Assembly: GCA_003151975.1 (NCBI GenBank)
Contig: PLZD01000055.1
Location: forward strand, 1-60,471
Origin: Elusimicrobiota bacterium
GTDB lineage: Bacteria > Elusimicrobiota > Elusimicrobia > UBA1565 > UBA9628
Length of the DNA: 60,471 nucleotides
Direction: 5' to 3'
Shown here: piece after piece, positions 1 to 60,471 of the stretch
Layout: the number at the start of each line of letters is the position of its first letter
How positions within the stretch are numbered: the first letter of the stretch is position 1
The notes under the pieces: generated by a model
Databases searched by the model: none
The model's input: the letters and a program-made list of their open reading frames with translations, nothing else
What the model was told of the DNA's origin: nothing
Made by a program: the position numbers and the translations under genes

Positions 1-26
1 GACTGGCTCGTTCATATCAGTATGCT

Positions 27-61
27 GGTCGGCCTATCTAACTCCGGTCGGCCTATCCAAC
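27..61. repeat. Tandem 16-bp direct repeats at the left edge
   Basis: Two copies of GGTCGGCCTATCYAAC lie at 27-42 and 46-61, a 19-nt period, and a third, 15-nt copy is at 151-165. Each of the first two ends in a heptamer (ATCTAAC, ATCCAAC) that fits the RYYYAAC box of integron attC sites. No matching GTTRRRY partner is visible inside the window, and the sequence to the left is missing. They could be half of a recombination site or simply a local repeat. Confidence 0.5.
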
Positions 62-137
62 ATTTCATATTTCGTCTAGAAGTGTAGCTCCTGCAATGAT
101 TTTCCGCAATAGTTACAAGAATTGCGCTTTTTGCAAA

Positions 138-158
138 GGCCGACCCAGCCGGTCGGCC
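138..158 (-). terminator. Hairpin at the 3' end of the integrase gene
   Basis: GGCCGACC (138-145) and GGTCGGCC (151-158) form a perfect 8-bp stem around a 5-nt loop. On the minus strand the stem begins within the integrase stop codon region and is followed by TTTGC. This is a plausible but weak intrinsic terminator. The right arm is also part of the third copy of the left-edge repeat. Confidence 0.5.
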
Positions 159-1327
159 TATCCAAATTGGTCCCCTACCAAACCTAGACCGTCGGCCGGG
201 CTCTTCACTCCTCGCCCGCCTCGATTCAAAACATGAGTGTAGATCATCGTTGTCGTCACATTGCTGTGCCCCAGGAGCTCCTGGATGGTTCTGATGTCGT
301 AGCCGTCTTCAAGCAAATGCGTCGCGAAAGAATGCCGGAGGGCATGGCACCCCGCTGGTTTCGCGATGCGTGCGGCAAGGCGAGCTTCTCGGAATGACTT
401 CTGCAGAACTGATTCGTGAAGGTGATGACGCCGCCGTTCTCCCGTGACGGCGTCGGTGTAATGGCCGGTCGCCGGAAAAACCCACTGCCAGCCCCATTCT
501 TTCGGCGCGTTCGGATATTTTCGCGCCAGCGCGTTGGGTAGCTCGACGCTGCCGAGATTTGCGGCGAGGTCGTCTTGATGCTGGAGCCGGACGCGCTCGA
601 GGTGCGAGCGCAGCGGCTCGACCGCGGCCGCGGGAAGCATGCTGTAGCGGTCCTTGTCGCCTTTGCCCGCGCGCACCACGATCTGGTTCTGCGCGAAGTC
701 GATATCCTTGACGCGCAGGCGGCAGCATTCCATGAGCCGCAATCCAGCCCCGTAGAGAAGCGTCGCCATCAGCCGCGTCGTCCCGCCCATGCGGCCCACG
801 ATTTCGCGGACCTCCTGGCGGCTGAGTACGACGGGCAGGCGGACGGGGCGGTCGGCGCGCACCACGCCGTTCACGAGGCCGATCTGTTTGCCGAGAACTT
901 CGCGGAACAAGAATAGGAGGGCGTTCAGCGCTTGATTCTGGGTGGACGCGCTGACGCGCCCATCCACCGCCAAGCTTGTCAAGAAGCGTCCGATCTCAGC
1001 TTCTGCGGCATTCTCTGGATTCGGATTCTTCGCGACGAAGCGTTGGATCCAGCCTGAATAAGAATCCTCGGTGCGTGGGCTGAAGTGTCGCGCGCGCATC
1101 GCATGCCGTGCCTTTTCTTCCAGCGAGTCTCCGTGAATGGGAGGCGGGGAAAACAAGGCGCGCAATCGGTCTTCCGCGCCATCGCCAGCCGGCACCGACC
1201 AGAATTTTCCCTCGGCGTGCCAGCGCCGCCCCGGAATGCCTTTGATCTTGGCGAGGCCCTCGGGGGAAAAACGGAAGCGAACGATCAGCCGGCCCGGCTC
1301 GCCATGCTCGATGCGCAGGAGGTCCAT
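158..1327 (-). CDS. intI: Integron-type tyrosine recombinase with extra N-terminal domain
   Basis: The C-terminal two thirds is a tyrosine recombinase with every catalytic element visible: the Arg in GAGLRLME, the Lys in GKGDKDR, HALRH and [14 protein letters not shown] with the nucleophilic Tyr. Between the Arg and the HxxR box is the insertion that marks integron integrases ([20 protein letters not shown]), and the C-terminus has the IntI-like YTHVLNRGG. Before the usual SAM-like N-terminal domain there are about 60 residues with [20 protein letters not shown] and KFWSVP, which look like a HARP/SMARCAL1-type domain. The protein is about 389 aa from the ATG at 1327, chosen because TATACT ends 4 nt upstream; an in-frame GTG at 1363 lies inside the repeated promoter module. 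It probably inserts and excises cassettes by site-specific recombination. Confidence 0.9.
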
Positions 1328-1416
1328 GAAGAGTATACGACTGACCCCCTGAAAAAGTTCCACGGCCGCTATACAAGTGGAACTTTTTACCCCACTCGAT
1401 CGTATTCTCTTCAGGC
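1324..1416. promoter_or_regulatory. Head-to-head copies A and B of a 40-bp promoter-like module
   Basis: Copy A (minus strand, 1363 to 1324) and copy B (plus strand, 1377-1416) share GTGGAAC-T5 at one end and CGTATNCTCTTCA at the other, giving a roughly 90-bp imperfect palindrome with a 13-nt centre. Copy A ends in TATACT-CTTC-ATG, the integrase start. Copy B carries TATTCT at 1403-1408 and points at the toxin-antitoxin genes. This is where an integron would have its integrase promoter, cassette promoter and attI site, but the arms do not match the canonical GTTRRRY core. Confidence 0.6.
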
Positions 1417-1462
1417 TGGACGGTTCCGGCCCTTGACCAAATGTAAACTATGGTATACACTT

Positions 1463-1792
1463 GTGAATAGAGCGTCGATTGTCTACAAGACGGCCTCTGG
1501 ATTTGAGCCGTATTCGGAGTTCGTCAACAATCTCACGGATCGTCGCGGAGCACTTCGGATCAAGGACCGCGTCAAACGCGCCGAATTCGGGAATCTGGGC
1601 GACTATAGAAGCGCCGGCCACGGAGTCGTCGAGTTGCGGATCGATTTCGGGCCCGGTTACCGGGTCTACGTTGGACTGAGCGGAAACGAGCTGATCATCT
1701 TGTTATGCGCAGGAGACAAAAAAAGCCAAGAGGCGGACATCCTAAGGGCGGCGGCGTATTGGGCCGACCATCGCAGGAGAAAACCATGTTGA
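1463..1792 (+). CDS. RelE/HigB-like addiction module toxin
   Basis: This protein of about 109 aa resembles the 'addiction module killer protein' branch of the RelE/ParE superfamily. It contains the family signature around EPYSEFVNNLTDRRGALRI, then GNLGDYRSAGHGVVELRIDFGPGYRVYVG and a C-terminal GDKKSQEADI. Members act as mRNA interferases or related toxins and are neutralised by the partner encoded next door. The start is uncertain: GTG at 1463 is the first usable codon after a TAAACT box at 1444-1449, and the frame is open further upstream. The stop overlaps the antitoxin ATG by 7 nt, so the pair is co-translated with toxin first. It lies directly beside the integrase, a typical place for stabilising TA cassettes. 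Confidence 0.75.
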   Translation: MNRASIVYKTASGFEPYSEFVNNLTDRRGALRIKDRVKRAEFGNLGDYRSAGHGVVELRIDFGPGYRVYVGLSGNELIILLCAGDKKSQEADILRAAAYWADHRRRKPC

Positions 1793-2073
1793 ATTATCGG
1801 ACTCACGACGATTATCTTTTGGAGACCCTCCAAGACCCCCAGGAGGCGGCCTATTTCCTTGAAGCCGCCATGGAAGGCAACGACCAAGCGCATATCCTCC
1901 GTTCGCTCGCGATCGTCGTCAAGGCGCACGGGCTCTCGAAGACGGCCAAGAAGAGCGCGATCTCGCGGATGGGGCTCTACAAGATCCTGGCAGGCAAGGG
2001 AAATCCGCAACTGAAGACCTTCATGGCGCTGCTCGAAGCGTCGGGCTTGAGGATTTCCTTCAAGCCGGCCTAG
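1786..2073 (+). CDS. HigA-like HTH antitoxin
   Basis: This 95-aa protein matches the 'addiction module antidote' family. It opens with TLQDPQEAAYFLEAAME and then has a helix-turn-helix (HGLSKTAKKSAISRMGLYKILAGKGNPQLKTF in outline). It should bind the toxin and the promoter of the pair, autoregulating the operon. The ATG at 1786 was preferred over an in-frame upstream start because it begins the conserved domain, overlaps the toxin stop and follows AGGAGA at 1775-1780. The repeated module copy B lies about 370 nt upstream and could supply the promoter. Confidence 0.8.
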   Translation: MLNYRTHDDYLLETLQDPQEAAYFLEAAMEGNDQAHILRSLAIVVKAHGLSKTAKKSAISRMGLYKILAGKGNPQLKTFMALLEASGLRISFKPA

Positions 2074-2076
2074 CCG

Positions 2077-2568
2077 CTAGTTCCCGTACTTGGGGTCGGT
2101 CAGGACTTTCACGGCCTCGTCGACGACTTCCTCGGCGTCGCGGAAGAACTTGCCGTTCTTGGGCTTGAGCACGGCGCGCATGATGGGCTCGCCCATGTCG
2201 GTCTCGACCATCACGAGTCGAGCCGCGCTCCAGTCGGGGATCATCGCGCCGATCACGATCGAGTCGACCGGCGCGTGCGAGCGGATGTCCTCGAGCGCCT
2301 CGGCGCCCAGGCCCTCGCCGCGGTCGATGCGGTACTTCGAGAGCACCTGCTCGAGCGCCTTCGTGTCGACGCTGTCGAACATGCGCTTCTCCATCGCCTT
2401 CTTGATCTCGTCGGTGATCAGGAGGCCCTGGCCCTTGGCGTCCACGAAGGGCAGTATGCCCATGTGGTGGTAGCGCGAAAAATCCTCGCCTTCGACGCGG
2501 CCGGCGATGGTGCCGTTGTGCCCGCAGGAGGCTAGGGCTATCGCCAGGGCCGCCGGCCAAAATCGCAT
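2077..2568 (-). CDS. CsgG/GNA1162-like small lipoprotein
   Basis: A 163-aa predicted lipoprotein: a short hydrophobic leader ends in LASC, a good lipobox. The mature part contains ILPFVDAKGQGLLITDEIKKAMEKRMFDSVDTKALEQVLSKY, which follows the 'conserved phosphate-type' pattern of CsgG- and LptE-like periplasmic lipoproteins that detect or assemble outer-membrane structures. The precise function is unknown. The start at 2568 is supported by TATAAG ending 5 nt upstream, fitting the leaderless pattern of the window. It is convergent with the antitoxin gene. Confidence 0.65.
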   Translation of the reverse strand: MRFWPAALAIALASCGHNGTIAGRVEGEDFSRYHHMGILPFVDAKGQGLLITDEIKKAMEKRMFDSVDTKALEQVLSKYRIDRGEGLGAEALEDIRSHAPVDSIVIGAMIPDWSAARLVMVETDMGEPIMRAVLKPKNGKFFRDAEEVVDEAVKVLTDPKYGN

Positions 2569-2624
2569 GAGACCTTATATCAGTCGTGATTCGGGTTTGT
2601 CAATGAGGCTCTTCTATTCTACAA

Positions 2625-2664
2625 GTGGAACTTTTTTGGGGGGTCAATCGTATGCTCTTCATGG
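2625..2664 (+). repeat. Copy C of the 40-bp promoter-like module
   Basis: This copy matches copy A (minus strand 1363-1324) at 36 of 40 positions, counted by eye. It includes GTGGAACTTTTT, GGGTCAATCG, a TATGCT box (2651-2656) and the ATGG that follows 4 nt later. Copies B and C also share TACAAGTGGAAC at their left ends. It lies 24 nt upstream of the SpoVG-like start and could be its promoter, or one end of a small mobile element. Confidence 0.65.
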
Positions 2665-2687
2665 CGCAACGAAAAAAAGGGGGGAAC

Positions 2688-3011
2688 ATGGAACAGACCG
2701 CCGCATTGCCGTCGTTGGACGCGCGCGTGAAGCTCTACCGGACCGAGTCCGGCCAGAGCAATCTGCTGGGCTTCGCGGATCTGGTCGTGGGAGGGGCCTT
2801 CGTGATCCGCGGCCTGCGCGTGCTGATGAGCAAGCCCACCGCCGAGAGGCCGGCGGGCGTGTTCGTCGCCTTCCCGAGCCGCCGGGGCACGGGAGAGCAG
2901 CAGGATAAGTACTTCGAGGTCGCGCATCCGATCACGGCCGAGGCGCGCTCGGCCGTGCGGGAGCTCGTGCTCGCGAAGTACGAGGAAGCCGCGGGGGAGG
3001 CGCGCGCTTAA
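2688..3011 (+). CDS. spoVG: SpoVG family RNA/DNA-binding regulator
   Basis: The 107-aa protein has the SpoVG core: KLYRTESGQSNLLGFADLVVGGAFVIRGLRV followed by VFVAFPSRRGTGEQQDKYFEVAHPI and ITAEARSAVRELVL, in outline. SpoVG proteins bind nucleic acid and act as global post-transcriptional or transcriptional regulators in many phyla. ATG 2688 follows a strong AAGGGGGG purine run with good spacing. Translation could also begin at the in-frame ATG 2661, which sits 4 nt after the TATGCT of module copy C and would add MAQRKKGGN. It stands alone, followed by a GC-rich hairpin. Confidence 0.85.
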   Translation: MEQTAALPSLDARVKLYRTESGQSNLLGFADLVVGGAFVIRGLRVLMSKPTAERPAGVFVAFPSRRGTGEQQDKYFEVAHPITAEARSAVRELVLAKYEEAAGEARA

Positions 3012-3023
3012 AGTCGGGCAGGT

Positions 3024-3056
3024 CGCCCCCCGCGGTCCTGGGAGCCGCGGGGGGCG
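3024..3056. terminator. GC-rich hairpin after the SpoVG-like gene
   Basis: CGCCCCCCGCGG (3024-3035) pairs perfectly with CCGCGGGGGGCG (3045-3056) across a 9-nt loop, starting 13 nt after the stop codon. There is no T-tract, so it may block RNases or act as a weak terminator. Confidence 0.55.
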
Positions 3057-3067
3057 GCCGCCGGCTC

Positions 3068-3095
3068 TTGAATTATGAATCGCGTCTGCTATACT
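3068..3095 (+). promoter_or_regulatory. Sigma70-type promoter for the DUF4160/DUF2442 pair
   Basis: TTGAAT (3068-3073), 16 nt, TATACT (3090-3095). Transcription would start near 3102, leaving a leader of about 30 nt that carries GGAGA at 3122-3126 in front of the ATG at 3134. This is one of the few leadered genes here. Confidence 0.55.
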
Positions 3096-3133
3096 TTGCC
3101 TAGGGCTCCGTCGAGAGACGGCGGAGATGGTTT

Positions 3134-3370
3134 ATGCCGACCGTAGATCGTTTCGGCGGATACCGGTTTTTCTTTTTCAGCAACGAGGGAAAGGAACCCC
3201 CGCATGTTCATGTCGAGCATGGGGGACGGCACGCAAAATTCTGGCTAGAGCCAGTGTCGCTCGCGAACGCTCGCGGATTCAGCACGCCGGAGTTGATGAA
3301 GGTCAGACGATTCGTGTCGGACAGGCGGGATAAATTTAAGGAGAAATGGAATGAGTTCTTCGGCAGTTAA
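3134..3370 (+). CDS. DUF4160 domain protein
   Basis: A 78-aa protein with the DUF4160 pattern: FGGYRFFFFSNEGKEPPHVHVEHGG, then AKFWLEPV and a C-terminal KEKWNEFFG. DUF4160 genes are almost always paired with DUF2442 genes, and the pair is suspected to be a toxin-antitoxin-like or mobile accessory module; the biochemical role is not established. The start is set by a GGAGA ribosome-binding site. It overlaps the next gene by 20 nt. Its DNA is less GC-rich than the surrounding housekeeping genes, which suggests recent transfer. Confidence 0.8.
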   Translation: MPTVDRFGGYRFFFFSNEGKEPPHVHVEHGGRHAKFWLEPVSLANARGFSTPELMKVRRFVSDRRDKFKEKWNEFFGS

Positions 3371-3599
3371 GACGCCGCAGGCGTTGGCGAAGGGAGTCCG
3401 ATTCGCCAAGGATAAGATTCATATTCTCCTGAAAGACGGGCGCGAGATCAGCGCGCCGCTCTCGTGGTTTCCTCGGCTCAAGAAAGCGAAGGATTCTCAG
3501 CGCAAGAAGTGGCGGTTGATCGGTCCGGGGATTGGCCTACATTGGGAAGAGCTCGACGAGGACATCTCCGTCGCCGGGCTTCTTGACCGCCCGTGTTAG
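3351..3599 (+). CDS. DUF2442 domain protein
   Basis: An 82-aa protein carrying the DUF2442 core: a short strand-rich region (GVRFAKDKIHILLKDGREI), SAPLSWFPRLKKA and the C-terminal IGPGIGLHWEELDEDISVAGLL. This family is the standard partner of DUF4160 and sometimes of other small addiction-like proteins. Its ATG lies inside the 3' end of the DUF4160 gene, after AAGGAG at 3339-3344, so the two are co-expressed. Confidence 0.8.
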   Translation: MSSSAVKTPQALAKGVRFAKDKIHILLKDGREISAPLSWFPRLKKAKDSQRKKWRLIGPGIGLHWEELDEDISVAGLLDRPC

Positions 3600-3603
3600 A
3601 AAA

Positions 3604-4659
3604 TCAGCGCGCGGCCGCCAGCTTGTAAGAAGGAGGGGGCACGAAAAGGCCGTCGGAGGCCGGCGCGACGTCCATTTGCTGAAGCTCCTCGTCGAAGGCG
3701 AAGACCGGCTTGTCCGACATCTCCGCGGCTTTGCTTTCCGCCGCGCTGCCGATGGCGCTGCTGATGGGGTGGAAGATGTCGAAGCCGGCTTTCTCCTTCG
3801 GGGCCGCCTGGGCCTCGGTCTGGCACGCGTCGCCGCCGAGATTCCACTCGAGATGGGTCGACACGGCGCGGCCGTGGATTTTGCTCAACTCTTGGGCGGC
3901 CGAGGTCAAGGTCGACCGTTGGTCTGAGGATAGTCCCGCGAGGAATTGCGCGGTGATGATCTGCATCGCCTCGGGCGGAATGACCTTCCCGACGCCGGAA
4001 CGGTCCGGGGCTTTCTCGCGGACCTTCTGCTCGAATTCCCTCTCGACGGACCGCACGGCTTCCATGCGCGGATTATCTTCGGGGGTCGTCCAGATGTCGA
4101 CGGTCACGAGGCTCGTGTCCTTTTTCTTGCTCTTGTCCTGCAGGACGACGTCCCACGAAACTTTGTAGCGCTTGGTCTTGAAGCCGTTGATCTCGCGCGA
4201 CTCTCCGGTGGCCTCGACGGATAGCTTGTTCTTGGCGAGCGTCAAAGGGCAGGTCGGCTTCTTCGGAGGCTCCTGGCGCTGCGGCGCCTCGGGCCGCTCC
4301 GGGCGAGGCGTTTGCGAGGGAGGACAGCCCAGCAGCGGACACTCGACGTAGGTCTTGGCCTTGGGGTCGAGCCGCCACTGCTTGTTCTTGTCGGCGCGCC
4401 AGATGACGGCGCCGTCGCGGGCCGAGACGAGGTGGCCCATGATAAATCCCGTGAACTTGAATTCGTTCTCTTCCCGCTTCATGTCGGCGCGGGTCGAGAC
4501 CGTGCGCGTGCTTTCGGACGCGAGCATGCCCTTGAAGCCGAGGTTGTGGAAGTAGGTGCGCGTGACTGCCGTGGCGTGCTGAGGGTAATCGGGCAGGACT
4601 TCGTGGAAGCAGGCCGTCAGCAGCAGCGGCGCGAACGCGACGAGGAAAATCTGTTTCAT
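3604..4659 (-). CDS. Large lipoprotein of unknown function
   Basis: A 351-aa predicted lipoprotein: the N-terminal MKQIFLVAFAPLLLTAC is a classic signal with lipobox. The mature protein has a region around FMGHL/ARDGAVIWRADKNKQWRLDPKAKTY resembling proteins that read out a bound ligand or carry a LolA-like fold (DUF4412-type), a Pro/Arg/Glu-rich linker after a CPLLGC motif, and a second domain around GFKTKRYKVSWDV. No family can be assigned with confidence. TATAAT ends 8 nt before the ATG. It is divergent from a small membrane protein whose own box lies only a few bases away. Confidence 0.6.
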   Translation of the reverse strand: MKQIFLVAFAPLLLTACFHEVLPDYPQHATAVTRTYFHNLGFKGMLASESTRTVSTRADMKREENEFKFTGFIMGHLVSARDGAVIWRADKNKQWRLDPKAKTYVECPLLGCPPSQTPRPERPEAPQRQEPPKKPTCPLTLAKNKLSVEATGESREINGFKTKRYKVSWDVVLQDKSKKKDTSLVTVDIWTTPEDNPRMEAVRSVEREFEQKVREKAPDRSGVGKVIPPEAMQIITAQFLAGLSSDQRSTLTSAAQELSKIHGRAVSTHLEWNLGGDACQTEAQAAPKEKAGFDIFHPISSAIGSAAESKAAEMSDKPVFAFDEELQQMDVAPASDGLFVPPPSYKLAAAR

Positions 4660-4693
4660 GGTGAACGATTATACCTCTTTGGTAAAATGGCGC

Positions 4694-5221
4694 GTGCTTC
4701 CAGTCTTCTTGTTGTTCGCGATCCCCATCGGCGGCGGCATTCCCGCGGGCGTCCTGCTCGCGCGCTCGCACGGGCTGGCCTGGCCGCTGACGGCTTTTCT
4801 GTACTTCGTCTCCGACGTGGCGCTGGCCTGCGTCTTCGAGCCGGCGATGCACGGCGTGGTCAAAGTCGGGCGCAATGTTCCGGCCTTGGCGAGATTTACG
4901 GCCGCGATGAAGGAGTCTACGCGCAAGCGCGCCGAGCACTACGGCATCGGCGCCGGTCCCTTGACTCTCATCATGATCGCCTTCGGCGTCGACCCGATGA
5001 CGGGGCGGTCGGCGGCTTATGTGGCGGGCCACGGCTTTATTTCCGGCTGGGCGATCGCGATCACGGGAGACATGATGTACTACGGCGTGATCGCCTACTC
5101 GACGCTCAAGCTCAACGGGATCCTGGGCAACGCGAACTACACGACAGTCATCATCATGCTGGCCATGTTCGTCGTGCCGATGATGATCAAGAAGATCAAG
5201 AACGCCTTCGTGAAAGCCTAG
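4694..5221 (+). CDS. Small polytopic membrane protein, function unknown
   Basis: A protein of about 175 aa with four or five hydrophobic segments: an N-terminal LPVFLLFAIPIGGGIPAGVLLA, a middle LTAFLYFVSDVALACVF, then GPLTLIMIAFGVDP and a C-terminal IIMLAMFVVPMMIKK. The GIPAGVLL opening and overall layout recall small-molecule exporter families, but I cannot name one. The frame is open from 4658. GTG 4694 was chosen because TAAAAT (4683-4688) ends 5 nt before it and it begins the first membrane segment. It is convergent with the DedA gene, overlapping its stop by 4 nt. Confidence 0.6.
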   Translation: MLPVFLLFAIPIGGGIPAGVLLARSHGLAWPLTAFLYFVSDVALACVFEPAMHGVVKVGRNVPALARFTAAMKESTRKRAEHYGIGAGPLTLIMIAFGVDPMTGRSAAYVAGHGFISGWAIAITGDMMYYGVIAYSTLKLNGILGNANYTTVIIMLAMFVVPMMIKKIKNAFVKA

Positions 5222-5844
5222 TTTTGCGCGGCGCGGCGCCGCTCGCGCCAGAACTCGAAGACGCCGGGCAGGATTGAGAGAAAGACCACGATGAGAATGA
5301 CTTTCTCTATGTTCTTGTCGATGCTCGGCACCAGCGAGGCCAGGCAGTAGCCCGTGAAGAGCATGCTCTCGACCCACAGCGCGCCGCCGGCGATGTTGTA
5401 CGTGATGAATTTCGCGTAGTCCATCCCGCCGACGCCTGCGACGATGGGCGCGAAGGTCCGCACGATGGGGACAAAGCGCGCGATCACGATGGTCTTGGCG
5501 CCGTAGCGCTCGTAGAAGGCGTGCGTGCGCTCGAGGTGTTCTTTTTTGAAGAACAGGGAGTCCGGACGCTTGTAAAGAGCCTGTCCCGCCGTTCGGCCGA
5601 TCACGTAGCCGACCTGGTCGCCGGCGATGGCGCAGAGCGGGACCAGCGCGACGAGGTAGCCGAGGTTGAGGTGTCCCGCGCGGGCGAAGATGCCGGCGGT
5701 GACGAGAAGCGAATCTCCCGGAAGCAAGGCGAAGAAGCCGGTCTCCGCGAAGACGATCGCGCAGATCATCGCCAGGCCGCCCCACTGAATGACCGCCTTC
5801 ACGTCGAAGAGGAAGTGCAGGCCGTCCTTGAGCTGTGAAATCAC
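5218..5844 (-). CDS. DedA family membrane protein
   Basis: A 208-aa DedA protein, the family now associated with undecaprenyl- or other lipid-phosphate flipping and membrane homeostasis. Visible signatures are FFALLPGDSLLVTAGIFA, DQVGYVIGR, the F/YxRYGAKTIVIARFVPIVRTFAPIVAG block and a C-terminal membrane helix. The frame runs open far upstream of the conserved domain. GTG 5844 begins the protein proper (VISQLKDG) and has TAAACT ending 7 nt upstream. It is divergent from the permease gene with only 36 bp between the starts. Confidence 0.85.
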   Translation of the reverse strand: MISQLKDGLHFLFDVKAVIQWGGLAMICAIVFAETGFFALLPGDSLLVTAGIFARAGHLNLGYLVALVPLCAIAGDQVGYVIGRTAGQALYKRPDSLFFKKEHLERTHAFYERYGAKTIVIARFVPIVRTFAPIVAGVGGMDYAKFITYNIAGGALWVESMLFTGYCLASLVPSIDKNIEKVILIVVFLSILPGVFEFWRERRRAAQN

Positions 5845-5851
5845 GGTCGGG

Positions 5852-5873
5852 AGTTTATCATTTTCAGTATAAT
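5852..5873. promoter_or_regulatory. Overlapping divergent -10 boxes, DedA / permease
   Basis: Minus strand: TAAACT (5857 to 5852) ends 7 nt before the DedA GTG. Plus strand: TATAAT (5868-5873) ends 7 nt before the permease ATG. Both predict transcripts starting at or within a nucleotide or two of the start codon. No good -35 is evident for either. Confidence 0.5.
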
Positions 5874-5880
5874 GCGGCCT

Positions 5881-7485
5881 ATGCCCAATCAAAAGCCCTT
5901 CAAGTACAACTGGTTCGTCATCGGCGACCTCAACGGCTTCTTCGGTCTGACTTTCGACAACATGACGAACTTGTCGTTTCTCGCGGGCATTTTGATCTTC
6001 GCGTTCGGCTTTCCCGCCGAAATCGTTTACAAAAGGATGTTCCCGGGAACCGCGATCGGCGTGCTGTTCGGCGATCTCGTCTACACCTGGATGGCCTTTC
6101 GCCTCGCGAAGAAAACCAACAATCCCAACGTGACGGCGATGCCGCTGGGCCTCGACGCGCCCTCCACGATCGGCGTGGCGTTGGCCGTCCTCGGCCCGGC
6201 TTTTCTGGCGATGAAGGGCCAAGGCATCCCCGAGCACGAGGCCGCGATGATGACCTGGTACATCGGCATGGCGACGATGATGTTCATCGGCATCTTCAAG
6301 CTCGTGTTCTCGTTCTTCGGCGCGTGGGTGCAGAAGGTCGTTCCTCAGGCGGGCCTGCTCGGCTCGCTGGCGGGCATCGGCATCGGCCTCATCGGCTTCA
6401 TACCGCTGGCCGATCTTTTCGGCACGCCGATCGTCGGCATGGTGGCGCTCGGGCTCATTTTCTACACGCTGATCGCGGGCATTCGTCTTCCCAAGAATTT
6501 CCCCGGAGTATTCGCCGCGATCATCGTCGGCACGGCGCTCTACTATGTCCTGGCGCCGCACGGCTGGGCGGGCGGAGTCTACGAGGCTCCGAAAGCCGAG
6601 CTGCATTTCGGATTCCCGATCCCGACGCTCGACTTCATCAAGGGCCTCGGGCCCGCTCTAAAATATCTGCCGATCGCATTGCCCTTCGGACTGCTGACCG
6701 TCATCGGCGGCATCAACGTGACCGAGAGCGCGCGCGTGGCCGGCGACGACTTCAACACCCAGCACATCCTGCTGACCGAGGCCGTGGCGACTTTGGTGGC
6801 CGGCCTCTGCGGCGGCGTGGCGCAGTCGACACCCTACATCGGCCAGCCGGCCTACAAGCAGATGGGCTCGCGCGCGGGCTACACTTTGCTGACCGGGCTC
6901 TTCATCGGCATCGGCGGCATGTTGGGATATGTTTCCTGGTTGGTAGAAATCATCCCGCGCGCCGTCATCGCGCCGATCCTGATCTTCGTCGCGCTCGACA
7001 TCATGTGCCAGGCCTTCCTCGCGTGCCCGGCCAAGCACGCGCCGGCGGTCGGCTTCGCTCAATTCCCGACGATCGCGCGGCTCCTGCAGATCAAGCTCTC
7101 CAACCCCGCGGTCGTGCCGTCGGCGAACTTCGCGGCACTCCTCGTCGAGAAGGGCCGCGCGCTGCCGGAGCTGCTCGTCACCGTCGCGCTCGGCAACGGC
7201 TTCATCCTGACCGGAATGCTGTGGGGGGCGTTCGCGGCCGAGCTCATCGACCGGCGGCTCAATCGCGCCTCGCTGTATTTGTGGATCCTCGCGGGATTTA
7301 CTTTCTTTGGAATAATTCACTCAGCAATCCCCGACGGCAGCATGTACTGGCCGTGGACGCTGCCGTATCCCGCCAACCAGATTCCTTATCAGTTCGGCGC
7401 GGGCTACGTCGCGCTGGCGGTCATGATGTTCCTGCTTTCCTTCACGAAGGAAAGCCGCGAGCCAGCTCAAGCCCACGGACACTGA
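5881..7485 (+). CDS. NCS2-like xanthine/uracil-type permease
   Basis: A 534-aa protein with about 12-14 membrane segments. The early KYNWFVIGDLNGFFGLTFDNMTNL, then AMPLGLDAPSTIGVAL and the helix-break region VIGGINVTESARVAGDDFN (a transport-site-like motif with Glu and Asn) fit nucleobase transporters of the NCS2/AzgA-like superfamily, or the related SulP fold. The substrate cannot be read from sequence. The C-terminal FTKESREPAQAHGH is soluble. ATG 5881 was preferred over ATG 5872, which overlaps the TATAAT box. A nucleoside transporter is encoded 2 kb downstream, which hints at nucleobase salvage. Confidence 0.7.
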   Translation: MPNQKPFKYNWFVIGDLNGFFGLTFDNMTNLSFLAGILIFAFGFPAEIVYKRMFPGTAIGVLFGDLVYTWMAFRLAKKTNNPNVTAMPLGLDAPSTIGVALAVLGPAFLAMKGQGIPEHEAAMMTWYIGMATMMFIGIFKLVFSFFGAWVQKVVPQAGLLGSLAGIGIGLIGFIPLADLFGTPIVGMVALGLIFYTLIAGIRLPKNFPGVFAAIIVGTALYYVLAPHGWAGGVYEAPKAELHFGFPIPTLDFIKGLGPALKYLPIALPFGLLTVIGGINVTESARVAGDDFNTQHILLTEAVATLVAGLCGGVAQSTPYIGQPAYKQMGSRAGYTLLTGLFIGIGGMLGYVSWLVEIIPRAVIAPILIFVALDIMCQAFLACPAKHAPAVGFAQFPTIARLLQIKLSNPAVVPSANFAALLVEKGRALPELLVTVALGNGFILTGMLWGAFAAELIDRRLNRASLYLWILAGFTFFGIIHSAIPDGSMYWPWTLPYPANQIPYQFGAGYVALAVMMFLLSFTKESREPAQAHGH

Positions 7486-7493
7486 CGGCACTC

Positions 7494-7601
7494 GTGCGCG
7501 CCTGCGAGATCTCGTCCAATCGCCTGAGCCTCGCGACCGCCGGCTTCACGATCCGCGGCGTCGAGTACACAGCCGTCCTCATGTGGGAGCGGGAATCCTG
7601 A
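7494..7601 (+). CDS. Possible 35-aa small protein
   Basis: Between the permease and the next gene lies a short frame, GTG 7494 to TGA 7601. Nearly every codon ends in G or C, as in the real genes of this window, unlike the other frames here. The peptide reads VRACEISSNRLSLATAG then FTIRGVEYTAVLMWERES. It begins 9 nt after the permease stop and could be translated by reinitiation. It has no recognisable family and could also be a remnant of a longer gene. Confidence 0.3.
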   Translation: MRACEISSNRLSLATAGFTIRGVEYTAVLMWERES

Positions 7602-7635
7602 GGCTCCCGGAAATATTGTCCGCTTTTCCAGACAT

Positions 7636-9504
7636 ATGCTCAGAAAACTAGACAATCTTTCCGTCGCGGGCCTGATCCTCGCGGTGTGCGCGTTCGGGCT
7701 CGCCTTCGTGCGCCTGGCCCCCGGCTCGGCGATCTTGAGCGGCGCGGGCGGCGGCTCGTGGATCAAGTTTCCCGAGCCCTTCGATCTGGGTCGCAGGCCG
7801 CTGCGCATCGAGTCGGCCTCGTTTCGAGCGCGCTGTGATCTTGCGTCACCGCTTTCGTTCGTGACGATCGAGCTTCGCGCCATGAAGGCCGCGCGCGTTC
7901 TCGTCGACGGCCGGGTCGTCCAGGCATTCGGCGACATGAATGCGTGGAAGGAGCCGCGGGCCGTCACGCTGCCCGCACTCTCGGCCGGCGAGCACGAGTT
8001 GCAGGTCGACGTCGCCGACGATCACGGCCCCGCGCTTCTGAAGCTCTCCGCGCCCGCGCTCGGGCTTTCGACTGGGCTCGGCTGGGAAGCCAGCCGCGAC
8101 GGCGGGCCGTGGGTCGCCGCGCGCGACGCGACCGCGCCGCAGGAAGCCGACATCTCACGCCGCTTTCCAACGGCCGCGCAGTCGTTCCTGAAGACTTTGC
8201 CGGTCACCGGCCCGATCTTCTTACTTATCCTGGTTTTCTCGTGGCTCGGCTTGCCCGCGCCCAAACCGGGGACCTTCCGTTGGATCCTGCTTGGCGCGTG
8301 GGCCGCGCTCGCGCTGAACGATCTTTTTAAATTCCCTCTGCACGCCGGCTTCGACGCCTTCGATCACATGCGCTACATCTGGTTCCTGCTCGAGAACGGG
8401 AGGCTGCCGCTGGGGTCCGACGGCTGGCAGATGTTTCAGCCGCCGCTTTTTTATCTGCTCTGCGCGCCGATTTACGCCGTCGCATCAAAGCTCGGCGGGC
8501 CGGCCGCGCCGCTTTACATGGTGCGCGTGATCCCGCTGATCTGCGGCGCATTGCAAATCGAGCTCGCCTACCGCCTGCTGCGCAGGGCTTTCCCGTCGCG
8601 CGCCGACCTGCAGAGGCTGGGGACGATGTTCGCCGCGTTTCTGCCGATGAACATTTATATCTCCCAGGCGCCGAGCAACGAGCCGCTGGCGGGCGCCTTG
8701 ATCGCGGCCGTCATCGTCGCTGCGGCGGCACTGGCGGAAAGGGCGAAACGACGCGAGCTCGCGGCGCTCGGCGCGGCGCTGGGATTTGCTCTGCTGGCCA
8801 AGGTCAGCGCCTTGCTCGCGATCCCGGCGGTGATTTGGTTTCTCTGGCCGCGCCACGGCAAGCGCGGCGCCGCCTTGGTGCTCGGCGCCGCGGCGCTGGT
8901 CAGCGGCTGGTTTTTTCTTCGGAACGGGATCGCGCTCGGCGGTCCGCTGCTTACTTTGGGCACCGTGCGGGGTTTCATCGATTGGCGGCAGGACCCGGGC
9001 TACAGGACCTGGAGCCAGCTTTGGTTCTGGGGCGGGGCTCTCACGCGCCCGATTTATTCCGCGACGCTGGGACTGTGGGACGCGTTTTACTCGACGCTGT
9101 GGCTCGACGGCTACTTGAGCGGCGTGGTGGTCTTCGACGCGCGTCCGCCGTGGGACTACGATCTTCTGTGCGCAGGCGCGTGGCTCGCTTTGCTGCCGAC
9201 GGCGGGGATTCTGCTGGGAATCTTTCGCGGGCTTGTCGGCAAGGACGCGTTGAAGCGCGACGCGCTCGGCCTTTCCGTCGTCTGTCTCGGCGTCTTTCTG
9301 GCGGCTTTCGTCGGGCTCTTCCTGCTCAATCCGGTCTACACGACCGCGAAGGCGACGTACACTCTGGGCCTCATGCCGTGCTATGCGGTTCTGCTTTGCG
9401 CGGGGCTCGAGCGAATGTGCGCGGGAAGGATTTCGCGCGCGCTGGTCTACGCGGGAATGACTTGCTGGGGCCTGGCGTCCTACTGCGCTTACTTTATTCG
9501 CTAG
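7636..9504 (+). CDS. GT39/ArnT-like membrane glycosyltransferase
   Basis: A 622-aa protein. After one N-terminal membrane anchor there is an extracytoplasmic strand-rich region (about residues 50-180), then about 10 membrane segments. The first luminal loop contains AFDHMRYIWFLLENGRLP and WQMFQPPLFYLL, which match the polyprenol-phosphate-sugar-dependent GT-C family (dolichyl-P-mannose mannosyltransferase, ArnT-like), with acidic residues preceding the QPPL-type motif. It probably transfers a sugar from a lipid carrier on the outer face of the inner membrane. An STT3-like protein is encoded nearby, suggesting a shared protein or glycan glycosylation theme. Confidence 0.7.
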   Translation: MLRKLDNLSVAGLILAVCAFGLAFVRLAPGSAILSGAGGGSWIKFPEPFDLGRRPLRIESASFRARCDLASPLSFVTIELRAMKAARVLVDGRVVQAFGDMNAWKEPRAVTLPALSAGEHELQVDVADDHGPALLKLSAPALGLSTGLGWEASRDGGPWVAARDATAPQEADISRRFPTAAQSFLKTLPVTGPIFLLILVFSWLGLPAPKPGTFRWILLGAWAALALNDLFKFPLHAGFDAFDHMRYIWFLLENGRLPLGSDGWQMFQPPLFYLLCAPIYAVASKLGGPAAPLYMVRVIPLICGALQIELAYRLLRRAFPSRADLQRLGTMFAAFLPMNIYISQAPSNEPLAGALIAAVIVAAAALAERAKRRELAALGAALGFALLAKVSALLAIPAVIWFLWPRHGKRGAALVLGAAALVSGWFFLRNGIALGGPLLTLGTVRGFIDWRQDPGYRTWSQLWFWGGALTRPIYSATLGLWDAFYSTLWLDGYLSGVVVFDARPPWDYDLLCAGAWLALLPTAGILLGIFRGLVGKDALKRDALGLSVVCLGVFLAAFVGLFLLNPVYTTAKATYTLGLMPCYAVLLCAGLERMCAGRISRALVYAGMTCWGLASYCAYFIR

Positions 9505-9507
9505 CCC

Positions 9508-10773
9508 TTAAGGAACGAGCATGCCGGCGATGCAGCCGGTCATGAAGCTCGCCAAAGAGCCGCCGAGCAGCGCGTAGAAGCCCAAGCGCGCGACGTCGGC
9601 CTTGCGGCTCGGCGCGAGCACGCCGAGGCCGCCGATCTGGATCGCGATCGACAGGAAATTCGCGAAGCCGCACAGCGCGTGGATGCCGATCATGAACGAG
9701 CGGCGTTCCATCGGATCGGCCGCGTGCTTGGCGGACCAGTCGGCCATGTGCATGTAGGCGACGAACTCGTTGAGCACGGTCTTCTCGCCGATGAGCGCGC
9801 CGATGATCTGGCAGTCCTTCCACGGCACGCCCATGATCCAGGCCAGCGGCGAGAGCGCCCAGCCGAGCAAAGTCTCGAGACCGATCGTCGGATGGCCGAA
9901 CCAGCCGAAGAAGACGTGGAAGCCGCCGTTGACCATGGCGAGCAGGGACATGAAGGCCACGAGCATCGCGGCCACGTTGAAGGCGAGCTGGATGCCGGTC
10001 GTCGCGCCGTTAGCGGCGGCCTCGAAGACGTTGGTCGCCTGCTCGTGGTATTCGAGCCGCACCGTGCCCAAGGTCTTGGGCTTGCCGGTCTCGGGAATGA
10101 GCATCTTGGTCATGAGGAGCGCCGCGGGCGCTTCCATCATGCAGGCGGCCAGGATCTGGCCCGCGGAATCGGGGAAGAACTGCTTGAGCATGCCGGCGTA
10201 GACGACCATCACGCCGGCGGCGATCGTCGACATGCCGGCCACCATCAAGCACAGCAGCTCGGATTCCGTCATCGCCTCGATGTAGGGCTTGATCAGGATC
10301 GGCGCCTCGGTCTGTCCAAGGAACGGCACGGCGACCGCGTTGAGCGTCTCCGCGCCCGAGGTGCCGCAGGTGTGGACCATGATCTTGCCGAAGAACAGCA
10401 CGATCTTCTGGAGAACGCCGAGATAGTAGAGGATGGAGATCAGCGACGCCAGGAAGACGATCGAGGTCAGGACTTGGAACGCGAAAAAGAATCCCTGCGA
10501 GCCCGGCTGGCCGGGGGGAATGGCCAGCGAGCCGAAGACGAACTTCGCGCCTTCTTCTTGAAAGCCGATGAGGCCGACGGCGGCGTCGTTGGCGGCGGTG
10601 AAGAAATAGCGCCCGGGCGGCGTCTTGAGGACGAGCAAGGCGATAATGAACTGCAGGGCCGTCGCCCAGCCGATCGTGCGCCAGTTGATCGCCTTCTTGT
10701 TCTTGCAGAAAATCCACGCGATGCCGACCATCGCGACGGTGCCGAAGGCGCTCACGAGCTGGTTCGAGTTCAT
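9508..10773 (-). CDS. nupC: Concentrative nucleoside transporter (CNT/NupC family)
   Basis: A 421-aa CNT-family sodium or proton symporter. Diagnostic segments are LISILYYLGVLQKI, the GTSGAETLNAVAVPFLGQTEAPILIKPYI region that binds nucleoside and cation, GVMVVYAGML and GNGAT-like EAAANGATTGIQLAFNVAAML. Its role is uptake of nucleosides across the inner membrane. ATG 10773 was chosen over an in-frame start 54 nt upstream because it begins the membrane domain and has TATAAT ending 6 nt upstream. It is convergent with the glycosyltransferase and divergent from the STT3-like gene. Confidence 0.88.
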   Translation of the reverse strand: MNSNQLVSAFGTVAMVGIAWIFCKNKKAINWRTIGWATALQFIIALLVLKTPPGRYFFTAANDAAVGLIGFQEEGAKFVFGSLAIPPGQPGSQGFFFAFQVLTSIVFLASLISILYYLGVLQKIVLFFGKIMVHTCGTSGAETLNAVAVPFLGQTEAPILIKPYIEAMTESELLCLMVAGMSTIAAGVMVVYAGMLKQFFPDSAGQILAACMMEAPAALLMTKMLIPETGKPKTLGTVRLEYHEQATNVFEAAANGATTGIQLAFNVAAMLVAFMSLLAMVNGGFHVFFGWFGHPTIGLETLLGWALSPLAWIMGVPWKDCQIIGALIGEKTVLNEFVAYMHMADWSAKHAADPMERRSFMIGIHALCGFANFLSIAIQIGGLGVLAPSRKADVARLGFYALLGGSLASFMTGCIAGMLVP

Positions 10774-10779
10774 GCCGAG

Positions 10780-10818
10780 ATTATATTGAAAGCGGCCGAG
10801 CCGCGCAATTAATATACT
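10780..10818. promoter_or_regulatory. Divergent -10 boxes, nupC / STT3-like gene
   Basis: Minus strand: TATAAT (10785 to 10780), 6 nt before the nupC ATG. Plus strand: TATACT (10813-10818), 7 nt before the ATG at 10826, which opens a 14-codon ORF rather than the large gene. This placement is one of the clearest signs of leaderless initiation here. Confidence 0.55.
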
Positions 10819-10825
10819 TTGGTCC

Positions 10826-10870
10826 ATGCCCGATTCCGCCGCGCGGCTATTGGAACATGGACAAGAATAA
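10826..10870 (+). CDS. Leaderless 14-aa leader ORF before the STT3-like gene
   Basis: ATG 10826 sits 7 nt after TATACT and reads MPDSAARLLEHGQE before TAA. It overlaps the ATG of the STT3-like gene (10857) by 14 nt in another frame. The large gene has no convincing ribosome-binding site, so the mini-ORF may bring ribosomes to it by coupled reinitiation. It could also be chance: the evidence is spacing only. Confidence 0.35.
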   Translation: MPDSAARLLEHGQE

Positions 10871-12965
10871 TAGGACGCGCGCCATCGACGCCCCCGCGGC
10901 CGCGCTGACGGCGGCCGGCCTCGCCTTGCGGCTGGCTTCCGCGCGCGCGGTCTTCCGCGGCGGGAATATTCTTTTCATCGACACCGACGACTATTACCAT
11001 CTGCGCCGCATGATGACGGCGGCCGCGAATTTCCCGCGTCTGCCGTCTTTCGATTCGTATCTTGGTTTTCCGACGGGCTTCCATTGCAACTGGCCTCCAC
11101 TCTACGATTGGCTGGCCGGCTGGCTGATGATCGGCGCCAACCTCAGGACGGCGGAGATCATCGCCGCTTTCATCCCGCCCATCGCGGGCACGATCACGCT
11201 GTGGCTCTTTTACAAGGTCGCCGTGCGCGTCGTCGAACGACGCGCCGCGCTGTGGGCGCTCGGCATCGCCGCCGTCCTGCCTATGCCCGTGTTCTACACG
11301 ATGCTCGGCCGGCCGGACCATCATTCACCGGAGAACCTGTTTTTCTTTTTCGTCCTGGCGGTGGTCCTTGATCGCCTGAAGCGGGACGACAAGCCCTCGT
11401 GGAGGGACGCCTTGATTCCGGCCGCGGCGCTCAGCGCAGGCATCCTGTGCTGGATCGGCTCCGTCGTTTTCGCCGCGATCCTTTTTGCTTTCGCTCTTTG
11501 GGAACTCTTGCCTCGTCGTTCGCCGCCGAAGGCCGTCCTGTGGTTAGGCGAGGTGTTCGGATGCGCGGCGGTTCTCATTATTCCGTTCTGCTTCTTGAGC
11601 CATTGGGGCGTTGCCTTCGTCTACGACTTTGACGCCCCGAGCCCCTTTCAGTTCACTTTCTTGCTGGCTACCGCCTCATTAACCGTTGGGTTGTGGTGCT
11701 ACAGGGCTCGTGAAAATAAAAAGAGCGGCATTTTAATGTTGGTCGCGGCCTGCATCATGTTCTTAGAACTCGCCTACAGAAGCATCTCCTCATGGGCGCT
11801 GTTCGCCGGCGCGCCGTTGCGCGTTTTCCAGACGGCGTCCGAGATGCAGCCGCTGCTCAAGCCCTTCGGCCGCTGGAGCGGCGATTACGCGGGCGTTTTC
11901 TTCGGTTGGTCTTTGTGGCTGATCGCGCCGTTGGCTTGGCTCTTCTACAATAACGCCAAGACGCCCGCGCGCCGCCTCATTTTGATTTGGGCGGGAGTCA
12001 CCGGAGCGCTGGCGCTCTGGCAGACGCGGTACGCCTATCATTTCTCTTACCCCGCGGCGTTGCTGGTCGGATTCGGGGCCGACCGCGCGCTCGCGCGCTT
12101 GGGCCGTAAGTCCAAGTCCAAGGCCATGGCTTTGGCGGTGGTGCCCGTTGCGGCGGTTCTGATCCTGGGGCACGCGCTGAAGAATTCCGCCGGGATGGTG
12201 ATGGCCGACCCGCGCGCGCTGACGCTCGATACTGATCTCATCGAGACTTGCGACTGGCTGCGCGAGCACACGCCGCCCACGCGCTCGCTCTGGCGCGACG
12301 AGGGTGCGCCCGAATATGGCATTTACGCGCTGCACGATTACGGCGGGCCGATCTCGGCGATCGCACAGCGCCCGGCGGCGGCAGGAAACATGCACGTCAT
12401 GCGCGAGCAGATCAAGGAATCGGCCGCTCTTTTCTTCATGGAAAGCGAGAACCAAGCCTACGAATTCCTGAGCTCGCGGCGGTTCCGCTACGTCGTGCTC
12501 GACGACGTCGTTCATGACGGCCGCTTGGACAACGAGGCCGCGGGCGCCGGCATCCCAAGGATCACGGCGCGCCTTTGGGATCTCGTGTACGCGCGTCTCT
12601 ACGTCAACGATGGTTCCTTGTCGAACACCGGCGAGCGCTGGGTCGCTCCGGTCGGGCACATGCGCCTCGTGCACGAAAGTCCGACGGAGACTTTCGGCGT
12701 CAAGCGCTTCAAGGTTTTCGAGGTCGTCCCCGGCGCCGCTTTGAGCGGCAGGTGCGAGAAGGGGATCGTCGAGGCCTCCATCGCGCTGCGAACCGATCAA
12801 GGCCGCTCTTTCTCCTATCGCACGTTCTCTCCCTGCCAAGCGGGGCGTTATGATATGAATCTTCCCTACGCGGGACGCTATCAACTTTCCAAAGGCAAGG
12901 TCCGTGCGAGCCTCAGCGTCTCCGGGGAGGATGTCGAGCACGGCTCCTCCGTGAGCGCGCGATGA
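10857..12965 (+). CDS. STT3/PglB-like oligosaccharyltransferase
   Basis: A 702-aa GT-C membrane protein with the STT3/AglB/PglB layout: a first loop with IDTDDYYHLRRM (acidic pair at about D42-D45), a second acidic motif GRPDHHSPE (D153, as in GxxDHH), about a dozen membrane helices, and a C-terminal soluble domain. In that domain the usual WWDYG is replaced by LHDYGGPISA (about H493-G497), followed by QRPAAAGN, which fits the region after WWDYG in known enzymes. STT3 proteins transfer a lipid-linked glycan to Asn of secreted proteins. The substituted Trp residues mean activity should be tested. The start ATG is overlapped by a leaderless mini-ORF. Confidence 0.75.
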   Translation: MDKNNRTRAIDAPAAALTAAGLALRLASARAVFRGGNILFIDTDDYYHLRRMMTAAANFPRLPSFDSYLGFPTGFHCNWPPLYDWLAGWLMIGANLRTAEIIAAFIPPIAGTITLWLFYKVAVRVVERRAALWALGIAAVLPMPVFYTMLGRPDHHSPENLFFFFVLAVVLDRLKRDDKPSWRDALIPAAALSAGILCWIGSVVFAAILFAFALWELLPRRSPPKAVLWLGEVFGCAAVLIIPFCFLSHWGVAFVYDFDAPSPFQFTFLLATASLTVGLWCYRARENKKSGILMLVAACIMFLELAYRSISSWALFAGAPLRVFQTASEMQPLLKPFGRWSGDYAGVFFGWSLWLIAPLAWLFYNNAKTPARRLILIWAGVTGALALWQTRYAYHFSYPAALLVGFGADRALARLGRKSKSKAMALAVVPVAAVLILGHALKNSAGMVMADPRALTLDTDLIETCDWLREHTPPTRSLWRDEGAPEYGIYALHDYGGPISAIAQRPAAAGNMHVMREQIKESAALFFMESENQAYEFLSSRRFRYVVLDDVVHDGRLDNEAAGAGIPRITARLWDLVYARLYVNDGSLSNTGERWVAPVGHMRLVHESPTETFGVKRFKVFEVVPGAALSGRCEKGIVEASIALRTDQGRSFSYRTFSPCQAGRYDMNLPYAGRYQLSKGKVRASLSVSGEDVEHGSSVSAR

Positions 12966-13009
12966 TGCTTTTCGTCGTCGTTTTCGCCGACGCCGGTTTA
13001 GGAATTCGA

Positions 13010-13039
13010 TTGAAAAGCCAAGTATAAAACGGCTATAAT
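13010..13039 (+). promoter_or_regulatory. Promoter of the pfa-ole operon
   Basis: TTGAAA (13010-13015), 18 nt, TATAAT (13034-13039). Transcription would start near 13046, giving a leader of about 38 nt before the TTG start of the pfaD-like gene. No other promoter of this quality was noticed at the gene junctions down to 33239, so it may drive the whole 20-kb operon. Confidence 0.65.
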
Positions 13040-13083
13040 GAAAGTGCTTTTTCATTCTGACCCGAGCGGATAAGACCACAGCC

Positions 13084-14553
13084 TTGACACCCTCCCCTTC
13101 CTCAATAGCTGAGCGCCAGGAATTTCGCGTCCGCCCCGAAGACCTCGGAGATCCCGCCTTCCGCGCGGCCCATGGCCTCAAGTACGCTTACGCCACGGGC
13201 GCGATGGCCAACGGGATCGCTTCCGTGGAGATCGTCGAAGCCATGGGCCGGGCCGGTATGCTGGGCTTCTTCGGCGCGGCGGGGCTCTCGCCGTCCGTCG
13301 TCGAAGCGGCGATCGAGCGCCTGCAGAAGGAGCTCGGCGACATCCCGCACGGCGTCAACCTGATCCACAGCCCCAACGAGCCGGAGCTCGAGTCGACGCT
13401 GGCGGACATGTATCTGAGCAAGAAGGTCCGGCTCGTCGAGGCTTCCGCCTATCTCGATCTCACATTGCCGATCGTGCGGTACCGGCTCGCCGGCCTCAAG
13501 CGCGGCCCGTCGGGAGAGGCCCTGGCGATGAACCGCGTGATCGCGAAAGTCTCGCGCGTCGAAGTCGCCTCGAAATTCATGTCTCCCGCGCCGGAAGCGA
13601 TGGTGCGCGAGCTCGTCGCGCAAGGCGTTTTGACGGAGGAACAGGCCGCTCTCGCGCGCGAGCTTCCCGTGGCCTGCGACGTCACCGCCGAGGCCGACAG
13701 CGGCGGGCACACGGACAACCGGCCGCTCGTGACCTTGCTGCCGACGCTGATCGCCCTGCGCGACCGCCTTCAGGACCAATTCGGCTTCCGCGAGGCCCCG
13801 CGCGTGGGCGCCGCCGGGGGCATCGCGACGCCGCAGAGCGCGGCCGCGGCCTACTTGATGGGCGCGGCGTACGTCGTGACCGGCTCGGTCAATCAGGCCT
13901 GCGTGGAGTCCGGCAGCTCCGACATCGTGCGCGGGATGCTCGCCGCCGCCGGCCAAGCCGACACCGCGATGGCGCCCGCCGCCGACATGTTCGAGATGGG
14001 CGTCAAGGTCCAGATCCTCAAGCGCGGCACGATGTTCGCGATGCGCGCGGCCAAGCTTTACGAGGTTTATCGCGCGTGCGATTCGTTCGAGAGCATACCG
14101 CCCGCGACCAAGGCCCAGCTCGAGCGCGATTTGTTCCGCGCGCCGCTCGAGACAATATGGGCGCAGACGCGGGAATTTTTCCTCAAGCGCGATCCCAAGC
14201 AAGTCGAGCGCGCCGACGCGGACCCGAAGCACAAGATGGCGCTCGTCTTCCGCTGGTACCTCGGGCTGGCCTCGCGCTGGGCCAACGCCGGCGAGCCCTC
14301 GCGCCAAGTCGACTACCAAGTCTGGTGCGGCCCCGCGATGGGGGCCTTCAACGAGTGGGCCAAGGGCAGCTTCCTCGAAGACCCGAAGGAGCGCCGCGTC
14401 GTCGTCGTCGCGCATAATATACTCGCGGGCGCGGCGCAGTTGACGCGCGCGCATTTCCTGCGCCTGTCAGGGCGGCCTTGCCCGCCCGAGCTTTCTCGAT
14501 ATTCCCCAAAACGTCTAGAAGAGTTGAGTAGAGCACAGAACGAGGTGGTATGA
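13084..14553 (+). CDS. pfaD: PfaD-like enoyl reductase of the PUFA-type synthase
   Basis: A 489-aa FMN-dependent enoyl reductase of the PfaD/2-nitropropane-dioxygenase type. Landmarks are the N-terminal AHGLKYAYATGAMANGIAS, MLGFFGAAGLSP, GVNLIHSPNEPELE, the central ADSGGHTDNRP (catalytic His and FMN-phosphate region), VGAAGGIATPQSAAAAY and GSVNQACVESG. In PUFA synthases this stand-alone subunit reduces selected enoyl intermediates on the ACPs. The start is TTG 13084; the frame has no earlier usable codon near the promoter, and no ideal ribosome-binding site is seen. Its stop overlaps the ATG of the next gene (ATGA). The order ER, KS-AT-ACP-KR-DH, KS-CLF resembles myxobacterial pfa1-pfa2-pfa3 rather than marine pfaABCD. 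Confidence 0.92.
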   Translation: MTPSPSSIAERQEFRVRPEDLGDPAFRAAHGLKYAYATGAMANGIASVEIVEAMGRAGMLGFFGAAGLSPSVVEAAIERLQKELGDIPHGVNLIHSPNEPELESTLADMYLSKKVRLVEASAYLDLTLPIVRYRLAGLKRGPSGEALAMNRVIAKVSRVEVASKFMSPAPEAMVRELVAQGVLTEEQAALARELPVACDVTAEADSGGHTDNRPLVTLLPTLIALRDRLQDQFGFREAPRVGAAGGIATPQSAAAAYLMGAAYVVTGSVNQACVESGSSDIVRGMLAAAGQADTAMAPAADMFEMGVKVQILKRGTMFAMRAAKLYEVYRACDSFESIPPATKAQLERDLFRAPLETIWAQTREFFLKRDPKQVERADADPKHKMALVFRWYLGLASRWANAGEPSRQVDYQVWCGPAMGAFNEWAKGSFLEDPKERRVVVVAHNILAGAAQLTRAHFLRLSGRPCPPELSRYSPKRLEELSRAQNEVV

Positions 14554-17500
14554 GCGAACACGACGACAAGCAGGTCCCCCTGGCGATCATCGGCATCGGC
14601 TGCATGTTTCCGAAGGCCGACGGCCAGCAGAGATTTTGGGCCAACATCAAGGGCAAGGTCGACGCGATCACCGAGGTGCCGCCGTCCCACTGGTCGGCCG
14701 AGGATTATTTCGACGCGGATCCCAAGAAGCCCGATTACACCTACTCCAAGCGCGGGGGATTTCTCGAACCCGTCGAGTTCGACCCCACCGAGTTCGGCGT
14801 CACTCCGGCCGCCATTGAGGCCACCGACAGCGCCCAGCTTTTGGGCCTCGTGACCGCGGGCCTCGCGCTCAAGGACGCGGGCTACGGTCCCGACCGTGAG
14901 TTCGACCGCAAGCGCGTCAGCGTCATACTCGGCGTCACGGGCACTCTCGAACTGGTCGTTCCTCTCGGCGCCCGCCTGGGGCATCCCATCTGGCGCAAGG
15001 CGCTCAAGGAGCACGGCATCGAGGGCCCCGCCGCGGAATCGATCATCGAGCACATCAAGGACGGCTACGTTCCGTGGCAGGAGAATTCCTTTCCCGGCCT
15101 CTTGGGCAACGTCGTCTCCGGGCGCATCGCCAACCGCTTCAACTTCGGCGGCACCAACTGCACCGTCGACGCGGCCTGCGGCTCGTCGCTGTCGGCGGCG
15201 CACCTGGCCAGCCTCGAGCTCGGCAGCCGCCGCTCTTCGATGGTCGTCACCGGCGGCGTCGACTGCTTCAACGACATCTTCATGTTCATGTGCTTTTCGA
15301 AGACGCCCGCGCTGTCTCCGACGGGCAACGCCAAGCCCTTCGACAAGGGCGCCGACGGTACCATCCTGGGAGAAGGTCTGGGGATGGTCGTGCTCAAGCG
15401 CCTGGATGACGCCGAGAAAGACGGCGACCGCATCTACGCGGTGCTCAAGGGCGTGGGCTCCTCGTCCGACGGGCGCGGCAAGTCGATCTACGCGCCGAGC
15501 GCCGAGGGCCAGACTAATGCTTTGCGCGAGGCCTACCGCGTTTCCGGCGTTTCACCCGCGAGCGTCGAGCTCGTCGAGGCCCACGGAACCGGGACGATCG
15601 CAGGGGACGGCGCCGAGCTCGAGGGGCTGACCCAGGTCTACCGCGAGGCGCGCTCCGAGGGAACCTGGTGCGCTCTCGGCTCGGTCAAGTCGATGATCGG
15701 CCACACGAAGGCGGCCGCCGGTTCGGCCGGCATGATCAAGGCCGCGCTCTCGCTTTATCACAAAGTCCTGCCGCCGACGATCAAGGTCAGCGAGCCCTTG
15801 GCGCCTCTGGCGCAGGGAAGCACTCCATTTTATTTGAGCACCGAAAAGCGGCCGTGGCTCTCCGACGGGCCGCGCCGCGCGGCGATCAGCGCGCTGGGTT
15901 TCGGCGGCAGCAATTTCCACGTCGTGCTCGAGGAGCACCGGCCGCAGAAGACCGAGATCGATTGGGACGGCGACGTGCAGATCGCGGCGTTCTCCGGCGC
16001 GTCGGCCGAGGCCGTCAAGGCCGCCGTTTCCTCTTGGGGTCCCGCGATGAGCTGGGACGAGGTCCGCGTGAAGGCGATGGAATCCCGCGCGTCTTTTAAA
16101 TCCTCGGACGAGTTCCGGCTTTGCGTCGTGATCGAAAAAGGGAAAGTCCTCGGCAAAACTTTGAAGTCCGCTCTCGACACGCTCGCTTCGGGGAAGAATT
16201 CCGACGGCGTTTTCTTCGGCAAAGGAACCTCCTCCAACGTGGCCGTCCTTTTCTCAGGACAAGGATCCCAATACGTCGGCATGGGCCGCGACGTCGTCTG
16301 CCAATTTCCGCGGGCTCACCAAGCCGTCGAGCGCGCCGACGCCTCTGACGCGGCGCGCCGCTTGAGCTCGTTCATCTATCCTCAGCCGTCGCTCGACGCC
16401 AAGCTCAAAGAAGCCCAGGAGACCGCTTTGCGCTCGACGGACATCGCGCAGCCCGCGCTCGGAGCCATCGGCCTCGGACTTTATCGCGTGCTCGAGCACT
16501 TCGGCCTCAAGCCCTCGGCCTTCGCGGGACACAGCTACGGCGAACTCGCGGCGCTCTGCGCCGCGGGCCGCTATTCCGAGCAGGATTTGCAGACGCTCTC
16601 GCGCTTGCGCGGCAAGCTCATGGCCGGAGACGGCGGCGACCGCGGCGCGATGCTCGCCGTGGCGGCTCCCTTGGCGGACGTGGAGCGGGCGCTCTCCGAA
16701 GAAGGCCTCGATCTCGTCATCGCCAACAAGAACGCTCCCGAGCAATGCGTGCTTTCGGGCCGCACCTCCGAGATCGAGCGCGCGGGCGAACTGCTCTCGC
16801 GCCGCGGCCTGCGCGGCGTGCGCCTGCCCGTTTCCGCCGCGTTCCACAGCGCGCTGGTCGCCTCGGCGGCCAAGCCTTTGCGGGAGGCCCTCGAGCGCGT
16901 GGCGCTGGCGCCCGCCTCGGCTCCGGTCTACGCAAACAAGATCGCGCAGGTCTATCCGAATTCAGACTCCGAGTCGCGCGACCTTCTCGCGTCTCAGCTC
17001 GCGTCGTCAGTCGAGTTCACGAAGATGGTCGAGCGCATGTTTGACGACGGCGCGCGCGTCTTCCTCGAAGTCGGCCCCGGCGCCCGCCTGACCGGCCTCG
17101 TCGGCAAGATTCTCGCCGGCAAGGAGCACGCGGCGCTCGCCGTCGACGCCTCCGCCGGACGCAAGTCGGGCATCGCCGACCTCGCCCTCGCTCTCGCCGC
17201 GCTGGCCGCCGCCGGCTCGCCCATCAAGCTCGCGCTTTGGGAAGACGGCGAGAAAGGCGTCAAGCGCATCGTCGAGAAGAAGAAATCGAAGATCTCCGTG
17301 AAGCTCACGGGCGCCAACTATCGCTCGACAAAGCCTTCGTCCAAGCCGCCCGTCATGGTCGCGGCGCCGGCGGCGTCCGCCGCCTCGCCGGTTTATTCCG
17401 CTCCTCTGCAGTCCGCGCCGGCTGGATTCCTGCCCGAGGCGCTGAGAGCCGCTCAGGAGAGCCTCAACACTTTGCAGAAGATGCAGGAGCAGACCGCGTC

Positions 17501-20500
17501 GCTGCACGCGAAGTTCCTTGAAGGCCAGGAAGCGGCTCAGCGCCATTTCCAGGCGCTCGTCGAGCAGCAGCAGCAGCTGTTTGGCGCGATTTTGTCCGGG
17601 GGCACGGTTCCAGCTCCGGTCTCCGTACCGAGACCGGCACCTGAACGTATGGCGCCTGTGGGCGCCGTTTCGCCGGCTGCGCCGGCGAAGACTCAACAGC
17701 AACCTGTCTCGAATGTCGAACAGATTTTGCTGTCTGTCGTTTCCGAGAAAACGGGATATCCGGCCGAGACTTTGAACGCGGACATGGATCTAGAATCCGA
17801 TCTCGGCATCGACTCGATCAAGCGCGTGGAGATTCTTTCCGCGATTTCGGAGAAACTGCCCAACGCCCCGAAAGTGAAGCCCGAGCATCTCGGCACGCTG
17901 CGGACTTTGAAGCAGATCGTCGCTTTCTTGTCCGCCGGAGCGGTTCAAGCCGCGACGACGCCGGCCGTTCAAGCTCCGGCCTCGAACGTCGAGCAGATCC
18001 TTTTGTCTGTGGTCTCCGAGAAGACCGGTTATCCGGCCGAGACGCTCAACGCCGACATGGATCTCGAGTCCGACCTCGGCATCGACTCGATCAAGCGCGT
18101 GGAAATTCTGTCGGCGATCTCGGAGAAGCTCCCGAACGCTCCCAAAGTGAAGCCCGAGCATCTCGGCACGCTGCGGACTTTGAAGCAGATCGTCGCGTTC
18201 TTGTCCGCGGGAGGAGGCGTTCAGGCCGCGCCCGCGCCGGCGGCGGTCAATAATGTCGAACAGATTCTGCTCGGAGTCGTTTCTGAAAAAACCGGCTATC
18301 CCGCGGAGACGCTCAACCCCGACATGGACTTGGAGTCGGACCTAGGCATCGACTCGATCAAGCGCGTGGAGATTCTGTCCGCGATTTCGGAGAAGCTCCC
18401 GAACGCCCCGAAAGTGAAGCCTGAACATCTTGGAACGCTGCGAACGCTGAAACAGATAGTGGCATTCCTAAGCGAGGGTGGTGATGTTAAAACGTCGGCG
18501 ACGCAGTCGCCGACGCGGCGCCCACAGGCGCCATCCGTTCAGCCGCCGGTCACCGAATCAGTTCTCGTTCGCTCCGTTCTCCGGGCAGTAGACCTGGACT
18601 CGTCTCCGCGCGAAAAGCTTTCGGTGGCGAACGCCCCGATCTTGATCGTCGACGACGGCTCGCTCTTGAGCGCGGCCGTCGTCAAGACGCTGTCCGCGAA
18701 AGGTCTTTCCGCGAAACTGATCCCGCTCGACGAGGGGAATCTCCCGGAGACTCTCGGCGGCCTCGTGATCATCGCGCCCGCCCACCGCTTGGCGGCCGAC
18801 GGCCTTTGGGATGAATCCTCCGAGACGTTCTTGAAGAAGAGCTTTGCGCTCGTCAAACGCGCGGCCAAGGCTTTGCGCACGGGCGGCAAGTCCGGCGGCG
18901 CGATATTTGCGACCGTTTCTCGGCTTGACGGGTCGTTCGGCCTTTCGGGTCTCAAGCTCGAGCAGGATCCGACGCTGGGCGCTTTGGCGGGCCTCGCGAA
19001 GACCGCCGCTTTTGAGTGGCCCGAGGTCGCCTGCAAGGCAATCGACGCCGCCTCCGATTGGAACGACGCGGGCGTCGTCTGCGATGAGGTTCTGCTCCGC
19101 GGCCCGCTCGAGGTCGGCCTGTCCGCTCTCGGGCGCAAGACGCTGAGGCTCGAGGATTCTCCGCAGGACGGCCGGGAGGCCGCGCCGTTCGCGCCGGGCG
19201 ACGTCGTGCTCGTGACCGGCGGAGCCCGCGGCGTGACGGCAGAGTGCGCCGTCGCGCTTGCCAAGTCTTGCCGGCCGACCATCATCGCCTGGGGCCGCAC
19301 GGCGCTGGTGACTGAGCCGGACTGGGCCCAAGACCGCCAAGACGAAACCTCTCTCAAAAAAGCCGTCGCGGCCGCAGTTCCCGGGCTGCCGCCGAAGGAG
19401 ATCGGCCGTAGAGCCGCTCAGATCCTGGCCTGCCGCGAAGCTCGCGCGCAGCTCGCGCGCATGGAAGCGGCCGGCGCGAAGGCCGTCTACATGGCCGTCG
19501 ACGCGCTGGACGGGCGCGCGGTCAAGGACGCTCTCGCCAAGATTTCGCGCGAGCACGGACCGATCCGCGGACTGATCCACGGCGCCGGAGTCCTCGCCGA
19601 TAAGCTGATCGAGGAGAAGACCCAGGCGCAGTTCGACGCGGTGTTCGACACGAAGGTCGCGGGCTTGCGTCGGATATTGTCCGAGCTCGATCTCAAGGCG
19701 CTGAAATCCATCGCCCTGTTCTCCTCGACGACGGCGCGCCTGGGCCGGACCGGCCAGAGCGACTACGCGATGGCCAACGAGGCGCTCAACAAGACCGCGC
19801 AGCTCTTGTCGCGCCGCTTGCCGGAGTGCCGCGTCGCGGCGTTCGGCTGGGGGCCGTGGGACGGCGGCATGGTCACCGCCGGGCTCAAGAAAATCTTCGC
19901 GGCCGAGGGCGTCGAGGTCATCGGACTTAAGGCGGGCGGCGCGCTTCTGGCCGCCGAGCTCGGCTCGTCGGCGCGCTCCGCCGAACTCGTGATTCTCGCG
20001 CAAAAGGCGTCCGGAGGAGGTGGATTGCCGAAGGTCCTCGAGCGCGTTCTGACTTTGGAGGAATTCCCGTTTCTTTCATCTCACGTTATCAACGGGCGGG
20101 CCGTGCTGCCGATGGCCGTCATTGCCGAACTCTTCGCGCACGCGGCCCTCCACGGCAATCCCGGGCTCGCGTTCCACGGTCTCGATGATCTGCGCATCAT
20201 GAAGGGAGTGCTGCTCGACGGCAAGCCGTACTCCGTCTCCGTGCACGCGGGCAAGGCCCGGCGTTCCGAGAGCGGCTATGCCGTGCCCGTCGAGCTGCGC
20301 GGCAAGGACTCGGTCCTGCACGCCAACGCGCAGGTAGTGCTCGCCGCGCGCCTGCCGCAGGCGCCGCAGGCCGGACTCGCTCCGGCGCTGGAGCCTTACG
20401 CGATGACGCCCGAGAAGGCTTATCGCGAGGTCCTCTTCCACGGCGACGACATGCGCTTCATTCACACGATCTCGGGCTGCTCGGCGGACGGCATCGTCGT

Positions 20501-20867
20501 GGAGTCGCGCGGGGCGCTGCCGCCGCAATCGTGGGTGCGATCGCCGTGGCGCGATCGCTGGGCCTGCGATCCGGCGGCGTTGGATGCGGCCTTCCAGGCG
20601 ATGATTCTGTGGAGCTACCAGCGCCGCGGCGCCGGCTGCCTGCCGAGCGGGGCGGGCCGACTGCGCCAGTACCGCGATTTCCCGGCGGGCGGCGTGCGCG
20701 TCAGCGCGCGCATCGTCAAGCAGAACGACGGCTCGGCGACGGCCGACGTCGAGTTCCTCGATTCCGAGGGACGCGTCGTGGCCGCGATCAAAGAACTGGA
20801 ATGCACGGTGGACGCCTCGCTCAACAAGGCGTTCCGCCGCAATTCGCTTGCCGGAACCATTTCCTAG
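14550..20867 (+). CDS. pfaA: PfaA-like polyunsaturated lipid synthase, KS-AT-ACP3-KR-DH
   Basis: A 2105-aa iterative synthase. Domains: ketosynthase about 10-460 with Cys210 in DAACGSS and His in EAHGTGT and GHTKAAAG; malonyl acyltransferase about 555-860 with Ser662 in GHSYGE; a Pro/Gln-rich linker; three ACPs at 1054-1130, 1145-1221 and 1234-1310 with phosphopantetheine serines at 1089, 1180 and 1269 (LGIDSIK); a non-catalytic then catalytic ketoreductase about 1340-1780 with VTGGARGVTA and Tyr1739; and a PKS-type dehydratase about 1825-2100 with His1845 in HVINGRAVLP and a DPAALDAAFQ motif. This is the standard PfaA plan with three ACPs, fewer than the five or six of many EPA synthases. 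A partner PPTase must be elsewhere. The stop overlaps AGGAGG for the next gene. Confidence 0.93.
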   Translation: MSEHDDKQVPLAIIGIGCMFPKADGQQRFWANIKGKVDAITEVPPSHWSAEDYFDADPKKPDYTYSKRGGFLEPVEFDPTEFGVTPAAIEATDSAQLLGLVTAGLALKDAGYGPDREFDRKRVSVILGVTGTLELVVPLGARLGHPIWRKALKEHGIEGPAAESIIEHIKDGYVPWQENSFPGLLGNVVSGRIANRFNFGGTNCTVDAACGSSLSAAHLASLELGSRRSSMVVTGGVDCFNDIFMFMCFSKTPALSPTGNAKPFDKGADGTILGEGLGMVVLKRLDDAEKDGDRIYAVLKGVGSSSDGRGKSIYAPSAEGQTNALREAYRVSGVSPASVELVEAHGTGTIAGDGAELEGLTQVYREARSEGTWCALGSVKSMIGHTKAAAGSAGMIKAALSLYHKVLPPTIKVSEPLAPLAQGSTPFYLSTEKRPWLSDGPRRAAISALGFGGSNFHVVLEEHRPQKTEIDWDGDVQIAAFSGASAEAVKAAVSSWGPAMSWDEVRVKAMESRASFKSSDEFRLCVVIEKGKVLGKTLKSALDTLASGKNSDGVFFGKGTSSNVAVLFSGQGSQYVGMGRDVVCQFPRAHQAVERADASDAARRLSSFIYPQPSLDAKLKEAQETALRSTDIAQPALGAIGLGLYRVLEHFGLKPSAFAGHSYGELAALCAAGRYSEQDLQTLSRLRGKLMAGDGGDRGAMLAVAAPLADVERALSEEGLDLVIANKNAPEQCVLSGRTSEIERAGELLSRRGLRGVRLPVSAAFHSALVASAAKPLREALERVALAPASAPVYANKIAQVYPNSDSESRDLLASQLASSVEFTKMVERMFDDGARVFLEVGPGARLTGLVGKILAGKEHAALAVDASAGRKSGIADLALALAALAAAGSPIKLALWEDGEKGVKRIVEKKKSKISVKLTGANYRSTKPSSKPPVMVAAPAASAASPVYSAPLQSAPAGFLPEALRAAQESLNTLQKMQEQTASLHAKFLEGQEAAQRHFQALVEQQQQLFGAILSGGTVPAPVSVPRPAPERMAPVGAVSPAAPAKTQQQPVSNVEQILLSVVSEKTGYPAETLNADMDLESDLGIDSIKRVEILSAISEKLPNAPKVKPEHLGTLRTLKQIVAFLSAGAVQAATTPAVQAPASNVEQILLSVVSEKTGYPAETLNADMDLESDLGIDSIKRVEILSAISEKLPNAPKVKPEHLGTLRTLKQIVAFLSAGGGVQAAPAPAAVNNVEQILLGVVSEKTGYPAETLNPDMDLESDLGIDSIKRVEILSAISEKLPNAPKVKPEHLGTLRTLKQIVAFLSEGGDVKTSATQSPTRRPQAPSVQPPVTESVLVRSVLRAVDLDSSPREKLSVANAPILIVDDGSLLSAAVVKTLSAKGLSAKLIPLDEGNLPETLGGLVIIAPAHRLAADGLWDESSETFLKKSFALVKRAAKALRTGGKSGGAIFATVSRLDGSFGLSGLKLEQDPTLGALAGLAKTAAFEWPEVACKAIDAASDWNDAGVVCDEVLLRGPLEVGLSALGRKTLRLEDSPQDGREAAPFAPGDVVLVTGGARGVTAECAVALAKSCRPTIIAWGRTALVTEPDWAQDRQDETSLKKAVAAAVPGLPPKEIGRRAAQILACREARAQLARMEAAGAKAVYMAVDALDGRAVKDALAKISREHGPIRGLIHGAGVLADKLIEEKTQAQFDAVFDTKVAGLRRILSELDLKALKSIALFSSTTARLGRTGQSDYAMANEALNKTAQLLSRRLPECRVAAFGWGPWDGGMVTAGLKKIFAAEGVEVIGLKAGGALLAAELGSSARSAELVILAQKASGGGGLPKVLERVLTLEEFPFLSSHVINGRAVLPMAVIAELFAHAALHGNPGLAFHGLDDLRIMKGVLLDGKPYSVSVHAGKARRSESGYAVPVELRGKDSVLHANAQVVLAARLPQAPQAGLAPALEPYAMTPEKAYREVLFHGDDMRFIHTISGCSADGIVVESRGALPPQSWVRSPWRDRWACDPAALDAAFQAMILWSYQRRGAGCLPSGAGRLRQYRDFPAGGVRVSARIVKQNDGSATADVEFLDSEGRVVAAIKELECTVDASLNKAFRRNSLAGTIS
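17709..18479 (+). repeat. Three in-frame ACP repeats
   Basis: Three units begin at 17709, 17982 and 18249 (periods 273 and 267 nt), each encoding one 77-residue ACP. Units 1 and 2 encode the same protein over 77 residues, and unit 3 differs at about four positions. At DNA level the 5' halves differ by many silent changes, while about the last 50-60 nt of units 1 and 2 are nearly identical. Confidence 0.9.
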
Positions 20868-20883
20868 GAGGACGCAAAGCCGA

Positions 20884-21852
20884 ATGACGATTAGAGCCGT
20901 CGTTTCAACTCTCATTTTGACGCTCGCCGCCGGCTGCGGCGGCGGGCAGGTCAAGGATAAGCCAAAGCCCGACACCGCGGCGCACTCCGCGGTCGCGCAC
21001 AAGGCGCTCCATGCCGAGGAGACCGGGGAGCCGCAAGGCCCCCAGGCCGCGCCCGAGGTCGAGCCCGTCAAAGCCAAGGTCCTCAACAAGGACGCGACCA
21101 AGGGCTGCACTTGGATCGAGAGCCAGGGCACCGTCACGGCGGGAGAGCAGGACAGCCGCCATCAAGTTCACGACGCGGCGATTTCCGAGGCCGAGAGAAA
21201 CGCCATGCAGGACTTCCTCGGCGTCGAGGTCAAATCCCGCTTCATGCTCTTCCAACAGGAAGGTCTGAGGGACGAGCAGACCTTGGCCGACAGCCTGCTG
21301 CAGACCACGCGCCTGGGCCGCATCCTCGACGAGACGGTGCTCTCCGAGGGCTTCCAGGACATCCCGGGCTGTCCCGCCTGCCGCTATCAAGTGCGGCTCA
21401 AGGCCTGCATCGTGCCGATCGCCGACAACTCCGACAAGGATTTCCGCGCCGATCTCGACATCTCGCGCACGCGCTTCGTCGACGGCGACGAGGCCAAGAT
21501 TCGGGTCACGACCAACCGCGACTGCTACGTTTACATCTACGACGTGGACCCGGACAAGAACACCAGCATCGTCGTGCCTAACGAGATCGTCCCCGAGGTC
21601 AAGCTCAAGGCCGGCCAGACGTGGGAGTACCCCGACCCCTCGATGAACGGCCGCGTCAAGCTCATCGCGCAGCTCCCCGAGGGCAAGAACGTCTCCGCCG
21701 AGACGATCCGCCTGATCGCGAGCAAGACGCCGCTGCCCATGAAGATGGAGGACCCGGCGGTCGGCGGATACTTGAGCGTCTTGCGCCGTCTCAACGGCTC
21801 CCGAATCGAGTGGACCGAGGAAGCCCAGGCGTTCACCATCTACAAGCACTAA
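20884..21852 (+). CDS. DUF4384 lipoprotein inside the pfa-ole operon
   Basis: A 322-aa predicted lipoprotein: signal peptide MTIRAVVSTLILTLAAGC with a lipobox, then a charged Pro/Lys/Ala-rich stretch. The middle (about 80-190) has SEAERNAMQDFLGVEVKSRF, as in LPP20/FlgP- or CsgG-associated domains. The last 120 residues match DUF4384: IRVTTNRDCYVYIYDVDPDK and VVPNEI...LKAGQTWEYPD. DUF4384 domains usually occur in secreted or envelope proteins, not lipid synthases. ATG 20884 follows AGGAGG at 20866-20871 (12-nt gap). It lies between the two megasynthase genes and its stop is 10 nt before the next start, so it is surely co-transcribed. It might link product export or membrane placement to synthesis, which is inference. 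Confidence 0.8.
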   Translation: MTIRAVVSTLILTLAAGCGGGQVKDKPKPDTAAHSAVAHKALHAEETGEPQGPQAAPEVEPVKAKVLNKDATKGCTWIESQGTVTAGEQDSRHQVHDAAISEAERNAMQDFLGVEVKSRFMLFQQEGLRDEQTLADSLLQTTRLGRILDETVLSEGFQDIPGCPACRYQVRLKACIVPIADNSDKDFRADLDISRTRFVDGDEAKIRVTTNRDCYVYIYDVDPDKNTSIVVPNEIVPEVKLKAGQTWEYPDPSMNGRVKLIAQLPEGKNVSAETIRLIASKTPLPMKMEDPAVGGYLSVLRRLNGSRIEWTEEAQAFTIYKH

Positions 21853-21862
21853 GGAAAAAAAG

Positions 21863-24800
21863 TTGAAGCGCAACTCGCCGGTCGCGATCGTCGGTATCGG
21901 AGGCGTCTTTCCGGACGCTCCCGATCTCGACGGCTTCTGGCGCAACATCGCGGCGCGCCGCTGCGCGTCCCGCGAGGTCCCCGAGGGGCGCTGGCTCATC
22001 TCGAAGGCCGAGGCCTTCAGCCCGCAGAAGGGCGCCCCAGATAAGGTCTACTCGCTTAACGCCTGCCTGATCGACGGTTTTCGGTTCGATCCGCGCGGCC
22101 TCGATCTCGATGCGGCTCTGCTCACAAGGCTCGACCCGGTTTTTCATCTCGGGCTTCACGCGGCCCGTGAAGCCTGGGAAGACGCCGCGGTCAAAGGACT
22201 CGACCGCTCGCGCGTGGGCGTCGTCATCGGCAACATCGCGCTGCCTACCGACGCTTCCTCGGCGCTGACACGCGAGCTGCTGCTGCCGTTGTTCGAGGAG
22301 AAGGTCCTCGGGCGCCGGATCGCGCCGTTCGCCGACCGCACCGAGCCGCTCAACCGCTTCGTCGCCGGGCTTCCCGCCGGGCTGATCGCGCAAGCCCTGG
22401 GCCTCGGCGGCGGCGCGTACGCTTTGGACGCGGCCTGCGCCTCTTCGCTCTACGCGATCAAGCTCGCGGTCGAGGAGCTCCGCGCGGGACGCGCGGACGC
22501 GGTCGTGACCGGCGGCGTCTCCCGGCCGGAGAGCCTCTACACGCAGATGGGCTTCTCCCAGCTGCGCGCGCTTTCGGCGCGCGGAATTCCGTCGCCGTTT
22601 GACGCCGCGGCCGACGGCCTCATCGTCGGCGAGGGCGCCGGCATGTTCGTGCTCAAGCGCCTCGACGACGCGCTCGCCGCCGGCGACAAGATCTACGGCG
22701 TGATCCGCGGCATCGGGCTGTCCAACGACGTCGGCGGCAGCCTGCTTGCGCCCAACACGGTGGGCCAGCTGCGCGCGATGCGCTCGGCGTACAAAGAGTC
22801 GGGCTGGTCTCCGTCGGACGTGGACTACATCGAGTGCCACGCCACCGGAACGCCGACGGGCGATCCCATCGAGGTCGCCTCCCTCAAGGCGTTATGGGGA
22901 GAACGCGGCTGGACCGCCGGCCAATGCGCGCTGGGCTCGGTCAAGTCGAACGTCGGCCATCTGCTGACCGCGGCGGGTGCTGCCGGTCTCATGAAAGTCC
23001 TTCTCGGCTTCAAGCACAAGAGCCTGCCGCCCACGGCCAATTTCGAGAAGACCGGCCCGCTCATCGATCTGCGCGAGAGCCCCTTCCGCGTGCAGAGCGA
23101 GGCGGCGCCGTGGAGCCGCCGCGCGGAGAAGACGCCGCGCCGCGCCGCGATCAGCGCCTTCGGCTTCGGCGGCATCAACGCGCACGTGCTCGTCGAGGAA
23201 TTCGCCGAGCGGCGAAATTCCTCTCGACGCGTTCCGCGCAAGACCGCGCCTCCCGCCTCGGTCCCAATTGCCATTGTTGGGATGGAGGCGCGCTTCGGGC
23301 CGCTCGACGGCCTGCGCGATTTTCAGGAGGCCGTGCTCTCCGGCCGCGAGCTCGAGCCGACGGCTCCGAAGGAGCGCTGGTGGGGCCTGCCGCAATCGGA
23401 GCGCTTCAAGGGCTTCTGCCTGCCCTCGGTCGGCGTGCGCTCCCAAGACTACCGTATCCCTCCGAAAGAAATCGAGGAGATGCTGCCCCAGCAGCTGCTG
23501 ATGCTCGACACGGCGGCCAAGGCGATCGCCGACGCGCGTCTGCCCGAGGCCGGCCGCGACCGCATGGGCGTCTTCGTCGGCATCGGCCTCGATCTCAACA
23601 CGACCAATTTCGATTTTCGCTGGGACCTGGCCAATCGCGCGGACGCCTGGGCCAAGGAAATGGGCTGGACGCTCGATGAAGGCGAGCGCGCGAGGCTCGT
23701 GGAAGCCCTGCGCGGCGCCGCGGGGCCCGCGCTCTCGGCCAACCGCACGATGGGCGCGCTCGGGGGCATCGTCGCCAGCCGCGTGGCCCGTGAGTTCGGC
23801 GCCGGCGGACCGAGCTTTACCGTCTCTTCCGAGGAGACCTCGGGCCTGCGAGCGCTGGAGGTCGCGGTGCGCGCCCTTCAGCGCGGCGAGCTCGACAGCG
23901 CGCTGGTCGGCGCCGTCGACATCGCGGGCGACTGCCGCGCGGTCCTGGCCGCGCACGAGGGGCGGCCTTACGATCTCGACGGCCGCGCCCGGCCTTTCGA
24001 CGCCGCATCAACTGGGACCGCGATAGGGGAAGGCGCCGCGGCGGTCGTGCTCAAGCGGTTGGACGACGCGGTGCGCGACGGCGACCGCGTCTACGCCGTG
24101 ATCGCGGGCATGGGCTCAGCGTCCGGCGGTCTCGACTCTTATGCATCAGCCTTGCGCCGCGCCTATGACGACGCGCGCGTGGATCCTTCCCGCGTCGCTT
24201 ATCTCGAGACGCACGGCAGCGGCACTCCCGCCGAAGACCGGGCCGAAGCGGCGGCGCTGACCGAGTTTTTCGGCATCGCCTCGACGGGCTTGCGCTGTGC
24301 CTTGGGCGCGGTCAAGGCGCAGATCGGCCACGCCGGCGCGGCGTCGGGCCTCGCGGGCCTCGTCAAGACGGCGCTGGCGCTCTACCAAGAGATTCTTCCG
24401 CCGCAGCAAGCGTTCGAGCCGATCGCGGAGCTGGCGCGCGCCGACAACCGCTTCCATGTCCCGCTGCGGCCGCAATACTGGCTGCGCAACCGCGCGGAGG
24501 GCCCGCGCCGCGCGGGCGTCAGCGCGATCGGCGTCGACGGCGGCAGCGTCCACGCCGTGCTCGAGGGTTTTGAGCGCGCCAGCGATGAGCCCGCGGTCGC
24601 GCTCGAGCGGCGCCAGCCTTTGGGCTCGCGCGCCGAGGGGCTGTTCGCGCTCGAGGCCGACGACTCGAAGGGTCTGATCTCCGGCTTGAAGTCTTTGAAG
24701 TCCTGGGCCGCGGCCGAGGATCACGCGGCCAGCGCCGAGCTTCTGGCGCGGCGCTGGTGGCGCAAGACCGGGTCGTCGCCGGAGCGCAAGCTCGGCCTGG

Positions 24801-27800
24801 CATTGGTGGCGCGCGACTGGAAGGAACTGCTGGCGCTCGCGGAAACCGCCGAGCGTTCGATCTCGGAGAATCCCGAGCGGCCGATCGCCGGCGACCGTAT
24901 CCATTTCACCTACCGCACGCCGTTGGGGCCCGATGGCCTGTCCTTCGTGTTCCCGGGCTCCGGCAATCAGTACGTCGGTATGGGCATCGAGCTCGGAACC
25001 CAGTGGCCCGAAATCTTGCGCGCGCTCGACGCCGAGAACGGCTACTTGAAGCAGCAGTTCGTGCCCGGGCATTACGCGCCTTGGAATTTCACCTGGCGCG
25101 AGGGCTGGCGCGAGCGCGCCGAGTCCGAGCTCCTGGTGGACTTTAAGTCGATGATCTTCGGCTCGGTCGCGCATGGCGCCGCGATCTCGGACCTCGTGCG
25201 CTCCTTCGGCGTCGAGCCTAAGGCGGTCATCGGCTACAGCCTCGGCGAGACGGCCGGCCTCTTCGCTCTGCGCGCTTGGACCTCGCGCGACGAGATGCTG
25301 CGGCGCATGAACGAATCGTCTTTGTTCGTCAGCGACCTCGCCGGGCCCTGCGACGCCGCGCGCCAATTTTGGAATCTTCCCACGGATGAGCGGGTCGACT
25401 GGGTGCTCGGCGTGATCGATCGGCCCGCCGACTCCGTGCGGCGCGCCCTCAAAGGCATGGAGCGCGCGGCGCTTTTGATCGTGAATGCGCCCGTCGAGTG
25501 CGTGGTCGGCGGCTACAAGAAGGCCGTCGACAGCCTCGTCGAGGGCCTGGGCTGCGTGTTTCTGCCGCTGCAGGGCGTTTCCACGGTTCACTTCCCGGCG
25601 GCCAAGCTCGTCGAGCAGAAATACCGCGACCTGCATCTCCAGCCCACGACCCCCCCGTTGGGGGTGCGCTTCTACAGCGGCGTGCTCGGCAAAGCTTACG
25701 AGGTCACGCGCGAGTCGGCCGCGGACTCGATCACGGCCCAGGCGGTCAAGGGCTTCGATTTTTCGGCGCTCATCAAGCAGGCGTACGAGGATGGCTCGCG
25801 CGTCTTCGTGGAGCTCGGCCCGCAGGCGTCGTGCGCGCGCATGATCGCCAAGATCCTCGGTCCCCTGCCGCACGCGGCCAAGTCGGCGTGCGTGCGCGGG
25901 CAGGATCAAGCGTCGACGATCCTGCGCCTGCTGGCCTTCCTGATCGCCGAGCGCGTGCCCGTCGATCTTGGCGCGCTCTATGGTCAGCCGACGCTGTGCG
26001 TGGGGCATCGCGAGAGCGCGCGGCCTGAGAAGAACGCGTGGGCGACGCTCGGTGGACGGCCCTTCGCCCGACTCGATTTTAAGCCGAAACAGTTTGTCCC
26101 GCAAGCTCCCAAAATCTCCGGGCCGATCATTCCATCGTTCGTTCCACCAGCTCCCATTTCAAGACCGGCGATCACGGTCTCGAATATTGCGCCTGCTGCG
26201 GGCCCCGCTCGCGCCGTTCCCTCATCCATTGCCACTCTTGATCCGGCGCGAGCGGTCTCAACGAATTTATTGAACTCCGAGACGGCGAAAGTGAAAGCCC
26301 ACGAGACGTTCCTTCGTATCTCCGAGAATTTCGCGGCGTTCCAAGCGAAGAACATCGCTTTCCAAAACTGGCTGATCTCTCAGGCGTCCTCTTCCGGCGT
26401 CTTTCCCGCGCAAGCTCTCCCGCCAAAAGTGTTCATGGATCGCGAAGCGTGCCTCGAGTTCGCCGTCGGCTCGATCGGCAAGGCGCTCGGCGAGAAATTC
26501 GCGCACGTCGATGCCCATCCGACGCGCGTGCGCCTGCCCGCCGAGCCGCTCATGCTCGTCGACCGCATCATCAGCGTCGACGGCGAGCCCAACTCGATGA
26601 AAGCGGGCCGCGTCGTGACCGAGCACGATGTTTTGCCGAACGCGTGGTATCTCGACTGCGGCCGCATTCCGACCTGCATCGCCGTCGAGGCCGGCCAGGC
26701 CGACTTGTTCTTGTCGGGCTATCTCGGCATCGACTCGGAGACGACGGGCCTGGCGGTCTATCGCCTGCTCGACGCGCAAATCGAATTCCATCAGGGCCTG
26801 CCCGCGCCCGGCGACGTCATCCACTACGACATCCGCATCAAGAATTTCGCCCAGCACGAGAACACCTGGCTGTTCTTCTTCGAATACGACAGTTTCGTGT
26901 CAGGGCGTCCGTTGTTGACGATGCGCAAGGGCTGCGCGGGCTTCTTCACGCAGGAAGAGCTCGCGGCCGGCAAGGGAATCGTGTTCACGGAAGAAGAATC
27001 GCGCAAGGTCTCGGGTAAGAAGCCCGCGGATTGGACGCCGCTTGCGCCTTTCTCCGCCGTGGAATCCTACGACGACCGCAAGCTCGAGGCCCTGCGCCGC
27101 GGCGATCTCGCCGGTTGCTTCGGGCCCCAATTCGACGGACTCCAAGTAAAGAATCCTTCTACTTTGCCCAGCGGCCGCATGAAGCTCGTCGACCGCATCC
27201 TCGAGATCGATCCTCAGGGCGGGCGCTACGGCCTCGGGCGAATCATCGGCGAGGCCGACATCCATCCCGATGATTGGCATCTTGTTTGCCATTTCAGCGA
27301 CGACAACGTCATGCCCGGCACTTTGATGTTCGAGTGCTGCCTGCACACCTTGCGCGTGCTGCTGCTGCGCATGGGCTGGGTCGGCGACAAAGACGCCGTC
27401 TGGTATGAGCCCGTGCCCGGCGTGAAGAGCCAGCTCAAGTGCCGCGGCCAGGTTCTGGCGTCGACGAAGAAAGTGACGTACGAGATTTCCGTCAAAGAAT
27501 TGGGCTATGGTCCAGAGCCGTTCGTGATCGCCGACGCGCTGATGTATTCCGACGGCAAGCCGATCGTGCTGATCAGCGACATGTCTTTGCGCATCGGCGG
27601 CCTGAGCCGAACTTCTCTCGAATCTCTGTGGTCGAAGCCCGCGAAGCGAATTCGGAAAGTTCTTTTCGACACCGACCGCATCACGGCATTCGCCATCGGC
27701 AAGCCGTCGGAGGCGTTCGGCGAGCCGTACAAGATCTTCGATTCCGCGCGCGTCATCGCGCGCCTTCCCGGCCCGCCGTACCAATTCCTCGACCGCATCG

Positions 27801-28717
27801 TCGACATCCAGAGCTGCCGGCCTTTCGAGATGAAGGCCGGAGGGGAGATCGTCTCCGAGTACGACGTGCCGCCCAACGAGTGGTACTTCAACAGCAACGG
27901 CCAGAAGACGATGCCCTTCGCGGTCTTGCTCGAGATCGGGCTTCAGCCTTGCGGCTGGCTGGCGTCCTACGTAGGCTCGGCGCTGACAAGCCCGATCGAT
28001 CTTTCGTACCGGAATCTCGGCGGCACGGCGACGCAATTTATCGATGTGGGGCCCGACGTCGGCACGCTGACGACCAAGGTCAAACTGACCAAAGTGTCGA
28101 AATCGGGCGGAATGATCATCCAAAACAACGAATTTGAGATTTCCTGCTCCAAGGGACTCGTATATAAAGGAAGGACCGAATTCGGCTACTTCACCAAAGG
28201 CGCCCTGGCTCAACAACTCGGGGTACGCAATGCCAGGCCGTACGAGTCCGCGACGCAAGGCCGCATGATCGTGCCGTCGCAGATCGCCGGCATGCCGGAC
28301 GAGAAGCTGCTCATGCTTGACTCGGTCGAACTCGTGGAGGACGGTGGGCCCAAAGGCCTCGGTTTCCTTCGCGGCTTGCGCAAAGTCGATCCGAAGGAGT
28401 GGTTCTTTGCGGCGCACTTCTATCAGGACCCGGTTTGCCCGGGCTCGCTGGGCCTTGAGTCCTTCATTCAGCTCATGAAAGTTTTCGCGCGCGAGCGCTG
28501 GGGCGCCGGGGGGAAATTCGAGTCGATGGCGCTCGGCGCCGAGCACAACTGGATTTACCGTGGGCAGTACACGCCCGTGAACAAGGTGGTGGAGATCTCG
28601 TGCGTCATCACCGAGATCGACGGCGCGGGTAAGACGCTCAAGGCCGAAGGCTTCCTGAAGGCCGATGGGCTGACAATTTACGAGATGAAGAATTTCGCGT
28701 TGAAGCTTTCCGCATGA
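21863..28717 (+). CDS. pfaC: PfaC-like synthase, KS-CLF-AT-DH-DH
   Basis: A 2284-aa protein. Domains: active ketosynthase about 5-435 (Cys192 in DAACASS, His in ECHATGT); chain-length factor about 470-900 with the Cys position replaced by Glu658 (SSEETSG); acyltransferase about 1025-1380 with Ser1126 in GYSLGE, equivalent to the AT of PfaB; a Pro/Ala linker; then four FabA-like hot-dog units forming two dehydratase/isomerases. The catalytic halves are CHFSDDNVMPG (His1810) and AHFYQDPVCPG (His2185), each preceded by a non-catalytic hot-dog (LMLVDR about 1563, YQFLDR about 1972). FabA-type DHs place cis double bonds in PUFA synthases. Unlike myxobacterial Pfa3, no C-terminal acylglycerol-phosphate acyltransferase is present. 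Start TTG 21863 follows AAGGA. The stop overlaps oleA (ATGA). Confidence 0.92.
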   Translation: MKRNSPVAIVGIGGVFPDAPDLDGFWRNIAARRCASREVPEGRWLISKAEAFSPQKGAPDKVYSLNACLIDGFRFDPRGLDLDAALLTRLDPVFHLGLHAAREAWEDAAVKGLDRSRVGVVIGNIALPTDASSALTRELLLPLFEEKVLGRRIAPFADRTEPLNRFVAGLPAGLIAQALGLGGGAYALDAACASSLYAIKLAVEELRAGRADAVVTGGVSRPESLYTQMGFSQLRALSARGIPSPFDAAADGLIVGEGAGMFVLKRLDDALAAGDKIYGVIRGIGLSNDVGGSLLAPNTVGQLRAMRSAYKESGWSPSDVDYIECHATGTPTGDPIEVASLKALWGERGWTAGQCALGSVKSNVGHLLTAAGAAGLMKVLLGFKHKSLPPTANFEKTGPLIDLRESPFRVQSEAAPWSRRAEKTPRRAAISAFGFGGINAHVLVEEFAERRNSSRRVPRKTAPPASVPIAIVGMEARFGPLDGLRDFQEAVLSGRELEPTAPKERWWGLPQSERFKGFCLPSVGVRSQDYRIPPKEIEEMLPQQLLMLDTAAKAIADARLPEAGRDRMGVFVGIGLDLNTTNFDFRWDLANRADAWAKEMGWTLDEGERARLVEALRGAAGPALSANRTMGALGGIVASRVAREFGAGGPSFTVSSEETSGLRALEVAVRALQRGELDSALVGAVDIAGDCRAVLAAHEGRPYDLDGRARPFDAASTGTAIGEGAAAVVLKRLDDAVRDGDRVYAVIAGMGSASGGLDSYASALRRAYDDARVDPSRVAYLETHGSGTPAEDRAEAAALTEFFGIASTGLRCALGAVKAQIGHAGAASGLAGLVKTALALYQEILPPQQAFEPIAELARADNRFHVPLRPQYWLRNRAEGPRRAGVSAIGVDGGSVHAVLEGFERASDEPAVALERRQPLGSRAEGLFALEADDSKGLISGLKSLKSWAAAEDHAASAELLARRWWRKTGSSPERKLGLALVARDWKELLALAETAERSISENPERPIAGDRIHFTYRTPLGPDGLSFVFPGSGNQYVGMGIELGTQWPEILRALDAENGYLKQQFVPGHYAPWNFTWREGWRERAESELLVDFKSMIFGSVAHGAAISDLVRSFGVEPKAVIGYSLGETAGLFALRAWTSRDEMLRRMNESSLFVSDLAGPCDAARQFWNLPTDERVDWVLGVIDRPADSVRRALKGMERAALLIVNAPVECVVGGYKKAVDSLVEGLGCVFLPLQGVSTVHFPAAKLVEQKYRDLHLQPTTPPLGVRFYSGVLGKAYEVTRESAADSITAQAVKGFDFSALIKQAYEDGSRVFVELGPQASCARMIAKILGPLPHAAKSACVRGQDQASTILRLLAFLIAERVPVDLGALYGQPTLCVGHRESARPEKNAWATLGGRPFARLDFKPKQFVPQAPKISGPIIPSFVPPAPISRPAITVSNIAPAAGPARAVPSSIATLDPARAVSTNLLNSETAKVKAHETFLRISENFAAFQAKNIAFQNWLISQASSSGVFPAQALPPKVFMDREACLEFAVGSIGKALGEKFAHVDAHPTRVRLPAEPLMLVDRIISVDGEPNSMKAGRVVTEHDVLPNAWYLDCGRIPTCIAVEAGQADLFLSGYLGIDSETTGLAVYRLLDAQIEFHQGLPAPGDVIHYDIRIKNFAQHENTWLFFFEYDSFVSGRPLLTMRKGCAGFFTQEELAAGKGIVFTEEESRKVSGKKPADWTPLAPFSAVESYDDRKLEALRRGDLAGCFGPQFDGLQVKNPSTLPSGRMKLVDRILEIDPQGGRYGLGRIIGEADIHPDDWHLVCHFSDDNVMPGTLMFECCLHTLRVLLLRMGWVGDKDAVWYEPVPGVKSQLKCRGQVLASTKKVTYEISVKELGYGPEPFVIADALMYSDGKPIVLISDMSLRIGGLSRTSLESLWSKPAKRIRKVLFDTDRITAFAIGKPSEAFGEPYKIFDSARVIARLPGPPYQFLDRIVDIQSCRPFEMKAGGEIVSEYDVPPNEWYFNSNGQKTMPFAVLLEIGLQPCGWLASYVGSALTSPIDLSYRNLGGTATQFIDVGPDVGTLTTKVKLTKVSKSGGMIIQNNEFEISCSKGLVYKGRTEFGYFTKGALAQQLGVRNARPYESATQGRMIVPSQIAGMPDEKLLMLDSVELVEDGGPKGLGFLRGLRKVDPKEWFFAAHFYQDPVCPGSLGLESFIQLMKVFARERWGAGGKFESMALGAEHNWIYRGQYTPVNKVVEISCVITEIDGAGKTLKAEGFLKADGLTIYEMKNFALKLSA

Positions 28718-29727
28718 ACTACTCAAAGGTCTACCTCGACGCGATAGGCTACGAGCTCGCTCCGAATGTGGTCACCTCGACGGCGCTCGAGGCGCGCGTG
28801 CTGCCGGTCTACGAGAAGCTCCACATGCCGCCGGGCCAGCTCGAGGCGCTCACGGGCATACGCGAACGGCGCTGGTGGGACCCGGGCTACAAGCTCTCCG
28901 AGGGCGCGATTGCCGCCGCCAAGAAAGCGCTCGAGTCGGCGCGCGTCGAGCCCAAAGACATAGGTGCTGTCATCTACACGGGCGTCTGCCGCGAAAGCTC
29001 GGAGCCCGCGACGGCCTGCGCGGTGGCCAATGGCATCGGCATCGGGACGAACGCGGCGATCTTCGACATCTCCAACGCGTGCCTGGGCGTGCTCAACGGC
29101 ATACTCGACGTCGCCAACCGCATCGAGCTCGGCCAGATCAAGGCGGGTCTGATCGTCTCGTGCGAATCGGCCCGCGAGATCAACGACAGTATGATCGCGA
29201 GCATGCTCAAGAATCCGACGATGGATCACTTTAAACTTTCGATCGCGACGCTGACCGGCGGCTCCGGTGCGGTCGCCGTGCTGATCACCGACGGCTCGTT
29301 CAATAACGCCGGTCACAAACTTCTCGGCGGCGCGTACAAAGCGGCATCGGAGCATCATGGCCTTTGCAACTGGAACCGCGACTTCATGATGACCGACGCC
29401 GCGGCCGTGCTCAAGTACGGCGTTCAGCTCGGCCGCGCGACTTGGAACGCTCTGCTCGAGTCGCTGAGCTGGAACGCGCAGTCCGTCGACAAGGTCATCT
29501 GCCACCAGGTCGGCGGCGCGCACAAGAGCTCGATCTTGGCGACTCTCGGCATCGACGAGAGCAAGGATTTCTCGACCTACGAATACCTCGGCAACATCGG
29601 CACGGTCTCGGTCCCGATCACCGCGGCGCTCGCCGACGAGCGCGAGTTTATCCGCAAAGGCGACAAGGTCGCCTTCCTCGGCATCGGCTCGGGATTAAAT
29701 TGTCTCATGCTCGGGTGGGAATGGTAA
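28714..29727 (+). CDS. oleA: OleA, head-to-head acyl condensing thiolase
   Basis: A 337-aa thiolase-fold enzyme related to FabH. OleA joins two long-chain acyl thioesters by non-decarboxylative Claisen condensation to a 2-alkyl-3-ketoacid. The catalytic set is visible: Cys123 (SNACLGVLNG), His264 (ICHQVGG), Asn329 (GSGLNC), and Glu97 (SSEPAT) exactly 26 residues before the Cys, the spacing of the general-base Glu117/Cys143 in Xanthomonas OleA. That Glu separates OleA from FabH. The ATG overlaps the PfaC-like stop, and its own stop overlaps oleB (TAATG), so synthesis of all three is coupled. Its position directly after the megasynthase suggests it takes the Pfa product, as ACP- or CoA-thioester. 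Confidence 0.93.
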   Translation: MNYSKVYLDAIGYELAPNVVTSTALEARVLPVYEKLHMPPGQLEALTGIRERRWWDPGYKLSEGAIAAAKKALESARVEPKDIGAVIYTGVCRESSEPATACAVANGIGIGTNAAIFDISNACLGVLNGILDVANRIELGQIKAGLIVSCESAREINDSMIASMLKNPTMDHFKLSIATLTGGSGAVAVLITDGSFNNAGHKLLGGAYKAASEHHGLCNWNRDFMMTDAAAVLKYGVQLGRATWNALLESLSWNAQSVDKVICHQVGGAHKSSILATLGIDESKDFSTYEYLGNIGTVSVPITAALADEREFIRKGDKVAFLGIGSGLNCLMLGWEW

Positions 29728-30620
29728 TGAAGGAAACTTGGCGTGAGCAATATCCCTTCAAAGACCGCTACTGGGACCGCCAAGGCCTCAAGCTGCACTA
29801 CGTCGACGAAGGCAAGGGCGAGACCGTGGTCATGGTGCACGGCAATCCGACTTGGTCGTTCTACTATCGCAAGCTGATCGCCGACCTTTCGAAGGACCAT
29901 CGCGTGATCGCGCTCGATCACATCGGCATGGGACTATCCGACAAGCCGACCGATGCGCAGTACGACTACACGCTGAAATCCCGCGTCGACGATCTCGAAG
30001 GCCTGCTCGACTCGCTCAAGATCGAAGGCGGCGTCACTTTGATCGTGCACGATTGGGGCGGCATGATCGGCATGAGCTGGGCCTGCCGCCATCCCGAGCG
30101 CGTCAAGCGCATCGTGGTCTCAAACACCTGGGCTTTCGATTGGCCGGAGGGGGCGAGACCCCCGTGGCAGCTCAAGCTCGCGCGCGGCCCGCTTGGCGCG
30201 CTGCTCGTGCGCGGCTTCAGCGCGTTCTCGATCGGCGCCGCGATGACCTGCGCGACGCGGCTTATGAACGACGGGCCGGCCTTGGCCGGCTATCTCGCGC
30301 CGTACTCCTCGTGGAGCACTCGCCGCGCCGTGCACCGCTTCGTGCAGGACATCCCGGAAGGCCCCGGCGACAAGGCCTACGAGCTCATGAAGTGGACGGG
30401 CGACCGCCTGCACAAGCTCGAGCACTTGCCGATGCTGATCGTCTGGGGCGGGAAAGATTTTGTCTTCAATCGCGTGTTCTTCGAGGAGTGGCGCCGGCGT
30501 TTCCCGCGCGCCGAAGTCCTCGACCTGCCGCAGGCCAAGCACTACTTGCTCGAGGATTCACCCGAGGTCATCGTGCCGGCCGTGCGCGCTTTTCTTCAAA
30601 AGCATCCCACCGCCGTCTGA
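29727..30620 (+). CDS. oleB: OleB, beta-lactone decarboxylase (alpha/beta hydrolase)
   Basis: A 297-aa alpha/beta hydrolase of the haloalkane-dehalogenase branch. OleB converts a cis-beta-lactone to a cis-alkene and CO2. The HGNPTWSFYYRK oxyanion/halide-pocket motif, nucleophile Asp109 (VHDWGG) and the C-terminal QAKHYLLED with the catalytic His are present. ATG 29727 shares its A with the oleA stop; an alternative in-frame ATG is at 29721. Some bacteria fuse OleB and OleC; here they are separate, 1 nt apart. Confidence 0.9.
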   Translation: MKETWREQYPFKDRYWDRQGLKLHYVDEGKGETVVMVHGNPTWSFYYRKLIADLSKDHRVIALDHIGMGLSDKPTDAQYDYTLKSRVDDLEGLLDSLKIEGGVTLIVHDWGGMIGMSWACRHPERVKRIVVSNTWAFDWPEGARPPWQLKLARGPLGALLVRGFSAFSIGAAMTCATRLMNDGPALAGYLAPYSSWSTRRAVHRFVQDIPEGPGDKAYELMKWTGDRLHKLEHLPMLIVWGGKDFVFNRVFFEEWRRRFPRAEVLDLPQAKHYLLEDSPEVIVPAVRAFLQKHPTAV

Positions 30621-30621
30621 G

Positions 30622-32250
30622 ATGAAGGCCGCCGAGAAAAGCCCCAATGTCGCGCTGAGGCTCGGCCATTGGGCCGCGGTTTCGCCGCAGCGCACCGCCG
30701 TGATCGCCGGCCGGGATTCCTTGAGCTTCTTGGCGCTCGACGAGGGCTGCGCGCGCCTGGGCGCCGGGCTTGAAGCCATCGGCGTCAAACGCGGCATGCG
30801 CGTGGCACTCCTCGTGCCGCCGGGCGTCGACTTCTTCGCGCTGACCTTCGCGCTTTTTCGCATCGCGGCCGTCCCCGTCCTTATCGATCCGGGCATCGGC
30901 TTCAAGAATCTCGGCCGCTGCCTCGGCGAGGCCGCGCCCGAGGCGTTCATCGGCTCGCCGAAGGCTCATCTCGCGCGCTGGCTCGGCGGCTGGGGCAAGA
31001 AATCGCTCAAGATCTTCGTCAGCGCGGGCGGTCCCTGGCCTGGCGCTCATTCGGCGGCTCGGCTGGCGCGCGCCAGCGCAGGCGCTCTGCGCGCGCCCGA
31101 GCTTCCGGGGCCCGATGAGACCGCGGCGATCCTCTTCACGTCGGGGAGCACGGGCGCTCCGAAGGGGGCCGTCTACACGCACGGCATGTTCGGAGCGCAG
31201 GTCGACCTTCTCGAGCGTCTTTTTAAGATCGAGCCCGGCGAGGTCTCTGTTCCGACCTTCCCGTTGTTCGCGCTCTTCGACGTGGCGCTCGGCATGACCG
31301 CCGTGATCCCTAACATGGACTTCACGCGGCCCGCTTCCGTCGACCCGCGCGAGATCGTGCGCCTCGTGCGCGAACACGAAGCCTCCCAGCTTTTCGGCTC
31401 GCCGGCCCTGCTCGACGTCGTCGGGCGCCACGCGCAGGCCGCGGGCATCAAGCTTCCCTCCCTCAAGCGCGTGATCTCGGCGGGTGCGCCGGTCTCGCCG
31501 CGCGTGCTGGCCCGCGTCTCCGAGATGATTCCGGCGGAGACCCAGATCTTCACGCCCTACGGCGCGACCGAGGCCCTGCCTGTGGCGCTCATCGGCAGCC
31601 ACGAGATATTGAAGGAGACGGCGCAGAAGACGGCGGAGGGCGGCGGCGTTTGCGTGGGCAAGACCGTGCCCGGCGTCGAAGCATGCGTCATTCGCGTTTC
31701 CGATGAGCCCATCGCCGAATGGGGCGAAGGTCTGCGCGTCAAGGACGGAGAAGTCGGCGAACTGCTCGTGCGCGGGCCGGTCGTCTCGGCCTGCTACGAC
31801 GCACGGCCGCGCGACAACGCGCTGGCTAAGATTCGCGCCGCCGACGGAACCGTGTATCACCGCATGGGCGACCTCGTCCGCAAGGACGCGAAAGGCCGGC
31901 TTTGGTTCTGCGGCCGCAAGAGCCATCGCGTCCGCACGGACGCGGGCACGCTCTACACGATTCCCTGCGAGGGCGTGTTCAACGCGCACCCCGAGGTCCG
32001 CCGCACGGCTTTGGTGGGCGTCGGAGCCCCGGGCGCTCAGGTTCCGGTTCTCTGCGTCGAGCTCGAGCCCGGCGCCGGCCGCCGGCGCGTCGAGATCCGC
32101 GCGGAGCTGCTCGCGCTGGGCTCGCGCCATGAGCACACGAAGGAAATAAAAACGATCCTGTTCCACGACGCCTTTCCCGTCGACATCAGGCACAACGCCA
32201 AGATTTTCCGCGAGAAGCTCGCCGTTTGGGCGGCCGAGAGGCTCGGTTGA
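30622..32250 (+). CDS. oleC: OleC, beta-lactone synthetase (AMP-forming ligase fold)
   Basis: A 542-aa ANL-superfamily enzyme. The AMP/ATP loop is LFTSGSTGAPKGAVYTH, followed by the A5-like YGATEALPVALIG and the A8 hinge region VYHRMGDLVRKDAKGRLWFCGRKSHRV. OleC adenylates the 2-alkyl-3-hydroxyacid made by OleD and closes the beta-lactone. The start at 30622 begins the protein proper and lies 1 nt after the oleB stop; the frame is open within oleB but that part is antisense-like shadow sequence. The TGA overlaps the TTG of oleD. Confidence 0.9.
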   Translation: MKAAEKSPNVALRLGHWAAVSPQRTAVIAGRDSLSFLALDEGCARLGAGLEAIGVKRGMRVALLVPPGVDFFALTFALFRIAAVPVLIDPGIGFKNLGRCLGEAAPEAFIGSPKAHLARWLGGWGKKSLKIFVSAGGPWPGAHSAARLARASAGALRAPELPGPDETAAILFTSGSTGAPKGAVYTHGMFGAQVDLLERLFKIEPGEVSVPTFPLFALFDVALGMTAVIPNMDFTRPASVDPREIVRLVREHEASQLFGSPALLDVVGRHAQAAGIKLPSLKRVISAGAPVSPRVLARVSEMIPAETQIFTPYGATEALPVALIGSHEILKETAQKTAEGGGVCVGKTVPGVEACVIRVSDEPIAEWGEGLRVKDGEVGELLVRGPVVSACYDARPRDNALAKIRAADGTVYHRMGDLVRKDAKGRLWFCGRKSHRVRTDAGTLYTIPCEGVFNAHPEVRRTALVGVGAPGAQVPVLCVELEPGAGRRRVEIRAELLALGSRHEHTKEIKTILFHDAFPVDIRHNAKIFREKLAVWAAERLG

Positions 32251-33239
32251 AGGCGCTCGTCACCGGCGCCGGCGGTTTCTTAGGCGCGGCGTTGATCCGG
32301 AGGCTCCTCTCTCAAGGCGACAAGGTCCGCGGCCTTTCGCGCGGCGACTACCCCGAGCTCGCGGCCTTGGGCGCGGAGTGCGTGCGCGGCGACGTCGCCG
32401 ATCGCGAAGCCGTGTCGCGCGCGCTCGCGGGCTGCGACGTCGTCTTTCACACGGCCGGGAAGGTCGGCTTGTGGGGGGACTACGCGGATTTCGAGCGCGC
32501 CAACGTCGAGGGCACGCGCGTGCTGCTCGAGGCGTGCCGCGAGCTCAATGTTCCGCGCTTCGTTTTCACGGGCTCGCCGAGCGTGGTCTTCGACGGAAGC
32601 AACGTGGCCGGCTGGGACGAGTCTGCGCCGTACCCGGCCCGCTTCGATTCGTTCTACTCGCAGACGAAGGCCGCGGCCGAGACCCTCGTGCTGGCGGCCA
32701 ACGGGTCGAAACTCAAGACCGTGTCCCTACGACCACACTTGATCTGGGGCCCTGGCGACCGGCACATCGCGCCCCGCATTATCGCGCGCGCGCGCGCCGG
32801 CAAGCTGATGCGCATCGGCGATTTTAACGAGAAAGTCGACATCACCTACATCGACGACGCCGTGGAGTCGCATCTGCTTGCGGCGTCGCGCTTGGACGGC
32901 GCGCTGGGCGTCGGTGGCCGCGCGTATTTCATCTCGCAGGGCGAGCCGCTTCCCATTTGGGACGTCATCAACGGAATTTTGGCCGCCGCGGGACTTCCGC
33001 CCGTCACGAAAAGAGTCCCGCTCGCCGTCGCCCGGGCCGTCGCGTGGGCCATGGAAGGCGCTTATCGCGCGTTCGGCGTCCAGCAAGAACCACGGCTGAC
33101 CAAGTTTCTCGTGACCCAGCTCACCACGGCGCATTGGTTCGACATCGGCGCGGCGCGCCGCGATTTGGGCTATCAGCCTCGCGTCTTGTTCGCGGAAGGC
33201 CTGCGCCGTTTCAGCGACTCGCTGAAGCGGGTTTCTTAA
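32247..33239 (+). CDS. oleD: OleD, 2-alkyl-3-ketoacid reductase (SDR/epimerase family)
   Basis: A 330-aa extended short-chain dehydrogenase. Its Rossmann motif is VTGAGGFLGAALIRRL, and it has the VFHTAGKVGLWGDY region found in OleD and 3-beta-HSD-like enzymes, a substrate-side FTGSPSVVFDG and the catalytic YSQTKAA (YxxxK). OleD uses NADPH to reduce the OleA product before lactone formation. The start is TTG 32247, overlapping the oleC stop in TTGA and opening directly into the nucleotide-binding strand. It is the last gene of the operon and overlaps the convergent lgt by 29 nt. Confidence 0.9.
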   Translation: MKALVTGAGGFLGAALIRRLLSQGDKVRGLSRGDYPELAALGAECVRGDVADREAVSRALAGCDVVFHTAGKVGLWGDYADFERANVEGTRVLLEACRELNVPRFVFTGSPSVVFDGSNVAGWDESAPYPARFDSFYSQTKAAAETLVLAANGSKLKTVSLRPHLIWGPGDRHIAPRIIARARAGKLMRIGDFNEKVDITYIDDAVESHLLAASRLDGALGVGGRAYFISQGEPLPIWDVINGILAAAGLPPVTKRVPLAVARAVAWAMEGAYRAFGVQQEPRLTKFLVTQLTTAHWFDIGAARRDLGYQPRVLFAEGLRRFSDSLKRVS

Positions 33240-33966
33240 GCAGTAGAACCGCCGCGAGCAGGAACATCGCGGCCGCCAGGAACTGCGAGTGGGCCATGCC
33301 CCACACCAAGTGGCCCGCGTCGTCGTCGCGGTAAAATTGCGTGCCGAAGCGGATCAGGCCGTAGCCGCCGATGTATTTCCAGAAAATCTTCCCGTCCGGT
33401 CCTTGCGTCTTTTTGAGGTCCCAGTGCAGGTACGCGGTCAGCAGGAAATCCAGCGCCGACTCGTAAAGCTGGGCGGGGTGAAGCGGGACGCCGATGGGAG
33501 CCTGCGAGTTGGGCTGGGTGAAGACCACGCCCCACGGAAGCGTCGTCGGCCTGCCGAAACAGCAGCCGGCCGCGAAGCAACCCAGACGCGTCACGCCGTG
33601 CGCGAAGGCCGCGCCGGGGGCGCACACATCGAAGACAGGCAAGACGCGCAGGCCGCGGCGCTTCAAGTAGACGACCGCCGCCAGGGCCCCGCCGATGATG
33701 CCTCCCTGGATGGCCGTGCCGTCGAGCAGGCGAAAGAGTCGGCCGAGAGTGAGGGAGTCGCGGCCGGCGGTCGCGAGGTAGTAGAGATGCGCACCGATCA
33801 CGGCCGAGAGGACCATCCAAGGCCACATCCCCAGGATCGCGGAACGATCCACGCGGCGGTAGCGCGTCTCATGCAAAGTGATGGCGATCGTGGAGAGCAT
33901 GGCCAGGGCGTTCATCAGTCCCCAGGTCCAGATCCGGATGCCGGCGATGTCTATAAAAGGGAGCAC
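33211..33966 (-). CDS. lgt: Prolipoprotein diacylglyceryl transferase (Lgt family)
   Basis: A 251-aa protein with seven or so membrane segments. Family marks are IRIWTWGLMNALA at the N-terminus, RDSLTLGRLFRLLDGTAIQGGIIGG, HGVTRLGCFAAGCCFGRPT (the Lgt signature region) and the C-terminal HPAQLYESALDF. Lgt transfers diacylglyceryl from phosphatidylglycerol to the lipobox Cys, which suits a genome with so many lipoproteins. The double Cys in GCFAAGCCFG is typical of one Lgt-like subgroup. The start is GTG 33966. It is tail-to-tail with oleD. Confidence 0.85.
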   Translation of the reverse strand: MLPFIDIAGIRIWTWGLMNALAMLSTIAITLHETRYRRVDRSAILGMWPWMVLSAVIGAHLYYLATAGRDSLTLGRLFRLLDGTAIQGGIIGGALAAVVYLKRRGLRVLPVFDVCAPGAAFAHGVTRLGCFAAGCCFGRPTTLPWGVVFTQPNSQAPIGVPLHPAQLYESALDFLLTAYLHWDLKKTQGPDGKIFWKYIGGYGLIRFGTQFYRDDDAGHLVWGMAHSQFLAAAMFLLAAVLLLKKPASASR

Positions 33967-33982
33967 GGTTAAAGTGCGAGCG

Positions 33983-34870
33983 TCACGCGAGGCATTGGCT
34001 GGGAATCCAGGTCCGCTCCAGGACCCGCGGCGGCAGGCCGCTGTAGTCGAACGAGAGCGCCTCGGCGACCAAGCCTTGGTGGTCGAGGCCGCGGCGGCCC
34101 GCGGGCATATTGCCCAGCATCTCGCCGAACAGCCAGCCGCAGATCGAAGGGACGAGCCGAGGGGTCATCTTGATGCCGAGCGCGCCGATGAAATTGCGGC
34201 GCTGCCCGACGTGGGCCACCTCGTCGATCATGACCTCGTAAAGCAGGTCGCGGACCCGCTCTTTTGCCTGCGGCTCGTCGGCCAGGCAGTCGTCGAGCAC
34301 GGAGTCGAAGAATCGAAAAAAGACGGCGCCGAGGAGCTCGGAGATGAACGCGGGTTGGTTCAGCAGGACTCCGGGCAGCCGCGGAAATACGGCGTACACG
34401 CGCCGGGTATCAGCATCGACGGGCGCCCATTCCACGTCGAGCCGGAAGGTCCTGAAGGCCTCGAGGATGAGGCGGCCGTGGCAAATCTCTTCGGCGGCAT
34501 GGTAGCGCGTGATCTTGTCGGTGAGCGACCGCGCCTTGGCCAGAGGAACGGTCGTCTCCCAGCCGGACGTCACCGCGGCCCACTCGTGGTAAGCGAAGCG
34601 GTAGAGGTTGGCGAACAAGAGCTCCTTCTGAGGCATCCGAGTCGGGTCATCCAGTATTTTCACGCAGTTGCGGCGGAACACCTCTTCCGAGAGCGGCTTT
34701 TCGGAGAGGACGCGGTGCTTGCGAAAATTCTCGAGCCGCTCCCGTTTCTTCGAGAGGTCGCGCTCCCGCTCGTCGAGCTCCCCGGAATTTGTCCGCATGT
34801 ACTCCCAGTAGCTTTCGAAGTTCGCCTCGCGCTGCTTCGCGGTTAGGGGAGAGAAAATGGAGCGGGGCAC
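33983..34870 (-). CDS. Ferritin-like diiron protein of unknown function
   Basis: A 295-aa, mostly helical soluble protein. Two ExxH motifs in separate helices (AAEEICHGR and IDEVAHVGQRR) plus further acidic residues suggest a ferritin-like carboxylate-bridged diiron site, as in acyl-ACP desaturase- or oxygenase-like proteins. No closer family was recognised. GTG 34870 was chosen over an in-frame TTG 39 nt upstream because TATAGT (34882 to 34877) ends 6 nt before it. It lies beside the pfa-ole operon, on the opposite strand with lgt, so any role in lipid modification is a guess from location and fold. Confidence 0.55.
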   Translation of the reverse strand: MPRSIFSPLTAKQREANFESYWEYMRTNSGELDERERDLSKKRERLENFRKHRVLSEKPLSEEVFRRNCVKILDDPTRMPQKELLFANLYRFAYHEWAAVTSGWETTVPLAKARSLTDKITRYHAAEEICHGRLILEAFRTFRLDVEWAPVDADTRRVYAVFPRLPGVLLNQPAFISELLGAVFFRFFDSVLDDCLADEPQAKERVRDLLYEVMIDEVAHVGQRRNFIGALGIKMTPRLVPSICGWLFGEMLGNMPAGRRGLDHQGLVAEALSFDYSGLPPRVLERTWIPSQCLA

Positions 34871-34876
34871 GAGAGG

Positions 34877-34931
34877 ACTATATAAAAAATTGGTAAACCA
34901 GGTTGACAAAATTCGGTTTCGGACCTACCCT
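34877..34931. promoter_or_regulatory. Divergent promoters, diiron gene / Ser-Thr kinase gene
   Basis: Plus strand: TTGACA (34903-34908), 17 nt, TACCCT (34926-34931), then 7 nt to ATG 34939; a complete promoter giving a transcript that starts at or next to the ATG. Minus strand: TATAGT (34882 to 34877), 6 nt before GTG 34870. This is the best example in the window of a full -35/-10 promoter in a leaderless arrangement. Confidence 0.65.
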
Positions 34932-34938
34932 TTAGTTG

Positions 34939-37200
34939 ATGTTCACCGTGACCAACCGAAGAGACGCCGAATGGGTGCTGGTGATGTCCTTGATCGCCGG
35001 CAGCTTGCTGTCGTGCGGCGCCGGCTGCGACGGCGGCGGCGGCAACTCGAAATCGCCGAAGCAAAATAACCAAGGAGGCCAGACGGCCGGACCGACTCCC
35101 GCTCCCACACAATCGGCTCCCCCGGCTCCGTTGCCGCCGTTGCCGTCGGCTCCCGCCCCCACTCAAACGGCCAATTCGAACAATGGCAATGGGAATGGCA
35201 ATGACAATGGCAATGGCAATGACAATGGCAATAGCAACGGTAAAAGCAACGGCAATAGCAACGGCAATAGCAACGGCAATAGTAATACTAAGAGCACTCC
35301 GCCCGTCGACAGCACCAATCTCGTCAAGAACGGCCCTCCGGAGGGGTCGCTGGGAATGAACCAAGAAAATGGCGGCAGCGAGAATCCGCAGGCTCCGGGC
35401 GGCTCCGGCGGCAGGGGCGGCAACGAGGCCGGGAATTCCATGCCGAGCGTGTCCGCCGTCTCGGGCCGCGTGGTCGGCATGATCGCGATGAACGGGCCAG
35501 CCAAGGCGGCCGACGTCAGCGACGTCCGGGACCAGAGCAAGTCGATCGACGAAATGCTCAAGCAGCAGGTCAAGCAGGGCGTGCCTCATGGCGGCGTCGA
35601 CCCCAACGAGGTCGCGCAGCTGGTGGGAGACCAGTCGGGGCGCGGCGTCGATCCCGCCGTCACTTTGGCCAAAAATCTCCAGACCGACTCCCTGATGCGC
35701 GGCGCCAAGGAAAAGCTCGCCAGTCAAGATTGGCGCGGAGCGCTTTCGGACCTCAACACCGTGCTCAGCCACGATCCGCTCAACGCTCCCGCTCTGACCA
35801 AGCGCGCCGAGGCGCTCAACCATCTCAAGCTCTACAAAGAGGCTGAAAGCGACGCGCGCAAAGCGCTTTCGATCGACGGAAAAAACCCCGCCTCGTGGCA
35901 GCAGCTCGCCTGGTCGCTGCTCAAGCAGAAGCGCTTCAAGGAAGCTTTGGAAGCCATAAATCGCGCCATCGAGCTTGACCCCAACAGCGCGACGAGCTTG
36001 GCGATCAGATCCTACATCAAGGAAGCTTTGGGCGATCACGCCGGCGCGCTGCAGGACTTGGAGAGGGCCGCATTGCTCGATTCGCGCTACCGCAACGCGT
36101 ACGAACTGGCCAAACAGGGTGGCAAGATCTACGATCAGGATGAGGACACGATGGCCGGCACGGTCGCTAGGGGCGGCGGCCGGACTCCCATGTGGCCCGT
36201 TCCCGTGGCGCTGGGTGTCCTGCTGCTGCTTTCGCTGGGCGTCGGCCTGCGCCGAGGCAAGCCGGTCGCGGCGCAGGCGGGGCCCGCGGTCTTGATCGCG
36301 CAGCGTCCCGCGGCGCCCGCGTTTTCCTCCGAGAAGGGGGGCAAAGTCATCGGAAAATACGAGTTGGGACGCGTCATCGGCAAGGGCGGCATGGGCGAGG
36401 TTTACGAGGCCAAGGACCTCTCATTGGCGCGGCCCGTGGCGGTCAAGCGCGTGACGGCCCAGGTCGCGGAGATGGGAGCGCAGGGACGCCAGCTGCTGAT
36501 CAAGGAAGCCCGCATGGTGGCGGCGCTCCATCACCCTGCGATCGTCGACATCTATGAGATCATCGAGGACGGCGACGACCTGTATCTGGTTTTCGAGCTC
36601 GTGAAAGGCAAGACGGTCCACCAGCTGTTGGTGGAAGAGGGCGGGCGGTTCAGCGTGCCGCGCGCGCTGGAGATTCTAAAGCCCGTCTGCCAGGCCCTGC
36701 AGTTCGCCCACGGGCAGAACCTCGTGCATCGCGATCTCAAGCCGGCCAACATCATGATCACGGAGCAGGGGCACGTGAAGCTCATGGATTTCGGCATCGC
36801 GCGCTCTCTGGGCGACTCGGTCCCCGAGTCACAGAAAGCGGCCGCAGGATCGACTGCCGGGCCATTCTCCCGAACTCAGATGGTCGTCGGCACGCCGTCG
36901 TACATGTCGCCGGAGACCGGCGAAGGGATCGTCTGCAAGGAGGCCGACGTTTACTCCTTGGGCGTGACGCTTTACGAGATGCTGACCGGCCGCTTGCCGT
37001 TCGCGGCCGATGCGACGGTGATGGATAAGCTGGCGATGAAATGCGCCGCTCCGACCGTGATCCAGCCGGATCTTCCCAAATCAGTCGACGAGCTTGTCGG
37101 GCTGGCGCTTCAGCCCAAGGTCGAGCACCGGCTCAAGACCCCGGCGGAATTCCTGGCCAAACTCGAGGCGGTCGCCTCGGGCCTGAAGATCGCCGCCTAG
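34939..37200 (+). CDS. Transmembrane Ser/Thr kinase with N-terminal TPR ectodomain
   Basis: A protein of about 753 aa. Order: signal sequence with possible lipobox (SLLSCGAGC), Asn/Gly/Ser low-complexity tract (about 80-115), linker, three to four TPR units (about 245-390), one membrane segment (about 418-437) and a C-terminal Hanks-type kinase (about 470-740). The kinase is intact: GKGGMGEVYEAKD, VAVK (Lys503), HRDLKPAN (599 Asp), DFGIARS and SYMSPE. Most bacterial STPKs have the kinase first and the sensor last; here the sensor is N-terminal and probably periplasmic. ATG 34939 is set by the promoter spacing (TTG 34936 also possible). It is convergent with ppdK, with a 4-nt overlap. Confidence 0.85.
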   Translation: MFTVTNRRDAEWVLVMSLIAGSLLSCGAGCDGGGGNSKSPKQNNQGGQTAGPTPAPTQSAPPAPLPPLPSAPAPTQTANSNNGNGNGNDNGNGNDNGNSNGKSNGNSNGNSNGNSNTKSTPPVDSTNLVKNGPPEGSLGMNQENGGSENPQAPGGSGGRGGNEAGNSMPSVSAVSGRVVGMIAMNGPAKAADVSDVRDQSKSIDEMLKQQVKQGVPHGGVDPNEVAQLVGDQSGRGVDPAVTLAKNLQTDSLMRGAKEKLASQDWRGALSDLNTVLSHDPLNAPALTKRAEALNHLKLYKEAESDARKALSIDGKNPASWQQLAWSLLKQKRFKEALEAINRAIELDPNSATSLAIRSYIKEALGDHAGALQDLERAALLDSRYRNAYELAKQGGKIYDQDEDTMAGTVARGGGRTPMWPVPVALGVLLLLSLGVGLRRGKPVAAQAGPAVLIAQRPAAPAFSSEKGGKVIGKYELGRVIGKGGMGEVYEAKDLSLARPVAVKRVTAQVAEMGAQGRQLLIKEARMVAALHHPAIVDIYEIIEDGDDLYLVFELVKGKTVHQLLVEEGGRFSVPRALEILKPVCQALQFAHGQNLVHRDLKPANIMITEQGHVKLMDFGIARSLGDSVPESQKAAAGSTAGPFSRTQMVVGTPSYMSPETGEGIVCKEADVYSLGVTLYEMLTGRLPFAADATVMDKLAMKCAAPTVIQPDLPKSVDELVGLALQPKVEHRLKTPAEFLAKLEAVASGLKIAA
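35181..35290 (+). repeat. GGCAAT/AGCAAC hexamer repeat in the kinase gene
   Basis: About 110 nt of imperfect 6- and 12-nt repeats (GGCAAT, GACAAT, AGCAAC) in frame with the coding sequence, giving Asn-Gly, Asn-Asp and Asn-Ser dipeptide runs. Base composition is clearly lower in GC than the surrounding gene. Such a tract can vary in length by slippage without breaking the frame when whole 6-nt units change. Confidence 0.75.
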
Positions 37201-39938
37201 GCCTTCGCCAGAGCCGCCTGCGCCGCGGCCAGCCTCGCCACGGGCACGCGGTACGGCGAGCACGAGACGTAGTCGAGCCCCGCGTCGTGGAAGAAGCCGA
37301 TCGACGAGGGATCGCCTCCGTGCTCGCCGCAGATGCCGACCTTCAGCCCCGGCCGCGCGGCGCGACCTTTGACGATGGCCATGCGCACAAGCTGGCCCAC
37401 GCCCACGCGGTCGAGCGACTTGAAGGGATCCTCGGTCATGACCTTGACCTCGAGATATTTGCGCATGAAGCGGCCGTAGTCGTCGCGCGAGAAGCCCAGG
37501 GTCATCTGCGTGAGGTCGTTGGTGCCGAACGAGAAAAACTCCGCCTCGGCCGCTATCTCATCAGCCGTCAGCGCCGCGCGCGGGACCTCGATCATCGTCC
37601 CGAGAAGGTACGGGACGCGCATCTTGTACTTCGCGAAGACATCCTCGGCGGCGGCGATCACGCGGGCTTTCTGGTGCCGGAACTCGGTGATGTGCCCGAC
37701 GAGCGGGATCATGATCTCGGGAACGACGCGCTGGCCTTCCTTGCGCAGCTCGCAGGCGGCCGACAGGATCGCGCGGACCTGCATCTCGGTGATCTCCGGA
37801 TAAGTGATGCCGACGCGGCAGCCGCGGTGGCCCAGCATCGGGTTCATCTCGCGCAGCTCCTGGGCCTTGGCCCAGACTTTCTTGGCGTCGAAGCCCCACT
37901 TGGCGCAGAGCTTCTCGGCTTCCTCGTGCGTGCGCGGCAGGAACTCGTGCAGGGGCGGGTCGAGCGTGCGGATCGTGACCGCGTAGCCCTTCATTTGGCG
38001 GAAGATCGCGAGGAAGTCGCCCTTTTGGAGAGGGAACAAAGCCTGCAGGGCTTTGTAGCGTTCCTCGTCGGTCTCCGAGAGGATCATCGCGAGCATCTTC
38101 GGGATGCGGTCCTCCTTGAAGAACATGTGCTCCGTGCGGCAAAGGCCGATGCCGGCGGCGCCCAGCGCGAGCGCGGTCTTGGCGTCGGCGGGGGTGTCCG
38201 CGTTAGCGCGGACCTCGAGGCGGCGGAACTCGTCGACCCACGACATGAAGGTCTTGTAGGCCGCGTACAGCCCGGATCCGCTCTCGCCTCTGGTGCCGAG
38301 CAGGACCTCGAGGACCTCGGAGGGCTTCGTTTTGACTTTGCCCTCGATGACGTCGCCCTTGAAGCCGTCGAGCGAGAGGAAATCGCCTTCTTTCAGCACG
38401 AGACCGTTCATGCGCACCGTGCGCTTGGCCTCCGAGATGTCGATGGAGCCGCAGCCGACGACGCAGACCTTGCCCAGGCCCCGGCCCACGACCGCAGCAT
38501 GAGAGGTCAGACCCCCAGTCGCCGTCAATATTCCCTCAGCGGCGATCATGCCGGAGATGTCGTCCGGGTTCGTTTCGGGGCGCACGAGAAGAACCGGCCC
38601 GTGCTTGGCCTCTGACTCCGCCCGCGCCGCCGAGAAATAAATGCGCCCGGACGCGGCGCCGGGACCGGCGGGCAGTCCTTTGGCGAGGATGTGGTGCTTG
38701 GCCGCCGCTTCGGAGTCGAAGACAGGACGCAGGAGCTCGTCGAGCTGGGTGCAGCTGACGCGCTTGACCGCGTCGCGCTTGGTGATCAGCCCTTCCTTGA
38801 CCATGTCGACGCAGATGCGCAAGGCAGAGATCGCGGTGCGCTTGCCCGTGCGCGTCTGCAGCATGTAGAGCTTTCCCTTCTCGATGGTGAACTCCATGTC
38901 CTGCACGTCGCGGTAATGGCGCTCGAGCGTACGCGAAATTCCGCTGAGTTGGCGGTACACCGCGGGCATTGCCTTCTGAAGCTCGGCCAGCGGCTTGGGC
39001 GTGCGGGTGCCCGCGACGACGTCCTCTCCCTGGGCGTTAATAAGAAATTCGCCGTAGAAGCGCTTCTCGCCCGTCGAGGGATCGCGCGTGAAGCCGACGC
39101 CGGTCGCGCAGTCGGCGCCCATGTTGCCGAAGACCATCGCCTGCACGCTGCAGGCCGTGCCCAGATCGTCGGGCAGCTTGTTGAGCTTGCGGTAGGCGAT
39201 CGCGCGCGGGTTGTTCCAGGACTCGAACACCGCGGTCACGGCCATGCGCAGCTGGTCCCAGGGGTTCTCGGGGAACGGGAAGCCGGCGTGCTCCAGGTAG
39301 ATTTCCTTGAAGACGGTGACGAGCCGCTCGAGACTCTGCGTGGAAAGCTCGGAGTCTTCTTTGATGTTCGCGCGCGCCTTGATCGAGCGCAGGGCCGACT
39401 CGAAGTGGTCCTTGTCGATGCCTTTGACCACGTTGCCGAACATCGCGATGAAGCGGCGGTAGCAGTCCCACGCGTGGCGCGGGTTCTTGGTCTGCGCCTC
39501 GAGCCCCTGCACCGTGCGGTCGTTAAGACCGAGGTTGAGTATCGTGTCCATCATGCCGGGCATCGAGAACTTCGAACCGGAGCGCACCGAGACCAGGAGC
39601 GGATCGTGCGCGTCTCCGAAGCGTCGTCCCGCGGCGGTTTCGAGCCGGCCCATGGCCGCGACGAACTCGTGCAGGAGGGCGCGCGAGAGCGTCTTTTTTT
39701 GCGCCGCGAAGCGGTGCAATTGGTAGTGCGTGAGCTTGCGCTGCTCTCTGCGCGCGTAATAGGCGCGGCAAACGTCGGTCGTCACCGTGAATCCCGGAGG
39801 CACCGGCAGGCCGATGCGCGACATCTCGAAGAGGCCCGCGCCTTTGCCGCCGAGCAGCGCGCGCGCGTCGTCGGCGCGCAGCTTGGAGATCGCTTTGATG
39901 TCCGACTTTTCGGAAAAGGAATAAATAGGCTTGGCCAT
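37197..39938 (-). CDS. ppdK: Pyruvate, phosphate dikinase
   Basis: A 913-aa PPDK, which interconverts PEP + AMP + PPi with pyruvate + ATP + Pi. The three parts are visible: N-terminal ATP-grasp (GGKGAGLFEMSRIGLPVPPGFTV, RSGSKFSMPGMMDT), central phospho-His swivel domain (TATGGLTSHAAVVGRGLGK) and C-terminal PEP-binding barrel (LGAAGIGLCRTEHMFF, EIMIPLV, SFGTNDLTQMTLGFSRDD, GICGEHGGDP). ATG 39938 opens the conserved MAKPIYSFSE; the frame is open a further 174 nt upstream into the region before the response regulator, but that part shows no conservation. Confidence 0.95.
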   Translation of the reverse strand: MAKPIYSFSEKSDIKAISKLRADDARALLGGKGAGLFEMSRIGLPVPPGFTVTTDVCRAYYARREQRKLTHYQLHRFAAQKKTLSRALLHEFVAAMGRLETAAGRRFGDAHDPLLVSVRSGSKFSMPGMMDTILNLGLNDRTVQGLEAQTKNPRHAWDCYRRFIAMFGNVVKGIDKDHFESALRSIKARANIKEDSELSTQSLERLVTVFKEIYLEHAGFPFPENPWDQLRMAVTAVFESWNNPRAIAYRKLNKLPDDLGTACSVQAMVFGNMGADCATGVGFTRDPSTGEKRFYGEFLINAQGEDVVAGTRTPKPLAELQKAMPAVYRQLSGISRTLERHYRDVQDMEFTIEKGKLYMLQTRTGKRTAISALRICVDMVKEGLITKRDAVKRVSCTQLDELLRPVFDSEAAAKHHILAKGLPAGPGAASGRIYFSAARAESEAKHGPVLLVRPETNPDDISGMIAAEGILTATGGLTSHAAVVGRGLGKVCVVGCGSIDISEAKRTVRMNGLVLKEGDFLSLDGFKGDVIEGKVKTKPSEVLEVLLGTRGESGSGLYAAYKTFMSWVDEFRRLEVRANADTPADAKTALALGAAGIGLCRTEHMFFKEDRIPKMLAMILSETDEERYKALQALFPLQKGDFLAIFRQMKGYAVTIRTLDPPLHEFLPRTHEEAEKLCAKWGFDAKKVWAKAQELREMNPMLGHRGCRVGITYPEITEMQVRAILSAACELRKEGQRVVPEIMIPLVGHITEFRHQKARVIAAAEDVFAKYKMRVPYLLGTMIEVPRAALTADEIAAEAEFFSFGTNDLTQMTLGFSRDDYGRFMRKYLEVKVMTEDPFKSLDRVGVGQLVRMAIVKGRAARPGLKVGICGEHGGDPSSIGFFHDAGLDYVSCSPYRVPVARLAAAQAALAKA

Positions 39939-40011
39939 AATCTGTAAGTAGCAAAAACGGCCCTTTGTGTCCATGACGCGCAACGGGACGGCCAGACGCT
40001 CGCATCCAGCC

Positions 40012-40040
40012 TTGATAAGATCGCGCAGATGCATTACACT
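40012..40040 (+). promoter_or_regulatory. Promoter of the response regulator gene
   Basis: TTGATA (40012-40017), 17 nt, TACACT (40035-40040), then 9 nt to ATG 40050. The spacing puts the transcript start only about 3 nt before the start codon. Confidence 0.5.
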
Positions 40041-40049
40041 AAGGACGGC

Positions 40050-40772
40050 ATGCACCACGAGCGCATTCTGCTGGTCGACGACGAGCCCGGCTGGGTCGAG
40101 CTCGTGCAGCATTGGCTGGAGACGGCCGGCTACACGAATTTCGAGGCCGCGCAGAACGGCGTCGAGGCTCTCGAAAAAGCCCAGGCCAATCCTCCCGACT
40201 GCATCCTGCTTGACCTAGTCCTGCCCGACCAAAGCGGCATGGAAGTCTGCGCTAAGCTGCGGGCGCTTCCCGCTCTCAGCCGTACCCCGGTGGTCCTTTT
40301 GACGGGTCACAAGCGCGAGAAGGTGCTAGGCCTACAGAACGGGGCGGATTACTTCGTGGCCAAGGACGAGAAGCCGCACGAGCTCTTCGCGACGCTCGAC
40401 GCCGTCTTTCGTCGGCGCCAAATGGAGCAGGGCCTGCTGAACCGCGGCGGCCTCATGCTTCGCTCCTCCGACCGGAAGGTGTTCTGGCAGGAGAAAGAGG
40501 TCGCGACGCTCACCCCGAAGATGTTCCTTCTGATGCACGTTCTGGTCCAGCGCGGCCCCAACCCGGTGGCCCGCGCCGACCTGTTCCATGCGGTCGAGGG
40601 CCATGAGAATACGAGCGTCTCGCGGGCTCTCGACGTCATGCTCAACCGCCTGCGCAAGGCGCTGCCTCCGGAGGTCAGTTCGCGCATCGTCAACGTCAAG
40701 AATTTCGGCTACGTTTTTCTCGATACCGCCTCGGCTGCCCCTCCCTCCCCCAATACACCGCCCGCCGCGTAA
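40050..40772 (+). CDS. OmpR-type response regulator
   Basis: A 240-aa two-domain regulator. The receiver domain has the acidic pair Asp10/Asp11 (LLVDDEPG), phosphoacceptor Asp55 (ILLDLVLPD), the conserved Thr (VVLLTGH) and a Lys in VAKDEKP. The C-terminal half is a winged-helix DNA-binding domain (LTPKMFLLMHVLVQRGPNPVAR, then SRALDVMLNRLRKAL and GYVFL). No histidine kinase is adjacent, so it is an orphan. The start at 40050 is set by a TACACT box; the in-frame ATG at 40029 lies before that box. The riboswitch operon downstream has its own promoter. Confidence 0.88.
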   Translation: MHHERILLVDDEPGWVELVQHWLETAGYTNFEAAQNGVEALEKAQANPPDCILLDLVLPDQSGMEVCAKLRALPALSRTPVVLLTGHKREKVLGLQNGADYFVAKDEKPHELFATLDAVFRRRQMEQGLLNRGGLMLRSSDRKVFWQEKEVATLTPKMFLLMHVLVQRGPNPVARADLFHAVEGHENTSVSRALDVMLNRLRKALPPEVSSRIVNVKNFGYVFLDTASAAPPSPNTPPAA

Positions 40773-40805
40773 CGAACGAGTTACTTAACGTAACAATGCT
40801 GTGAA

Positions 40806-40834
40806 TTGACATAACACCCTTCTGGGGTTATGGT
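40806..40834 (+). promoter_or_regulatory. Promoter of the riboswitch-controlled operon
   Basis: TTGACA (40806-40811), 17 nt, TATGGT (40829-40834); start predicted near 40841, about 20 nt before the aptamer. An imperfect inverted repeat (ATAACACCC / GGGGTTAT, 40811-40831) covers the spacer and could be an operator. The rest of the 390-nt gap 40773-41162 is taken up by the aptamer, terminator and leader described separately. Confidence 0.6.
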
Positions 40835-40860
40835 TAGGTTAGCTCTTTCCCAACACGCCG

Positions 40861-40950
40861 GACGATAATAGCACACCCGGGGAAACCCGGGGCCGCAAAG
40901 CCAAGGGGCTACAGAGAAGCGTTCACTCCAAGCCCGCCGGGCTGCCGAAG
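40861..40950 (+). ncRNA. GEMM-I cyclic dinucleotide riboswitch aptamer
   Basis: Hallmarks of the GEMM-I fold appear in order: GATAATAGCACACC, a perfect 6-bp stem closed by a GAAA tetraloop (CCCGGG-GAAA-CCCGGG), the near-invariant CGCAAAGCC, AAGGGGCTAC, a variable stretch, then GCCGGGCTGCCGAAG with the tetraloop-receptor-type GCTGCCGAAG end. GEMM-I RNAs sense cyclic di-GMP, or cyclic AMP-GMP in a variant. The usual GGCAAACC is AGCACACC here, so ligand choice cannot be read safely. The 3' strand of the aptamer is also the 5' strand of a terminator, predicting that ligand turns expression on. Confidence 0.85.
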
Positions 40951-41004
40951 GGTCCTAGCGGATCTATACTCCGCTGGGGCCTTCGACAGCCCGGCATTTT
41001 TTTT
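40936..41004 (+). terminator. Riboswitch expression-platform terminator
   Basis: A long hairpin pairs 40936-40962 with 40970-40995 almost perfectly (GCCGGGCTGCCGAAGG against CCTTCGACAGCCCGGC, plus an AGCGGA/TCCGCT top) and is followed by ATTTTTTTT (T8 at 40997-41004). Its left strand is the 3' end of the GEMM aptamer, so aptamer folding and termination exclude each other. After it, 41005-41162 has a weaker hairpin (about 41015-41065) and no gene. Confidence 0.88.
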
Positions 41005-41162
41005 GGCGCCAAAACGGAAGCGACTCTGTCGGGGTTTCCGCCAGAGCCGCTCTTCGCCACGTTTCGGTGTCGTCGGTCAGGGAGACCATGCTAACACCTT
41101 GCTTTGAGTATAGCAGGACGGCATGGGAAAGCAAGACGCTCTCTGTCAGCACCAGTCAGACA

Positions 41163-42011
41163 ATGTCAAACATGATAATCGCCGTCCTTCTTCTGGTGGT
41201 CCTGGCTCCGGCCAGGGCCGACGATTATGCCAAGATGGCGGCCGAGCTCACGAAGGCCGCCATCGCGCACGGGGCTCGCCGCGTGGCCGTCCTCCCTTTC
41301 CGTGAAGTAGGGCTCGCGGCTGGGACCGCGGGGACCTTCGTTTCAGAGAAGATCACGGGCCCCATGCTCGGCGATGATAGACTGACGATCGTGGAGCGGA
41401 CGATGCTCCAGACCGTCCTGCGCGAGCAGAAGCTTCAGCTCTCGGGCGCCGCGGACCCGCGTTCCATTAAGGAGCTCGGCAAGGTCCTGGGCGTGGATGC
41501 GATCATCACGGGGACGATACTCGCCCTTAAGAACGACAAGGTGGAGATCAACGCGCGCTTGATCGACGCCGAGTCCGCCCGCGTGCTGAGCGTGTCCTCG
41601 GCCCGCGTCGAGAAGGAGTGGTCGGACTCGATCGCGGGGTCGGTGTTCGATATTCAAGTTCCTCCGTTAAACGGCTTCGAGAACGACGGAATGAAGGATG
41701 CGCTCGCTTCCGAGGATGAGACGAACTGTTCTTCGGCACGGAGCCGCGCGGCCGGCATCGAGCGCTCCATGGTGGACCTGAAGGCGAGATACTGGGCGGC
41801 GCGGATGAAGAGCCCGGGCTTCGACCGGACCAAGCTGACGACCAATCCGGGTTCGGAGATCGAGGATGCGGGCGTGAAGGCGGATTTTTACGACCGGCTC
41901 AAGCGTTACTATCAGGAGAGCGGCGCGGCGGTCACGGACTCCGACATCGAGCGGCTCAACGACAGTCAGCACAAGATCAAGCAGATCAGCGAGCTCTGCC
42001 ACGGGGCGTGA
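41163..42011 (+). CDS. FlgO/CsgG-like secreted envelope protein
   Basis: A 282-aa protein with a signal peptide (MSNMIIAVLLLVVLAPARA). The mature N-terminal half follows the FlgO/CsgG pattern: RRVAVLPFREVG, FVSEKITGPMLGDDRLTIVERTMLQTVLREQ, then LGKVLGVDAIITGTILAL and NARLIDAESARVLSV. The last 100 residues are helical and not assignable. FlgO with FlgP and FlgT forms outer-membrane-associated flagellar basal-body structures in Vibrio. ATG 41163 is used because it starts the signal peptide; ATG 41172 is an alternative. It is the first gene after the riboswitch. Confidence 0.75.
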   Translation: MSNMIIAVLLLVVLAPARADDYAKMAAELTKAAIAHGARRVAVLPFREVGLAAGTAGTFVSEKITGPMLGDDRLTIVERTMLQTVLREQKLQLSGAADPRSIKELGKVLGVDAIITGTILALKNDKVEINARLIDAESARVLSVSSARVEKEWSDSIAGSVFDIQVPPLNGFENDGMKDALASEDETNCSSARSRAAGIERSMVDLKARYWAARMKSPGFDRTKLTTNPGSEIEDAGVKADFYDRLKRYYQESGAAVTDSDIERLNDSQHKIKQISELCHGA

Positions 42012-42021
42012 GGGGGAAATT

Positions 42022-42477
42022 ATGAAAATGCCGAAGAACGAAGCGTTCGTGCTGGCGGTCCTGATGGGCTGCGCCGCGGGCTGCGGCGCGCCGCAAAGCC
42101 GCCTGACGCGGCAGCGATTCGTGCAGACGACCATCGACCAGCGGCCCGACCGCTCGTCCTACATCGAGTCGATCGGCATCGGCGCCTCGGACCCGAGCCT
42201 CAAGACCGACACCCAGCGCAAGGCGCTGGCCCGGGACGCCGCGATCGTCAAGGCGCAGTACGAGATGCTGGCCATGGTCAAAGGCGTCGAGTTGGACGGA
42301 GGAATTACGGTGGACCGCGCGATGGAGACCGACTCGAGCCTGGCGGCCAAGCTCCGCGAGACGATCCGCGGGGCCGAGATCCTCAAGAGCGAGTTCACGG
42401 CCGACAACGGCTGCGTGGTCACCTTGCGCCTGCCCAAGCGGCGCCTCGAGGCCATGATGGGGGTGAAGTTCCGGTGA
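42022..42477 (+). CDS. FlgP/LPP20-like lipoprotein
   Basis: A 151-aa lipoprotein (LMGCAAGC lipobox; two candidate Cys). The mature part has SYIESIGIGASDPSLKTDTQRKALARDAAIVKAQYEMLAMVKGVEL, the LPP20/FlgP pattern of an Ala-rich helix after a short strand, ending in CVVTLRLPKRRLEAM. FlgP-like lipoproteins build the basal disk or H-ring under outer membranes. ATG 42022 follows AGGGGG at 42011-42016. The stop overlaps the next gene (GTGA). Confidence 0.72.
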   Translation: MKMPKNEAFVLAVLMGCAAGCGAPQSRLTRQRFVQTTIDQRPDRSSYIESIGIGASDPSLKTDTQRKALARDAAIVKAQYEMLAMVKGVELDGGITVDRAMETDSSLAAKLRETIRGAEILKSEFTADNGCVVTLRLPKRRLEAMMGVKFR

Positions 42478-43247
42478 GAGCCTTGGCGCTCGCCGTCCTT
42501 TTGGCCGCGGCCTTGGAGGGATGCCACTCCCTCCAGGGTCCGCGGCCCAATATTCCGGTCGTCGTCGAGGCCGAGGGCTGGGCCCCGGCCGATCCTGCCG
42601 GCGTTGAGCGTTCACGGCAGAAGGCGTTGGCCGAGGCCAAGCGCGCGGCCGTCGAAAAAGCGATGGGCGCGAAACTTTCGGCGGTCACGCGCCTGAATAA
42701 CTCCTCTGAGGTCGAGCAGCTCATCGTGACGCGGGCGTCCGGGGTGGTCGCGAAGTACAAAATCCTTTCCGAAGGCGAGGTCTCGGGGCTCTACGGGGTC
42801 ACGATCAAGGCGTGGGTCAAGTCCCGCGGCGAGGACGACGACGGGCCGGAGGCGTTCTTGCCTCCGCCGGGCGATCCTCGCGTGTCGGTCAAGGCGGCGG
42901 CGGAGGGAGATTATGCAAAACGCTCAATGGATGGCCTTTGGCAAGGGCTTTCGGGCCGAGGGGTCACGATGGTCGACGGGGCCGGCGCCGATCTCGTCGT
43001 CACGGTGGACGCCGAGGTCAAAGAACTTGATAACGCCGGGCTGGAAGGTCTGCGCTCTTGGCGCGCCCGAGCGTGGGCCGTGGCTCGCGACGCCAAGACG
43101 GGGGCGGTCGTCTCTCAAACCAGCAGCGAAGCCTCGGCCGTCGATCTCGTAGCCTCCTCCGCCGCAGGCCTGGCCGCCGAGCGCGCCGGCGTCGCGGCCG
43201 GTCAGTCCCTGGCCAAAAATCTAGACGAGTCTCTCCAAAGCAGATAG
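42474..43247 (+). CDS. FlgT-like lipoprotein
   Basis: A 257-aa lipoprotein (LAAALEGC lipobox). The N-terminal domain (about 28-120) carries VEAEGWAP, RSRQKALAEAKRAAVEKAMGA, LNNSSEVEQLIVTRASGVVAKYKILSE and GLYGVTIKAWV in outline, which fits the FlgT N-terminal/LPP20-like fold. The C-terminal half (DGLWQGLSGRGVTMV, ADLVVTVDAEVKEL) resembles a second CsgG- or FlgT-middle-like domain. GTG 42474 overlaps the previous stop. With its two upstream neighbours it completes a FlgO-P-T-like trio under riboswitch control. Confidence 0.7.
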   Translation: MRALALAVLLAAALEGCHSLQGPRPNIPVVVEAEGWAPADPAGVERSRQKALAEAKRAAVEKAMGAKLSAVTRLNNSSEVEQLIVTRASGVVAKYKILSEGEVSGLYGVTIKAWVKSRGEDDDGPEAFLPPPGDPRVSVKAAAEGDYAKRSMDGLWQGLSGRGVTMVDGAGADLVVTVDAEVKELDNAGLEGLRSWRARAWAVARDAKTGAVVSQTSSEASAVDLVASSAAGLAAERAGVAAGQSLAKNLDESLQSR

Positions 43248-43253
43248 GACCAA

Positions 43254-43289
43254 AGACCTAGAAAAGCCGGGCCGGATGGCCCTAGGTCT
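43254..43289. terminator. Hairpin between the FlgT-like gene and the amidase gene
   Basis: AGACCTAG (43254-43261) and CTAGGTCT (43282-43289) are a perfect 8-bp inverted repeat with an inner GCC/GGC stem, but no T-tract follows. It may end the riboswitch operon or act as an operator; the amidase TACAAT box lies 17 nt downstream. Confidence 0.4.
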
Positions 43290-43318
43290 AGGCTATTTCC
43301 AGGGCTACAATTCCCTTA

Positions 43319-44440
43319 ATGAGACACGGCGCCACCGCCGTCATACTGGGCCTCTCGATCCTCGCGATAGCCGGCTGCGACGAGGACGTTAAGAAGAAGG
43401 CCGATGGTCCGGCGACCGCCGCGGTCGACTCCCGCCCGGCGAATTCCGCCGATCTCGATATGACCGGCCCCGCGCTCTCCACGCTCAATAACGCGACCAG
43501 CGCGTCCGCATCCGCCGCAAGCGAGCAGCTCGCGTCCAATTCCTCCGCGTTGTTCGACGGGACGAAGTCCGCCGGCGACATCGTGATGGGACCGACTCCG
43601 GTATCGGCGGGCTCGAAGGAGACCTGGCGCAGCGCGCCGAAAATCTCGCCCAACTCCAAAACAACCAAAGTCTCGCTGGACGCCGGTTCCCGCGTGCCCT
43701 CCCCGAACACCTTGCCGGCCGTTTTGCTTCCTTCCGAGACGGACGCGCAGGCGAGCGCGGGCGCCAAAGGCGGCGGGCCGACCTTGCTGGCGTACGAGGC
43801 TTTCGAGAAGACGCTTTACGACACGATTTATCCGCTCTTTTCCCGTAAAGCCTGGCACGCGGCCCCGGCGAAATTCGAGTCCTACCACCAGGTCCCCAGC
43901 CGCGTGACGGTGCACCACACCGACGGCAAGCAATACATGGATCAGGCCGAGGCCCTGGCCTACGTGAAGAGCGTGCAGGCCATGCACATGAATTCCAACG
44001 ACCCGAAGCACGGCTGGGACGACATCGGCTATCACTTTCTGATCGACGGCGCGGGCCGCGTCTACGAAGGCCGGCACACTTCCATTATGGGGGCTCACGC
44101 CAAGAACGCCAACGAAAACAACATCGGCATCTCGCTGATGGGAGATTACAACCGCGACGTGCCCACCAAGCCCGAGATCGACAGCCTGCGGCGCCTGGTG
44201 ACCTTCCTCGCTTTGCAGTACCGCACCGACCCGCGTCAGAAGGGCTTCATCGAGCCGCACAAGCATTACAACAACACCGATTGCCCCGGAAACAACGTGG
44301 TCGCCATTCTGCCCGATCTCAACACCCAGGTCGACAACGAGACGGCCGCGCTGGTCGATAAGCTCAAGTCTCAAACCGGCAACATCGCCGACGCCTCGTC
44401 CTTCATCCCGCTCGTCGTCACCCAGCCCTCCCACTCCTGA
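43319..44440 (+). CDS. Lipoprotein N-acetylmuramoyl-L-alanine amidase (PGRP fold)
   Basis: A 373-aa lipoprotein (LAIAGC lipobox) with a long Ser/Ala/Thr-rich linker (about 25-165) and a C-terminal amidase_2/PGRP domain. Zinc and catalytic residues are visible: VTVHHTD (first His), HFLIDGAGRVYEGR, GISLMGDY and PHKHYNNTDCPG (second His, Cys). It should cleave the amide between muramic acid and the stem peptide, acting in the periplasm. TACAAT ends 7 nt before the ATG. It is not obviously in an operon with the riboswitch genes. Confidence 0.85.
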   Translation: MRHGATAVILGLSILAIAGCDEDVKKKADGPATAAVDSRPANSADLDMTGPALSTLNNATSASASAASEQLASNSSALFDGTKSAGDIVMGPTPVSAGSKETWRSAPKISPNSKTTKVSLDAGSRVPSPNTLPAVLLPSETDAQASAGAKGGGPTLLAYEAFEKTLYDTIYPLFSRKAWHAAPAKFESYHQVPSRVTVHHTDGKQYMDQAEALAYVKSVQAMHMNSNDPKHGWDDIGYHFLIDGAGRVYEGRHTSIMGAHAKNANENNIGISLMGDYNRDVPTKPEIDSLRRLVTFLALQYRTDPRQKGFIEPHKHYNNTDCPGNNVVAILPDLNTQVDNETAALVDKLKSQTGNIADASSFIPLVVTQPSHS

Positions 44441-44465
44441 GCGGCGGTTTTGCTAAACTTTCGCC

Positions 44466-44945
44466 GTGAGGATCGCGCTTCTTTTGCTTTGCCTGCTTCC
44501 GGCGGCCTGCCGCAAGGGCGTGCACGCGGGCTCGAAGGTCGCGCTCGCGTACACGCTGACGGTCGACGGGAGAATCTACGAGGCGAGCGACGCCGGTCAG
44601 CCGGAAGAGATCGTCATCGGAGCCGGCCAGGCTTGTCCGGGACTGGAGGCCGGGATCATGGGCATGACTCCCGGCCAAGAGAAGACCCTCACGGTACCGC
44701 CCGATCAAGGCTATGGACTTCATGACCCCACCGCGATCCAGCAGATTCCCCTCAAGGCCTTCGGAGATCTCGCCAAGGACCTGGCCGTCGGCCGCGCCGT
44801 GCAGGGCGTGCGCGGCGGCAAGCCGACCGAGGCCATGATCGTCGCGATGGATGAGAAGAGCGTCACTTTGGATTTTAATCATCGCCTGGCGGGAAAGACC
44901 TTGGTCTACAAGGTCAAGGTCGTTTCGCTGGGAGACGCGCGATGA
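44466..44945 (+). CDS. FKBP-type peptidyl-prolyl isomerase lipoprotein
   Basis: A 159-aa lipoprotein (LLPAAC lipobox) with a SlyD-like FKBP domain: GSKVALAYTLTVDGRIYEAS, PEEIVIGAGQACPGLEAGIMGMTPGQEKTLTVPPDQGYG, an insert-in-flap region, and DFNHRLAGKTLVYKVKV at the end. It would catalyse prolyl isomerisation of envelope proteins. GTG 44466 has TAAACT ending 6 nt upstream. The stop overlaps rnhA (ATGA), so the two are coupled. Confidence 0.88.
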   Translation: MRIALLLLCLLPAACRKGVHAGSKVALAYTLTVDGRIYEASDAGQPEEIVIGAGQACPGLEAGIMGMTPGQEKTLTVPPDQGYGLHDPTAIQQIPLKAFGDLAKDLAVGRAVQGVRGGKPTEAMIVAMDEKSVTLDFNHRLAGKTLVYKVKVVSLGDAR

Positions 44946-45658
44946 AGCCTTTGAGCGTCTTCACCGACGGCGCGTGCTCGGGCAATCCCGGGCCCGGCGG
45001 TTGGGGCGCGATCCTCGTCTCCTCCGACGGCCACGTGCGCGAGCTGGGCGGCGCCGAGAGCCGCACGACCAACAACCGCATGGAGATGTCCGCCGTCATC
45101 GCGTCGCTGCAAGCTCTTAAGGATCGTCCCGAGGGCGTCGCGGTCTACACGGACTCGACCTATGTCATTTCGGGCGTGACTTCGTGGATCAAATCTTGGA
45201 AGCGCAAAGGCTGGAAGACCGCCGACGGCAAGCCCGTCATGAATCAGGACCTTTGGGAAGCGCTCGACGCGCTGGTTTCGGCGCGCGCGGCGGGCATGGA
45301 GTGGCACTATGTGCGCGGGCACATGGGTTCGCCCGGTAACGAACGCTGCGACGCGATCGCGGTCGCCTACTCGAAGGGATTACACATCACTTTATATCGC
45401 GGGACCTTGCTCGGCTACACGGTTCCCGTCATGGATGTCCCGGACGACACTTCGCTTCCGACGAGGTCCGCGAGCTCAGGCTCGAAATCGAAGCGGGCGG
45501 GCGGTTTTTATCTGAGTCTGCTCGATGGGCGGCTCGAGCGCCACGCGATTTGGGCCGACTGCCAGGCGCGCGTGCACGGCAAATCGCGCGCGCGCTTCAA
45601 GAAGGTCTTTTCGCAGTCGGAAGCCGACGATGTCAGGCGCTCTTGGGGCTGCGGCTGA
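44942..45658 (+). CDS. rnhA: RNase HI with C-terminal viroplasmin-like domain
   Basis: A 238-aa protein. Residues 1-145 are RNase HI, with the catalytic carboxylates in FTDGACSGNPGPGGWG, RMEMSAV, YTDSTYVI and NERCDAIA, and the basic handle WKRKGWKT. It degrades the RNA of RNA-DNA hybrids. After a Ser/Lys linker, the last 45 residues (FYLSLLDGRLERHAIWADCQ, GKSRARFKKVFSQSEAD) resemble the caulimovirus viroplasmin/RNase H1 hybrid-binding domain, which in most proteins is N-terminal. It overlaps the convergent CDP-alcohol transferase gene by 26 nt. Confidence 0.88.
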   Translation: MKPLSVFTDGACSGNPGPGGWGAILVSSDGHVRELGGAESRTTNNRMEMSAVIASLQALKDRPEGVAVYTDSTYVISGVTSWIKSWKRKGWKTADGKPVMNQDLWEALDALVSARAAGMEWHYVRGHMGSPGNERCDAIAVAYSKGLHITLYRGTLLGYTVPVMDVPDDTSLPTRSASSGSKSKRAGGFYLSLLDGRLERHAIWADCQARVHGKSRARFKKVFSQSEADDVRRSWGCG

Positions 45659-46790
45659 TCCACCACAGCGCGAGGTAGAAGACGTGCGAGCCCACGCTCG
45701 CCGTCCAGAGGAACCAGTCCATGCGCCCCAGCGCCGTCAGGATCACGATCAGGTAGATATAGTCGCGGCTGGCGACGCGCTCGATTAGCAGGGAATACGG
45801 GCCGCGCTTTTCATCGGGCAGCCTTAAGACCAACCACCAGACGCTAAACCCGCAGCCGAGAAAGCCCGTCACGAGGAAGATTCCGGGCACCAGAAAATTC
45901 GCCTGAGGGAACATGCGGTGCACGCCGAAGGGGATCGCGACGAAGGTGGCCAAGTGCGCCAGATGATCGGCCCAGAGGTCATACGCGGCGCCCGAGGGCG
46001 AGCACAGCAGCTTGAGGCGCGCCACTTCGCCGTCGCAGCCGTCGAGGATGCAGCAGAACCAGAGCACCAACGCGCCGATGAATTGCCAAAGCTGCGAGCC
46101 CGAGGCCAGCCACCACGCGCCGAGCAGGCCGAGCGCGAGGCTTGCCGTCGTGATGTCGTTGGGCGTGATGGGCGTCTTGAGCATCAGCATTGAGAGCGCG
46201 ATCGAGAGCCTGCGGTCGATCCGGGCGATGTAGCCATCGGTGTCCTTGGCCAGCGACGCGCACAAAACGTCCTCGGCCTGGCGGATCGAATCGTCTTGGC
46301 CGGCGGCAAGCCAGCTTCCGTTCGTTTGGACTCCCGCGAATTCTCCGGGTTCTTTGAGAGAGCGTTGGGCGAGCGCCGCGGCCGTCTCCGAGGCGCCTAG
46401 GATGTCTCCAGCCCGGGGATAGTACGCCGCCACGGCCAAACCGCTCTGCAGCCAGCGCGCCGGTTTGCCCGTCTTGCGGGCCGCGGTCAGAAATTCGGAG
46501 ACGGAACCTTCGCGGGGAAATCCATCGGGCCCGAGCACCAGCAGCGGGGCCTCTGAGTCGAAGTATTTGCCCGCGGCCTCGCCGTTGGCGCAGGGCAGAG
46601 GGATCGGGCCGAGGCTTTTGAGTTGGCGCGCGTAGCGGCTCGCGAAATCTTTTGAATTGCCGCAGAAGACGATCTTGGCGGGCTTGAGGTCCGAGGCGGC
46701 GCGGTGCGCGGCGCGCAGGGAGCTTGGAAGCCCCGCGACGAGGAGGCCGCTGCCGGAATCTTGGATGAGGACTTGAAGGGGACCTGCCAT
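45633..46790 (-). CDS. CDP-alcohol phosphatidyltransferase with N-terminal nucleotidyltransferase-like domain
   Basis: A 385-aa protein. The C-terminal 200 residues are a membrane CDP-alcohol phosphotransferase with the signature DGCDGEVARL...GAAYDLWADHL (DGxxAR-x8-GxxxDxxxD) and about six membrane segments. The N-terminal 170 residues look like a degenerate nucleotidyltransferase Rossmann domain (LLVAGLPSSLRAAHRAA, PLLVLGPDGF). The overall plan resembles bifunctional IPC/DIPP synthases of inositol-phosphate solute or phospholipid pathways, but the N-terminal GG-x-GxR-type motif is missing, so that half may be inactive. TATAAT ends 8 nt before the ATG. Confidence 0.75.
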   Translation of the reverse strand: MAGPLQVLIQDSGSGLLVAGLPSSLRAAHRAASDLKPAKIVFCGNSKDFASRYARQLKSLGPIPLPCANGEAAGKYFDSEAPLLVLGPDGFPREGSVSEFLTAARKTGKPARWLQSGLAVAAYYPRAGDILGASETAAALAQRSLKEPGEFAGVQTNGSWLAAGQDDSIRQAEDVLCASLAKDTDGYIARIDRRLSIALSMLMLKTPITPNDITTASLALGLLGAWWLASGSQLWQFIGALVLWFCCILDGCDGEVARLKLLCSPSGAAYDLWADHLAHLATFVAIPFGVHRMFPQANFLVPGIFLVTGFLGCGFSVWWLVLRLPDEKRGPYSLLIERVASRDYIYLIVILTALGRMDWFLWTASVGSHVFYLALWWISRSPKSA

Positions 46791-46798
46791 CGACGAGG

Positions 46799-46912
46799 AT
46801 TATATCAATTTGGCCCGGCCATTGCGGGCCCGCGCAATGGTTCCGATATACGTTTTCTATGCATCACGAACGGATTATCTGCATTATCAAGTTCGACGCG
46901 AAGAGCTATGAT
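46799..46912. promoter_or_regulatory. Divergent control region with a perfect 8-bp palindrome
   Basis: Minus-strand TATAAT (46804 to 46799) serves the CDP-alcohol transferase; plus-strand TATGAT (46907-46912) serves the CLC gene, 8 nt before its ATG. Between them CCATTGCG (46819-46826) and CGCAATGG (46833-46840) form a perfect inverted repeat around GGCCCG, a good operator or hairpin candidate. The rest of this 130-nt gap is AT-richer than the genes. Confidence 0.45.
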
Positions 46913-46920
46913 AATCCTAA

Positions 46921-48228
46921 ATGGATGAGATCGTAGCCCTCTTTAAGCGCGCGGCGCGCCTCACCTTGGAGCACCGCTACGGCGTCACTCTCTTCGCCTA
47001 CCTGGCGGCGGCCGCGGCCACGGGCGTCGCCTGCGTCGGCTTCATGCGGGCTTTCGACTTCGTCATCAGCCGACGCCTCGATTTCGAGAGTCTCGGGGCT
47101 TGGTGCTGGCTCACCACGCCGTTGGGCTTCCTAATCGCCGTTGAGGCCGTGCGCCGGAGCGCTCCCTGCGCCGCCGGTACGGGCATACCGCAGGCCATAT
47201 TCGCGGCAAAGCACTTAAGCGACTCTAACGAGGAGCGCCTGGCGCCTTTGACTTCGCCTCTGACCTTGATCATTAAGGTCACGACCCTGTTGGCGGCGAT
47301 CTGGGTCGGCGCGTCGTCGGGGCGCGAAGGCCCCACGGTCCATGTGGCCGCCTGCGTGTTCGTCGGAGTTCTTCTCCTCTTTCGGAAATGGTTCGGCTTG
47401 GCCGTCGACATGCGTTCGGCCGTGATCGCGGGCGGTGCGGCTGGCCTTGCCGCGGCGTTCAACACGCCTCTGGCGGGAGTGACCTTCGCCATCGAGGAGC
47501 TGACCACGGATTATTTCGGGAGCATCAAGGATTTCGTGCTCATGGCGATCATCGTGGCGGCCCTGGCGGCGAAATCACTGACGGGGGAATACGCTTATTT
47601 CGGCAGGCTCATGGAGCCCGCGGGAGTGCCGCTGTCTGCCGTTGTGATCATCGGCCTGCTCGGCGGCGTCCTTGGAGCGTTTTTCTCGACCGCTATCTTG
47701 AAAGGGCAGAAAGCGTTGGATCCCCATCGCGGTGGCCACGGGCGCTGGCTGATCCCAGTCGCTTTGTCTTGGGCGCTTCTGGCAGTCGCTTGGGCCGCCG
47801 GAGACCGCGTCTTGGGTCCCGGCAACCAGGCCGCGCAGCAGCTCGTCCTCGGCCAGTACGGCTCCTGGTGCCTTGGTTTTCCGCTGGCCAAGATGGCGGC
47901 GACCTTGTGCACTTACTGGTCCGGGATTGCGGGAGGCATCTTCGCGCCGTGCCTTGCCATCGGCGCGTCGCTTGGCGGCGACGTGGCGAACTGGATGGGC
48001 GTGTCGGTCGCGAGCTGCGCCTTGGTCGGGATGGCGGCGTTTCTTTCGGGAACGATCCAGGCCCCGATCACCTCTTTCGTCATCATCTTCGAGATGACGG
48101 GCCATCACATCATGCTGCTTCCGATCATGCTCGCCTCGCTGTTGGCCTTCATGACGGCGCGCCTGCTCGGGGCCTCGCACCTGTATCAGGCCCTTTCCGA
48201 AAACTACCGCCCTCTGCTCCGGGAGTAA
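46921..48228 (+). CDS. clcA: CLC-family chloride channel/transporter
   Basis: A 435-aa CLC protein without CBS domains. Selectivity and gating motifs are clear: GTGIPQA (86-92), GSSGREGPTVH in the form GASSGREGP with gating Glu136, and NTPLAGVTFAIEEL. CLCs move chloride, or exchange it for protons, across the inner membrane; ClcA types help in acid resistance. The gate Glu suggests exchange or gating, but the inner proton Glu was not assigned. ATG 46921 follows TATGAT by 8 nt. Confidence 0.9.
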   Translation: MDEIVALFKRAARLTLEHRYGVTLFAYLAAAAATGVACVGFMRAFDFVISRRLDFESLGAWCWLTTPLGFLIAVEAVRRSAPCAAGTGIPQAIFAAKHLSDSNEERLAPLTSPLTLIIKVTTLLAAIWVGASSGREGPTVHVAACVFVGVLLLFRKWFGLAVDMRSAVIAGGAAGLAAAFNTPLAGVTFAIEELTTDYFGSIKDFVLMAIIVAALAAKSLTGEYAYFGRLMEPAGVPLSAVVIIGLLGGVLGAFFSTAILKGQKALDPHRGGHGRWLIPVALSWALLAVAWAAGDRVLGPGNQAAQQLVLGQYGSWCLGFPLAKMAATLCTYWSGIAGGIFAPCLAIGASLGGDVANWMGVSVASCALVGMAAFLSGTIQAPITSFVIIFEMTGHHIMLLPIMLASLLAFMTARLLGASHLYQALSENYRPLLRE

Positions 48229-48243
48229 TCGTATAATAGTCCC

Positions 48244-48720
48244 ATGAAAGGAATTCTAGCCGCAGCGGCCCTGCTGGCCGTGCTGTCTCCCGTCCGCGCC
48301 GCCGACGTCGACGCGCTCAAGACCAAGGCCCGCCAGCTCCGCGAGCGCCAAGACGTCGAGCTGTCGCATAAGACCAAGCGTGATCAGCTCAAGAGAACGC
48401 AGAAGGTGGATGCGTCATCTTTCAAGAAGACCGAGAAAGAGGCCAAGCGGCGCTTCGAGGCGGGGCAAAAAGAGCATGAGCGCGCGCTGGAGGCCGGTCT
48501 CAAGGGAGCTTCGAAGGAAGATAAGGACGCCGGGCGCCGGAAGTTCAAGGCGGACCGCAAGGCGGCGACGCGAGATTTCGAGCGCCAAGCCAAAATGAAG
48601 CGCGAGGAATTCTACGACGGTCAGAAGGCTCAGCGCGATTTCCTTGAGCGGACGCAGAAGGAAGAACGCAGGCTGTTGGAGGCCAAGCAGGCCTCGGAAT
48701 TGCGGGCCCTCAGCCCTTAG
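48244..48720 (+). CDS. Secreted, highly charged coiled-coil protein
   Basis: A 158-aa protein. A signal peptide (MKGILAAAALLAVLSPVRAA) is followed by about 135 residues rich in Lys, Arg, Glu and Gln with heptad-like spacing, predicting one long helix or coiled coil (DALKTKARQLRERQD, FERQAKMKREEFYDGQ). No known domain is visible. TATAAT ends 6 nt before the ATG. It overlaps the convergent DUF1338 gene by 11 nt. Perhaps a periplasmic structural or chaperone-like factor; the function is unknown. Confidence 0.7.
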   Translation: MKGILAAAALLAVLSPVRAADVDALKTKARQLRERQDVELSHKTKRDQLKRTQKVDASSFKKTEKEAKRRFEAGQKEHERALEAGLKGASKEDKDAGRRKFKADRKAATRDFERQAKMKREEFYDGQKAQRDFLERTQKEERRLLEAKQASELRALSP

Positions 48721-49654
48721 CGTCGGGCAATTTTCGCGTCATCTCGAAGAGGCTCGTCGCCTGCGGCCCCAGGAAGCCCTCGAAGCGCTCCGATTTTCCC
48801 GAGGCGGGATTGGTGAGGTACGGCCGCTCGGCGACCTCGAAGTAGGCGTAGGTCCAGGGCATCTTGGATTTTTCGTGGCCGACCCGGACCTCGACGTCGA
48901 TGGTCACCGCTTCGGTGGCCGATTGACGGAGCTTGGAGCCCGGCTCGCCCTCGATGTCGGCTTTCATCGGAATGCCGACGCGCTTCATGGCGGTCACCGT
49001 CTTCTCGATGTCGTCGATCGCGCCGGTCCCGTGCGAGTCGACCGAGGCCGTGAAATGATTGACGTCGTAGCCGTTGACGAGCACCCACGCGGCGAACTGG
49101 CTTTCCTTGTTGAGCTCGACGACGTCGTCTTTCTGCGGCGGAGTCCACGGCAGTTCGGAGAAATATTTGACCGCCGCGGCGAGCATGGCGGCGCGGCTCG
49201 CGGGCGCCATCGCTTCCAGCGCGGCGAGATCCTGATCCGAGAGCGGCGGGCGATGCGACGCGAGCGTCGCGCTAATGATGGCGCGCGCCTTGTCGGAAAG
49301 TTCCCAGGTCTTGAGCTCGGAGATGAACAGCTTCGGAAATCCTTTGTTGATGTTCTGATAGTGAAGCGCGTTGAGGTGCTTGTCCGGAAACTCGTAGGCG
49401 CCGGCAAGACGATAACCGAGCGGCTCGAAGAGACGCGAGATCCGGGATATGCCGGCCGAGGGCGCCTGCAGCGCGATGGTCCGGAACGCGATGTGGTCGT
49501 TGAGGAAGGTTCCGCCCAGCTTCTCGACCATGGTTTCATAACGCCGAGCGTGCTCGACGCGCGAGCGGTAGCGCTCCCAAAGCGTGTCCAGAAGCTCGAC
49601 GAGAAACTTCTCTTTGGGCGTCTGGGCGGAGATCGCCTTGTGCGGGGCCTGCAT
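48710..49654 (-). CDS. DUF1338 / 2-oxoadipate dioxygenase-like protein
   Basis: A 314-aa protein of the DUF1338 family, whose characterised members (HglS/YdcJ) are iron-dependent 2-oxoadipate dioxygenase/decarboxylases of lysine catabolism, related to hydroxymandelate synthase. It shows the N-terminal LWERYRSRVEHARRYETMVEKLGG, NDHIAFRTI with a metal-ligand His, FPDKHLNALHYQ and a central ISELK. No lysine-degradation gene is nearby, so the substrate is unproven. TAGAAT ends 7 nt before the ATG. Confidence 0.8.
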   Translation of the reverse strand: MQAPHKAISAQTPKEKFLVELLDTLWERYRSRVEHARRYETMVEKLGGTFLNDHIAFRTIALQAPSAGISRISRLFEPLGYRLAGAYEFPDKHLNALHYQNINKGFPKLFISELKTWELSDKARAIISATLASHRPPLSDQDLAALEAMAPASRAAMLAAAVKYFSELPWTPPQKDDVVELNKESQFAAWVLVNGYDVNHFTASVDSHGTGAIDDIEKTVTAMKRVGIPMKADIEGEPGSKLRQSATEAVTIDVEVRVGHEKSKMPWTYAYFEVAERPYLTNPASGKSERFEGFLGPQATSLFEMTRKLPDAKG

Positions 49655-49695
49655 GCGCGGTATTCTACCTCATCTGACGTCCCTAGGGAACGGCC

Positions 49696-50358
49696 CTAGC
49701 GGCGCCAAAAGAAGACCGCGAGCAGGAGCAGCGATAACGCGGCCGCGATGACGACGGCCTTGAGCTTCAAGCCCGTCAGTCGCTCTTCCATCGCCGCCGT
49801 CGAACGCCGGTTTTCCTCGGCGAGCCGATCTCCCTGCGCGCGCTCTTCGGCCAAGCGGCCCTCGAGGATCTCGGCGTTGGCGCGCAAGGCCGCGGCCGTC
49901 CGGGCGGTCTTCGCGCCCTGCTCCTGAGAGAGGCCCAGCTCTTCTTCGCGCCGGAAAAGCTCCGATTTTAGGCGGGCTACTTCATTCTCGAGCGGGGGAA
50001 TCTTCTCGGCTTGCGCGTTGAGGCCGGTGACCTCGGCGTTGAGGCGATCGACTTGAGCGCGGAGGTCGGCGAGCGCCGATTCCGCCGTATTCTTCTCGCG
50101 GATGGCAAGCTCTGCGTCCGCGCGCACCTTCTCGACGGCCGCGACAGCTTGAGCGATCGCCGCGGCGTCGGAGGCGTCATCTGCGGCGGAGCCGCGCCTG
50201 GGTGCGGCTCGCTCGCGGAGTTCGCGCAGCTCCCGCTCGCGGCGGCGGATCTCCTCGAGCAGGCGCGAGACGGTCGCGTCGAGCTCCGCGACTTGGTCGA
50301 GGGCGCTGCCGTACTGGATCAGCGTCGCTAGGGGCGACGGCGGTTCTGCGTCGGGCAT
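49696..50358 (-). CDS. Tail-anchored coiled-coil protein
   Basis: A 220-aa protein: a long charged coiled coil (about 15-195, with LLEEIRRRERELRELRERA and repeated heptads) and one C-terminal membrane segment (LKAVVIAAALSLLLLAVFFW) ending in RR. Topology suggests a cytoplasmic coil anchored by its tail. No family was recognised. It lies between the DUF1338 and PLD-like genes, on the same strand as both, with no clear -10 box of its own beyond a weak TACTAA. Confidence 0.65.
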   Translation of the reverse strand: MPDAEPPSPLATLIQYGSALDQVAELDATVSRLLEEIRRRERELRELRERAAPRRGSAADDASDAAAIAQAVAAVEKVRADAELAIREKNTAESALADLRAQVDRLNAEVTGLNAQAEKIPPLENEVARLKSELFRREEELGLSQEQGAKTARTAAALRANAEILEGRLAEERAQGDRLAEENRRSTAAMEERLTGLKLKAVVIAAALSLLLLAVFFWRR

Positions 50359-50392
50359 CTGACCATTAGTATGCCCCGCGCGGCCGCCGGCG

Positions 50393-52327
50393 TCAAGCGG
50401 CGGGCTTGCCTGCCGGTTTCTGCGGCCCGTTCCAGGGGCCGAGGTGCGCGGTCTGGCCGTTCTTCTCGCCCGCGAGTTTTTCCTTGAGCTTCTCGATGAG
50501 CTGAGGCGACAGGTCGTGCGCGAGGCTCCAGAGCATCCGGTAGTGGGCCGCGTAGTACTTCGCGTAGAAGCCGTTCCAGAGCTGGATGTTCTCGAAGTTG
50601 TGGCTGAAGGCGTTGCGGCTGATGTTGAGCGAGTCGGCCATCTTGACGATGCCGTCGATCAGATCCGGGTCGAAGCCCATGTCCTTCTCGTGCAGCTTGG
50701 AATGCATGCTGATGGGCTGGTGCTGCAATTCCACGTCGGGCCCGTGGATCTCCTTGACCGGCATGCCGTGCTCGACCAAGCCGACCACCGGAGTCGCGTT
50801 GGAGACCTGGCCGGCGTCGGCGACCATGCTGGCGTCGATCTTGGCCGCGAGTTTCGCCTCGATGGCGGCGACCATGTCGGGCGTCGGGAAGGGGGAGAAC
50901 ATCGCGATGTGCAGCACGGCCTTGACGAGATTGATCGCCTTGACCAGCATGGCTTCGCCCTCGCCGTTGGGCGAGAACATCACCTTCGGGAACGGCACGC
51001 CGTGGAGCTGGAGGTCTTTGCTTGGCTCGACGGTCGGGATCGGGTCGGCCGCGTCGAAAGTGGGATCGGCGGGTTGGAGATCGGCGGAATACTTGCGGGC
51101 CCGGCGCGTCAGCCACGCGGAGTAGCGCTCGAAGGCGTCGATGCGCTCGGCGTCGTTGGTGAAGACCACGAGCTCCCAGTGGTTCTTTTGCGAGGTGCCG
51201 GTGTAGTTGAACGAGCCGCCCTGCAGGAGCTTGCCGGCCTTGCCGTTGAAGATGGTGAACTTGTTGTGATTGATGCCGATGTCGCCGAGGCCCTTGAGGA
51301 TGTAGAAATCGAAGTTCGCGCCCATCGCCGGGATGTTGGCGACGATGTACTTCATGGCTTCGGTCTGGCCTTCCGTCACGCCGCCGTGCTTGGCCTGCGG
51401 CATGCGCTCCGGGAACCAGTTGCTGTAGTCGCCGATGAAGGTGATCTTCTCGCCGGCCTTGGCCTTGGCGACGATATCCTGGGCCATGGCCATGTCGTCA
51501 AAGTTGTAGGCGACGATCGTCGCGGCGCTGGCTTGCGCATGCGCCTTGAGCCAAAGCTGTGAGATGTCCGTGCCTTCAGAGGGGGCGGCGATGATGGGCA
51601 AAGTCGCGTCGCCATACTTGAGCTGGGGGCGCTTGGCGGGGTTGAGCAGATCGGCGTCGGTCCAATCTTGGCCGTTCGGGATCGAGCTCAGCGGCGACGG
51701 GATCGCGGCGTCGGGCGTTTGGGCCACGACGACGGGTGCCGCGGGCGTCGGCGCGGGAGGCGTTTTTGTCGTGCCTTTTCCGGTCGTGGTCTTCGTGCGG
51801 CCTTTGGCGAGCTTGGCTTCGGGAGCTTTCGTGCCGGCCGTCTCGGGTACGACGACCGCAGTCGCGGGCGCCGCGGCGGCGACCGACGCGTCGAAAGTGT
51901 GGCCGAGGGTCTTGGCCGCGCCGGAAACATCGCCGTCCTTCATCTGCTGGCGCAGGGCGGTGGCCATGTCCTTGGTGATCGGGACGAGCGTCGCCTTGCT
52001 GCCGTCCTGCGGCATGACCAGGGCTTGCGCTCCGGGCCGGATCGTCTGCGGGATCATCATCACGCCGCGGCCGGCGTCGAGGATGACGACGGGGCCCGCC
52101 TCGACGAGCTGGGAGGCCATCGTCTGGTTTTGGCTTATTAAGGAGAAAACGGCGGGAGGCAGTCCCAGGGGTATTCCGGTCTTAGGCGTCACGACGACGG
52201 CGGCGGTGGGCAGAGTGTTGAGGGTGATGGCGCGGAATTCGACGCCGAAGGCGGTGCTCGCGGTTAGAGAGAGAACCAAGGCGAGGCGAATGGTCGCGAG
52301 CGCGCGGCTTTTAATGGTTGTTTTCAT
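50393..52327 (-). CDS. Secreted phospholipase D-family protein
   Basis: A 644-aa protein with a signal peptide (ALATIRLALVLSLTASTAFG), a strand-rich N-terminal region, a Thr/Pro/Ala linker (about 150-205) and a PLD fold with two HKD-like motifs. The first is INHNKFTIFNGK, where the usual Asp is Asn; GGSFNYTGTSQKNHWE follows. The second, HSKLHEKD, is intact and sits later. It probably acts on phosphodiesters outside the cytoplasm (lipase or nuclease); the Asp-to-Asn change could lower activity. TATAAT ends 7 nt before the ATG. Confidence 0.8.
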   Translation of the reverse strand: MKTTIKSRALATIRLALVLSLTASTAFGVEFRAITLNTLPTAAVVVTPKTGIPLGLPPAVFSLISQNQTMASQLVEAGPVVILDAGRGVMMIPQTIRPGAQALVMPQDGSKATLVPITKDMATALRQQMKDGDVSGAAKTLGHTFDASVAAAAPATAVVVPETAGTKAPEAKLAKGRTKTTTGKGTTKTPPAPTPAAPVVVAQTPDAAIPSPLSSIPNGQDWTDADLLNPAKRPQLKYGDATLPIIAAPSEGTDISQLWLKAHAQASAATIVAYNFDDMAMAQDIVAKAKAGEKITFIGDYSNWFPERMPQAKHGGVTEGQTEAMKYIVANIPAMGANFDFYILKGLGDIGINHNKFTIFNGKAGKLLQGGSFNYTGTSQKNHWELVVFTNDAERIDAFERYSAWLTRRARKYSADLQPADPTFDAADPIPTVEPSKDLQLHGVPFPKVMFSPNGEGEAMLVKAINLVKAVLHIAMFSPFPTPDMVAAIEAKLAAKIDASMVADAGQVSNATPVVGLVEHGMPVKEIHGPDVELQHQPISMHSKLHEKDMGFDPDLIDGIVKMADSLNISRNAFSHNFENIQLWNGFYAKYYAAHYRMLWSLAHDLSPQLIEKLKEKLAGEKNGQTAHLGPWNGPQKPAGKPAA

Positions 52328-52386
52328 TACCGATATTATAGGAGGCCCCTCGGGAAATAGCCTGAGCCCAAGGGCCCAATCGATGA

Positions 52387-52620
52387 GCGGGATTAGGCCC
52401 AGAGCTTTCGGGCGGGGGCCTAGGCCCTAGGTCCTACGATGGTCTGGGTTACGCTAAGCTTAAGACGCACGTCGTCTTCTACGAATACGTTTCTGAAGAC
52501 CTCGCGAGGGCGGGCGAGCGTCGAATCGAGAGTCCCGATGGAGACAAGCTCCGCGCCCAAGAACCCCGACCTGGCGTTGAGATCGACGCGCCAGAAGTGT
52601 TCGCGCCGATCACGGCTTGA
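52387..52620 (+). pseudogene. Open frame without a start codon, possible gene remnant
   Basis: The gap 52328-52714 has no clear gene. One frame (52387-52620) is open and reads protein-like in its second half (YAKLKTHVVFYEYVSEDLAR, then GVEIDAPEVFAPITA), but has no ATG, GTG or TTG; CTG 52444 is the only near-start. About two thirds of third positions are G or C, less than in neighbouring genes. It may be a decayed gene. A CCTAGG-rich palindromic stretch lies at 52415-52434 and a GC hairpin around 52630-52646. Confidence 0.25.
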
Positions 52621-52680
52621 TCGATGCGGCCCCGATCCCAGCGGGGCGAAGACGTGAAAAACCGAAGAAAAACGGCGGGC

Positions 52681-52709
52681 TTGACTGCTGCCGGATGGGG
52701 GGCTACCCT
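52681..52709 (+). promoter_or_regulatory. Promoter of the leader ORF / TPR membrane protein
   Basis: TTGACT (52681-52686), 17 nt, TACCCT (52704-52709), then 5 nt to ATG 52715. The same -10 (TACCCT), spacer and leaderless layout occur in front of the kinase gene at 34903-34931. Confidence 0.6.
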
Positions 52710-52714
52710 TCTGG

Positions 52715-52792
52715 ATGTGCGGCTATCCACGAAGAAGCGGGCTCGCCTTGATTTTCGGAGGACTCATCGCCCTTGAACACGGGCGCTGGTGA
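52715..52792 (+). CDS. Leaderless 25-aa leader ORF
   Basis: ATG 52715 follows TACCCT by 5 nt and reads MCGYPRRSGLALIF then GGLIALEHGRW before TGA 52790. The GTG of the next gene (52796) is 3 nt after this stop and has no clear ribosome-binding site, so reinitiation after the leader is the obvious route. The peptide has a central hydrophobic patch. It may be only a translation-delivery device, or it may respond to its own translation (single early Cys, three Arg). Confidence 0.45.
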   Translation: MCGYPRRSGLALIFGGLIALEHGRW

Positions 52793-52795
52793 GCT

Positions 52796-53455
52796 GTGGG
52801 ACTCGAAAACGCCGCCTTCGTCCTTGCCTCCATCCCCTACCAGATAGGAATGGGCTACGGACTGCTCGCGTTGGCCTCATTCTGGGCGGCACCCGCGGAC
52901 AAGCCCCGGAAAATCCCGCAGCTCCTTTTGCTGCTCTTCGGCGTCGTGATCCCATTGATGGGCTGGTTTCTTTCCCTATTCCTGCCGTGGTTCTTCTTCA
53001 TCGTGCCGGGCTCGCTGGGCTATCTCTATTGGACGACCGTCGGCGCGGAGAAGGCGCAAGACAAGGCCGGCGCCGCCGTCTTGGACGAGGAGTTGGAACA
53101 TGCCGCGAAAATGATCGCGTCGGACCCGGACAACGCCGTGGGGTACTGGTCCATGGCCAAGGTCTATGACCAGCGGGGGCAGTGGCGCACGGCCCTCGAA
53201 AATTACCGGCGCGCCAACGAACTCTCCGAGAGGACTTTATCCAACCAGGAATGGGAGGACATTCGCGCGCGCCTCGAGCACGAGCTCAGCACGGAGCCTG
53301 GGCAATCCGCGCTGACTCACGGGATCATCGAGAAGAGCCTCATCGTCGTCGGTCTGGCCTACCTGCCGTGGAGCGGGGTGCTGGCGCTCAACCTGTGCAG
53401 CGTGATGCTCTTTATTCTTTGGTACCGCGGCGAACCGACTCGCTGGAAATTCTAG
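52796..53455 (+). CDS. Membrane protein with cytoplasmic TPR-like insert
   Basis: A 219-aa protein: two or three N-terminal membrane segments (GMGYGLLALASFWAA, LLLLLFGVVIPLMGWFLSLFLPWFFFIVPGS in outline), a helical middle with a TPR-like unit (AKMIASDPDNAVGYWSMAKVYDQRGQWRTALENYRRANEL) and a C-terminal membrane hairpin (LIVVGLAYLPWSGVLALNLC). GTG 52796 is the likely start, coupled to the leader ORF. No known family; it might recruit partner proteins to the membrane. Confidence 0.65.
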   Translation: MGLENAAFVLASIPYQIGMGYGLLALASFWAAPADKPRKIPQLLLLLFGVVIPLMGWFLSLFLPWFFFIVPGSLGYLYWTTVGAEKAQDKAGAAVLDEELEHAAKMIASDPDNAVGYWSMAKVYDQRGQWRTALENYRRANELSERTLSNQEWEDIRARLEHELSTEPGQSALTHGIIEKSLIVVGLAYLPWSGVLALNLCSVMLFILWYRGEPTRWKF

Positions 53456-53519
53456 CCCGCGCTTCAGCGGCAACGGTTAAGTCGACATTCTGCGGCTCAG
53501 AATTTCCTACAGTGTCTGC

Positions 53520-55487
53520 ATGAGAGGACGGGGACGCGGGCGCGGGGACCGGCAGCGGTCCGATAAAACGATCGAAGGGCGCATCCAGCACAAAGGCACT
53601 TTCGCTTTTTTAATCGCGGAGGCGCCGGGCCAACCCGACCTGTACCTGAGCGGCCCCACGCTAAAGGTCGCCATGGACGGCGACCGCGTCGAGGCGCGCG
53701 TGACCGGCCAGCGCGGCGGCAAGCCCTCGGGCGAGATCGTGCGGGTCGTGACGCGCGGGCGCACGACGGCCGTGGGCATGCTGCGGCGCGTGGGCCGCTT
53801 CTGGGCGCTGTTTCCCGAAGGCGCGCCGGAGGATGCCGGCATCGAGGTCCTCGGTTTTTCCAAAGGCATCGAACCGCGCACGGGCGTGCTCGTCGCGCTG
53901 CGCATCGAGCGCTGGCCCACGGATTCCAAAGGGCCCGGCGGGACGGTCATGGAAATACTGGGCGCGCCCAATGAGCCCGCCACGCGCCGCAAGGCCGTGC
54001 TGGCCGCGCGCGAAATCCCCACTGAGTTTCCTGATGACGCCTTGCAAGAGGCGCTCGCGCTGCCGCAGGACCCGTCGGAGGCCGACTGGGCGGGGCGCAA
54101 GGTGCTCTTCGATCTGCCGATCTTCACGATCGACGGGGCCGACGCGAAGGATTTCGACGACGCCGTGTCGCTAGAATCTCTGCCCGACGGCACTTGGCGC
54201 TTGGGTGTGCACATCGCGTCCGTCGCGGACTACGTCAAGCGCGGCACGGCCATCGACGAGGAAGCCGTGCGACGCGCCACGAGCATCTACCTTCCCGGCC
54301 GCGTGATCCCGATGCTGCCGCCAAAACTGTCGGATCATCTTTGCTCTCTTCGGCCGGACGTGCCGCGTCTCACGGTGACCTGCTGGCTCATTTTGGACGC
54401 GCACGGAAATCCCGGCCGCGTGGACCTGCAGGAAACCGTGATCCGTTCCTGGCGGCGTTTCACCTACGAGGAGGTTCAGGACGTCCTCGACGGCAAGCCC
54501 GTGGAGCGAGTGGTTCCTGAAGTGCAGGCCGTCGTGCTCAAAATGGGCGCGCTCGCCAAGAAACTGACCGAGGTCCGCATGAAGCGCGGCGCGCTCGACA
54601 TGAACGTGCCGGAGTATCAGATCAAGGTCGACCCCGAAGGCAATCCACTCGCCGTTGCGCGCCGCGCGCGGCTCGACAGCCACCGGCTCATCGAGGAATT
54701 CATGGTGGCGGCCAACGAGGCCGTAGCTAGGACGCTCTCGCGCGCTCGCGTGCCGTTCATCCGCCGCATCCACGACAATCCCAGCCCGGAGAAGCTGCAG
54801 GCGCTGCAAGAGGAGATGGGCAAGCTCGGCATCAAGGCGCCCACTTCGCTCGTCGCGCATCCCGTGCAGGGCTTGCAAGGCCTGCTCAAAGCCGCGATCG
54901 GCCATCCTTTCGAGGAGACCGCCAACATTCAAGTCATCCGCAGCATGATGCAAGCCAGATATTCCTCGGAGCCAGGCGGGCACTTCGGCCTGGCGTCCAA
55001 GGACTACTGCCACTTCACCTCGCCCATCCGCCGTTATCCCGATCTCGTGGTGCACCGCGCCGTGAAGGGCTTGCTGCGCGGCAAGCTCCGCGACCACGCC
55101 GAGGGCGTGGACATGGAAAAACTAGCCGTGCATTGCTCCGAGCGCGAGCGCGTGGCGACCGAGGCCGAGCGCAAGTCCGTCGATCTGGCGCGCGCGTCGC
55201 TCATGGGCCGCGAGATCGGCCGCGTTTTTGACGCCGTGGTCGTCGGCATCGCCCCGATCGGAGTCTTCGTGTCGCTGCCCGAGTCCGGCGCGTCCGGCTT
55301 GTGGAAGGGCGGCGTATCTACGCTCGGCGCGAAGGTCAAAGTCCGACTGACCGCGGCCGACGAGATTTTGGGCCGCCTGGAGTTTGAGCCGGTCAAGGAC
55401 GAGCGGTCCCTGCCCAACGCGCCGCGCGTGTCGCCCTGGCACAAGCCCGGCGGGCCCGGCCGGAAAGGCAAGCGCGGCCGACGCTGA
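53520..55487 (+). CDS. rnr: Ribonuclease R (RNB family exoribonuclease)
   Basis: A 655-aa RNase II/R enzyme: basic N-terminus, cold-shock-like OB fold (GRIQHKGTFAFLIAEA), RNB catalytic domain with the Asp cluster in IDGADAKDFDDAVSLE, YLPGRVIPMLPPKLSD, SRARVPFIRRIHDNPS, and SPIRRYPDLVVHR, and a C-terminal S1 domain (GVFVSLPESGASG) with a basic tail (RKGKRGRR). It is shorter than E. coli RNase R. It degrades structured RNA 3' to 5'. TACAGT ends 6 nt before the ATG. Its stop overlaps the YciI gene (TGATG). Confidence 0.93.
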   Translation: MRGRGRGRGDRQRSDKTIEGRIQHKGTFAFLIAEAPGQPDLYLSGPTLKVAMDGDRVEARVTGQRGGKPSGEIVRVVTRGRTTAVGMLRRVGRFWALFPEGAPEDAGIEVLGFSKGIEPRTGVLVALRIERWPTDSKGPGGTVMEILGAPNEPATRRKAVLAAREIPTEFPDDALQEALALPQDPSEADWAGRKVLFDLPIFTIDGADAKDFDDAVSLESLPDGTWRLGVHIASVADYVKRGTAIDEEAVRRATSIYLPGRVIPMLPPKLSDHLCSLRPDVPRLTVTCWLILDAHGNPGRVDLQETVIRSWRRFTYEEVQDVLDGKPVERVVPEVQAVVLKMGALAKKLTEVRMKRGALDMNVPEYQIKVDPEGNPLAVARRARLDSHRLIEEFMVAANEAVARTLSRARVPFIRRIHDNPSPEKLQALQEEMGKLGIKAPTSLVAHPVQGLQGLLKAAIGHPFEETANIQVIRSMMQARYSSEPGGHFGLASKDYCHFTSPIRRYPDLVVHRAVKGLLRGKLRDHAEGVDMEKLAVHCSERERVATEAERKSVDLARASLMGREIGRVFDAVVVGIAPIGVFVSLPESGASGLWKGGVSTLGAKVKVRLTAADEILGRLEFEPVKDERSLPNAPRVSPWHKPGGPGRKGKRGRR

Positions 55488-55756
55488 TGGCTCTCTTCGT
55501 CAAGATCGAGCGCGGCATCGTCGACAAAATGGTTTTCGACCAATTCGTTCCGGCGCACACGGAGTATGTCGACGCGCTCAACGAACGCGGGCACGAGGTC
55601 CGCAGCGGCTATTGGGCCGACCGCGGGGGCGGGATGATGGTATTCAAGGCGACCGACATCACCCAAGCCAAAGCCATCGTCCGCGAGGACCCGCTGGTCA
55701 AGAACGGCTGCGTGACTTGGGAACTGCACGAGTGGAAGATCGCGGCGGGTCATTGA
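55487..55756 (+). CDS. YciI-like (YCII domain) protein
   Basis: An 89-aa dimeric alpha+beta barrel protein: FVKIERGIVDKMVFDQFVPAHTEYVDALNERG, GGGMMVFKATDITQAKAIVREDPLVKNGCVTWELHEW in outline. YCII domains bind small molecules and their function is mostly unknown; a conserved His-Asp pair is typical. The ATG shares a base with the rnr stop, so it is translated after RNase R. Confidence 0.8.
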   Translation: MALFVKIERGIVDKMVFDQFVPAHTEYVDALNERGHEVRSGYWADRGGGMMVFKATDITQAKAIVREDPLVKNGCVTWELHEWKIAAGH

Positions 55757-55781
55757 AAATCACGGACCAAATTGGTAAACC
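55753..55781 (+). promoter_or_regulatory. Promoter of the Cys-rich lipoprotein gene
   Basis: TTGAAA (55753-55758), 17 nt, TAAACC (55776-55781). The second ATG (55788) is 6 nt downstream, while the first ATG (55782) abuts the box. By the window-wide leaderless rule translation starts at 55788. Confidence 0.5.
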
Positions 55782-55787
55782 ATGGCT

Positions 55788-56015
55788 ATGAAAACTCTCA
55801 ATCTGATTCTGTTGAGTTCGTTGTTCGTGTTCGCCGGCTGCGCGGCGCACAACGTTCGCGAGGGCGGCGAGTGCAAGTCCAACGGCGATTGCGTCAAGCC
55901 CTTGGACTGCAGCGGCGGCACCTGCGTGCGCGAGCACTTCTCCTCCGGTCACAAGTGCGAGGCCGACGCCGACTGCATGGGTGTCAACCGCTGCATCGAC
56001 CGGAAGTGTCAGTAA
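55788..56015 (+). CDS. Small Cys-rich lipoprotein
   Basis: A 75-aa lipoprotein: signal peptide MKTLNLILLSSLFVFAGC, then two Cys-repeat units (GGECKSNGDCVKPLDCSGGTC and GHKCEADADCMGVNRCIDRKC, in outline) separated by about 10 residues. The C-x5-C-x5-C-x4-C spacing resembles Dickkopf/EB-type disulfide knots seen in secreted proteins of myxobacteria and others. It probably folds in the periplasm or outside. Alternative start at 55782 (adds Met-Ala). Confidence 0.75.
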   Translation: MKTLNLILLSSLFVFAGCAAHNVREGGECKSNGDCVKPLDCSGGTCVREHFSSGHKCEADADCMGVNRCIDRKCQ

Positions 56016-56018
56016 AAG

Positions 56019-57116
56019 CTGTCGCACCTTAAACTGATCCTCTTCTATGTCTCGGGGCACGGCTACGGCCATGCCACTCGCGCCTGCGCGCTGATCCGCG
56101 CGCTCAAGGCGCGGGAGCCGCGGCTCAAGATTCTCATCCGGACCGAGGCGCCGGCCTGGCTTTTTGAGGAGGCCGGCGCGGGTGTCGAGGTCAGCCCGGC
56201 CCACATCGACGTGGGCATGCTCCAGCCCAACGGCCTCGACATCGACTTGAGGCGGACGCTCACGGCGCACCGGAGCTTTCTGCGGGATTGGGACGCTGCC
56301 GTCGAGCGCGAGGCGGCTTTTATTCAGGAGTGCGGTCCGAGCCTTGTCGTCGGGGATGTCCCGGCGCTCGCTTTCTCCGCGGCGCAACGCGCCGGAATTC
56401 CGAGCGCCGCCGTCGCGAACTTTAGTTGGGATTGGATTCTGCGATCCTACTGCGCGAGATTCCCTGGATTTAAGCCCGTCGTCGCGCGGTACGCGGAGGC
56501 TTACGCGAGCGCCGCCGTTTTACTGCGCCTGCCGATGCACGGAGACTTTCCCGCTTTTCGCAAGACCGTCGATGTTCCGCTCGTCGTCTCGCGCTCGCAG
56601 CTCGCGAAGAAGGCGGCCCGCGAACTCCTCGGACTCTCTCCGAGCGACCGCCGCGAAGCGGTCCTGTTGAGCTTCGGCGGCTTCGGGACTGGACCGCTTC
56701 TCCTGAAAAATCGGGAAGACCTCTCCGGCTATGTCTTCGTCGGCTTCGGGCCCAAGCCGCGGGGCCTGCCCGCGGACTGGATCGAATTTCCGCCGCGCAC
56801 GCCGGTGCCGCACGTCGACATACTCGCCGGCTGCGACGCCGTCATCGGCAAGCCCGGCTACGGGACTTTCTCGGAAGCGGTGGCGCACCGCGTGCGCATG
56901 CTCTGGCTGCCGCGCGAGGATTTCCCCGAAGTGCCGCGCATGACGGCGTGGATGAAGCGGCACGGCATCGCCAAGAAAATCTCGCGCAAGGAATTCTACG
57001 CCGGCCGCTGGCGGCGGGCGCTCGATGGGCTCTTCGCCCTCAAGGGGCCTTGGCCGAGAACGCGGCTCGACGGGGCTTCGGCCGCGGCCGGACGGCTTCT
57101 GGCGCTGGCGCGCTGA
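56019..57116 (+). CDS. GT28/MGT-like glycosyltransferase with a CTG start
   Basis: A protein of about 365 aa with a GT-B fold. The N-terminal KLILFYVSGHGYGHATRACALIRAL is the conserved donor/acceptor loop region of this family, and the C-terminal half has LLSFGGFGTGPL, FVGFGPKPRG and KPGYGTFSEAVAHRVRMLWLPRE, typical for nucleotide-sugar binding. The frame is closed by the lipoprotein TAA at 56013; between that and ATG 56211 there is no ATG or TTG and only a GTG at 56208. Since the family's first motif lies before those, CTG 56019 (GGAAG at 56002-56006, 12 nt away) is the best start. The sugar and acceptor are unknown. Confidence 0.7.
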   Translation: MSHLKLILFYVSGHGYGHATRACALIRALKAREPRLKILIRTEAPAWLFEEAGAGVEVSPAHIDVGMLQPNGLDIDLRRTLTAHRSFLRDWDAAVEREAAFIQECGPSLVVGDVPALAFSAAQRAGIPSAAVANFSWDWILRSYCARFPGFKPVVARYAEAYASAAVLLRLPMHGDFPAFRKTVDVPLVVSRSQLAKKAARELLGLSPSDRREAVLLSFGGFGTGPLLLKNREDLSGYVFVGFGPKPRGLPADWIEFPPRTPVPHVDILAGCDAVIGKPGYGTFSEAVAHRVRMLWLPREDFPEVPRMTAWMKRHGIAKKISRKEFYAGRWRRALDGLFALKGPWPRTRLDGASAAAGRLLALAR

Positions 57117-57167
57117 GCGTCAGCCAGTTTCCTTTGGGGCCAAGACGGTATGCTAAAATATCGCCGC

Positions 57168-58307
57168 ATGCGAGTCAATCTCGCCTTGATTTTCATCCTG
57201 GCTTCCGCGCTCACCAGCTGCCAGACCCGCCCGTCGTCGGTGCGTTTGGCCGTCGCCGTCCCGCTTAGCGGCGATCTGGCGGCCGACGGGCAGGGGATCC
57301 TGCGCGCGGTGAAGATGGCCGTCGCGGAGGCCAAGACGCTGCCCATGCCCATCGAGGTCGTGTCCTACGACGACAATGGAGAGCCCGCGGGTGCCGCGAC
57401 CGTCGCGCGCGAAATCGCCCGGGATCCGCTGATTATGGCCGTCATCGGGCATCTGACCTCGGGCTGCTCGATCGACGCCGCGAAAATCTACGCCCATGCC
57501 GGCATCCCGATGGTGACGCCGTCGGCCACGGCGCCGGAGCTGACCTTGCAGCAGATGCGCGTCGGCTGGCCGGGCCCGCGCGTCGTCTTTCGCCTGGTCC
57601 CCTCGGACGCCGTGCAGGGAAGCTACGCGGCGGGCTTTGCCTACGACAAGCTCGCCTTGCGGCGCTTCGGCATCGTGCAGGACCAGACGCCCTACGGGCT
57701 CGGCATCGTCGAGGAGTTTCAGAAGAGATTCGCTGCGCTCGGAGGGAAGATCGCGGGCGTGGCGGCCGTTTCCCGCGGGCAACGCGATTTCTCGGCCGTC
57801 ATCGAGGACCTGCGACGCGAGAACGTGGACGGCATACTTTACGGCGGCGTCTACACCGATTTCGGCCCGCTCTTGCGGCAGGCGCGCATCGCGGGCCTCG
57901 CGGTGCCCATGCTCTCGGGCGACGGCTCCAAGACCGACGAGCTGTTCCGGCTCGCCGGCCCCGCGGCCGACGGCGCCTATCTAACGGTCAGCGGGGTCCC
58001 CGTGGAGCATCTGCCGAGCGCGCAGGATTTCGCCGCGCGCTACAAGGCGCGCTACCCGGCGCCGGAGGAGGCGCTGCGGACCTTCGACGACTACGGCTAT
58101 GAAGGGGCCGGGATCGTGATCGAGTCCTTGCGCAAGTCGGGGCCCAATCGCGCCAAGCTGCTCGAGGTGATCCGCTCGGAGCCGCACACGACCATGCTCG
58201 GCGACATCGTCTTCGACAACAAGGGCGACACTTTGAAGAGCCTCGTCACGATGACGCGCGCCGATTACAAGAACAAGACTTTCGAACCGGTGGTGTATGA
58301 CCGATAG
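57168..58307 (+). CDS. LivK-like ABC transporter substrate-binding lipoprotein
   Basis: A 379-aa type I periplasmic-binding protein with a lipobox (SALTSC). Hallmarks of the branched-chain amino acid-binding family: VAVPLSGDLAADGQGILRAVKMAV, VVSYDDNGEPAGAATVAREI, VIGHLTSGCSIDAAKIYAHAGIPMVTPSATAPEL and YGGVYTDFGPLLRQARIAGL. It binds an amino acid-like ligand for uptake or sensing. No permease or ATPase gene is adjacent. ATG 57168 has TAAAAT 8 nt upstream and starts the signal; ATG 57150 lies before that box. Confidence 0.88.
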   Translation: MRVNLALIFILASALTSCQTRPSSVRLAVAVPLSGDLAADGQGILRAVKMAVAEAKTLPMPIEVVSYDDNGEPAGAATVAREIARDPLIMAVIGHLTSGCSIDAAKIYAHAGIPMVTPSATAPELTLQQMRVGWPGPRVVFRLVPSDAVQGSYAAGFAYDKLALRRFGIVQDQTPYGLGIVEEFQKRFAALGGKIAGVAAVSRGQRDFSAVIEDLRRENVDGILYGGVYTDFGPLLRQARIAGLAVPMLSGDGSKTDELFRLAGPAADGAYLTVSGVPVEHLPSAQDFAARYKARYPAPEEALRTFDDYGYEGAGIVIESLRKSGPNRAKLLEVIRSEPHTTMLGDIVFDNKGDTLKSLVTMTRADYKNKTFEPVVYDR

Positions 58308-59871
58308 GGAATGGTTCGACTCGACCATATGGGAGAGAACCGCGACCGATAGACCGTCATTGCGGCGCCGCTCTTCGGGCGTGCTCCTGCACGTGAGTTC
58401 CTTGCCGGGCCCGCACGGCATCGGCGACCTCGGCCCCGGCGCCTACGAGTTCATCGATTTCCTTTCGCGGTCCGGCCAAGGCTGGTGGCAGATGCTTCCC
58501 GTCGGTCCCATCGGCGCCGGAAGCTCGCCGTACAGCTCGGCGTCGGCCTTCGCGGGCGAGCCGCTCTTCATCAGCCTGGACTTGCTCGTCGCCGACGGCT
58601 TGCTGACGGCCGACGACTTGAAGGCATGTCCCGAGTTTCCGGCCGGCGAGGCGGACTACGCGGGCGCTTGGAGCTTCAAAACTCCCCTGCTGCGCAAAGC
58701 TTTCCAAGTCTTCACGGAGCGCGGCTCGCCCGAGCTTTGGTCGGGCTTCAAGGATTTCTGCGCGCGCCAATCCGACTGGCTCGAGGATTGGGGCCGCTTC
58801 TGCGCGCTCAAGGACCGTCCCGGCGCGGTCTCGTGGTTAGAGTGGGAGCCGGAGATCCGCGGCCGCGACTTCCGCCGTTGGGGCAACGCCTCCCTGCGCG
58901 AGTTCGGAGAGTCGACGACGCGCCAGCAATTTCTTCAATACCTCTTTACTCGGCAGTGGGAGAAGCTGCGCGGCTACGCGGCGCAGAAGGGGATCGGCCT
59001 CATCGGCGACGTGCCGATCTATGTCGCGCACGAGAGCGCCGACGTCTGGGCCAACCAGGATCTCTTCCAGCTCGGAGCCGACGGACGGCCTACCGCCGTC
59101 GCGGGCGTGCCGCCGGATTATTTCAGCGAAGACGGACAGCTCTGGGGAAATCCGCTTTATCGCTGGGACGTTCTCAAGCAGCGGGGCTTTTCGTGGTGGA
59201 TCGCGCGCCTGCGCCAGGCCGCCGAACGCTTCGACGCCGTGAGACTCGATCACTTCATCGGCTTCCAGCGCTACTGGGAAATCCCCGCGGGAGCCAAGAC
59301 CGCCAAGGAAGGACGGTGGATGCCCGGACCCGGCGGCGATTTGTTCGAGACCGCCGCGCGCGAGCTCCCGGGACTCGAGCTGATCGCCGAGGACCTCGGC
59401 GCCGTGACGCCCGAGGTCATCGCCTTGCGCGAGCGCTTCGACCTTCCGGGCCTGCGCGTCCTGCAATTCGCTTTTGGTACCGACGGGCAATCAGCGGAAT
59501 TTCTTCCTCATAATTACCCCCGTCGGTGCGTCGCCTACTCGGGGACGCACGACAACGACACCACGCGCGGGTGGCTCGAGTCCTCGAGCCGTCCCGACGA
59601 GCGCGAACGCGCCCTGCGCTATCTGCAGAGCGATCGCAGCGCCCCGCATTGGGACATGCTCAAGGCCGTCTTGGGCTCGACGGCGGACACCGCGATCTTG
59701 ACCGCGCAAGACTTGCTTGGCCTCGACGGCTCCGCGCGCATGAACTTGCCGGGCAGCGCCTCGGGGAATTGGCGCTGGCGGCTCAAGCCCGGCCAGCTTG
59801 ACGACGGGGTCGCCTCGCGCCTCAGAACGATGACGGAATCCTCAGGCAGGTCCTTGGAGATGAAGGTATGA
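58297..59871 (+). CDS. malQ: 4-alpha-glucanotransferase (amylomaltase, GH77)
   Basis: A 524-aa GH77 enzyme: RRSSGVLLHVSSLPGPHGIGDLGPGAYEFIDFL, WWQMLPVGPIG, SPYSSASAFAG, then IGDVPIYVAHESADVW, ETRLDHFIGF-like VRLDHFIGFQRYWEIP with the catalytic Asp, ELIAEDLGAVTPEV and YSGTHDNDT. It transfers maltosyl units between alpha-1,4-glucans in glycogen/maltodextrin use. The start overlaps the LivK-like stop by 11 nt. Its stop overlaps glgB, forming a small glycogen operon. Confidence 0.93.
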   Translation: MTDREWFDSTIWERTATDRPSLRRRSSGVLLHVSSLPGPHGIGDLGPGAYEFIDFLSRSGQGWWQMLPVGPIGAGSSPYSSASAFAGEPLFISLDLLVADGLLTADDLKACPEFPAGEADYAGAWSFKTPLLRKAFQVFTERGSPELWSGFKDFCARQSDWLEDWGRFCALKDRPGAVSWLEWEPEIRGRDFRRWGNASLREFGESTTRQQFLQYLFTRQWEKLRGYAAQKGIGLIGDVPIYVAHESADVWANQDLFQLGADGRPTAVAGVPPDYFSEDGQLWGNPLYRWDVLKQRGFSWWIARLRQAAERFDAVRLDHFIGFQRYWEIPAGAKTAKEGRWMPGPGGDLFETAARELPGLELIAEDLGAVTPEVIALRERFDLPGLRVLQFAFGTDGQSAEFLPHNYPRRCVAYSGTHDNDTTRGWLESSSRPDERERALRYLQSDRSAPHWDMLKAVLGSTADTAILTAQDLLGLDGSARMNLPGSASGNWRWRLKPGQLDDGVASRLRTMTESSGRSLEMKV

Positions 59872-60471
59872 CCGAAGGGAATAAAGCGATCGCGAAAGAC
59901 GAGTCGTTCCTCACCGCGCAGGACGTTTACCTTTTCAACGAAGGCACCAACGCGCGCATTTTCGACAAGCTGGGCGCGCATCTGATGACGCGCGACGGCG
60001 TGGCCGGCACGCACTTCGCGGTCTGGGCGCCCAACGCCAAGAACGTCTGCGTGATGGGCGACTTCAACGCCTGGAACAATCATAAGCACCACCTGCGCGG
60101 CTCGGACTCGGGCATCTGGCAAGGCTTCGTGCCGGGCGTCAAGGCCGGGGCGGTTTACAAGTATTTCATCCACTCGCATACGGGCGCTAAACTCGAGAAA
60201 GCCGATCCCGTCGGCTTCCGTCATGAGGAGCCGCCCAAGTCGGCGTCGGTCGTTTGGGAGCTCGACTATGCGTGGAACGACGGAAAATGGATGCAGGAGC
60301 GGCGCAGCAAGAACTCCCATGGCGCGCCCATCTCGGTCTACGAGGTCCATCTGGGCTCCTGGCGTCGCGTCCCAGAGGAAGACAACCGCTCGCTCAGCTA
60401 CCGCGAGCTCGCGCACCGCCTTTCCGAATACTGCGTCAAGCTCGGTTTCACCCACGTCGAACTGCTGCCCA
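59868..60471 (+). CDS. glgB: 1,4-alpha-glucan branching enzyme, partial (cut by window end)
   Basis: The first 201 residues of GlgB. ATG 59868 overlaps the malQ stop (ATGA). The N-terminal tail leads into a CBM48 domain (GTHFAVWAPNAKNVCVMGDFNAWN, then GIWQGFVPG and YKYFIHS), followed by the start of the GH13 barrel (PISVYEVHLGSWRR, LGFTHVELLP). It adds alpha-1,6 branches to glycogen. Catalytic residues lie beyond the window edge. Confidence 0.92.
   Translation, partial: MTEGNKAIAKDESFLTAQDVYLFNEGTNARIFDKLGAHLMTRDGVAGTHFAVWAPNAKNVCVMGDFNAWNNHKHHLRGSDSGIWQGFVPGVKAGAVYKYFIHSHTGAKLEKADPVGFRHEEPPKSASVVWELDYAWNDGKWMQERRSKNSHGAPISVYEVHLGSWRRVPEEDNRSLSYRELAHRLSEYCVKLGFTHVELLP

Follow-up and report, generated by a model that had tools for sequence, protein, structure and literature searches.

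Two questions are raised by a riboswitch-led trio of FlgO/FlgP/FlgT-like genes in an Elusimicrobiota bacterium: which signal licenses its expression, and which machine do its products serve? Here we analyse 60,471 nt of contig PLZD01000055.1 (GCA_003151975.1; hereafter the window), its host genome (G000) and a set of 57 related genomes. Our preferred reading, to which we assign a probability of roughly 0.55, is that the leader responds to c-di-GMP by turning on genes for ring proteins, which would belong to a rotary-type machine other than a flagellum.

The identity of the switch as GEMM-I is near certain. The aptamer occupies positions 40860–40949 of the forward strand and matches the c-di-GMP-I family (RF01051) over its full length (cmscan, model positions 1–87; 65.7 bits against a gathering threshold of 35; E = 1.2e-10), the sole Rfam match in the whole window. 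Across 20 aligned GEMM-I aptamers from the host genome and its relatives, 97% of cells are paired, helices P2 and P3 show compensatory changes, and two-sided changes occur in 14 of 20 pairs, which exceeds 500 of 500 shuffles and every slid control. Our own model of this family (R1), which has the window aptamer among its rows, scores it at 74.7 bits. The initial annotation had called a GEMM-I aptamer here and had proposed a covariance-model search, the lack of a significant match being the result that would count against it; the match and the covariation establish the call. The host genome contains six GEMM-I aptamers, the window aptamer and five others. Four of these others score best with the c-di-GMP-I-GGC family (RF03167), which we set aside for the ligand question because all four retain A at position 47 (GCAAAG). 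A search for phage relatives of the leader returned one short unannotated match only.

The aptamer is embedded in a compact expression platform. A promoter scan places a sigma-70-type promoter, TTGACA-N17-TATGGT, at 40806–40834 of the forward strand (TTGACA at 40806, TATGGT at 40834); it has 10 of 12 consensus matches and is the single instance in 40700–41250, where shuffles expect 0.2. On the same strand, folding gives an intrinsic terminator at 40936–40995, with a 25-bp stem (−49.9 kcal/mol, z = −6.8) and, at 40997–41004, a U8 tract (T8 in the DNA). A simple terminator scan did not list it, an omission that we put down to the scan's own limits. The 5′ half of the terminator is supplied by the aptamer 3′ strand (GCCGGGCUGCCGAA), and in folding of the growing transcript the pairing flips from aptamer to terminator once the 3′ end passes ~40992. 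Aptamer and terminator thus share a strand and are mutually exclusive, as in a transcriptional ON riboswitch. The promoter and the shared-strand terminator had both been described from the sequence and are borne out; the ligand-ON geometry predicted from them is supported by the exclusive folds, from which we infer the direction of control in vivo. Without ligand, the strong downstream terminator would capture the aptamer 3′ strand and turn the operon off; ligand would keep the aptamer closed, so that RNA polymerase reads through into the FlgO/FlgP/FlgT-like genes. Among the relatives, platforms that lack a terminator often carry a strand of 11–12 nt complementary to the aptamer 3′ end, which in three genomes (G039, G041 and G044) sits immediately 5′ of the start codon.

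By position mapping (PMC9262584, PMC6274999), the forward-strand base at 40870 is the ligand-selecting residue (Vc2 position 20) and is A, preceded by U; the other pocket positions are intact. In the aptamer alignment, the base at 40874 is a C24 in place of A24, and position 43 has C in place of A or G, changes that lie in the lower P2 stem. The altered motif had been noted from the sequence, and it is real. C24 occurs together with C or U at 43 in 10 of 12 aptamers and is a lineage-typical change. The A20 of the window aptamer is the base that cGAMP (GEMM-Ib) aptamers have there (PMC6274999, PMC9262584), and the initial annotation had accordingly left c-di-GMP and cyclic AMP-GMP side by side. 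A true cGAMP-selective GEMM-Ib switch, fed with 3′,3′-cGAMP by an unrecognised enzyme and answering to a different messenger from the other five host aptamers, would also agree with A20 occurring in the window aptamer alone, the other five having G. It would fit the preference of U19 for A20 (12 of 15 A20 aptamers against 10 of 108 G20 aptamers), which recurs in several families and could, judging by these alignments, mark a real ligand class, and it would share its mutually exclusive ON design with the pilM cGAMP switch (PMC9262584).

We nevertheless consider cGAMP selectivity unlikely. No GGDEF domain of the host carries the S-signature of Hypr enzymes, all having Asp, degenerate ones aside, and the pattern search found no Hypr GGDEF in the 57 genomes. 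Pattern matches in seven relatives were unusable as GGDEF domains (out of frame, with the wrong residue or cut by a contig end), and a further one in G033 contains an in-frame stop. SMODS/CD-NTase domains have no match in the host genome either, so that neither kind of cGAMP synthase was found there; the genome is 96% complete, and an absent synthase could therefore be a missing gene. At least six host GGDEF domains have the canonical Asp; the initial annotation had proposed a search for diguanylate cyclases. SMODS domains occur in four genomes, two of which (G050 and G053) also carry A20 aptamers; we do not count this as support, as most A20 genomes, the host included, are without SMODS. A Geobacter cGAMP aptamer used as a query had no match in plasmids.

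Orthologous aptamers also bear against cGAMP selectivity. Those linked to FlgO-like genes have mostly G20 (11, against four with A20 and a degenerate one with C), and those linked to the motor-like operon described below have A20 in four relatives (G036, G040, G041 and G042) and G20 in the host, so that either base can be found ahead of the same operons. In the Clostridioides difficile Cd1 aptamer, G-to-A and G-to-C changes at the corresponding position are without large effect and do not abolish c-di-GMP binding (PMC9262584). With position 20 switching between A and G among orthologues, and with neither a Hypr GGDEF nor a CD-NTase found in the host, c-di-GMP appears the likelier ligand; of the two candidates first proposed, it is favoured, and cAMP-GMP is weakened by the cyclase searches, the G20 orthologues and the Cd1 mutants. 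The A20 pocket would then confer altered affinity or relaxed specificity and not strict cGAMP sensing. Another reading of the same changes is that A20 and C24 record drift, with tight ligand sensing lost and the leader now mostly a constitutive attenuator. In its favour, the FlgO-linked aptamers of G027, G029 and L181 have a degenerate J1/2 strand, with P2, P3 and the terminator kept. For the window we regard this as very improbable, given the covariance score, the intact remaining pocket, a C24 matched by C43 as in relatives, and the strength of both promoter and terminator.

Upstream of the c-di-GMP switch favoured here lies a response regulator with a winged-helix DNA-binding domain (40029–40772, forward strand; Pfam Response_reg 85.6 bits, Trans_reg_C 48.6 bits); judged by the N-terminal sequences of the neighbours, receiver-domain genes also stand just 5′ of the riboswitch in G010, G027 and L181. 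Downstream, on the same strand, are the three genes of the trio. The first (41088–42011) encodes a secreted protein above the Pfam cut-offs for both FlgO (PF17680, 29.7 bits against 22.6) and CsgG (47.4 against 20.8); it starts at ATG 41088, with AGGGAG upstream, in a frame open from GTG 41067. The second (42022–42477) encodes an FlgP/LPP20-like lipoprotein with an invariant lipobox Cys. It matches the Campylobacter jejuni FlgP-type chain 9hmf by profile (E = 4.3e-8), with weak matches to FlgP chains, and by Foldseek 9hmf (E = 9.4e-4) and Lpp20 (5ok8), the latter with an only middling VIA Z of 7.6. Pfam LPP20 does not match this protein, and among 10 aligned proteins it matches 3, the best at E = 0.14. 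The third (42474–43247) encodes an FlgT-like lipoprotein with N-terminal and middle domains only. Its FlgT_N score (24.6 bits) is below the Pfam cut-off of 28.8, and its best Foldseek matches are LPHT-ring chain 8z5n_0 (E = 2.9e-8) and FlgT 3w1e (E = 5.8e-8); the fold aligns with Z = 8.5 over 173 residues, yet with an r.m.s.d. of 21 for both domains together, and the second domain alone has an r.m.s.d. of 3.0 (8z5n, Z = 7.8). The resemblance to FlgO, FlgP and FlgT noticed initially therefore holds, by Pfam for FlgO and by profile and predicted fold for the other two. The trio probably assembles into an outer-membrane/periplasmic ring comparable to the H-ring of Vibrio or the FlgP disk of Campylobacter.

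What would such a ring surround? The export gate FlhA (FHIPEP), taken as the mark of a flagellum, is absent from the host and from 54 other genomes, which speaks against a flagellar H-ring. In the host genome, another GEMM-I aptamer precedes an operon encoding an outer-membrane protein with TPR, a FliG_M/FliG_C fusion, a coiled-coil protein, MotA and MotB. The outer-membrane protein is UPF0164/PorV-like and stands before the fusion, in which FliG domains (phmmer to FliG 1lkv, E = 1.5e-31) are joined to a secreted-type domain, a membrane segment and TPR. A FliF identity for its N-terminal part was set aside, the matches being weak (E = 0.004–0.06) with none in the PDB. MotA matches a solved MotA at E = 7.9e-51, and MotB has plug and OmpA domains and a YAD motif. 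The earlier suggestion of an envelope structure other than a flagellum as the target of the trio is supported by the lack of FlhA; the pilus and secretion ring then offered as examples missed the MotA/MotB–FliG operon, which we consider a likely partner. Trio and operon lie on different contigs, so the link is one of shared regulation and homology, not adjacency.

The distribution of these genes is consistent with this partnership. GEMM-I stands directly 5′ of an FlgO-like gene in 16 of the 57 genomes, 15 of which have the motor gene; the remaining one, G045, has FlhA in its place. The FlgO operon of G010 runs on into a MotA/ExbB-like gene. The FliG fusion and GEMM-I are both present in 41 genomes, both absent in 13 and discordant in 3 (agreement in 54 of 57; Fisher 6e-10, with no correction for kinship), and 33 genomes have an aptamer 1.7–2.2 kb upstream of the fusion gene. 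The motor-less genomes G019, G023 and G026 also have FlgP-like genes, and several FlgP/FlgT-like clusters (L175–L180) have no detected GEMM-I; the trio may therefore have other or additional partners. Taken further, the riboswitch would act as described while the trio attaches to some other machine of the outer membrane, such as a type IV pilus or type II secretion secretin, and is unrelated to the motor. The host encodes four secretin domains, and CsgG, FlgT-middle and PelC-type folds are common to many outer-membrane lipoprotein systems. No secretin gene adjoins the trio in the neighbourhoods inspected, however, and the motor-type gene of G010 and the 15 of 16 genomes argue the other way, which makes this alternative somewhat unlikely. 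In the preferred reading, the ring would serve a non-flagellar rotary-type motor of MotA, MotB, the FliG-domain fusion and the outer-membrane protein, its operon under its own GEMM-I riboswitch elsewhere in the genome.

A switch on a ring-like trio and a sister switch on a motor-like operon hint, at the level of sequence, at a rotary machine that is governed by a signal and has no flagellum. More broadly, and a little short of even odds, Elusimicrobiota may possess a hitherto undescribed rotary motor that has no flagellum, with MotA/MotB as its stator, the FliG-domain fusion as its rotor, an outer-membrane protein and FlgO/P/T-like rings, licensed by a set of GEMM-I switches, some of which (A20) would be retuned in affinity or ligand so that machine parts answer different signal levels or messengers. 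We found no paper on such a motor, or on a GEMM riboswitch in Elusimicrobiota, in the open-licence papers searched. The candidate is concrete: bacteria that lack the export gate place FliG domains, MotAB and ring proteins of flagellar type all under riboswitches for cyclic dinucleotides. As the fusion comes and goes with GEMM-I across a class of genomes, its function is directly testable, and the mix of G20 and A20 inside single genomes offers a natural experiment on the evolution of GEMM-I specificity where no cGAMP synthase is known.

Among known systems, the GEMM-Ib switch for cGAMP at pilM in Geobacter metallireducens (PMC9262584) shares with the window switch the GEMM-I fold, an A as the ligand-selecting base, transcriptional ON control by mutually exclusive aptamer and terminator, and an envelope machine as target. 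The window switch differs in its Elusimicrobiota host, its FlgO/P/T-like genes, the absence of a Hypr GGDEF from the genome and sister aptamers with G. Compared with c-di-GMP-I riboswitches (RF01051; Vc2, Cd1), the aptamer is complete and conserves A47 and the 3′ CCGA strand, but has A and not G at position 20. The trio resembles the Vibrio H-ring in its three consecutive genes of FlgO-domain, FlgP/LPP20 and FlgT type, whereas the host lacks FlhA, the FlgP-like protein falls below the Pfam cut-off, and the FlgT-like protein has 257 residues (356 in 3w1e) and matches the N-terminal and middle domains only. The C. jejuni FlgP basal disk (9hmf) is the best profile match of the second and third proteins (E = 4e-8 and 6e-9), although the host has no flagellar motor of that type. 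Finally, the host operon shares with the flagellar rotor–stator MotA, MotB (plug, OmpA, YAD) and the FliG middle and C-terminal domains and is led by GEMM-I; by contrast, its FliG domains are fused to a secreted-type domain, membrane segment and TPR, a UPF0164/PorV-like outer-membrane protein precedes them, and FlhA is absent.

The leader of the trio holds the only Rfam match in the window, a c-di-GMP-I (GEMM-I, RF01051) aptamer at 40860–40949 on the forward strand, whose score of 65.7 bits exceeds the cut-off of 35; that the element is a GEMM-I riboswitch is practically certain. On the same strand, a promoter-like TTGACA-N17-TATGGT (40806–40834), the only such site in 40700–41250, lies upstream, and a terminator made of a 25-bp stem (40936–40995; −49.9 kcal/mol, z −6.8) followed by eight U lies downstream. 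The 3′ strand of the aptamer doubles as the 5′ half of the terminator stem. In minimum-energy folds of growing transcripts, the aptamer pairing is kept up to an end at about 40989, beyond which there is a complete change to the terminator. An alignment of 20 GEMM-I aptamers has 97% paired cells and double-sided changes in 14 of 20 pairs, far above shuffled and slid controls. The initial annotation had read a complete aptamer, a TTGACA promoter, a terminator sharing the aptamer 3′ strand and a ligand-on geometry here; all four hold, and ligand-ON transcription control of the trio is very likely.

The likeness of the trio to Vibrio FlgO, FlgP and FlgT, proposed at the same time, was also recovered. 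The product of gene 1 (41088–42011) exceeds the Pfam cut-offs for both CsgG and FlgO. That of gene 2 (42022–42477) has no Pfam match when searched alone; a profile of ten relatives matches 9hmf_C (E 4e-8), a lipoprotein of the Campylobacter flagellar scaffold that we read as FlgP, and gives weak matches to chains labelled FlgP. The structure predicted for gene 2 (pLDDT 78) matches the same Campylobacter entry (9hmf) and H. pylori Lpp20. In a scan of the genome collection, the gene 2 protein picked out seven relatives, each of them an Elusimicrobiota metagenome-assembled genome (MAG). For gene 3 (42474–43247), a FlgT_N match falls below the Pfam threshold, and the best Foldseek matches of the predicted structure are LPHT-ring chain 8z5n_0 and FlgT 3w1e; its second domain fits other lipoproteins of the CsgG/PelC/LptE type as well. 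From these matches, the trio is FlgO/FlgP/FlgT-like in gene order and predicted fold.

The host genome (G000; 4.64 Mb, 68 contigs, 96% complete) carries six GEMM-I aptamers and four secretin domains. Cyclase and flagellar genes, which the initial annotation had suggested seeking there, were looked for: at least six GGDEF domains keep their motifs intact, canonical Asp included, and a search for the export gate FlhA/FHIPEP found none. Following the other aptamers of this FlhA-less genome led to contig C32, where a GEMM-I aptamer with G at position 20 (G20) heads an operon (L213:1934–10692). The first gene after the aptamer encodes an outer-membrane protein that matches UPF0164 and TPR. It is followed by a 662-residue fusion of FliG middle and C-terminal domains with TPR (FliG_C 80.9 bits; phmmer E 1.5e-31 to FliG 1lkv), in which the FliG domains lie behind a membrane segment and a secreted-type region that weakly resembles FliF-C (E 0.06). 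Next come a 672-residue coiled-coil protein rich in proline and a MotA that matches a solved MotA at E 7.9e-51, then a MotB carrying plug and OmpA domains and a YAD motif, and a lipoprotein.

Among 57 genomes, the FliG fusion (scored present at a strong match, over 200 bits) occurs in 42 and GEMM-I in 43; their presence agrees in 54 (41 both, 13 neither), and in 33 genomes an aptamer lies 1.7–2.2 kb upstream of the fusion gene. In one relative (L151, G047), tandem aptamers (2053–2132 and 2375–2445, the second weak) lie about 240 nt apart upstream of this operon. A FlgO-like gene stands directly downstream of GEMM-I in 16 of the 57 genomes, G000 included. The fusion is present in 15 of these; the one without it, G045, has FlhA. 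G027, G028 and G033 have genes 2 and 3 after this unit, as does G030 by tblastn; a FliF-C-like protein comes next after gene 3 in G027, and the FlgO operon of G010 runs on into one FliF-C-like and one MotA/ExbB-like gene. At two loci of named Elusimicrobia MAGs (L175 and L178), a response regulator, a FlgO-like gene and FlgP/FlgT-like genes lie together in a cluster with no detectable GEMM-I riboswitch.

The platforms of the FlgO-linked switches vary: a terminator with a U-tract in G000, G027 and G029; an 11–12-nt strand complementary to the aptamer 3′ end right before the start codon in G039, G041 and G044; and a similar strand, farther from an assigned start, in G034, G037 and G042. Across them mutual exclusion seems to be kept, with control possibly moving from transcription to the level of translation. 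The J1/2 strand is degenerate in the FlgO-linked aptamers of G027, G029 and locus L181. At L018:1507–1639, L019:1170–1265 and L181:1620–1708 it reads GCGAGG, GCUGGG and GCGGAG versus GCAAAC, with P2 and P3 intact and the terminator intact in at least the first two; new specificity or decay is possible.

J1/2 ends with a ligand-contacting A, and P2 begins next (PMC6274999); G11 of Cd1 corresponds to G20 of Vc2 and is a selectivity factor, not a hard filter (PMC9262584). The base preceding the first P2 pair in the window is A40870, which by these two mappings is position 20. The altered position noted initially stands, and of the two ligands then proposed, c-di-GMP or cGAMP, we favour the former. 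Of 125 aptamers from G000 and its relatives, 108 have G at position 20, 15 have A, one has C and one has T; the other five of G000 have G. Among FlgO-linked aptamers the base is A in G000, G029, G034 and G045, G in eleven and C in G027; among motor-linked ones, A in G036, G040, G041 and G042 and G in G000. Operons of the same kind thus occur with either base. No Hypr GGDEF (S for D) was found among the GGDEF domains of G000 read directly, nor by two DNA patterns, which would miss unusual spacings, in the genomes with these operons; a SMODS search of G000 also found none. A cGAMP switch supplied by an unrecognised synthase would suit the altered base, but with A20 or G20 in the same operons and no Hypr GGDEF found it is the less likely reading. 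Altered affinity for c-di-GMP is the simplest reading of the A20 aptamer, and c-di-GMP is probably its main ligand. U19 accompanies A20 (12 of 15, versus 10 of 108 G20 aptamers; p 1.6e-8, uncorrected for kinship). The second change of the window aptamer, C24 in place of A24, occurs in 12 aptamers; because C/U43 accompanies it in 10 of the 12, it is a structural lineage variant, not a pocket change.

Two further G20 aptamers of G000 lie upstream of a PorV/UPF0164-like outer-membrane protein followed by an NHL-repeat protein (L004, C52:8490) and of an fn3-repeat protein (L005, C26:218001); together they read as a surface-protein regulon. A frame located about 1.4 kb downstream of the L006 aptamer (L217:2867–16000, C43) counts at least 4,378 codons and continues past the end of the DNA examined; it possibly encodes a giant surface protein. 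The window also carries an STT3/AglB-like oligosaccharyltransferase (10857–12965; Pfam STT3 and archaeal AglB_L1 domains) and a polyketide/fatty-acid-type cluster (13084–33236). The cluster comprises two proteins, each longer than 2,100 residues, that contain ketoacyl synthase, acyltransferase, KR and FabA-like domains, together with an AMP-binding enzyme and a 3beta-HSD-like protein.

We put at even odds that the trio forms a ring for the MotAB/FliG-domain machine. The whole statement, a c-di-GMP ON switch for ring proteins of a non-flagellar rotary-type machine, receives a probability of roughly 0.55; this blends the step confidences instead of multiplying them, since the two closing steps (the ligand, and the trio as a ring for the machine) are ones we infer. 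A search of open-licence papers yielded no description of bacteria that lack the export gate and keep both flagellar-ring-like proteins and a MotAB/FliG-domain operon under GEMM-I control; rotor proteins in species without filaments have been raised as an open question (PMC12199754). Compared with the flagellar H-ring, the trio is alike in gene order and predicted fold, but its host lacks the export gate, and for that reason we do not class it as one. The riboswitch itself belongs to a known family and has a variant pocket, and its leader resembles the G. metallireducens pilM switch, which has the same ligand-ON geometry with mutually exclusive aptamer and terminator (PMC9262584).
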